Virus record (IMG/VR): IMGVR_UViG_3300005607_000057
Coordinates: 1-23,571 of that record
Direction: 5' to 3' (one strand)
From: a virus
Length of the DNA: 23,571 nt
Shown here: piece by piece, positions 1-23,571 of the stretch
How the letters are laid out: every line of letters starts with the position of its first letter
Numbering within the stretch: position 1 is the first letter of the stretch
Made by a program: the position numbers and the translations under genes
The notes under the pieces: generated by a model
What the model was told of the DNA's origin: nothing
The model's database searches: none
What the model saw: the letters and a program-made list of their open reading frames with translations, nothing else

Positions 1-2
1 CT

Positions 3-134
3 GAGTGGGAGACGTGGCGGTACGTGGGGGTCCAGAAAGTCCCTCCGGATTACGGCATCCCTGACCTGGAGCTGAGAAACTGCCCGAACTGTGGCTCGAC
101 GCAGGCTCTGGCCGTCCCGAACGACTTCGTTTGA
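3..134 (+). CDS. 3' end of a zinc-ribbon-like protein (5' truncated)
   Basis: An open frame enters from the left edge and ends at TGA 132-134. The 43 visible residues end with a CPNCG motif (C-x2-C) typical of one half of a zinc ribbon. The other Cys pair, if present, lies outside the window. The function cannot be named. The frame ends just before the promoter of the DNA ligase gene, whose -35-like GTGCAA begins immediately after the stop codon. Confidence 0.6.
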   Translation, partial: EWETWRYVGVQKVPPDYGIPDLELRNCPNCGSTQALAVPNDFV

Positions 135-164
135 GTGCAAGAACCATCCACCCTGTGGTACACT
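135..164 (+). promoter_or_regulatory. Promoter of the DNA ligase gene (leaderless type)
   Basis: A -35-like GTGCAA lies at 135-140, followed by an 18-nt spacer and a -10 box TACACT at 159-164. The start codon at 171 is 6 nt after the -10, so transcription should begin at or next to the ATG. Positions 154-176 recur almost letter for letter at 7642-7664, before another gene. Confidence 0.65.
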
Positions 165-170
165 GTAACC

Positions 171-1565
171 ATGGCACGAACGGTCATCGACATCCTCGAA
201 GAGCTCGAGAGCACCTCCGGGAAGCTCGCCAAGATCGACATCATGGAGGCGGCTCGTAAGAACGAGCTGCTGAAGCGGGTCTTCGTCGCGGCGCAGGACC
301 CGTACACGGTCTACTACGTCAACAAGTTCAAGATGCCGAAGCCCGTCAAGGACTCGGACTCGGAGGACGTGACGGTGTCGACCTTCCTCGACATCATCGC
401 TGAGCGCCTCGCCACTCGCCAGGTCACCGGCAACGCCGCGAAGGACCTGGTCAACCACATGTTCGGCAAGATGACCGAACGTGAACAGAAGTGGTGCCAG
501 CGCATCCTCCTGAAGAACATGCGCTGCGGCGTCCAGGAGAGCGTCAACAAGGTGTGGCCGGGGCTCATCAAGAGCTTCGAGGTCGCCCTGGCCAAGACGC
601 TGAACAGCGAGTTCACCCGGGGCGAGGGCATCAAGATCCTCGACAAGGTCAACTACCCGGTCCGTGTCGAGCCGAAGCTCGACGGGCTGCGGTGCATCGC
701 CGTCAAGAAGAACGGCGAGGTGACCTTCTACACTCGCAACGGGACGGTGCTCGAGTCGATGCCGAAGATCAAGGCGGCGCTCGAGGCGGGGGACTACGAC
801 AACGTCGTCCTCGACGGCGAAGGCATGGCGGCCGACTGGAACGAGAGCGCCAGCGTCATGATGTCCAAGACGCAGAAGGACGACTCGAACCTGTTCTACA
901 ACGTCTTCGACGCGATGCCGCTCAAGGACTGGGTCGCCCAGGAGAGCTCGATGCCCTACTCCGACCGCGTCGACCTCGTCGCCAAGGTCGTCAGGGCGTG
1001 CAAGAGCGACCGCGTCCGGCAGGTGCCCCACATCAACGCCAAGAATGAGGACGAGCTCAAGGCGTACTTCGCCAAGTGCATGAACGAGGGCTACGAGGGC
1101 GTCATGCTGAAGACGCTTCACACGCCCTACGAGTGGGACCGCTCCAAGAACATCCTGAAGCTGAAGCCCTGTGTCACCTACGAGGGCGTCATCGTCGGCT
1201 CGTACGAGGGCCGCAAGAATACCAAGCGCGAGGGGCAGTTCGGCGGCTTCTACGTCCTGCTCCCGAACCAGGTCATCACCCGCGTCGGTGGGGGTTTCAA
1301 CGATGCCCTCCGCGGCCAGATCCAGACCGAGGGTCCCGAGACGTGGAACGGTCGCATCGCCGAGTGCGAAGCGCAGCCGGACCCCTTGACGAAGGACGGC
1401 CTGACGGTCGACGGCAAGATGCGGTTCCCGGTCTACACCCGGATCCGCAACGCCAACGACGTCGCCAAGGAGGTCACCGCCACGTGGAAGTGGTGGAAGG
1501 GCCTCAGCGCCGACGAGCAGGCGACCCGCATCGCCGCGGTCACCCGAGACAAGAGCGAGGACTGA
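171..1565 (+). CDS. ATP-dependent DNA ligase
   Basis: A 464-residue ATP-dependent DNA ligase of the phage T7/T4-like covalent nucleotidyltransferase family. It would seal nicks in double-stranded DNA during phage replication, recombination or repair. Motif I is EPKLDGLR, with Lys169 as the expected AMP-accepting residue. Downstream are LDGEG (motif III-like), EGVMLK (motif IV) and LKLKP (motif V), followed by an OB-fold-like C-terminus. The N-terminal 150 residues are the helical extension seen in phage ligases. The frame is open from GTG 135, but ATG 171 is chosen because the promoter's -10 ends at 164, so a GTG at 135 would lie upstream of the transcript. The stop is TGA; the next gene begins 1 nt later. 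Confidence 0.93.
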   Translation: MARTVIDILEELESTSGKLAKIDIMEAARKNELLKRVFVAAQDPYTVYYVNKFKMPKPVKDSDSEDVTVSTFLDIIAERLATRQVTGNAAKDLVNHMFGKMTEREQKWCQRILLKNMRCGVQESVNKVWPGLIKSFEVALAKTLNSEFTRGEGIKILDKVNYPVRVEPKLDGLRCIAVKKNGEVTFYTRNGTVLESMPKIKAALEAGDYDNVVLDGEGMAADWNESASVMMSKTQKDDSNLFYNVFDAMPLKDWVAQESSMPYSDRVDLVAKVVRACKSDRVRQVPHINAKNEDELKAYFAKCMNEGYEGVMLKTLHTPYEWDRSKNILKLKPCVTYEGVIVGSYEGRKNTKREGQFGGFYVLLPNQVITRVGGGFNDALRGQIQTEGPETWNGRIAECEAQPDPLTKDGLTVDGKMRFPVYTRIRNANDVAKEVTATWKWWKGLSADEQATRIAAVTRDKSED

Positions 1566-1566
1566 A

Positions 1567-1857
1567 ATGAAGGACTGCTTCGGACGCGAGATCAAGCCGG
1601 GCGACGTCGTCGCCTACTCTTCGAATTGCAACGGCGCCTGCCTGGGCATCGCGCGGGTCATCGGCCCGTGCAAGGGAGCCTCGCAGAGGATCCGCGTCCA
1701 GGTCTTCCAGTCGAACAGCTACCGTTTCCGCCAAGGCAAGAAGAACTGGCGGACAGGCGAGCAGATCGTCGCGCCGCGTACGCCCTACACGACGACGATC
1801 GGCAAACCTAACCGGGTCGTCATCATCGACAACACCGTGGCCGAGCGAGCGCCGTGA
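1567..1857 (+). CDS. Hypothetical protein, 96 aa
   Basis: I do not recognise a family. The protein begins with a CFGREIKPGDVVAY segment and has beta-rich stretches ending in VVIIDN, which would fit a small SH3/KOW-like barrel; that is only an impression. Four Cys (C4, C21, C25, C34) fall in the first third without a clear zinc-finger spacing. It starts 1 nt after the ligase stop and its TGA overlaps the GTG start of the next gene, so it is probably co-transcribed with the ligase and translationally coupled. Confidence 0.75.
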   Translation: MKDCFGREIKPGDVVAYSSNCNGACLGIARVIGPCKGASQRIRVQVFQSNSYRFRQGKKNWRTGEQIVAPRTPYTTTIGKPNRVVIIDNTVAERAP

Positions 1858-2174
1858 CCCCCGAAGAGAGCCTCGCCAAGTGGAAGTGCTGCGCCTCGTT
1901 GGAGGAGCACAAGGAGCACCTCGCCCACCTGGAGAAGACGACCAAGGAGGCGTACGAGGCGCGCAAGAAGAACCTCGCTGGGCTGCCTGACCTGATCAGA
2001 GCGTTGGGAGGAGATCCCGATGCACCTCCCAAGACCCCGGAGCAGCACGCCATTGCCATGGCTGGTTTCCGCGTCGCGCCCGACCAGTTCGGTCGTCCCA
2101 CGCTGTGGTGCAAGGAGTGCGGACGTGACAGCGGTTTCCACTGGGACAACTGTTCCAAACACAGGGGGACGTGA
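1854..2174 (+). CDS. Hypothetical protein with C-terminal zinc-binding motif, 106 aa
   Basis: GTG start at 1854 overlaps the previous stop (GTGA). The N-terminal half is charged and helical, probably a short coiled coil around residues 15-45. The C-terminus carries WCKECG followed by HWDNC and SKH, a plausible Cys/His zinc site. No enzyme motif is visible. Its stop overlaps the ATG of the next gene (TGATG), so it belongs to the same translationally coupled run as the ligase. Confidence 0.7.
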   Translation: MTPEESLAKWKCCASLEEHKEHLAHLEKTTKEAYEARKKNLAGLPDLIRALGGDPDAPPKTPEQHAIAMAGFRVAPDQFGRPTLWCKECGRDSGFHWDNCSKHRGT

Positions 2175-2377
2175 TGGCCGTACCGCAAGTGACCTTCCCG
2201 CTCGAGCAGAAGGACGTCAAAGCAGTCTATGAGATGCTGACCAAGCACCTCAAGGGATTGCAGGCTGACACCCACATCGTCCAGGAGCTGCTCCGGACGG
2301 TCCGTACGTTCTGCTCTCATCCGAACAAGAACAAGTACAGCTGCCCGGACTGCGGGCAGAGCTGGGACTACGACTGA
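2174..2377 (+). CDS. Small zinc-finger-like protein, 67 aa
   Basis: The ATG at 2174 overlaps the preceding TGA; a GTG three bases upstream is an alternative start. The first 45 residues look helical. The C-terminal end has FCSHP then CPDCG, a possible C-x-H...C-x2-C zinc site. This is the third small Cys-motif protein around the ligase, counting the truncated gene at the left edge. The function is unknown. Confidence 0.7.
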   Translation: MAVPQVTFPLEQKDVKAVYEMLTKHLKGLQADTHIVQELLRTVRTFCSHPNKNKYSCPDCGQSWDYD

Positions 2378-2388
2378 AGGAACACACC

Positions 2389-2748
2389 ATGATGTTCAAG
2401 ATCTACGGCCACAGCGACGACATCGTCGAGATCGAACATCTCGACGATGCTGGCGAACGGGTCAAGGAAGACAACCGGGGCGACGAGGTCAACTGCTGGA
2501 ACGGCGGCGTCAACATCGTCATCGGCAACGCGGAGGCCAAGGAGGGCAAGAACGCCGAGGGCATCCGGATCGCGATGCGTTACGTCAAGGGCGGATGCTG
2601 GGAAGCCCGGCTCGCTCCCATCGACGAGGACGTCCCGTGCCCCTTCGTCACCACGGTCCTCATCGAGCGGTACACTGCCGTCGTCATGGTGGTCTGCCCC
2701 GAGAACACGCCGATTTCCTGGAAGCGCGTCCGCAGCACGAGCCGGTGA
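2389..2748 (+). CDS. Hypothetical protein, 119 aa
   Basis: ATG 2389 has a ribosome-binding site AAGGA about 8 nt upstream; a second ATG follows at 2392. The product is acidic in its first half and appears mostly beta, with no motif I recognise. The last 20 residues become basic (WKRVRSTSR). It follows the zinc-finger gene by 11 nt and is likely the last gene of the ligase transcript, because the next gene has its own upstream control region. Confidence 0.7.
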   Translation: MMFKIYGHSDDIVEIEHLDDAGERVKEDNRGDEVNCWNGGVNIVIGNAEAKEGKNAEGIRIAMRYVKGGCWEARLAPIDEDVPCPFVTTVLIERYTAVVMVVCPENTPISWKRVRSTSR

Positions 2749-2773
2749 ACTGAACCTTCTGCACGTGTAAGGA

Positions 2774-2800
2774 TAGGACCTACCAGCAACAGGGGTCCTA
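2774..2800 (+). promoter_or_regulatory. Inverted repeat over the lipoprotein gene's leader
   Basis: TAGGACC at 2774-2780 and GGTCCTA at 2794-2800 form a perfect 7-bp inverted repeat with a 13-nt loop. It ends 3 nt before ATG 2804. The right arm includes part of the only purine-rich RBS candidate (AGGGG, 2791-2795). It may be an operator or an RNA hairpin that hides the ribosome site. A similar TAGG-containing hairpin precedes the gene at 4413. Confidence 0.4.
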
Positions 2801-2803
2801 CAC

Positions 2804-3745
2804 ATGCAGAGGCAGTTTGCGGCGTCGGTGTTCTCGTTCGCCGTGGTTCTCGTCTCGTGTTCCAGCGTCAAACCAATCGACAACGCGCCCGCAACGGAGG
2901 TGGGCGTACCAGCATTCGGCATCCCGTCAGAGGTCACGACCTGGTCTCGCTGTCCAGCTGGCATGGTCGAGATCGACGGGGAGTACTGTCCCAACGCCCA
3001 GGAGACCTGCCTCCACTGGGTCGATGCCAAGGGCGTGGAGTCGCCCGAGGCGAAGCCCAGCGCCAAGTTCCCGACGGGACGGTGCGGCGAGTGGGCGTAC
3101 CCGACGCGGTGCCTGGGACCTAAGGTCCACAAGCACTACTGCATCGACACCTACGAGTACCCCAACGTCGAGGGCCAGCGTCCCCAGTCGTGGATGACGT
3201 GGTACGACGTCAAGGCCGCGTGTGAGTCGCAGGGCAAGCGCCTGTGCACCAAGCCGGAGTGGGAGTTCGCTTGTGAGGGGCCCAACATGCAGCCGTACCC
3301 GTACAAGGGACACGGCGAGCACCCGGGCTACACCCGTGACAAGACAGCGTGCAACTTCGACAACGAGGTGCCGATGGACCCTCTGCGTCCGGGTCACAAG
3401 GTCGACGTCTTCGACTCCAAGCACCCGCACGATCGGGTCAGCAACATCCTGGACGACATGCTGAAGCCCTCTGGCTCGATGCCCGAGTGTGTAAGCCCGT
3501 GGGGAGTCCATGATATGGTTGGCAACATCGACGAGTTCGTTGAGGGCCCGGTCAAGCACCACTGGGTGCCCCCGAGCCAGAACAACGGCAAGGTCGATCG
3601 TGGTCCTTTCATCAGCGGGTTGATGAGCGGCCACGTCTTCGGAGTTCGCAACCAGTGCCGCGCGATCACCGACGGTCACAACGAGGCGTTCGGGTGGTAC
3701 GAAACCGGTGGGCGCTGCTGCAGCGACCCCCACGAGGACAAGTGA
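2804..3745 (+). CDS. Lipoprotein with FGE-sulfatase-like domain
   Basis: A 313-residue secreted lipoprotein. Residues 1-18 are a signal peptide and LVSC (Cys19) is a lipobox, so the mature protein should be anchored in a Gram-negative envelope. From about residue 48 it matches the sulfatase-modifying-factor / formylglycine-generating-enzyme fold: MVEIDGEYCPNA, YCIDTYEYP, a W-x2-A-x2-AC...GKRLCTKPEWEFAC block, the family hallmark WGVHDMVGNIDEFVEG, and a C-terminal GGRCCS. Many Cys suggest disulfides and extracytoplasmic folding. Catalytic FGE activity is not implied, since the fold is often used as a binding or structural domain in lipoproteins. This is unusual for a phage and suggests envelope modification or capture from the host. 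Confidence 0.85.
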   Translation: MQRQFAASVFSFAVVLVSCSSVKPIDNAPATEVGVPAFGIPSEVTTWSRCPAGMVEIDGEYCPNAQETCLHWVDAKGVESPEAKPSAKFPTGRCGEWAYPTRCLGPKVHKHYCIDTYEYPNVEGQRPQSWMTWYDVKAACESQGKRLCTKPEWEFACEGPNMQPYPYKGHGEHPGYTRDKTACNFDNEVPMDPLRPGHKVDVFDSKHPHDRVSNILDDMLKPSGSMPECVSPWGVHDMVGNIDEFVEGPVKHHWVPPSQNNGKVDRGPFISGLMSGHVFGVRNQCRAITDGHNEAFGWYETGGRCCSDPHEDK

Positions 3746-3746
3746 C

Positions 3747-4073
3747 ATGACCACGTTCTTTGCGTTCCTGTTCAACATCGCGTTCGGCATCGTCCGCAAC
3801 CTGGTCGCCGGCTGGTGCCTGGCCTGCTACTGGAGCTGGTTCATCGTGACGGCGTTCAACGCGCCGCAGCTGGACTACCTCCACGCGGTGGGCGTGACGA
3901 TGACGGTGGGCTTCGCAGCCATGGCGGCGGGCATCGCGACCAAGGCCGACACGACCGAGGCCCGAAGCGTCAACGAAGCGTTCGCCAAGGCGATCGGCAG
4001 CCACCTCGGGCACATCATCATCTTCCCGATCGTCACCGGCATCGCCTACGTCTGGCACCTCTTCATCGGGTGA
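3747..4073 (+). CDS. Small membrane protein with WSW/AFNAP motif (paralog A)
   Basis: A 108-residue membrane protein with predicted membrane segments near residues 6-34, 44-63 and 87-106. ATG 3747 is preferred because GAGGA lies 8 nt upstream, and the longer frame would begin inside the preceding coding region. Around residues 28-45 it reads WSWFIVTAFNAP followed by an Asp. The protein at 10376-10708 has WSWNHGIVRAFNAP followed by an Asp in the same topological position, so the two look like diverged paralogs. Function unknown; inner-membrane location inferred. Confidence 0.8.
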   Translation: MTTFFAFLFNIAFGIVRNLVAGWCLACYWSWFIVTAFNAPQLDYLHAVGVTMTVGFAAMAAGIATKADTTEARSVNEAFAKAIGSHLGHIIIFPIVTGIAYVWHLFIG

Positions 4074-4076
4074 GCG

Positions 4077-4355
4077 ATGCGATTCATCACCAGCAAAACC
4101 AGCCTCGCCTTGGTCCTCGGTCCGATTCGCAACAAATCGCTCGAGCTCGAGGCGGGTGTGGGACCCGACGGAGGAGTGAGCGTAGGAGCCAAGTTCGACA
4201 GCCGGGGTGATCACGCGGGAGTTCGGTGTTGGCTGGACGTCTGGCGAGTCTACTTCGGAGCAACGCTGCACGACACCCGGCACTGGAACTACGAGAAGAA
4301 CCGTTTCTACGAGCCCGGCGAGGAGCAGCAGTTCACGGGCTACCCGCACGAATAG
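4077..4355 (+). CDS. Hypothetical protein, 92 aa
   Basis: It starts 3 nt after the preceding stop and is presumably in the same operon. The sequence is beta-rich with a GVGPDGGVSVGAKFDSRGDHAG stretch in its centre and a C-terminal RHWN segment; I do not recognise the family. It is the only gene in the window that ends with TAG; nearly all others end with TGA. Confidence 0.7.
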   Translation: MRFITSKTSLALVLGPIRNKSLELEAGVGPDGGVSVGAKFDSRGDHAGVRCWLDVWRVYFGATLHDTRHWNYEKNRFYEPGEEQQFTGYPHE

Positions 4356-4383
4356 GTACAAGACATGATGTGGAGGGATGCGA

Positions 4384-4410
4384 TGCTCTAGGTTGAAAGG
4401 ACCTAGAGCA
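4384..4410 (+). promoter_or_regulatory. 10-bp perfect hairpin/operator upstream of gene at 4413
   Basis: TGCTCTAGGT (4384-4393) and ACCTAGAGCA (4401-4410) are perfectly complementary, with loop TGAAAGG. The hairpin ends 2 nt before ATG 4413. A TAGGTT -10-like box (4389-4394) sits across the left arm and the loop holds an AAAGG RBS-like run. It could act as a DNA operator or an RNA switch for the downstream gene. Confidence 0.45.
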
Positions 4411-4412
4411 AC

Positions 4413-4628
4413 ATGATCGCAACACTACCTGCAGTCCAGGGTGGCTGCAGCCATCTCCACCGCTACGTCCGCCTTGGCGCCAAGACGCTTCGCTACGAAA
4501 AGCGAAACGCGAACCGGCGCCATCGCCGTTACCTGAACCGCGTCACCCGCCGGATGCAGCACGATCCCGAATTGTGGTACGGCGAGTGCTTCAACGCACC
4601 TTCGCTGTCGACTTGGGACCTGTGGTGA
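4413..4628 (+). CDS. Small basic hypothetical protein, 71 aa
   Basis: A 71-residue protein with a strongly basic centre (Arg/Lys/His-rich from about residue 17 to 49) and an acidic-aromatic C-terminus ending WDLW. The basic stretch might bind nucleic acid, but no family is recognised. A 10-bp hairpin ends just before the start codon and suggests individual regulation. The stop is TGA. Confidence 0.55.
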   Translation: MIATLPAVQGGCSHLHRYVRLGAKTLRYEKRNANRRHRRYLNRVTRRMQHDPELWYGECFNAPSLSTWDLW

Positions 4629-4631
4629 TGA

Positions 4632-4660
4632 TTGCACTCCCCCACACGGGAGTGTAGGAT
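4632..4660 (+). promoter_or_regulatory. Sigma70-type promoter, leaderless start at 4667
   Basis: TTGCAC (4632-4637), a 17-nt spacer and TAGGAT (4655-4660) form a good sigma70-like promoter. Only 6 nt (GGCCGC) separate the -10 from ATG 4667, so the predicted transcript begins at the start codon. There is no purine-rich ribosome site in those 6 nt. This is one of the clearest examples of the recurring promoter layout in this window. Confidence 0.75.
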
Positions 4661-4666
4661 GGCCGC

Positions 4667-4867
4667 ATGTCGGACAACGTCAAGACGGTCAAGATGGCGC
4701 TCATTGATCCCGGTCAGACGAACAACGAAGGCGAGTTCACCTTCTCGTTGCAACCGAGATTCAACCCAGCAAGGATGGTCGTCTTCGACCTCCAACCGAC
4801 AGACGCCGAGCAACTGCACACCGCCCTGACGAAGTACCTCAAGGCGGCACGCAAAACCAAGGAGTGA
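4667..4867 (+). CDS. Hypothetical protein, 66 aa (leaderless)
   Basis: A 66-residue protein with a beta-like N-terminal half and a lysine-rich helical C-terminus (YLKAARKTKE). No family recognised. The start is fixed by the promoter, whose -10 ends 6 nt before the ATG, and no RBS is visible. It appears to be the first gene of a short unit that may continue into the 60-aa gene and the RNA ligase. Confidence 0.7.
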   Translation: MSDNVKTVKMALIDPGQTNNEGEFTFSLQPRFNPARMVVFDLQPTDAEQLHTALTKYLKAARKTKE

Positions 4868-4904
4868 GGCGGGGAGCGTCCCAACCGGGGCACCCCGGAA
4901 CGGG

Positions 4905-5087
4905 ATGTACTTCAGCCGATCACTGACCAAGTCGCAGCTCCGCCGGGCAAAGCCCGAGGCGCTGGTCCGTTTTGCGCGCTGGCTGAAGCTGCGAAACATC
5001 GACGAGATGAGCCATCGCCAGCTTGCTAGCTTGGTACACTGGCTGATCACGCGCAGAGACAAGAGGGAGAGGGGTTTCATCCCCTGA
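4905..5087 (+). CDS. Small helical SAP-like protein, 60 aa
   Basis: The sequence LTKSQLRRAKPEALVRFARW followed by MSHRQLASLVHWLI looks like two helix-extended-loop-helix repeats, resembling SAP-type helical modules; the assignment is tentative. It is rich in Arg/Lys and may bind nucleic acid. The start is weakly supported (only GGAACGGG upstream). It ends 6 nt before the RNA ligase, suggesting translational coupling. The upstream spacer holds an inverted repeat CCGGGG/CCCCGG. Confidence 0.6.
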   Translation: MYFSRSLTKSQLRRAKPEALVRFARWLKLRNIDEMSHRQLASLVHWLITRRDKRERGFIP

Positions 5088-5093
5088 ACGATC

Positions 5094-5957
5094 ATGGGTT
5101 ACCTGCACATTCAGAACCTGTACAAGGATCAAACCATTCTTCTTTTCCGTGAGTGCTACGCTCTCGAGAAGATCCACGGGACGTCTGCGCACATCTCGTT
5201 CAAAGAGGGCAAGCTGCACTTCTTCTCCGGCGGTGAGAAGCACGATAACTTCGTCAAGCTGTTCGACCAGGAAGCCCTGGCGAAGGGCATGGTCGAGCTC
5301 GGAGCGACGGAGGTCGTTGTCTTCGGCGAGGCTTACGGCGGCAAGCAGCAGGGCCAGTCCTGGCGCTACGGCAAGGAGCTGAAGTTCGTCGCGTTCGACG
5401 TCAAGATCGGCGACTGTTGGCTCGACGTACCGAACGCCGAGCAGGTGGCCCGCCGGTTGGGGCTCGACTTCGTCTACTGGAAGAAGGTCTCCACCGACGT
5501 CGCTGCCCTGGACGCGGAACGCGATGCTCCGTCCGAACAGGCACGGAGGAACGGCGTCGAGGGCGACCAGCCCCGTGAGGGCGTCGTCCTCCGGCCGCTG
5601 GTCGAGTTCCGGATGAACAACAGCGACCGCGTCATCTCCAAGCACAAGCGCGCTGAGGAGCGAGAGACGGCGACGGCACGGAAGGTCGATGACCCGGCGA
5701 AGCTGGAAGTCCTCCAGGGTGCCGAGGCCATTGCGCTCGAGTGGGTCACTGAGACCCGCCTCGAACACGTGCTCGACAAGCTGCCCCAGGGCATCGGCAT
5801 GGAGGCGACGGGTCAGGTCATCGCCGCGATGATCGAAGACGTCACCCGTGAAGCCGCGGGTGAGATCGTCGACACCAAGGAGGCACGCAAGGCGATCGGT
5901 GCTCGGGCAGCAAAGCTGTTCAAGCAGCGGTTCACCAAAGCGTTGCAGAGCGCATGA
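5094..5957 (+). CDS. RNA ligase (Rnl2/Rnl5-like)
   Basis: A 287-residue RNA ligase of the covalent nucleotidyltransferase superfamily, which joins RNA ends using ATP. EKIHGTS gives motif I with Lys26 as the expected adenylated lysine. Further on are FGEAYGG (motif III region), FVAFDVKIG (motif IIIa), EGVVLRP (motif IV) and VISKHKR (motif V). The C-terminal third is helical, as in Rnl2-like and DraRnl-type enzymes, not an OB fold. With a large tRNA array in the same genome, a tRNA-repair role after cleavage by host anticodon nucleases is plausible but inferred. It overlaps the next gene by ATGA. Confidence 0.9.
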   Translation: MGYLHIQNLYKDQTILLFRECYALEKIHGTSAHISFKEGKLHFFSGGEKHDNFVKLFDQEALAKGMVELGATEVVVFGEAYGGKQQGQSWRYGKELKFVAFDVKIGDCWLDVPNAEQVARRLGLDFVYWKKVSTDVAALDAERDAPSEQARRNGVEGDQPREGVVLRPLVEFRMNNSDRVISKHKRAEERETATARKVDDPAKLEVLQGAEAIALEWVTETRLEHVLDKLPQGIGMEATGQVIAAMIEDVTREAAGEIVDTKEARKAIGARAAKLFKQRFTKALQSA

Positions 5958-6229
5958 TCAAGGAGAAGCATCTGGTTCCAGGCCGGGTGCTTCTCCGCGC
6001 ATTTGACCACCCGACGAAGAAGGATGCGTACGGCGATCCACTTCCCGAGTGGATCCCGTGCATGGTCATCGCTGTCATTAAGGACACCGCACGCCGACAC
6101 TCCAAGAAGACTGCGCCCGCTGAGGGTTGGGAAGTGTTGGTCATCTGGTACGGTGAACACGCTTGGAAACCGTTTGAACAGGTTCGCATCTGGCCACACC
6201 AGACTTGCTGGAAGTTGGCACCCTGGTGA
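5954..6229 (+). CDS. Hypothetical protein, 91 aa, SH3/Tudor-like
   Basis: ATG 5954 overlaps the RNA ligase stop, so translation is probably coupled. The sequence PGRVLLRAFDH...EWIPCMVIAVI...GWEVLVIWYGEHAWKP alternates hydrophobic strands and aromatic residues like a small beta barrel; this is an impression, not a family match. Because it is coupled to the RNA ligase, it might act with it. Confidence 0.7.
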   Translation: MIKEKHLVPGRVLLRAFDHPTKKDAYGDPLPEWIPCMVIAVIKDTARRHSKKTAPAEGWEVLVIWYGEHAWKPFEQVRIWPHQTCWKLAPW

Positions 6230-6261
6230 AAACGAGGGCCCACAGGTTGTAGGTTGGTGCC

Positions 6262-6879
6262 ATGGACCTGTTGATGTTGCTCGCGCTCCTGGGCGGAGTC
6301 TTCGTGCTCCTGGCGTTTTGGCACTTCCCGGCTGACTGGCTCTTCCAGTCGCAGAAGGAAGCACTGGCGAAAGCCAAGGACCACCTGGTCCGAGCCCGGC
6401 ACTGTACTGTCTACACGTTGCTGTTCGTGCCGTTGCTCCTCCTGCTCCGGGTCCGCATCCACGGCGACATCTTCGGCAATGGCGATGACATCGAGCTCGT
6501 CCTCGGCTGGCAGTTCTGGACGTGCTTGGCCATCCTGTGGGTCAGCCACTTCATCATCGACACCTACTGGCCCGTGATGATGTGGGCCAAGTACCTGCGC
6601 CGCGCGCCCGAGTTCAAACGTGTCAAGGCTTTCGGTCGACGTGCCGATGGAACGGTCGTGATTCCAGCAAACCAGAGCATCCAATTCGTGGCGGGCGCGC
6701 CGGTCACTCCTCGTAAGGGCTGGTCTGACTACGAGATCGACGAGATCACGTATGCCAATGACGTCGAAGCGTTCAAAGCTTTCTTCGGGACCCACACCGG
6801 CGCGATCCTCTGCATCACCATGGACCAGCTCTTCCACCTCTGGTGCCTGTGGCCAGTCGCGTGGCTCATCGCGAACTGA
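6262..6879 (+). CDS. DUF3307-like integral membrane protein
   Basis: A 205-residue membrane protein. Membrane segments lie around residues 3-22, 48-62, 83-103 and 183-203. HFPADWLFQSQ near the N-terminus, RARHCTVYTL, SHFIIDTYW and MDQLFHLW match the pattern of the DUF3307 family found in phages and bacteria; its function is not established. A -10 TAGGTT (6250-6255) ends 6 nt before ATG 6262, giving a predicted leaderless mRNA. No RBS is present. Confidence 0.75.
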   Translation: MDLLMLLALLGGVFVLLAFWHFPADWLFQSQKEALAKAKDHLVRARHCTVYTLLFVPLLLLLRVRIHGDIFGNGDDIELVLGWQFWTCLAILWVSHFIIDTYWPVMMWAKYLRRAPEFKRVKAFGRRADGTVVIPANQSIQFVAGAPVTPRKGWSDYEIDEITYANDVEAFKAFFGTHTGAILCITMDQLFHLWCLWPVAWLIAN

Positions 6880-6892
6880 GTAGTATCAGGGC

Positions 6893-7474
6893 ATGGCCGA
6901 CAACACCCAGCAACCCCCGCCGTTCACGGGTTTCAACGATCTGTTCTCAAAGCTGACGCCCTTCCTCGACCAGATCAAGAACGCAAAGCCCGGTCCCCCG
7001 GTCACCACGCAACCCTCACCACAAGCAGCGAAGCTGGGCATCGGTCCCACGACAACGACGCCCGATCTGAAGTCAGCACGGGCCACGGCGTACGGCCAGG
7101 CAGGCAACGGCGTCATCAAGTACGGTGACAAGCCCGATCCGACAACGGGTCAACCCGTGGTTCTGTCCCAGACCGACGGTGCCAAGCAGGTCATCCAGAA
7201 GTACGTCCAGACGTTGGATGACACGACGATCGGCTACCTGTCGGGCATCGGCTTCTCCAACGGTGCGCCTCCCGCTGCTCCACCCACGCTGACGTCTGAC
7301 CAGAACGACGTGGTCAACGACATCTACTCGACGTGGGACAAGTCAGCAGGCAAGTACATGAACGGCGACGTTTCCGGGGGCGACTCCGCCAAAGACGCAC
7401 TGTACGCTCGTCTCCAGGCGTATGACACCGCTGTCCAGACCCAGGGGCAGACTCCCGTGCCCGCTCCCTCCTGA
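6893..7474 (+). CDS. Pro/Thr-rich hypothetical protein, 193 aa
   Basis: The first 65 residues are low-complexity and rich in Pro, Gln and Thr (KPGPPVTTQPSPQ, TTTTP), then a compact segment, another Pro-rich linker (NGAPPAAPPT) and a helical C-terminal domain of about 60 residues ending in PVPAPS. No signal peptide. It could be a virion or linker protein, but no family is recognised. A -10 TAGTAT (6881-6886) sits 6 nt before the ATG, overlapping the preceding stop. Confidence 0.7.
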   Translation: MADNTQQPPPFTGFNDLFSKLTPFLDQIKNAKPGPPVTTQPSPQAAKLGIGPTTTTPDLKSARATAYGQAGNGVIKYGDKPDPTTGQPVVLSQTDGAKQVIQKYVQTLDDTTIGYLSGIGFSNGAPPAAPPTLTSDQNDVVNDIYSTWDKSAGKYMNGDVSGGDSAKDALYARLQAYDTAVQTQGQTPVPAPS

Positions 7475-7623
7475 GACAATCCGGTCTAGAGCCAAGGGGT
7501 AACCCCATCCTGACCGCACGGGCCATCCTGAGGGCGGCTCGTGGGCCGTCGAGGGGGCTCAAAAACGTCCCCGATGGGCCCTCGAGGGTCCCGTGCCCCG
7601 GAGCTGTTGTACAACCCACTTCG
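7475..7623. other. Intergenic region with inverted repeats
   Basis: No gene is visible. GGGGTAACCCC occurs near 7497-7507, and TCGAGGG near 7549-7555 pairs with CCCTCGA near 7583-7589, with further GGCC/GGTCC complementarity outside it, giving a hairpin of roughly 50 nt. No T-run follows, so it is not a standard terminator. It could be a processing or terminator-like structure between the 6893 gene and the promoter at 7624. Confidence 0.4.
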
Positions 7624-7652
7624 GTGCAAGCCGGGGAAGGCTGTGGTACACT
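7624..7652 (+). promoter_or_regulatory. Promoter, near-copy of the DNA ligase promoter
   Basis: GTGCAA (7624-7629), 17-nt spacer, TACACT (7647-7652), then GTAACC and ATG 7659. The stretch from CTGTGG through the start codon and next codon is identical to that before the DNA ligase gene at 171. Conservation of the spacer next to the -10 suggests either a recent duplication or a shared regulator. Confidence 0.7.
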
Positions 7653-7658
7653 GTAACC

Positions 7659-7868
7659 ATGGCAATCCTGTTCATCGCCTGTGTCATCCTGGGCCTGGTC
7701 TTCACGCGGAGCTTCCGCCTGCTGACGGCGCTCCTCATCGTGTTCGTCTTCGGCGGCTTCATCATGGGATGGTGCATGGCGATGCACTCCCACCCGTTCG
7801 TCGCCCTGGGCGGCGCGCTCGGGGTCGGGTACCTGGGCATCCGGGTCATCAAGCACATCTACACCTGA
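7659..7868 (+). CDS. Small integral membrane protein, 69 aa (leaderless)
   Basis: Three hydrophobic segments (about residues 2-17, 22-41, 47-65) fill almost the whole protein. The frame is open upstream, but ATG 7659 is chosen because the promoter's -10 ends 6 nt before it. No family recognised; probably an inner-membrane protein. The next gene begins 7 nt after the stop, so both are likely on one transcript. Confidence 0.75.
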   Translation: MAILFIACVILGLVFTRSFRLLTALLIVFVFGGFIMGWCMAMHSHPFVALGGALGVGYLGIRVIKHIYT

Positions 7869-7875
7869 GGGTCAC

Positions 7876-8265
7876 ATGGGCGAGGTCATCAGCATCCACG
7901 CGAAGAGCAGCGCCGTCGTCACCCGACCCGAGAGGGCCAAACCGCCCGAGGACATCAAGCTGTCGCTCGCCAACTGGCGTCTAGCGGGCTGCTGGCAGCC
8001 CATCCCGGCCGACTACCTCGAGTGGCACTTCAACCTGGCCGGCGAGGAGTTGGACAGGATCGCTGACAAGTACCGGCTCGAGATCTTGAACGACCCCCGG
8101 TTCGTCAGCAGCGATCACGCGCGAGCCTTCATCGTCAACGTGCTGACCTTCCGCCAGCACACCCTCAACCTCCAGTGGGACGACACCCGGCAGGCGTTCA
8201 TGAAGCGAGTCCCGCTCGACGGACACATCATCTACGAACCGCTGCGAGAGTGCGACCTGGCCTGA
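7876..8265 (+). CDS. Hypothetical protein, 129 aa
   Basis: It starts at ATG 7876 with GAGGG about 6 nt upstream, unlike the leaderless genes around it. The protein appears soluble, mixed alpha/beta, with conserved-looking aromatic segments (CWQPIPADYLEWHFNL, FIVNVLTFRQHTLNLQWDD). No enzyme motif recognised. Probably translated from the transcript started at 7659. Confidence 0.7.
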   Translation: MGEVISIHAKSSAVVTRPERAKPPEDIKLSLANWRLAGCWQPIPADYLEWHFNLAGEELDRIADKYRLEILNDPRFVSSDHARAFIVNVLTFRQHTLNLQWDDTRQAFMKRVPLDGHIIYEPLRECDLA

Positions 8266-8266
8266 T

Positions 8267-8296
8267 GTGAACGTGCCAGCCTACCTAAGGTAGGAT
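8267..8296 (+). promoter_or_regulatory. Promoter of gene at 8304
   Basis: GTGAAC (8267-8272), 18-nt spacer, TAGGAT (8291-8296), then 7 nt to ATG 8304. CCTACCTAAGGTAGG around 8282-8295 is a short inverted repeat (CCTACC/GGTAGG) overlapping the -10 and could be a repressor site. Confidence 0.6.
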
Positions 8297-8303
8297 TGGG
8301 CAC

Positions 8304-8543
8304 ATGAGAACCCACCAGCGGGTCAGTCGTCACATCAGTGGTCCGCGCGGCGGTCATGTCTTCATCCCGCAGTGGCGCATGCGCCAGATCCGCTGGGAAG
8401 AGGCGGTGGTCAATGCCCGAGCCAACCGCGAGGGGCGCGACAAGGCCAACGTCCAGCACATGGACTGCCACTGCGGCAGCATCGGCTGTCTGCGCACTCC
8501 CATCGATGTTGGGAAGCGTGACTACTACCGGATGACGGCGTGA
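8304..8543 (+). CDS. Small Cys/His-containing protein, 79 aa (leaderless)
   Basis: A 79-residue basic protein. Near the C-terminus HMDCHCGSIGC holds two His and three Cys that could bind a metal. The rest is Arg-rich. No family recognised. Start set by the -10 TAGGAT 7 nt upstream. Its TGA overlaps the ATG of the next tiny gene (TGATG). Confidence 0.6.
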   Translation: MRTHQRVSRHISGPRGGHVFIPQWRMRQIRWEEAVVNARANREGRDKANVQHMDCHCGSIGCLRTPIDVGKRDYYRMTA

Positions 8544-8641
8544 TGCCCGCCCTGGTCGTCTTCCCGCTGGCACTCCTTGGTCCAGTGGGTTGGTACATCG
8601 CTCTCGCGTTTTGCGCGCGGTCCGCTCACTACGAGCGGTGA
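8543..8641 (+). CDS. Tiny membrane protein, 32 aa
   Basis: A 32-codon frame from ATG 8543 to TGA 8639-8641: MPALVVFPLALLGPVGWYIAL and then a short polar tail. It is one predicted membrane segment. The TGATG overlap with the preceding gene argues for coupled translation. Small single-span proteins of this kind are common in phages; function unknown. It is short enough to be a chance frame. Confidence 0.45.
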   Translation: MPALVVFPLALLGPVGWYIALAFCARSAHYER

Positions 8642-8667
8642 ACCCTTCAACGGTCGGGAGGTAGGAT
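8638..8667 (+). promoter_or_regulatory. Promoter of the metallopeptidase/VWA gene
   Basis: GTGAAC (8638-8643), 18-nt spacer and TAGGAT (8662-8667), the same two hexamers and spacing as the promoter at 8267-8296. ATG 8674 follows after 6 nt (ACGTCT), with no RBS. Confidence 0.65.
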
Positions 8668-8673
8668 ACGTCT

Positions 8674-10155
8674 ATGCTGTGGACGCCGCAGACAAGCCTG
8701 TGGATGGCAGAGGCCCAACCCAAGGAAGAGGAGAAGGGCCCGCGTGTGATGGGCGAACAGAACACGGGGAAGCGACGCCACGGGCTTCGTACCTGTGACA
8801 GCGACTTCAACCTCGGCCGCCACCTGATCCCCTACCTCCAGGACGTACCGTTCTACGCCGAGATCTCGCGCTACGTCAAGAAGCGCTACACGCACGACAT
8901 CCCGACAGCGGCAGTCAGCTACGATCCGACCGACGACCAGGTCGTCATGTGGGTCAACCCCGAGTTCATGGGCGGGGGCACCTACTACAGCGAAGCTCGT
9001 GGCAAGGAGGTCACCTGTGAGCCGCTGACCAACTGGGAGATTCGTGGAGTCCTCAACCACGAGTTCGACCACCTGTGGAGCGGTCACCTCAACGCTCGAC
9101 GGAGGACACCCGCCGACGATTGGAACGTTGGCACCGACCTGGCCATCAACTCCCTCATCGTCAAGCACGCAGTCCAGCCCCGTGACCTGGAGCCCGGACA
9201 GGTTGCCCGGCCGCTCCCCAAGATGGGGCTGATCCCCGGCGTCAAGCCCTGGATCGACCCCGAGCGTTTCGCCGAGCTCGATGACAGGTCGAAAGCAGCG
9301 ACGTTGCGTCGCTGCGAGCTCATCGCCTCCTTCCCTCCCTTGAAGGCCAGCGAGTGGTACTTCGACCGCCTCATGGAGGACCGGAAGAAGAACGGGGAAG
9401 ACGACGGAGGCGTCGAGTACGCCATCGGTCCGATGGACGACCACGACGGGTGGGACGACATCCCCGAAGAGCTCCGCGAGTACGTCGAAGGCAAGGTCAA
9501 GGGCATCGTCGAGAAAGCTGTCCGTCACGCCGACTCGCAGTCGGAGGGCTGGGGCAACATCCCCGAAGAGATCCGGGCCGAGATCCGGAAGTACATCAGC
9601 ACCGTCGTCAACTGGCGCGCGGTGCTCCGCCAGTTCATCGGCAGCATCATCCGCGGCGCGCGGACGACATCGATCAAGCGCATCAACCGACGCTACCCGT
9701 ACATCCACCCGGGCGTCAAGCGGGGCTACACCGCCAAGCTGTTCATCGCCATCGACGAGTCGGGGTCAGTCAGCGACGAGATGGTCGCCATGTTCTTCAA
9801 CGAGCTGGACCAGCTGACGCGCAAGGTGGACATCACCCTGTGCCACTTCGACTGCCACGCTGGACCGAAAGACCTGTACGAGTGGCGGAAGGGCATGCGG
9901 CCCAAGCTGCACCGGACCAAGATGGGTGGCACCGACTTCTCGGCGCCCACTCGCATCGTCAACGACCCGAAGAACCGTGGCAGGTGGGACGGCATGCTGA
10001 TCATGACTGACGGCCAGGCGCCGAAGCCCATCCCCAGCCGCGTCAAGCGCGGGTGGGTCCTCGGACAGGGCTGCAAGCTGTTGTTCGAGAACGAGTGTGA
10101 CGAGATGCAGATCTTCCTGACGAAAGAACAGACGATCAAGGGAGCTTGGCGGTGA
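8674..10155 (+). CDS. DUF2201-like predicted metallopeptidase with VWA domain
   Basis: A 493-residue two-domain protein. The N-terminal half carries LNHEFDHLWSGH, an HExxH zinc motif (His129, Glu130, His133), in the layout of the DUF2201 putative metallopeptidase domain. The C-terminal half is a von Willebrand A-like domain: FIAIDESGSVS gives the MIDAS D-x-S-x-S from Asp361, followed by GGTDF and MTDG. Between them is an acidic helical linker. Related bacterial proteins often work with MoxR-type AAA ATPases; none is seen in the window. A role in protein processing or assembly is inferred. ATG 8674 is 6 nt after TAGGAT, so predicted leaderless; ATG codons at 8704 and 8749 are alternatives. Confidence 0.85.
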   Translation: MLWTPQTSLWMAEAQPKEEEKGPRVMGEQNTGKRRHGLRTCDSDFNLGRHLIPYLQDVPFYAEISRYVKKRYTHDIPTAAVSYDPTDDQVVMWVNPEFMGGGTYYSEARGKEVTCEPLTNWEIRGVLNHEFDHLWSGHLNARRRTPADDWNVGTDLAINSLIVKHAVQPRDLEPGQVARPLPKMGLIPGVKPWIDPERFAELDDRSKAATLRRCELIASFPPLKASEWYFDRLMEDRKKNGEDDGGVEYAIGPMDDHDGWDDIPEELREYVEGKVKGIVEKAVRHADSQSEGWGNIPEEIRAEIRKYISTVVNWRAVLRQFIGSIIRGARTTSIKRINRRYPYIHPGVKRGYTAKLFIAIDESGSVSDEMVAMFFNELDQLTRKVDITLCHFDCHAGPKDLYEWRKGMRPKLHRTKMGGTDFSAPTRIVNDPKNRGRWDGMLIMTDGQAPKPIPSRVKRGWVLGQGCKLLFENECDEMQIFLTKEQTIKGAWR

Positions 10156-10376
10156 ACGATTCCATCAAGACGTGGGTCGCTGAAGTCGAAGAAGCGTACG
10201 CTGACAAACGCGACATGACCGACCTGATCGCTCGGTTCACAGCCGAACCTGATGAGACCAAGATCGCGATCTGGGCAGTCCTGACGACACCCGGCATCGC
10301 CAACATCGAGTTCGCCAAGTTCGTCTACAGGCACTTCTCAAGACCCGTCCTTGCGATCTTCGGAACGGTCATCTGA
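10152..10376 (+). CDS. Hypothetical protein, 74 aa
   Basis: GTG 10152 overlaps the preceding stop, with AAGGGAG about 7 nt upstream as a good RBS inside the previous gene; an in-frame TTG at 10146 is less likely. The product is a small alpha-helical, acidic protein with a hydrophobic C-terminus (PVLAIFGTVI). No family recognised. Its TGA overlaps the ATG of the next gene, so genes 8674 to 11010 form a coupled operon. Confidence 0.7.
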   Translation: MNDSIKTWVAEVEEAYADKRDMTDLIARFTAEPDETKIAIWAVLTTPGIANIEFAKFVYRHFSRPVLAIFGTVI

Positions 10377-10708
10377 TGGCACTCATCCGGCCCACCTCAC
10401 CGAGGCTCTTTCGCCACTACGGCAGCCCTGAACAACGTGCCCAACGAGAGGTACGGTACGGCATGGGAACCGTTCTCTGGACCTTGTTCAAGCGTTGGAC
10501 GTTCACCGTCGCGCTCGGGTGGATCGTCACCCTGGTCGTTGCGTTGGTCGCTTCACCCTTTGCGTGGTGGAGCTGGAACCACGGGATCGTCCGGGCCTTC
10601 AACGCGCCCGTGATCGATTGGGGGACTGCATACTGGCTGACGCTGATGCTCGCGATGGTCACCGGCATGCTGAAGTCATCGCTGGTCGTCAACACGAGGG
10701 AGGACTGA
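10376..10708 (+). CDS. Small membrane protein with WSW/AFNAP motif (paralog B)
   Basis: A 110-residue protein with a basic N-terminal tail of about 38 residues and two membrane segments (about 42-66 and 84-103). Between them WSWNHGIVRAFNAPVIDW resembles the segment in the protein at 3747-4073. Basic tail first and the motif after the first span suggest a conserved topology. The function is unknown. Start and stop are TGATG-overlapped with neighbours. Confidence 0.75.
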   Translation: MALIRPTSPRLFRHYGSPEQRAQREVRYGMGTVLWTLFKRWTFTVALGWIVTLVVALVASPFAWWSWNHGIVRAFNAPVIDWGTAYWLTLMLAMVTGMLKSSLVVNTRED

Positions 10709-11010
10709 TGGACCCCAAGCAACCGGAGCCGTCGGAGCTCCAGAAGTTCGCGGGCCGGTACCCCCTCTACGTCAGGATCGGCTTCGCGCTCGTTGTCCTC
10801 TTTGGCATGGTCGGCAACTGCGCTGGCCGCCGTGAGGGCTCCCTCGTCGTCTTCATCATGGTGACGATCCTCTGGGCATGCACTCGCATCGTCCAGGAAG
10901 GGATCGACGCCTACCGGATCCTGACGCTGGCCAAGAAGCACGACAAGCAGAAGAAAGACGACGACAAAGACGAGGGCGGGTTCCCGCCCGGTCCACCCGC
11001 AGCGCCGTGA
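10708..11010 (+). CDS. Membrane protein with charged tail, 100 aa
   Basis: ATG 10708 overlaps the upstream stop. Two hydrophobic segments (about residues 22-38 and 46-60) are followed by a strongly charged stretch (KKHDKQKKDDDKDE) and a Pro-rich end (FPPGPPAAP). The pattern suggests an inner-membrane protein with a cytoplasmic tail. No family recognised. The stop overlaps the GTG start of the next gene. Confidence 0.7.
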   Translation: MDPKQPEPSELQKFAGRYPLYVRIGFALVVLFGMVGNCAGRREGSLVVFIMVTILWACTRIVQEGIDAYRILTLAKKHDKQKKDDDKDEGGFPPGPPAAP

Positions 11011-11483
11011 AGCCCTGGCAACACGCCAAGAACTCGGCCAAGAAGTGGGGCGGCAAGCCGGAGGACTACATCGCCCTCCACGACTGGTTCGACCAGACGA
11101 AGGCTGCATTGCCCGACATGCGGCACCGGGCGATCCTCCACTCGTCCTTCGGCATCTTCTTGTTGGAACAGCAGTTCGGCCACAACATCACCAACAGCGA
11201 CGGCAAGCGCGTCAGCGTCCGTGACGTGGGTGAAGACCACGTCGTCGAAGACCTCGGCTTCATCCCGACCCTGGAGCGCTGGCTGCAGCACCTCCCCATC
11301 GAGGAGTGGATGTTGGGCAGCCTGCGGGGTACAGTACGACATGAGCGGGATCTTCAAACCGGGGCAGCTGGTTCGGGTGTGCCCGTGGATGGACGAGAAG
11401 ATCGACCTGTTCAACGCCCCTGGTGGAGCCGCACCGACCGCAAACCAGCCCGAAGCAAGGCGCATCAGCTGGCTCGAAAGTGA
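11007..11483 (+). CDS. DUF6915-like protein with run-on C-terminus
   Basis: GTG 11007 overlaps the previous stop. Residues 1-110 (KPWQHAKNSAKKWGGKPEDYIALHDWFDQTK..., HNITNSDG, IPTLERWL) look like the DUF6915 family of small phage proteins, to my recollection; function unknown. The frame then continues for about 46 Arg-rich residues that overlap the next gene by 143 nt in another frame. These last residues have the composition of a shadow frame, so the original stop may have been lost. An ATG at 11118 is a less likely start. Confidence 0.7.
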   Translation: MKPWQHAKNSAKKWGGKPEDYIALHDWFDQTKAALPDMRHRAILHSSFGIFLLEQQFGHNITNSDGKRVSVRDVGEDHVVEDLGFIPTLERWLQHLPIEEWMLGSLRGTVRHERDLQTGAAGSGVPVDGREDRPVQRPWWSRTDRKPARSKAHQLARK

Positions 11484-11592
11484 CGACGTCGCGCTGGTCA
11501 TCGCCATCGAAAGACGGGATGCTGGCAGCGTCTACGTGCTGGGCCCCCACGGCGGGGGTTGGACATTCGGTGCGTACTTGCAAGTTGTCTGA
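11341..11592 (+). CDS. Hypothetical protein, 83 aa (leaderless)
   Basis: A -10 TACAGT (11330-11335) ends 5 nt before ATG 11341. The protein (PGQLVRVCPW..., DDVALVIAIERR, VYVLGPHGGGWTFGAYLQVV) looks like a small beta barrel and ends in a glycine/aromatic strand. No family recognised. It overlaps the 3' end of the preceding reading frame by 143 nt, and its own composition is the more protein-like of the two. Confidence 0.65.
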   Translation: MSGIFKPGQLVRVCPWMDEKIDLFNAPGGAAPTANQPEARRISWLESDDVALVIAIERRDAGSVYVLGPHGGGWTFGAYLQVV

Positions 11593-11641
11593 GGGCGGCT
11601 GAAGGGTGTAGCGTGCAGCTCGCGGGTGGTACGGTCAGTGC

Positions 11642-11869
11642 ATGAACCCTCCCATCCAGAAGGGCGAGCGTGTCGTCGTCAACGGCAACCCGTTGCCCTA
11701 CGCGCGAGCATTCGTCGCCGATTGCGTCTACGTCCCGCACGAAGCTCGGTGGGCGATCACCCTCGAGTGGCCCAACCTGCCCCCGGAGCTGGGGACATCG
11801 CCCCAGTACAGCCGCGTCTGGGACACCGACGAGGGCAAGACCTGGTACCGCTACACCGTGACGAACTGA
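11642..11869 (+). CDS. Hypothetical protein, 75 aa (leaderless)
   Basis: A -10 TACGGT (11630-11635) lies 6 nt before ATG 11642, and no RBS is seen. The product is beta-rich (KGERVVVNGNPLPYARAFVADCVYV, RWAITLEWPN, GKTWYRYTVTN) and resembles other small one-domain proteins here that begin with a G-x-R-V-V strand. Function unknown. Confidence 0.7.
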   Translation: MNPPIQKGERVVVNGNPLPYARAFVADCVYVPHEARWAITLEWPNLPPELGTSPQYSRVWDTDEGKTWYRYTVTN

Positions 11870-11881
11870 TACGTACTGATC

Positions 11882-12238
11882 ATGATGCACGGTGGTTTTG
11901 CTGAGCTGGATCTGGACGACTTGATCGACGAGGACCTGCCTCCCTCGACGGTGCGGACACCCGGGAGCGCGACCTTCCACGTCGAAGACAAGATGACAGC
12001 GCTGTTTGTCAGCGCCACGTGGCAGCTGGTCGCGACGGTCACCGACAACCGCGGCACCGTCACCACCATCGCTCAGTCGACTGAGCAGCCGTCGGCTCAC
12101 TCTGTCGCCTTCATGCAGCGCTGGGCGCGCGCGACGATCCGTAACAACAAGAAGCAGCTACGGAAGATGGGAGTCGACGTCGAAGCCACCTACCTGAAGT
12201 GGGGCGGCATCCTCGAAGACCTCGAAGAGACCGGCTGA
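11882..12238 (+). CDS. Hypothetical protein, 118 aa
   Basis: Start at ATG 11882 or 11885. A weak -10-like TACGTA (11870-11875) lies 6 nt before the first. The N-terminus is acidic (LDLDDLIDEDLPP), the middle is beta-like and the C-terminus is basic-helical (RWARATIRNNKKQLRKM). No family recognised. It is the last protein gene before the RNA-rich region, and its TGA is followed by an A-rich spacer. Confidence 0.65.
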   Translation: MMHGGFAELDLDDLIDEDLPPSTVRTPGSATFHVEDKMTALFVSATWQLVATVTDNRGTVTTIAQSTEQPSAHSVAFMQRWARATIRNNKKQLRKMGVDVEATYLKWGGILEDLEETG

Positions 12239-12254
12239 AAAAAGCGCAAAAAGT

Positions 12255-12284
12255 GTGAAACAAGTAACCGGACCGACCTAGAGT
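12255..12284 (+). promoter_or_regulatory. Likely promoter of the tRNA cluster
   Basis: GTGAAA (12255-12260), 18-nt spacer and TAGAGT (12279-12284) lie just before the first tRNA, whose 5' end is at 12294. The same GTGNAN/TANNNT hexamers and 17-18 nt spacing are seen at the leaderless genes, so the same RNA polymerase form is probably used. Confidence 0.55.
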
Positions 12285-12293
12285 ATGGTTCAC

Positions 12294-12365
12294 GGCCCCT
12301 TCGTCTAGCGGCAAGGACGTTAGGTTCTCATCCTAAAAACACGGGTTCGAGTCCCGTAGGGGTCA
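12294..12365 (+). tRNA. tRNA-Glu (CTC)
   Basis: A complete 72-nt cloverleaf: acceptor GGCCCCT/AGGGGTC, anticodon stem TTAGG/CCTAA with loop TTCTCAT, T arm ACGGG/CCCGT. Anticodon CTC reads GAG. The 3' CCA is not encoded (CCG follows). Confidence 0.92.
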
Positions 12366-12560
12366 CCGGCGAAAGCCGAACAACAACGAAACGAGATCAG
12401 TCGTCATGATGTCGAGCATGCTACCAGTGAGGACAGTGGGCGGAGGTTGCGAAAGCACCCTCGGCGGCCGCACGTCGTCCCTCCGGAGCGTGCTGCCGTT
12501 TCGTTTGCCGACCCCCCATCGGGGTTGAAATCGGCAAGCCGGTAGAGACGCCCGGCAGAA
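12366..12560 (+). ncRNA. Candidate structured RNA between tRNA-Glu and tRNA-Pro
   Basis: About 200 nt without a gene, but with strong pairing. AACGAAACG (12385-12393) pairs with CGTTTCGTT (12497-12505), closing a multi-branch domain. Inside are a GAAA-capped hairpin (12443-12462) and GCACG/CGTGC (12470-12474 with 12489-12493). GCCGA/TCGGC (12507-12511 with 12531-12535) forms a following hairpin with an inner CCCC/GGGG. Short GGC/GCC and CCGG/CCGG helices flank it. No known RNA family is recognised, and I see no tmRNA, SRP or 6S hallmarks. Confidence 0.45.
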
Positions 12561-12572
12561 GAGAAGATGAAT

Positions 12573-12645
12573 CGGAGAGTCGCCTAGCGGCTATGGCGCG
12601 TGCTTTGGGTGCACGTTACCGAGGGTTCGAGTCCCTCCTCTCCGA
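12573..12645 (+). tRNA. tRNA-Pro (TGG)
   Basis: Acceptor CGGAGAG/CTCTCCG with the C1-G72 pair typical of bacterial tRNA-Pro, anticodon stem CGTGC/GCACG, loop TTTGGGT (anticodon TGG, G37), T arm GAGGG/CCCTC. CCA is not encoded. Confidence 0.92.
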
Positions 12646-12670
12646 CTGGGTCACAAGGAGGTCCACTCTT

Positions 12671-12743
12671 CGAAGCATAGTTCAGCGGCAAGAACAACTC
12701 CTCCACACGGAGAAGATCGTGGGTTCGAGTCCCACTGCTTCGA
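12671..12743 (+). tRNA. tRNA-Val (CAC) with C33
   Basis: Acceptor CGAAGCA/TGCTTCG, D stem GTTC/GAAC, T arm GTGGG/CCCAC, A73. The anticodon loop is TCCACAC, giving anticodon CAC but with C instead of the near-universal U at position 33. Only four pairs form in the anticodon stem (CTCC/GGAG). CCA is not encoded. Confidence 0.8.
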
Positions 12744-12766
12744 CTACAGATAACAGACTCTGCGTT

Positions 12767-12853
12767 CCTCAGGTTTGACGATGTCCTAACGGAATACCGG
12801 ATGGCGCGTCTTGTGCGGCCCCTCTTCGGAGTGTCGGCTGACGCCAACTGAGG
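12767..12853 (+). ncRNA. Candidate structured RNA between tRNA-Val and tRNA-Pro
   Basis: CCTCAG (12767-12772) pairs with CTGAGG (12848-12853). Inside, GGC..GTC (12803-12810) pairs with GACGCC (12840-12845), and CTC-TTCG-GAG (12822-12831) forms a UUCG-capped hairpin. The nested order is consistent with one folded domain. No coding frame or known family is recognised. Downstream, up to 12928, are A/G-rich sequences with TAGAGT near 12910 that may be a promoter for the next tRNA. Confidence 0.35.
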
Positions 12854-12928
12854 TGGAGACTGTGGAAAATTTGAGAATGGACTGAGTGTACAGCGTAGAT
12901 GTAGTAGAGTAGAAACAGAACACAACAT

Positions 12929-13007
12929 CGGGGCATAGCGAAGCCTGGTTTATCGCGTCTGGCTGGGGGCCAGAAGATCGCAGGTTCGAATCCTGCTGTC
13001 CCGACCA
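12929..13007 (+). tRNA. tRNA-Pro (GGG), CCA encoded
   Basis: Acceptor CGGGGCA/TGTCCCG (one G-U pair), D stem GCGA/TCGC, anticodon stem TCTGG/CCAGA with loop CTGGGGG (GGG), T arm GCAGG/CCTGC, A73 at 13004 and CCA at 13005-13007. Confidence 0.9.
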
Positions 13008-13019
13008 TCGACCCTCCAC

Positions 13020-13334
13020 CCGTCACGTGGCTGAAAGCAAGTCCCTGGCTCGGGGAAAGGCACTGGCACCGGAGATTGGTCAGGTCCGATGCGTGTGGAA
13101 GCGTAACGTCACTAGCGCGCCGATCAGGCAATCTCCTATTCGGAAGCGGGGTGGTGCACCGACCTACTAACGGTCAGAGCTTGGGTGCATGCGGGTAAAA
13201 GCCCGCCGCGGTGTTGAGAGCGTCTAGCTAACGCTTGAGCCGTGTGACAGAACGACGCGACTGACACGAGGTAGGTGTGAGGAGTGACATCCTCGCCGAG
13301 GCGGTTGGAGGGTCGATACTGATGCTTCGCGGGG
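13020..13334 (+). ncRNA. Large candidate structured RNA upstream of the zincin-like gene
   Basis: A gene-free stretch of about 340 nt with a series of helices: GGAGATTG/CAATCTCC (13071-13078 with 13129-13136), TGCACC/GGTGCA (13155-13160 with 13184-13189) enclosing GACC/GGTC, GCGGG/CCCGC (13191-13206), AGCGT/ACGCT (13219-13235), CGTGT..CAG/CTG..ACACG (13241-13268) and GAGGA/TCCTC (13279-13294). This density of perfect local pairs suggests a folded RNA, either free-standing within the tRNA transcript or a cis-acting leader for the gene at 13346. No riboswitch or intron core is recognised. Confidence 0.5.
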
Positions 13335-13345
13335 TATTTACCCCC

Positions 13346-14044
13346 ATGGATTCCCTCTACGAGCGAGTGGTGTTGAGGCTCCTGGCTGAGTCCAGGGTCG
13401 ACACGTTTGCTCGGACAATCACGAGGAAGATCGTCCAGCTCATCATCCAACGGATCGAGAAGCTGAACGACAAGAAACGGATCACGATCGTCATCAAGAA
13501 CTTGGACCCCGCATACGAGGGGTTCAACCTCAAACTGACGGCCACGCTCAAACAACGTGGTGACAACCGCGTCAACGTTGCCGGCAGCTGGACACCAGCG
13601 TTGGACGAGCTCGACGTCAACGTCTTCTTCGAGACCCGCGACGGTCTCTTCGACAAGACGCTGCTGTCGGGGCTACAACAGAAGCTGTACGACACTGTCC
13701 GACACGAGGTCGAGCACAGCACGCAGGAGAAACCTGCGAACATGTACAGCGATGAGGAAGAGGATGAAGACGAGGGAGCGCTGTGGCGTGACCTCCCAAG
13801 GCTGCAGGACTACTTCTTGTCTGACCGTGAGATTCCGGCCTTCGTTGCCGGGCTTTACCATCAGGCGAAACGCACTCGTCGACCGTTCATCAACGTCTTG
13901 GACGACAAGCTCAAGGCGTACGAACGAGTCGCGGTGCACTACAACGCAAAGAACGGACGGAAAGTGCGGCGTCTTTTCCAGACGATCCGAGACAAGTGGG
14001 TCGCATATGCGACGCAACGTTTTCCAAATGCAATCGTGAACTGA
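13346..14044 (+). CDS. Predicted zincin-like protein, 232 aa
   Basis: ATG 13346 is chosen over GTG 13277 because TATTTA (13335-13340) lies 5 nt upstream as a -10-like box and the region before it is RNA-like. The N-terminal half is basic and helical; the middle has TVRHEVEHSTQ, an HExxH zinc motif, followed by an acidic run (DEEEDEDEG). The C-terminal third is basic. The layout suggests a small metallopeptidase-like protein; family not recognised and activity inferred from one motif. It sits between tRNA genes. Codon use is less GC-biased at third positions than in the DNA ligase. Confidence 0.65.
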   Translation: MDSLYERVVLRLLAESRVDTFARTITRKIVQLIIQRIEKLNDKKRITIVIKNLDPAYEGFNLKLTATLKQRGDNRVNVAGSWTPALDELDVNVFFETRDGLFDKTLLSGLQQKLYDTVRHEVEHSTQEKPANMYSDEEEDEDEGALWRDLPRLQDYFLSDREIPAFVAGLYHQAKRTRRPFINVLDDKLKAYERVAVHYNAKNGRKVRRLFQTIRDKWVAYATQRFPNAIVN

Positions 14045-14045
14045 T

Positions 14046-14165
14046 CCGCGGCGGGTGCGCTGGCGCATGAGCCCCGTCTGAAGTTGCTGGCCTGTTCGAC
14101 TCAGGCGTGGGATGGCATCCCGGCATGCAAGGGGAGGCAAGGTTCGAGTCCTTGGCCGCGGTCCA
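14046..14165 (+). tRNA. Oversized tRNA-Ser (CGA)-like RNA
   Basis: CCGCGGC (14046-14052) pairs perfectly with GCCGCGG (14155-14161), followed by T and CCA. The T arm CAAGG-TTCGAGT-CCTTG and the anticodon hairpin GCCTG-TTCGACT-CAGGC (anticodon CGA, Ser) are clear. But 37 nt occupy the D-arm region, including a TGCG/CGCA hairpin, and 31 nt the variable region, including GGGAT/ATCCC. At about 117 nt before CCA it is far longer than a normal tRNA-Ser (85-95 nt). It may be an insertion-bearing or degenerate tRNA, or a tRNA-like RNA with another role. Confidence 0.5.
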
Positions 14166-14169
14166 ATAT

Positions 14170-14245
14170 CGGTGTGTAGCGCAGCCTGGTTTAGCGCGTC
14201 TGCTTCGGGAGCAGAAGGTCGGAGGTTCAAATCCTCTCACACCGA
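14170..14245 (+). tRNA. tRNA-Pro (CGG)
   Basis: Acceptor CGGTGTG/CACACCG, anticodon stem TCTGC/GCAGA with loop TTCGGGA (CGG, G37), T arm GGAGG/CCTCT with loop TTCAAAT. A73; CCA is not encoded. Confidence 0.9.
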
Positions 14246-14249
14246 CTAT

Positions 14250-14321
14250 GCTAACGTCGCCCAACGGTCGGGCACCTGCATCGTAAGCAGGCCTGTGAGG
14301 GTTCGAATCCCTTCGTTAGCT
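14250..14321 (+). tRNA. tRNA-Thr (CGT)
   Basis: Acceptor GCTAACG/CGTTAGC, D stem GCCC/GGGC, anticodon stem CCTGC/GCAGG with loop ATCGTAA (CGT), T arm GAGGG/CCCTT. U73 at 14321. CCA follows at 14322-14324, but its last two bases are also the first two bases of the next tRNA. Confidence 0.9.
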
Positions 14322-14322
14322 C

Positions 14323-14394
14323 CAGGGAGTAAGTCAGCGGCAGACGGCGTGGTTCGGATCCACGAGGTCGGAGGTTCGAGTCCTCTCTCCCTGA
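14323..14394 (+). tRNA. Second tRNA with CGG anticodon (Pro-like)
   Basis: Acceptor CAGGGAG/CTCCCTG, anticodon stem CGTGG/CCACG with loop TTCGGAT (CGG), T arm GGAGG/CCTCT, A73. C1-G72 and G35-G36 fit tRNA-Pro, but position 37 is A instead of the G usual in tRNA-Pro. Its 5' end overlaps the CCA of the preceding tRNA-Thr by 2 nt. Confidence 0.8.
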
Positions 14395-14396
14395 CT

Positions 14397-14467
14397 GTGA
14401 CCGCCAACGGCTGGTCGTCTGGTTGTGACCCAGACAAGCGCGGGTTCGACTCCCGTCGGTCACCCCA
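14397..14467 (+). tRNA. tRNA-His (GTG), short D arm, no encoded G-1
   Basis: Acceptor GTGACCG/CGGTCAC followed by C73 and CCA (14465-14467); anticodon stem TCTGG/CCAGA with loop TTGTGAC (GTG). C73 supports His. Only about 14 nt lie between the acceptor and anticodon stems, so the D arm is reduced to CCA/TGG at best, and the base before G1 is T, not the expected G-1. A second, normal tRNA-His lies at 16365. Confidence 0.75.
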
Positions 14468-14469
14468 AT

Positions 14470-14542
14470 GGTGAAGTAGCTCAGCTGGTAGAGCACTGGC
14501 CTGAAAAGCCGGGTGTCGTCGGTTCGATCCCGACCTTCACCG
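14470..14542 (+). tRNA. tRNA-Phe (GAA)
   Basis: Acceptor GGTGAAG/CTTCACC, D stem GCTC/GAGC, anticodon stem CTGGC/GCCGG with loop CTGAAAA (GAA), T arm GTCGG/CCGAC, G73. CCA is not encoded. G73 is unusual for bacterial tRNA-Phe, which normally has A73. Confidence 0.85.
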
Positions 14543-14543
14543 C

Positions 14544-14614
14544 CCCCTCGCAGCTCGATGGTCGAGCGCCTGGCTGAAGCCCAGGAGGTGCCGGTTCGAG
14601 TCCGGCCGTGGGGA
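14544..14614 (+). tRNA. Second tRNA with GAA anticodon (Phe-like)
   Basis: Acceptor CCCCTCG/CGTGGGG with a U-U mismatch at position 5, D stem GCTC/GAGC, anticodon stem CCTGG/CCAGG with loop CTGAAGC (GAA), T arm GCCGG/CCGGC, A73. It follows the first GAA tRNA by 1 nt. C1-G72 and G37 are atypical for tRNA-Phe, so its charging identity is uncertain. Confidence 0.75.
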
Positions 14615-14631
14615 CCCGGATACTTACGAAC

Positions 14632-14946
14632 GTGAGGATCCGACTCGGTGAGCTGCGTGAGGCGATCCGTGAGGCCGCGAAGGCGGTCTACGGTTGGCCG
14701 ACAGATGAGGTCGAGCACGTCTACGATGTGCCTGACAAGATGGCTGACACCCACCCCACCGACCTGGGCAACCTACGCCTCCCCAAGGGACCCAACTCTC
14801 GGGATGATGCGGAGGACAAGCCCCTCGAGGACGACCTCGATGACAGCAAACCCCCGGTGCCGAGCTACGGCAAGGAACGTGGGGTGACCTACAACAACAA
14901 GAGCAACAACGACAACGGCCGCCATGGAATGGGCGGCGGCATGTGA
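14632..14946 (+). CDS. Hypothetical protein, 104 aa
   Basis: GTG 14632 is chosen because an upstream GTG (14608) would lie inside the preceding tRNA, and a -10-like GATACT (14619-14624) lies 7 nt upstream. The N-terminal 35 residues form a charged helix; the rest is acidic and disordered (DDAEDKPLEDDLDDSKPP), ending in an Asn/Gly-rich tail (NNKSNNDNGRHGMGGGM). No family recognised. It is embedded between tRNA genes. Confidence 0.6.
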   Translation: MRIRLGELREAIREAAKAVYGWPTDEVEHVYDVPDKMADTHPTDLGNLRLPKGPNSRDDAEDKPLEDDLDDSKPPVPSYGKERGVTYNNKSNNDNGRHGMGGGM

Positions 14947-14947
14947 T

Positions 14948-15021
14948 GTCGACGTACCCAAGAGGCCCAAGGGGCGGAGCTGCAACCTCCGTATTCGCTG
15001 GTTCGAATCCAGCCGTCGACT
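14948..15021 (+). tRNA. tRNA-Cys (GCA)
   Basis: Acceptor GTCGACG/CGTCGAC, D stem CCC/GGG, anticodon stem CGGAG/CTCCG with loop CTGCAAC (GCA), T arm GCTGG/CCAGC, U73 as expected for Cys. CCA is not encoded. It starts 1 nt after the preceding CDS stop. Confidence 0.92.
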
Positions 15022-15059
15022 CCCGTCTTTCTGACGGAGTAACCGAAATGACCCCGGGC

Positions 15060-15191
15060 GTTTCCCGGGTGGCGGAAAGGCATACGCACCTGGCTTAAAG
15101 GCTGGGGACTGAAGTTGGGTACACAAGACGGGGCAATGCGCTTGCGAGTCTTCCAATCGGTCTGTGGGTTCGAGTCCCAGTAGGTGAAACA
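15060..15191 (+). tRNA. tRNA-Leu (TAA)-like with giant variable arm
   Basis: TGGCGGAAAGGCATACGC is a clear Leu-type D arm, followed by an anticodon hairpin with TTAA (TAA). Instead of a 12-15 nt variable arm there are about 75 nt that fold as one long stem: GACTG/CGGTC, TTGG/CCAA, AAGAC/GTCTT, GCAA/TTGC. A T arm (TGGG-TTCGAGT-CCCA) follows. The acceptor is poor: GTTTCCC against GTGAAAC with a mismatch and extra bases. It may be a degenerate tRNA or a tRNA-derived RNA. A CCCGGG/CCCGGG repeat overlaps its 5' end. Confidence 0.45.
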
Positions 15192-15205
15192 CAAGAAGAG
15201 ACGAT

Positions 15206-15280
15206 GCTGACATGGTGTAAGTGGCATCACACCTCCTTGGTACGGAGGAATCCCGAGTCCGATTCTCGGTGTCAGCTCCA
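15206..15280 (+). tRNA. tRNA-Thr (GGT), CCA encoded
   Basis: Acceptor GCTGACA/TGTCAGC, anticodon stem CCTCC/GGAGG with loop TTGGTAC (GGT), T arm CCGAG/CTCGG, U73 at 15277, CCA at 15278-15280. The T loop is TCCGATT, with C instead of U at position 55. Confidence 0.85.
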
Positions 15281-15295
15281 GTGTAGTATCGATTC

Positions 15296-15727
15296 ATGTC
15301 ATCACGCACCAAACAGGTGGGCGGTTCTGGCGAATTTGCTGTGATCCATCACCTGCTTCAGGAGAAGTGGGATGTGTACCGCGACGTCACTGATTCCTGC
15401 GAAGCCGATCTGATCGTCAAACGAGGCAGTCAACTTGTGACTGTTCAAGTCAAAACGGTGAGTGCGACGAAAGCAGGTTCCATCGCTATCAAGCTCTGGA
15501 AACGCCAACGTGGCAGGGGCGACATCCCGTATGTTGGTAATGAGTTCGATGTGATGGCTGTCTATGTGGTTGACAGAAGCGTCGCGATGTTCTTCGGGTT
15601 GAAAGAGTTGCTTTCTATGGGAAGCAAAGCTCACTTGATGATTCGCATGGACGAAATCACAAGAAGTGATCAACGTTCGTATCGTGACTTCACGTCATTC
15701 GAACGTTGCGTAAGACCAGTCGAGTAA
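15296..15727 (+). CDS. PD-(D/E)XK endonuclease, homing-endonuclease-like
   Basis: A 143-residue nuclease-like protein. GEFAVIHHLLQEKWDV, then EADLIVKRGSQLVTVQVKTV gives the E...D...Q-x-K core of the PD-(D/E)XK fold as in the small PDDEXK_5 family that includes intron-encoded I-Ssp6803I. It probably cuts DNA as a free-standing homing endonuclease among tRNA genes. TAGTAT (15284-15289) lies 6 nt before ATG 15296, so it is predicted to be leaderless. Codon third positions are clearly less GC-biased than in neighbours, and it ends with TAA in a TGA-dominated window; both suggest recent arrival. Confidence 0.75.
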   Translation: MSSRTKQVGGSGEFAVIHHLLQEKWDVYRDVTDSCEADLIVKRGSQLVTVQVKTVSATKAGSIAIKLWKRQRGRGDIPYVGNEFDVMAVYVVDRSVAMFFGLKELLSMGSKAHLMIRMDEITRSDQRSYRDFTSFERCVRPVE

Positions 15728-15733
15728 CAAGCC

Positions 15734-15826
15734 CCTGTGGCAACTCTGTGGTGAAAGCGGCAGACACACCCGGCAGAAAACCGGCGGCCTACCAAGGCGT
15801 GTGGGTTCGAATCCCGCCAGACAGGA
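15734..15826 (+). tRNA. Aberrant Leu-type tRNA
   Basis: A Leu-like D arm (GGTGAAAGCGGCAGACAC), variable arm GCCT/AGGC and T arm GTGGG/CCCGC are present. The anticodon hairpin is CCGG-CAGAAAA-CCGG with A at position 33, so the anticodon is unclear (GAA by position, CAG if shifted). The acceptor pairs only if a 7-nt bulge is allowed: CCTG and TCTG with CAGACAGG; CTGTGG is directly repeated there. Possibly a pseudogene or in decay. Confidence 0.4.
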
Positions 15827-15839
15827 AGTGAAAGACTAT

Positions 15840-15914
15840 GCGGATGTAGCTCAACGGTAGAGCGCCTCGGTGCCATCGAGGAGGTTGCGGGTTCGATGCC
15901 CGTCTTCCGCTCCA
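15840..15914 (+). tRNA. tRNA-Gly (GCC), CCA encoded
   Basis: Acceptor GCGGATG/CTTCCGC (one U-U mismatch), D stem GCTC/GAGC, anticodon stem CCTCG/CGAGG with loop GTGCCAT (GCC), T arm GCGGG/CCCGT, U73, CCA at 15912-15914. Confidence 0.88.
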
Positions 15915-15917
15915 AAT

Positions 15918-15989
15918 GCGGGTGTGACAGAGAGGCACATGTGCCAGGTCGCCAGCCTGGAAACGCGGGTTCAAATCCCGCCGCCCGCT
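15918..15989 (+). tRNA. Second tRNA-Gly (GCC), C33 variant
   Basis: Acceptor GCGGGTG/CGCCCGC, D stem ACA/TGT, anticodon stem CCAGG/CCTGG with loop TCGCCAG: anticodon GCC with C at position 33. C2-G71, G3-C70 and U73 match Gly identity. CCA is not encoded (CCC follows). It sits 3 nt after the CCA of the normal tRNA-Gly. Confidence 0.75.
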
Positions 15990-15999
15990 CCCAAGTAAC

Positions 16000-16068
16000 C
16001 ATCCAGCAGCTCACAGGTAGAGCACCACCCTAACCGGTGGGGGTCCGGTTCGAGTCCGGAGCAGCAGG
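16000..16068 (+). tRNA. Degenerate tRNA-like sequence
   Basis: D stem GCTC/GAGC and T arm TCCGG-TTCGAGT-CCGGA are normal. The anticodon hairpin is CCACC-CTAACC-GGTGG with a 6-nt loop (AAC after the U), and the bases that should form the 5' acceptor (CATCCAG) do not pair with GCAGCAG. The amino acid cannot be assigned. It may be a decayed tRNA or one that is edited. Confidence 0.45.
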
Positions 16069-16078
16069 TGAACGGCAC

Positions 16079-16150
16079 GCTGACGTAGCTCAATGGCAGA
16101 GCACCCGCCTTGTAAGCGGAAGGTTGCGGGTTCAAGTCCCGCAGTCAGCT
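16079..16150 (+). tRNA. tRNA-Thr (TGT)
   Basis: Acceptor GCTGACG/AGTCAGC (G-A at the last position), D stem GCTC/GAGC, anticodon stem CCGC/GCGG with loop CTTGTAA (TGT), T arm GCGGG/CCCGC, U73. CCA is not encoded in full (CCT follows). It completes a Thr set with CGT and GGT. Confidence 0.88.
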
Positions 16151-16152
16151 CC

Positions 16153-16181
16153 TTGCACTTCTAGCATAGGGGTTGTACGAT
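16153..16181 (+). promoter_or_regulatory. Sigma70-type promoter, leaderless start at 16188
   Basis: TTGCAC (16153-16158), 17-nt spacer, TACGAT (16176-16181), then 6 nt to ATG 16188. It uses the same -35 hexamer and spacing as the promoter at 4632-4660. The promoter starts 2 nt after the tRNA-Thr discriminator base. Confidence 0.7.
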
Positions 16182-16187
16182 ATGCAC

Positions 16188-16337
16188 ATGAAGAACAAGC
16201 TCAAGATCGCCGCCATCGTGGTCGCAGTCGTTGTGGGTATGGTCCTGTACAAGAACCACCACGACAAGCACGCGAAGGACGACGACAAGGACACGAAACG
16301 GTCGGCCAAGTCGCGAGGCAAGGACCTTCCGAACTGA
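16188..16337 (+). CDS. Small membrane-anchored basic protein, 49 aa
   Basis: A 49-codon gene with its own good promoter. Residues 1-20 (MKNKLKIAAIVVAVVVGMVL) form one membrane segment, or an uncleaved signal, after a basic start; the remaining 29 residues are Lys/Asp/His-rich (KNHHDKHAKDDDKDTKRS). Function unknown. No RBS; the -10 lies 6 nt before the ATG. It sits between a Thr and a His tRNA gene. Confidence 0.65.
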   Translation: MKNKLKIAAIVVAVVVGMVLYKNHHDKHAKDDDKDTKRSAKSRGKDLPN

Positions 16338-16364
16338 AGATGCACCCACCATGTGAGTGCGCAT

Positions 16365-16437
16365 GGTGGGTGTAGCTCAACGGTTAGAGCGCCAGGTTGT
16401 GGCCCTGGACACGGGGGTTCGACTCCCCTCACTCACC
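16365..16437 (+). tRNA. tRNA-His (GTG), with G-1
   Basis: G-1 at 16365, acceptor GTGGGTG/CACTCAC (one G-U), C73 at 16437, D stem GCTC/GAGC, anticodon stem CCAGG/CCTGG with loop TTGTGGC (GTG), T arm GGGGG/CCCCT. Both His hallmarks (G-1 and C73) are present, unlike the His tRNA at 14397. CCA is not encoded. Confidence 0.92.
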
Positions 16438-16442
16438 CTGAC

Positions 16443-16518
16443 GGTCCCATCGTCTAGAGGCCTAGGACGCCTGACTTTCAATCAGAGAACGCGGGTCCGA
16501 ATCCCGCTGGGATCACCA
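16443..16518 (+). tRNA. tRNA-Glu (TTC), CCA shared with next start codon
   Basis: Acceptor GGTCCCA/TGGGATC, D stem GTC/GAC, anticodon loop CTTTCAA (TTC) on stem CTGA/TCAG, T arm GCGGG/CCCGC with T loop TCCGAAT (C55). A73 at 16515, CCA at 16516-16518. The A of CCA is also the A of the ATG of the following lipoprotein gene. Confidence 0.88.
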
Positions 16519-16886
16519 TGAACAAGCAATGGTTGTTCGCAACGTTGTTCCTCGTCGGATGCTCGTCTCCCGACAACGGACCGCCTCCCGTCATCACTGA
16601 CTCTGGCGCCGATGTCCAGGACGCAGCACCCATACAAGACGCGGGACCGGATACTGTCGATGCGAACGTGTACAGGTGCGTTCCTGAGAAGCCAGACAAC
16701 GTCTGCGCTAACCTCTCGAACTCATACGGCGTCGCAAACGACTGGTTGCAGTACTCGTTGAGCTGCACCGACCCGAACGTCGCAAACAACCCCGACTGGT
16801 GCATGATGTGGTCGATCGACCCCACCGTGTACTCTCCCCAGACCTGGGCCTACTGCTGCTGGAACGGCCCGGTTCCCGACTACTGA
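16518..16886 (+). CDS. Asp-rich-linker lipoprotein, 122 aa
   Basis: Residues 1-14 form a signal peptide and LVGC (Cys15) a lipobox. Residues 20-50 are an Asp/Ala/Pro-rich linker (DSGADVQDAAPIQDAGPD), a style common in Myxococcota surface lipoproteins. The C-terminal 70 residues hold six Cys and several Trp (WCMMW, WAYCCW) and are probably disulfide-bonded. Function unknown. There is no RBS or promoter of the usual kind: the ATG uses the last base of the tRNA-Glu CCA, so release of the tRNA 3' end by host nucleases would decide the 5' end of this mRNA. It may be a superinfection or surface-modifying protein. Confidence 0.75.
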   Translation: MNKQWLFATLFLVGCSSPDNGPPPVITDSGADVQDAAPIQDAGPDTVDANVYRCVPEKPDNVCANLSNSYGVANDWLQYSLSCTDPNVANNPDWCMMWSIDPTVYSPQTWAYCCWNGPVPDY

Positions 16887-16893
16887 AAACTAC

Positions 16894-16977
16894 GCCGATG
16901 TGGTGGATTTGGCAGACACGCTAGACTCAGAATCTAGTGCCCGAAAGGGCGGGCAGGTTCGACTCCTGTCATCGGCA
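16894..16977 (+). tRNA. tRNA-Leu (CAG)
   Basis: Acceptor GCCGATG/CATCGGC, Leu-type D arm GGTGGATTTGGCAGACAC, anticodon stem CTAGA/TCTAG with loop CTCAGAA (CAG), variable arm GCCC-GAAA-GGGC, T arm GCAGG/CCTGT, A73. CCA is incomplete (CCG). The RNase P RNA begins 4 nt later. Confidence 0.92.
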
Positions 16978-16981
16978 CCGT

Positions 16982-17331
16982 GGAGGACCAGGCGATTCGC
17001 TGCATCCATGCAGAGGAAAGTCCGGGCTGCACAGAGCAGGATTCTGGCTAACGGCCAGGCGTGGCAACACGACGGAACAGTGCAACAGAAAACAGACCGC
17101 CGATGGCTTGGGGGTACGCCCCCTTGATCAGGTAAGGGCGAAACCGAGGTGTAAGAGACCCCGACAGGGCTGGTGACAGTCCCTTGTGGCAAACCCAATC
17201 CGTAGCAAGGCAAACAGAGGACGCTTGAGGTCTGCTCGGCCGATGTTCTCGGGTTGCTGCTAGAGGTGCGTGGTAACACGCATCCCAGAGGAATGATCGC
17301 CCAACGACAGAACCCGGCTTACCGGTCCTCC
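16982..17331 (+). ncRNA. rnpB: RNase P RNA, bacterial type A
   Basis: About 350 nt with the conserved elements of bacterial RNase P RNA, the ribozyme that trims tRNA 5' ends. P1 is GGAGGACC (16982-16989) with GGTCCTCC (17324-17331). GAGGAAAGTCCGGGCT (17013-17028) is CR-I; ACAGAAAACAGACCGCC, GGTAAGGGCGAAACC and GTAGCAAGGC follow in order; CAGAGGAATGATCGCC and ACAGAACCCGGCTTA (17307-17321) form CR-V. P3 is CTGCAT/ATGCAG. In P15-L15 the loop is only CAAAC (17190-17194) between TGG and CCA, so the GGU that pairs with tRNA CCA in E. coli is missing. No RNase P protein gene is in the window. A host origin by capture is possible. Confidence 0.95.
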
Positions 17332-17339
17332 GCCTCGAC

Positions 17340-17381
17340 GGGGACCCGGGGGTAATTCCCTCGGGTCCCCACCCGTTTTTC
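17340..17381 (+). terminator. Terminator hairpin after rnpB
   Basis: GGGGACCCG (17340-17348) pairs with CGGGTCCCC (17362-17370), with further GGG/CCC pairing above, then ACCCG and a T5 run (17377-17381). The gap before the T-run is a few bases, so strength is uncertain. It lies between rnpB and the convergent gene on the - strand, whose stop codon overlaps the T-run. Confidence 0.65.
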
Positions 17382-17910
17382 AGCTGCCACGCTTGCGATA
17401 GTGAGCGAACGCCGGCTTGATGAGCAACCCTTCTCCCACCAGCTGCCCCAGCGCCAGGTACACTGTCGACTTCTGCTTCTTGGCCTTGAGGGCCTTGATG
17501 ATGGCTTCGGCCTTCCTCTCGCGCCCATCGCCCATCAGGGCCATGATGCGGTCCTTGAAGTCGTCGGTCAACGTCGGTTCTTTCGGGAACGAAGGCGGCG
17601 CCGGTGGGACGATGGTCCGCGCAGTGTCCAGCACGGGCAACGTAGCGAGTGACGACGACGCGAGGTTCGGCTGCTTGATCATGGTGAGCAGCAACCGGGT
17701 GGTGTCTGACTCGTCCATGTGGACGACGAGCTCGCGGAGCTCAGTCATCGCTTCGTCTCGTTTGGTCTCGTAGTTGATGACATCGGAGGCCAGCTTGTAG
17801 ATGCGTTCGATGTTGGGCCGAGCAGGAGCGACTTCGACCGGTGCCGGGACCAAGCTGGTCCGTGACACCGTCAAAGCCTTCCCGTTGGTCCCATTGGTGT
17901 GGTTTTCCAT
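17380..17910 (-). CDS. Winged-helix-like protein on the minus strand, 176 aa
   Basis: The only convincing gene on the - strand. The start at 17910 is preferred over 17964 because TAAGGT (minus strand, 17923-17918) ends 7 nt before it, giving the same leaderless layout as the + strand genes. Residues 1-60 are Pro/Val-rich and low-complexity, 55-90 helical, then a Pro-rich linker; the last 55 residues (DRIMALMGDGRERKAEAIIKAL... STVYLALGQLVGEGLLIK) resemble a winged-helix DNA-binding domain. It may be a regulator; the orientation opposite to its neighbours would fit that. Convergent with rnpB. Confidence 0.75.
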   Translation of the reverse strand: MENHTNGTNGKALTVSRTSLVPAPVEVAPARPNIERIYKLASDVINYETKRDEAMTELRELVVHMDESDTTRLLLTMIKQPNLASSSLATLPVLDTARTIVPPAPPSFPKEPTLTDDFKDRIMALMGDGRERKAEAIIKALKAKKQKSTVYLALGQLVGEGLLIKPAFAHYRKRGS

Positions 17911-17989
17911 GGCTAGCACCTTACCACAAGTCGTCTCGAAATGGAAACCGGTCCCATGAGGCACACAAGCCTTCTCGCGAAGGCATTTT

Positions 17990-18064
17990 GCCCCTGTAGC
18001 TCAGCGGAATCAGAGCAAGCGCCTTCGAAGCGCAAGGTCACAGGTTCGAATCCTGTCAGGGGTA
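17990..18064 (+). tRNA. tRNA-Arg (TCG)
   Basis: Acceptor GCCCCTG/CAGGGGT (G-U first pair), D stem GCTC/GAGC, anticodon stem GCGC/GCGC with loop CTTCGAA (TCG), T arm ACAGG/CCTGT, A73. CCA is not encoded. Confidence 0.9.
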
Positions 18065-18138
18065 CTTCAGTAGGGGGTCCGTACATCGGACAGAGATAGC
18101 GCTGTTGCCCGCCGAGCGTCCCCGATAGCGAGCCCAAT

Positions 18139-18218
18139 GCACGCCTGGTGGAACAGGCAGACACAGCAGCTTTAGAAGCTGCCGCGCAAGCGTGAGGGTT
18201 CGATTCCCTCGGCGTGCA
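18139..18218 (+). tRNA. tRNA-Leu (TAG)
   Basis: Acceptor GCACGCC/GGCGTGC, Leu-type D arm GGTGGAACAGGCAGACAC, anticodon stem GCAGC/GCTGC with loop TTTAGAA (TAG), variable arm CGC-GCAA-GCG, T arm GAGGG/CCCTC, A73. CCA is not encoded (CCC). The 74 nt before it (18065-18138) show no gene. Confidence 0.92.
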
Positions 18219-18311
18219 CCCAGCGATCAGTAACTACGCTGCCAAGGCTCGGCAGTGGGTCGCTCCAGCGCCAGGAGAGCGGGGAGCGGGAGGTGAAGCT
18301 TCGTTGGGTAC

Positions 18312-18384
18312 GCCGGGATGGCTCAGCGGCAACAGCACCTGTTTCATAAGCAGGCAACCGTGGGTTCGAGTCCCACTCCCGGTA
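18312..18384 (+). tRNA. tRNA with CAT anticodon (elongator Met or Ile2)
   Basis: Acceptor GCCGGGA/TCCCGGT with a G1-U72 pair, so not an initiator (which has a 1-72 mismatch). Anticodon stem CCTGT/GCAGG with loop TTCATAA (CAT), T arm GTGGG/CCCAC, A73. It could be Met, or Ile if C34 is changed to lysidine; sequence alone does not decide. The 93 nt before it show nothing else. Confidence 0.88.
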
Positions 18385-18427
18385 CTGAGAGTGCACCCGA
18401 TTTTGCACGGGTGGTAAGGTTGGTTCC

Positions 18428-18736
18428 ATGGCAGACGGAACACTGACACATGTCCAGGCCCTCAAGGAGGGCAAGACGGTCAAATTCAGGCCGCAGGGCG
18501 GCAGCATGGTGCCCATCATCCAGAGTGGCCAACTGGTCACTGTCGAACCTCTCAACGGGCGGACACCTGAGGTGGGGGACGCAGTGCTGTGCAAGGTCAA
18601 CGGTCGCCGGTACCTGCACAAGGTCACTGCCATCGGCAGCGATGGGCGTTACCAGATCAGCAGCAACCATGGCCACGTCAACGGTTGGACGACGTTGGCC
18701 AACATCTACGGCATCCTGACTCAGGTCGAACCATGA
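18428..18736 (+). CDS. S24/S26-like peptidase domain protein, 102 aa
   Basis: Residues 22-95 match the LexA/signal-peptidase-like S24 fold: GGSMVPIIQSGQLVTVEPL provides Ser26 in a Ser-Met pair, VGDAVLCKV follows, and RRYLHKVTAI places Lys65 as the probable partner of the Ser/Lys dyad, then SSNHGHVNGW. There is no N-terminal DNA-binding domain and no membrane anchor, so it is a bare peptidase domain with unknown substrate. TAAGGT (18415-18420) ends 7 nt before ATG 18428: predicted leaderless. The stop overlaps the ATG of the phosphatase gene (ATGA). Confidence 0.75.
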   Translation: MADGTLTHVQALKEGKTVKFRPQGGSMVPIIQSGQLVTVEPLNGRTPEVGDAVLCKVNGRRYLHKVTAIGSDGRYQISSNHGHVNGWTTLANIYGILTQVEP

Positions 18737-19209
18737 AAGAGATCTTCGTCTATAGCCGCTACGCTGCCGAGGCAATGCAGCCGCACGAGGAACCTCACAT
18801 CATCGTGTCGATCAACTGTCCAGGTGATCCGCCAGCTCGCATCAAGCAGACTCGCGCGCAGCTGGGCCGCGTCAACCTCTTCGTCTGGGACATCGACCAG
18901 AAGGTCCCCGGCGTGGAGTTCCTGTGGGAGGGCAAGCTCCACAAGATGGAAGAGATCCCAGAGGAGGAGCTGTTCCAGCCGGCTCACGCGAAAGCAATCA
19001 TCGACCTGGTCGAAGCTCACCCCGAAGCAGAACACATCATCGTGCACTGCACCGCCGGCAAAAGCCGGTCGGCTGGAGTCGCGGCGGCGCTTCACAAGGT
19101 CCTCAACGGCAGCGACGAGCCGATCTTCGGCAACGCTCGTTACCGTCCCAACATGCGTGTCTACCGCATGGTCCTGGAGGAATGGTACAGCAGACACCCA
19201 ATGGAGTGA
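18733..19209 (+). CDS. Dual-specificity-phosphatase-like protein
   Basis: A 158-residue protein with HCTAGKSRSAGVAAAL, the H-C-x5-R phosphatase signature (Cys106, Arg112), near the end of a compact domain of Cys-based phosphatase type. DQK in the stretch before it could hold the general acid Asp. The substrate may be a phosphoprotein, RNA 5' end or nucleotide; not determinable. It is coupled to the S24-like gene by ATGA overlap, and the release-factor gene starts 2 nt after its stop, so all three are expected on one transcript. Confidence 0.8.
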   Translation: MKEIFVYSRYAAEAMQPHEEPHIIVSINCPGDPPARIKQTRAQLGRVNLFVWDIDQKVPGVEFLWEGKLHKMEEIPEEELFQPAHAKAIIDLVEAHPEAEHIIVHCTAGKSRSAGVAAALHKVLNGSDEPIFGNARYRPNMRVYRMVLEEWYSRHPME

Positions 19210-19211
19210 AC

Positions 19212-19884
19212 ATGGAAACGGTCATCATCGAGATCAGGGCCGCTGAGGGCGGCGACGACGCAAAGCTCCTCGTCAAGGAGCAGCTCCGTGCGTATGCCAA
19301 TGTGGCAGCGCGGAGGGGTCTTTGACACCGAACTGATCGACGAGCGACCGGGCATGGTCACCGTCGCCTTCAGCGGTGACGGGGCCAAACGAACATTCCA
19401 GAACGAGAGCGGCGGTCACCGCTGGCAACGGATCCCTCCCACCGAGAAGCGTGGGCGCGTCCAGACCAGCACGGTGACCGTTGCTGTCTTCGATCCTGAC
19501 ATCCCCGTCGGCAAGCCGCTGACGTACCAGGACGTCGACATCGCCACTGCGCGTGGCTCGGGTCCAGGCGGCCAGAACCGCAACAAGACCGAGTCCTGCG
19601 TCATCGTCACCCACAAGGCGACGGGCTTGCAGGTCCGCATCGACAACGAGCGGTCCCAAAGCCAGAACAAGGCGATGGCCATGAAGGTGCTCGCTGCCAG
19701 GCTGTACGAAGCCGAACGCGAGAAGGCCCGCCAGACCAAGGAAACCGAACGAAAACAGCAGGTTGGGACCGGCCAACGGGGTGACAAGGTCCGCACCTAC
19801 CGGACCCAGGACGACCAGGTGACTGACCACCGTACGGGAGTGAAAGTCCGGCTGCAATCGTGGTACAATGGAGACTGGGACTGA
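19212..19884 (+). CDS. Class I release factor, RF1-like (PxT), made by +1 frameshift
   Basis: Frame 0 runs from ATG 19212 for 37 codons to an in-frame TGA at 19323-19325; the rest continues in the +1 frame to TGA 19882-19884, giving 223 residues after a shift at CTT TGA C. IIEIRAAEGGDDA is the start of domain 2 (EIRAGTGGDEA in RF1), so the helical domain 1 is missing. HRWQRIPPTE holds the stop-codon-reading tripeptide as P-x-T (Pro75-Pro76-Thr77), the RF1 type (UAA/UAG), and GSGPGGQ (Gly119-Gln121) the peptidyl-release loop. RF2 would have SPF instead. GTGDRSDRNRTY-like and VTDHR segments near the C-terminus also match RF1 more than RF2. It releases nascent chains at the ribosome, perhaps assisting phage translation or rescue. 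Confidence 0.88.
19311..19325 (+). promoter_or_regulatory. prfB-type programmed +1 frameshift site
   Basis: CGG AGG GGT CTT TGA C: an SD-like GGAGG, a 3-nt gap and the slippery CTT followed by TGA C, the same order and spacing as in E. coli prfB (AGGGGG, TAT, CTT TGA C). Skipping the T at 19323 reads GAC next, giving ...GLDTELID, which restores RF homology. Inefficient termination at this UGA would raise synthesis of the full protein. Confidence 0.88.
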
Positions 19885-20411
19885 TGGCACAAGCACGAAG
19901 GACAGGCGGCATCCGGCGGGCGAAACCCGAACGTCGTTACCACGACCGGCGGGACTCCAGCGAGCGGCGTCAGCTGCCCGCTGAGAAGTACGTCCACAAG
20001 ATCCTGGTCACGGGTGACCGTGAGTGGGATGATATCCCGCGTGTCGTCGCTGAGCTGAAGGGCTACAGGCCCGGGACCATCCTCGTGCACGGAGCGTGTC
20101 GCGGTGCGGACATCATCTGCGCCGCGGTCGCCGAGGCGCTGAGGTTCGAGGTCCGGGCCTACCCGGCCGACTGGGAAAAGCACGGGCGCGCAGCGGGTCC
20201 TATTCGCAACCGCCAGATGCTGACCGAAGAGAACAAGCCGGAAGAGCCCATCGACCTGGTGCTGGCGTTCCACAACAACATCGAGAAGTCGAAGGGGACG
20301 GCTGACATGCTCGACTGCGTTGACGCAGCTGGGCTGGCTTGGAAGCTGTGCACCTCCAGCGACCAGCAAAAAGATCCCGTGAAACCGCCCACCGAGCCGG
20401 CGAGCGGCTGA
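19884..20411 (+). CDS. SLOG-family nucleotide-binding protein (DUF2493/YAcAr-like)
   Basis: A 175-residue protein. A basic N-terminal 35 residues precede a Rossmann-like SLOG domain: ILVTGDREWDD (strand plus Gly-Asp-Arg), LVHGACRGADIIC, then PADWEKHGRAAGPIRNRQML, a common end block of the DUF2493 branch. SLOG domains bind nucleotides such as ADP-ribose derivatives; the exact ligand is not known here. ATG 19884 shares its A with the release-factor stop (TGATG), with GGAG about 10 nt upstream; a TACAAT -10-like box (19864-19869) may add a promoter. Confidence 0.8.
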   Translation: MAQARRTGGIRRAKPERRYHDRRDSSERRQLPAEKYVHKILVTGDREWDDIPRVVAELKGYRPGTILVHGACRGADIICAAVAEALRFEVRAYPADWEKHGRAAGPIRNRQMLTEENKPEEPIDLVLAFHNNIEKSKGTADMLDCVDAAGLAWKLCTSSDQQKDPVKPPTEPASG

Positions 20412-20416
20412 GACGC

Positions 20417-20447
20417 GCGGTGTACACCGCTAAATGCGTGTACACGC
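20417..20447. promoter_or_regulatory. Tandem palindromic operator-like sites
   Basis: GCGGTGTACACCGC (20417-20430) is a perfect 14-bp palindrome and GCGTGTACACGC (20436-20447) a perfect 12-bp palindrome. Both share the core GTGTACAC, and their centres are 18 bp apart. The second overlaps GTGTAC at 20438, 18 nt before TAGAGT (20462-20467), a -10 for the gene at 20478. A dimeric regulator binding both sites would cover the -35. Confidence 0.6.
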
Positions 20448-20477
20448 CATCACAAGTGTCCTAGAGTCCGGACCATC

Positions 20478-20987
20478 ATGGACCTAGCCACAGCCGCTCT
20501 GATTTTCGCGACGCAACTGATGGACAAGACCACCAACCCCGGGTTGGAGTACGATCGCTTGACGATGGCAGCAACTGTCGCCGGGATCGTCAAGGTCACG
20601 TCAGACCCGCAGCAGGTGGAGACGCTGATCAAGATCGCCCGGTGGGAAAGCGGGGGCTTCCGGAAAGACGTCGCCTCCTGCAAGGTCAAGGGCGACCACG
20701 GCATGGCCTTGGGCCTCTTCCAGGTCCACCCGATCAGCCACCAGGAAGCGTTGGACCTGTGCTCCGACGACTACTCCAAGCAGGCCGCCGTTGCATTGGC
20801 TCACGTCAACGACAGCGTTCGCTATTGCAAGATGGCTGGCTACTCCGGCAGCAACCTGCTGACGATCTACACGCACGGTCACTGTCACCGTTCGAAGGAC
20901 AACGTGGCCTGGCTGCGGTGGGGCGACGGCAAAGCGATCCAGAAGATCCTCGACGCTGCGCCCCAGGAAGAAGTGGTGATGGAATGA
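20478..20987 (+). CDS. Lytic transglycosylase/lysozyme-like protein
   Basis: A 169-residue lysozyme-fold protein. IARWESGGF (Glu57 as the likely catalytic acid), GMALGLFQVHP (the G-LFQ motif of SLT transglycosylases) and VRYCKMAGYSGSNLLTIYTHG match the goose-lysozyme/SLT pattern, which cuts peptidoglycan. There is no clear signal peptide; the N-terminus is only mildly hydrophobic, so export through holin lysis or virion packaging is open. Start at ATG 20478, 10 nt after TAGAGT. The tandem operator upstream suggests tight control, fitting a late lysis or entry gene. Its stop overlaps the next ATG. Confidence 0.8.
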   Translation: MDLATAALIFATQLMDKTTNPGLEYDRLTMAATVAGIVKVTSDPQQVETLIKIARWESGGFRKDVASCKVKGDHGMALGLFQVHPISHQEALDLCSDDYSKQAAVALAHVNDSVRYCKMAGYSGSNLLTIYTHGHCHRSKDNVAWLRWGDGKAIQKILDAAPQEEVVME

Positions 20988-21457
20988 GCGACGACAAGCA
21001 GCAACCGCAGGTGCCCAGCGAGGTGCCTGCCGTCATCGATTCGTTCAGGGGAGACTTCGGCTTCCTCAGCAACTTCCATGAGGCATCGATCTGGATCGAC
21101 GGCGAGCGGTACCCCTCGGTCGAGCACGCGTACCAGGCAGCCAAGACGCTGGACCCGATGACGAGGAAGCTGATCCGAGAAGCTGCGCGCCCCGGCGATG
21201 CCAAGAAGCTGGGCAAGGCTGTCCAGCTGCGCCCCGATTGGGAGCAGGTCAAGATCGACCTGATGCGCAAGTTCGTCAGAGAGAAGTTCAAGAACCCGTT
21301 GCTCCGAGCGATGCTCGTCGCGACGGAAGACGCGGTGCTGGTCGAGGGCAACACCTGGAACGACACGTTCTGGGGCGTCTGCCGCGGCCGGGGACAGAAC
21401 TGGCTCGGCCGGATCCTCATGGAAGTCCGCGAGGAATGCAAAAAGCAAGACGGGTGA
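20984..21457 (+). CDS. NADAR-family protein (YbiA-like)
   Basis: A 157-residue protein with the NADAR hallmarks FGFLSNF, YPSVEHAYQAAK and GNTWNDTFWGVCRGRGQNWLGRILM. NADAR proteins include enzymes that remove ADP-ribose from modified guanosine in DNA or cleave N-glycosidic bonds in riboflavin intermediates. In phages the domain has been linked to NAD/ADP-ribose-based conflicts with host defence; which reaction applies here is inference. ATG overlaps the upstream stop, so it is coupled to the transglycosylase, with the SLOG gene two genes upstream. Confidence 0.9.
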   Translation: MSDDKQQPQVPSEVPAVIDSFRGDFGFLSNFHEASIWIDGERYPSVEHAYQAAKTLDPMTRKLIREAARPGDAKKLGKAVQLRPDWEQVKIDLMRKFVREKFKNPLLRAMLVATEDAVLVEGNTWNDTFWGVCRGRGQNWLGRILMEVREECKKQDG

Positions 21458-21470
21458 GTACAGTCTGAAC

Positions 21471-22169
21471 GTGTTCAAGTTCAGCCGTCTTCGCGAGGGG
21501 GTCTACGAGCTCCGGTTCAACAGCCAGTACGACATGTGCATGACCTTCATGCGCTACCAGGAGTTCTACGAGAGCCCCCGGTACCATGACCGCAAGTTCA
21601 CATGGGCCGAGTTCATGGCCTGGTACACGCGGGAACAGAGCAAGGACGGCACCTTCTCGTACATGTCCGACTGGGGCGGCTTCAACATCCCAGTCGAGGT
21701 CGTCGGCCAGGTCATCAGCATGGGCATCGACGACCCGAACCACTACGACATGCTGATGATGTCGATCTACAAGATCATCACCGCAGAGTGTGACCGGGCC
21801 TACCTGATCGGCGTCGTCGACGGCGGCGGCCTCGACAGGCACGAGATGACACACGCCATGTACTACCTCGATGACGAGTATGCACGCAAGTGTCAGGTCG
21901 TCATGATCGAGACCGACCCCGACCTCATCCAGGGGCTCCGTGAGGTGCTGTTTGCCAAGGGCTACACCGAGAAGACGCTCTACGACGAGATCCAGGCCTA
22001 CCTGACGGACGACAGCAAGCTGTTCAAGGACACCGATCGAGCGGCCGAGTTCGAAGAGCGCTACAACAAGCTGCAGGACCGGCTGAAGGCCATCCACGAC
22101 CAGCACTACCCCAATTTCATCAAAGACATTTCTCCCCATAGCTCAATGGACAGAGCGTCCGTCTCCTAA
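21471..22169 (+). CDS. Predicted zincin-like phage protein with stop inside a tRNA
   Basis: A 232-residue protein. The start is GTG 21471, supported by TACAGT (21459-21464) 6 nt upstream. QEFYESPRYHDRKFTWAEFMAWY and FSYMSDWGGFNIP are followed by LDRHEMTHAMYYLDDEY, an HExxH zinc motif with downstream Tyr/Asp; a metallopeptidase-like fold is inferred. The last 12 codons (SPHSSMDRASVS and TAA) lie inside the tRNA-Arg gene at 22132, and the TAA is part of that tRNA's anticodon loop. The original C-terminus may have been replaced when the tRNA arrived. It is one of only two genes in the window that end in TAA. Confidence 0.75.
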   Translation: MFKFSRLREGVYELRFNSQYDMCMTFMRYQEFYESPRYHDRKFTWAEFMAWYTREQSKDGTFSYMSDWGGFNIPVEVVGQVISMGIDDPNHYDMLMMSIYKIITAECDRAYLIGVVDGGGLDRHEMTHAMYYLDDEYARKCQVVMIETDPDLIQGLREVLFAKGYTEKTLYDEIQAYLTDDSKLFKDTDRAAEFEERYNKLQDRLKAIHDQHYPNFIKDISPHSSMDRASVS

Positions 22170-22204
22170 GCGGAAGGTTGTCGGTTCAAGTCCGACTGGG
22201 GAGG
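22132..22204 (+). tRNA. tRNA-Arg (CCT)
   Basis: Acceptor CTCCCCA/TGGGGAG, D stem GCTC/GAGC, anticodon stem TCCGT/GCGGA with loop CTCCTAA (CCT), T arm GTCGG/CCGAC, G73. CCA is not encoded. Its 5' 38 nt overlap the preceding CDS. Confidence 0.9.
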
Positions 22205-22208
22205 CTTT

Positions 22209-22281
22209 CTCACCGTAGCTCAATGGATAGAGCGCACGCCTCCGAAGCGTGAGGTTGCGGGTTCGAGTCCCGCCGGTGAGG
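22209..22281 (+). tRNA. tRNA-Arg (CCG)
   Basis: Acceptor CTCACCG/CGGTGAG, D stem GCTC/GAGC, anticodon stem CACGC/GCGTG with loop CTCCGAA (CCG), T arm GCGGG/CCCGC, G73. CCA is not encoded. Confidence 0.92.
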
Positions 22282-22283
22282 CC

Positions 22284-22357
22284 GCCCCTGTGGCTGAACG
22301 GACATAGGCGTCCGCCTTCTAAGCGGAACAACGCGGGTTCGAATCCCGCCAGGGGTA
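22284..22357 (+). tRNA. tRNA-Arg (TCT)
   Basis: Acceptor GCCCCTG/CAGGGGT (G-U first pair), anticodon stem TCCGC/GCGGA with loop CTTCTAA (TCT), T arm GCGGG/CCCGC, A73. CCA is not encoded. With TCG, CCT and CCG the window supplies four Arg isoacceptors. Confidence 0.9.
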
Positions 22358-22388
22358 CAAGGTGATCGACTGAGGGTAGGGTTGCACC

Positions 22389-22685
22389 ATGGCAACCAAG
22401 AAGACACACCCGGTCGTGCTGCAGGAGTGGGAAGAGAGCGAACGAGGCTGGGGCTGCAGGCCCGACGGAGGTTCGCTTCACATCAATTCCGCCGCTCTCG
22501 AAGCATTCACCAAAGCATATTGGGACAAGATGCCCAAAGAGGTCCCGGATGAGTACAGCCGGCCCTGCGGCTCTCCCCAGATCGTTGACGTCGACACCAA
22601 GACGTACAACCGCGTGAAGAAGAGCGGCAACGGCACCTGGATCAGCAACGAGGAAGTCAGAACGCTCCTGAAGAAGGGCCGTTGA
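22389..22685 (+). CDS. Hypothetical protein, 98 aa (leaderless)
   Basis: TAGGGT (22377-22382) ends 6 nt before ATG 22389; no RBS. The product is soluble and charged, with a W-rich segment (QEWEESERGWGCRPDGGSLHI) and a basic C-terminus (RVKKSGNGTWISNEEVRTLLKKGR). No family recognised. Confidence 0.7.
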   Translation: MATKKTHPVVLQEWEESERGWGCRPDGGSLHINSAALEAFTKAYWDKMPKEVPDEYSRPCGSPQIVDVDTKTYNRVKKSGNGTWISNEEVRTLLKKGR

Positions 22686-22710
22686 AATCTGCGCCTCAGC
22701 ATGGTACGAT
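22682..22710 (+). promoter_or_regulatory. Promoter of the OmpA-family gene
   Basis: TTGAAA (22682-22687), 17-nt spacer, TACGAT (22705-22710). Unlike most promoters in this window it is followed by a leader of about 30 nt containing GTAAGGAG, a strong RBS, about 9 nt before ATG 22747. Confidence 0.7.
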
Positions 22711-22746
22711 GCCTCCACACCCAAAGAGGGTAAGGAGAAACACTGC

Positions 22747-23571
22747 ATGCGAAGAACTCTTGTGACATCCGTCCTCGCCATGGGGGTGCTGCTCGCATCC
22801 TCCCCGGCGTTTGCTGACGGCCCCGACCTCACGCTCCGGCTCGAACCCGGCGTCGCGATCCCGCTCACGCAGCCCCAGTCGGACCGGTTCAACCCCGGTG
22901 GCGCTCTCGCCCTGAAGCCGACCTTGGGCTTGCTCCCCTGGCTCGACGCGAACCTGACGGTGTCAGGCGTCGTCCTGCCGTCACGTCTTTCGGGCGTCAA
23001 TGCCGGCGGTGCTTACGGCGGCGGTCTCGGCCTCCGCGTCAAGCGGCCGCACGATGACTCTAACACCGGCAGCGGTTTCACCGCAGTCAGCCCGTGGATC
23101 GATGGAGACGTGCAGCTCATCGGCACGGGCCCGCTGGCTCGCATGGCGACGTCTGTCGGCGTCGGTGCCAGCGTACCGACCAGCGATGATCGCAACGTCT
23201 GGCTCGGGCCGTTCGTCCGGTACCAGCAGTACGTCGAGAGCACGACCAGCATCGACAACTACGACACTCGTGACGCTCGGGTCCTGATCGTCGGCCTCGA
23301 GATCGAGCTCGGCCCCCGACACACCAAGCCCGTCGCGGAGCCCCCGCCGCCCGCTCCTCCTCCCGTCGTGGAAGAGAAGAAGGTGACGCCTCCTCCCCCG
23401 CCTCCCCCGCCGCCTCCGGCGGTCGTCGCGGAACCTGCGGAGATCACCGTGGTCATTCCGTTCAACTTCGACTCGGCGGTGCCGCTCGTCACTGACGACG
23501 GCCTTGCGGCAATCGCTCGCAAGATGCTCGATCACCCGGGATGGTCGGTCGAGGTCGATGGCCACGCGTCC
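22747..23571 (+). CDS. OmpA-family outer-membrane protein (3' end beyond window)
   Basis: The open frame runs from ATG 22747 past the right edge (275 codons seen). Residues 1-23 are a signal peptide ending in PAFA. Residues 24-190 look like an 8-strand-type beta barrel (LTLRLEPGVAIPL, GGGLGLRVK, SVGVGASVP). A Pro-rich linker (about 195-228) follows, then the OmpA C-terminal domain (VVIPFNFDSAVPL... ARKMLDHPGWSVEVDGHAS), which binds peptidoglycan. It should sit in the Gram-negative outer membrane. With its own conventional promoter and RBS it reads like a host-derived gene; a role in changing surface receptors is inferred. Confidence 0.85.
   Translation, partial: MRRTLVTSVLAMGVLLASSPAFADGPDLTLRLEPGVAIPLTQPQSDRFNPGGALALKPTLGLLPWLDANLTVSGVVLPSRLSGVNAGGAYGGGLGLRVKRPHDDSNTGSGFTAVSPWIDGDVQLIGTGPLARMATSVGVGASVPTSDDRNVWLGPFVRYQQYVESTTSIDNYDTRDARVLIVGLEIELGPRHTKPVAEPPPPAPPPVVEEKKVTPPPPPPPPPPAVVAEPAEITVVIPFNFDSAVPLVTDDGLAAIARKMLDHPGWSVEVDGHAS

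Follow-up and report, generated by a model that had tools for sequence, protein, structure and literature searches.

Two phage RNAs of unknown function, GOLLD and ROOL, often lie near tRNA islands and form RNA-only cages, and large phage RNAs in such neighbourhoods can be abundant and structurally striking while their functions are poorly understood (PMC12286853). For OLE, a cryo-EM study reports that the palindrome of a kissing loop switches between GGCC, GAUC and AGCU, and takes this as evidence for a dimer (PMC12286853). The window analysed here, a whole stretch of 23.6 kb (23,571 nt) from a virus record, carries a long array of 24 tRNAs (ARAGORN), and within this array lies a 310-base structured non-coding RNA gene at 13008–13317 on the plus strand, delimited by homologues and covariance-model matches. 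It resembles GOLLD, which is also found in prophages and makes kissing-loop contacts, in being a structured RNA of phages near tRNAs (PMC12286853); however, GOLLD is often longer than 800 nt against about 310 nt here, and the fold differs. With ROOL, which likewise occurs in prophages, it has in common an elaborate fold and a phage setting near tRNAs (PMC12286853), but the two share no sequence, and where ROOL forms RNA-only cages, the present element may at most be predicted to form multimers. A loop palindrome that changes from AGCU to GGCC recalls OLE, whose dimer is held partly by a kissing loop (PMC12286853), although the sequence and the genomic setting are different and just two loop variants are seen here. 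When the window copy and the distant copy L060 were searched with cmscan against all 4227 Rfam families, no match was obtained at E ≤ 10, GOLLD, ROOL, OLE and RNase P RNA included, which agrees with the remark in the initial annotation that the element does not obviously match GOLLD or ROOL. The structure of the RNA and its independence from the neighbouring zincin-like gene are well supported; the setting is one already known for phage RNAs, and the family has no Rfam entry.

The RNA is common to at least five large phages, that of the window and those of four further phage records of 114, 309, 331 and 369 kb. The 369-kb (G001) and 114-kb (G003) records, and others, were reached through relatives of a neighbouring protein encoded at 8674–10155, and the RNA copies in two of these protein-derived records are 89% and 77% identical to the window copy. 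The copies L104 (from the 309-kb phage, G010) and L060 (from the 331-kb phage, G009) were added through pattern scans. Covariance-model matches place the homologues at L004:14394–14703, L002:14635–14942, L104:8075–7767 on the minus strand and L060:402–723. A model built from four copies detects L060, which was absent from its training, with 81 bits (E = 2e-25), and a five-copy model run over about 55 phage records matches only the four relatives besides the window. A blastn search for the RNA in phage and plasmid collections gave no match, and viral contigs scanned with patterns and with proteins, together with one genome scan, yielded no copies beyond the five. The five-copy model gives the intergenic region 1780–2110 of L150, from a 332-kb phage, only 6.9 bits (E = 1.2), and this region was not counted as a member. 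The slightly longer stretch L150:1780–2140 is structured, with several motifs of the present RNA in the same order and a clear terminator-like hairpin behind it; no relatives of it were found in the viral scan.

That the structured RNA is real follows from its homologues and their covariation, and not from the number of helices or the folding energy. The folding energy of the single sequence is modestly lower than that of shuffled sequences (z = -2.57), and the reverse strand is equal in this respect (z = -2.62). When four copies are simply aligned with MAFFT, standard pairs fill 98% of the pair cells and 19 of 63 pairs show changes on both sides, compared with 8.0 ± 1.9 in shuffles and 0–5 when the structure is slid along the alignment. 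In the five-copy alignment 98% of the pair cells also hold, and both-sided changes occur in 36 of 62 pairs (shuffles, 13.9 ± 2.6; slid structures, 2–8). Because the latter alignment was fitted to the structure, the four-copy MAFFT count and the match to the untrained L060 are the cleaner evidence; the comparison covers five copies, of which four are fairly closely related. RNAalifold, applied to the same alignment, also recovers these helices, the covariation term being -12.5 kcal/mol. No conserved reading frame was found, since each frame of either strand is interrupted by a stop in at least one copy. The description of the region as a large structured RNA with no coding frame of its own was thus sound, and sequence comparison strongly supports 13008–13317 as a real, elaborately folded RNA family without an Rfam entry. 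The span first proposed, 13020–13334, does hold a structured non-coding element, but its limits have to be moved, as the 5' half of the closing stem lies outside that span.

The fold is a closed multi-branched junction, in which the stem P1/P2 encloses the arms H4, H5, H6, H7, H8 and H10. Nine helices covary, and compensatory changes are present in each helix counted, an elaborate fold of the GOLLD and ROOL kind. P1 is formed by UCGACCCUCCA (13008–13018) and UGGAGGGUCGA (13306–13316), and P2 by 13019–13024 and 13300–13305; over P1/P2, in the five-copy alignment, both sides change in 9 of 17 pairs and 95% of the cells are paired. Hairpin H4 (UCCC/GGGA, 13042–13056) has both-sided changes in two of four pairs. 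Arm H5 (13071–13136) consists of an outer helix, GGAGAUUG/CAAUCUCC (13071–13078/13129–13136), in which six of eight pairs change on both sides, an inner helix GGUC/GAUC (13083–13086/13122–13125) and a conserved loop GGAAGCGUAACGUC (13097–13110). H6 (UGCACC/GGUGCA, 13155–13189) shows such changes in five of six pairs, H7 (GCGGG/CCCGC, 13191–13206) in two of five, and the two-part H8 (CGCGG/CCGUG with an inner GAGCGU/ACGCUU, 13207–13244) in eight of 11; the alignment places the H8 loop CUAGCUA, with its palindrome AGCU, at 13224–13230. The most conserved single-stranded block, UGACAGAACGACGCGACU, follows at 13245–13262, and H10 (GUGAGGA/UCCUCGC with the loop GUGACA, 13277–13296) has both-sided changes in three of seven pairs. 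All of these features are on the plus strand. The initial annotation had named three helices and suggested looking for covariation in homologues. Its TGCACC/GGTGCA helix is real and covaries (H6), but the nested GACC/GGTC does not hold in two of the three near relatives, and all three have one broken pair in the two-part CGTGT..CAG stem; the 5' strand of the latter pairs instead in the covarying CGCGG/CCGUG helix (13207–13211/13240–13244). A pseudoknot between RCGU (in the region 13100–13104) and ACGY of the 3' block is consistent in all five copies with one compensatory change, and is not claimed because permuted columns yield about one such helix by chance.

It is also evident that the RNA is closely fitted into the tRNA array. 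The CCA end of tRNA-Pro(GGG) (12929–13007, plus strand; ARAGORN and Rfam) directly precedes it, so that the gap between the upstream tRNA and the RNA is 0 nt in the window; it is likewise 0 nt in L002 and L004 and about 1–2 nt in L104, that is, 0–2 nt in four of the five copies. The spacing is looser in L060, about 35–40 nt upstream. On the other side, tRNA-Pro(CGG) begins exactly 5 nt after the RNA in L002, L004 and L104, and in the window the zincin-like ORF separates the RNA from the next tRNA. The location in a tRNA array, as known for RNAs of the GOLLD and ROOL kind, is thus seen in the window, L002, L004 and L104, and tRNAs are found near L060. Within 13008–13317 itself, ARAGORN and Rfam detected no tRNA-like domain and no tmRNA or tRNA family. 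Directly 3' of the L060 copy there is an odd tRNA-like sequence (L060:722–785). It has an acceptor of 7 bp (GGAUUCC/GGGGUCC), a T arm separated from the acceptor by four extra bases, and no clear anticodon arm.

A class A RNase P RNA (RF00010, 260.6 bits) is found in the same window at 16980–17337 on the plus strand, directly after tRNA-Leu. In the window, L002 and L004 it sits nearly flush behind tRNA-Leu, a layout like that of the structured RNA. Further phage records, of 369, 340, 332, 191 and 114 kb, also have a class A RNase P RNA that passes the Rfam cut-off, and no mention of a phage RNase P RNA was found in the publications on huge or jumbo phages consulted for this point. At the corresponding place in L104 (4770–4858, minus strand) there is an RNase P RNA relic of 89 nt and 21 bits, mainly the 3' part. 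Because G010 has only this relic beside an intact structured RNA, and no RNase P RNA was found in G009, the two RNAs are independent of each other.

Several other explanations of the structured RNA were considered. The initial annotation was based on six or more perfect local helices, and the window copy holds 11 of at least 5 bp compared with 13.1 ± 3.3 in dinucleotide shuffles; this chance-level count would suit fortuitous helices in GC-rich DNA with no functional RNA, an explanation that can practically be dismissed because it is contradicted by the covariation, with compensatory changes in every counted helix and the untrained match at E = 2e-25. A cis-acting leader controlling the zincin-like gene, as proposed alternatively, is scarcely credible either. 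The RNA does lie just upstream of this ORF in the window (13346–14044, plus strand, from the ORF list; HEVEH motif, no Pfam match), outside which it ends, but a leader would be expected to be retained together with the gene that it controls, and the synteny contradicts this. None of the four other RNA-bearing records (G001, G003, G009 and G010) has the gene, the absence in G003 holding for the sequence present since G003 and the window are fragments, and three of these phages have a tRNA at the corresponding place. Conversely, G014 has the zincin-like gene (40% identical), and the RNA model finds no match there. The RNA thus does not belong to the gene, as each occurs without the other across phages. 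It is also very improbable that the RNA acts in phage tRNA maturation, either as a divergent relative of RNase P or as its helper. It shares with class A RNase P RNA the tRNA array (in three of the five records), the flush position behind a tRNA and the short look-alike strings AAGUCCCUGGCUC and GACAGAAC in the right order; yet neither the window copy nor L060 matches any RNase P family at E ≤ 10, although the short L104 relic is still recognised, and in our own reading of the sequences the two conserved ends cannot be paired as P4. Long-range pairing candidates in the five-copy alignment are at chance level, with no P4-like pairing between the RNase-P-like strings. With no covariance-model match and no P4, and with the RNA retained in G009 and G010 without an intact RNase P RNA, a relationship to RNase P was rejected.

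The setting in or beside a tRNA array, which holds for all copies with data, might also suggest that the RNA acts in trans as a decoy or antidote, directed against host factors such as anticodon nucleases or toxins that target tRNAs or translation. It would then be carried in the array because its purpose is that of the tRNAs, and conserved unpaired blocks, for example UGACRGAACRACGYGACU, could bind a protein. However, the searches showed no similarity to tRNA or to known antitoxin RNAs and no partner gene is conserved directly adjacent to the RNA, and we consider this explanation unlikely. A passive role, as a structural spacer or as a stability element isolating or protecting the tRNA transcript, would fit the exact position between tRNAs and the long closing stem, but the inner helices and unpaired blocks are conserved far beyond the needs of a spacer, which makes such a role quite improbable.

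We instead propose that the element is a free-standing RNA gene in a tRNA operon, processed from the tRNA transcript, and that its product is architectural and probably oligomeric; taken as a whole, this explanation is about evenly balanced between being right and wrong. The origin by tRNA processing is proposed because both RNAs of the array lie nearly flush behind tRNAs. The RNA would be transcribed together with the tRNAs. Its 5' end would arise when the upstream tRNA is matured at the 3' end, whereas an RNase P cut at the downstream tRNA and subsequent trimming would produce its 3' end. Most simply, the enzymes responsible for tRNA maturation would release both the structured RNA and the RNase P RNA from the array transcript.

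The subsequent steps are put forward more cautiously, by analogy with described RNAs. Once processed, the RNA may have a trans-acting architectural role during infection; it would then probably associate into homodimers or oligomers through the palindromic loop of H8, in the manner of GOLLD, ROOL and OLE. The loop sequences offer hints of such a dimer contact, four copies reading CUAGCUA and L060 having GGCC in the corresponding position. Against this, there are two palindrome variants only, a random loop of 4 nt is palindromic in about 1 of 16 cases, and the H8 loop could pair instead with a conserved GGCU near 13029–13032. Moreover, known RNA cages consist of larger RNAs, which is contrary to the architectural role. 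Still more tentatively, and with rather more doubt than belief, one may think of a new compact family of self-assembling phage RNAs, produced from tRNA transcripts and forming dimers or larger particles through the palindromic loop; it would be a third tRNA-island RNA of the GOLLD and ROOL kind, less than half as large as GOLLD. A new short family (about 310 nt), unrelated to known ones and with ends set by the adjacent tRNAs, would be easy to synthesize in vitro and would show whether phages in general make use of structured RNAs placed in tRNA arrays. Attention is also drawn to those phages whose array includes an RNase P RNA of their own.

The array of the window has further features. Directly upstream of tRNA-Pro(TGG), at 12500–12568, there is another conserved element, about 70 nt long and rich in hairpins, UGCCG...CCCCCAUnGGGGUUGAA...AGAGAC..CCGGCA; its pairs are almost invariant and hence give no covariation yet, and the element is kept in L002, L004, L005 and L104. 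Moreover, a probable tRNA-Ser(CGA) of about 108 nt at 14049–14158 was missed by both ARAGORN and Rfam. This candidate has a 7-bp acceptor CCGCGGC/GCCGCGG, a T arm CAAGG/CCUUG, an anticodon stem GCCUG/CAGGC and an unusually long D-arm region, and it is about 79% identical in L002:15023–15126.
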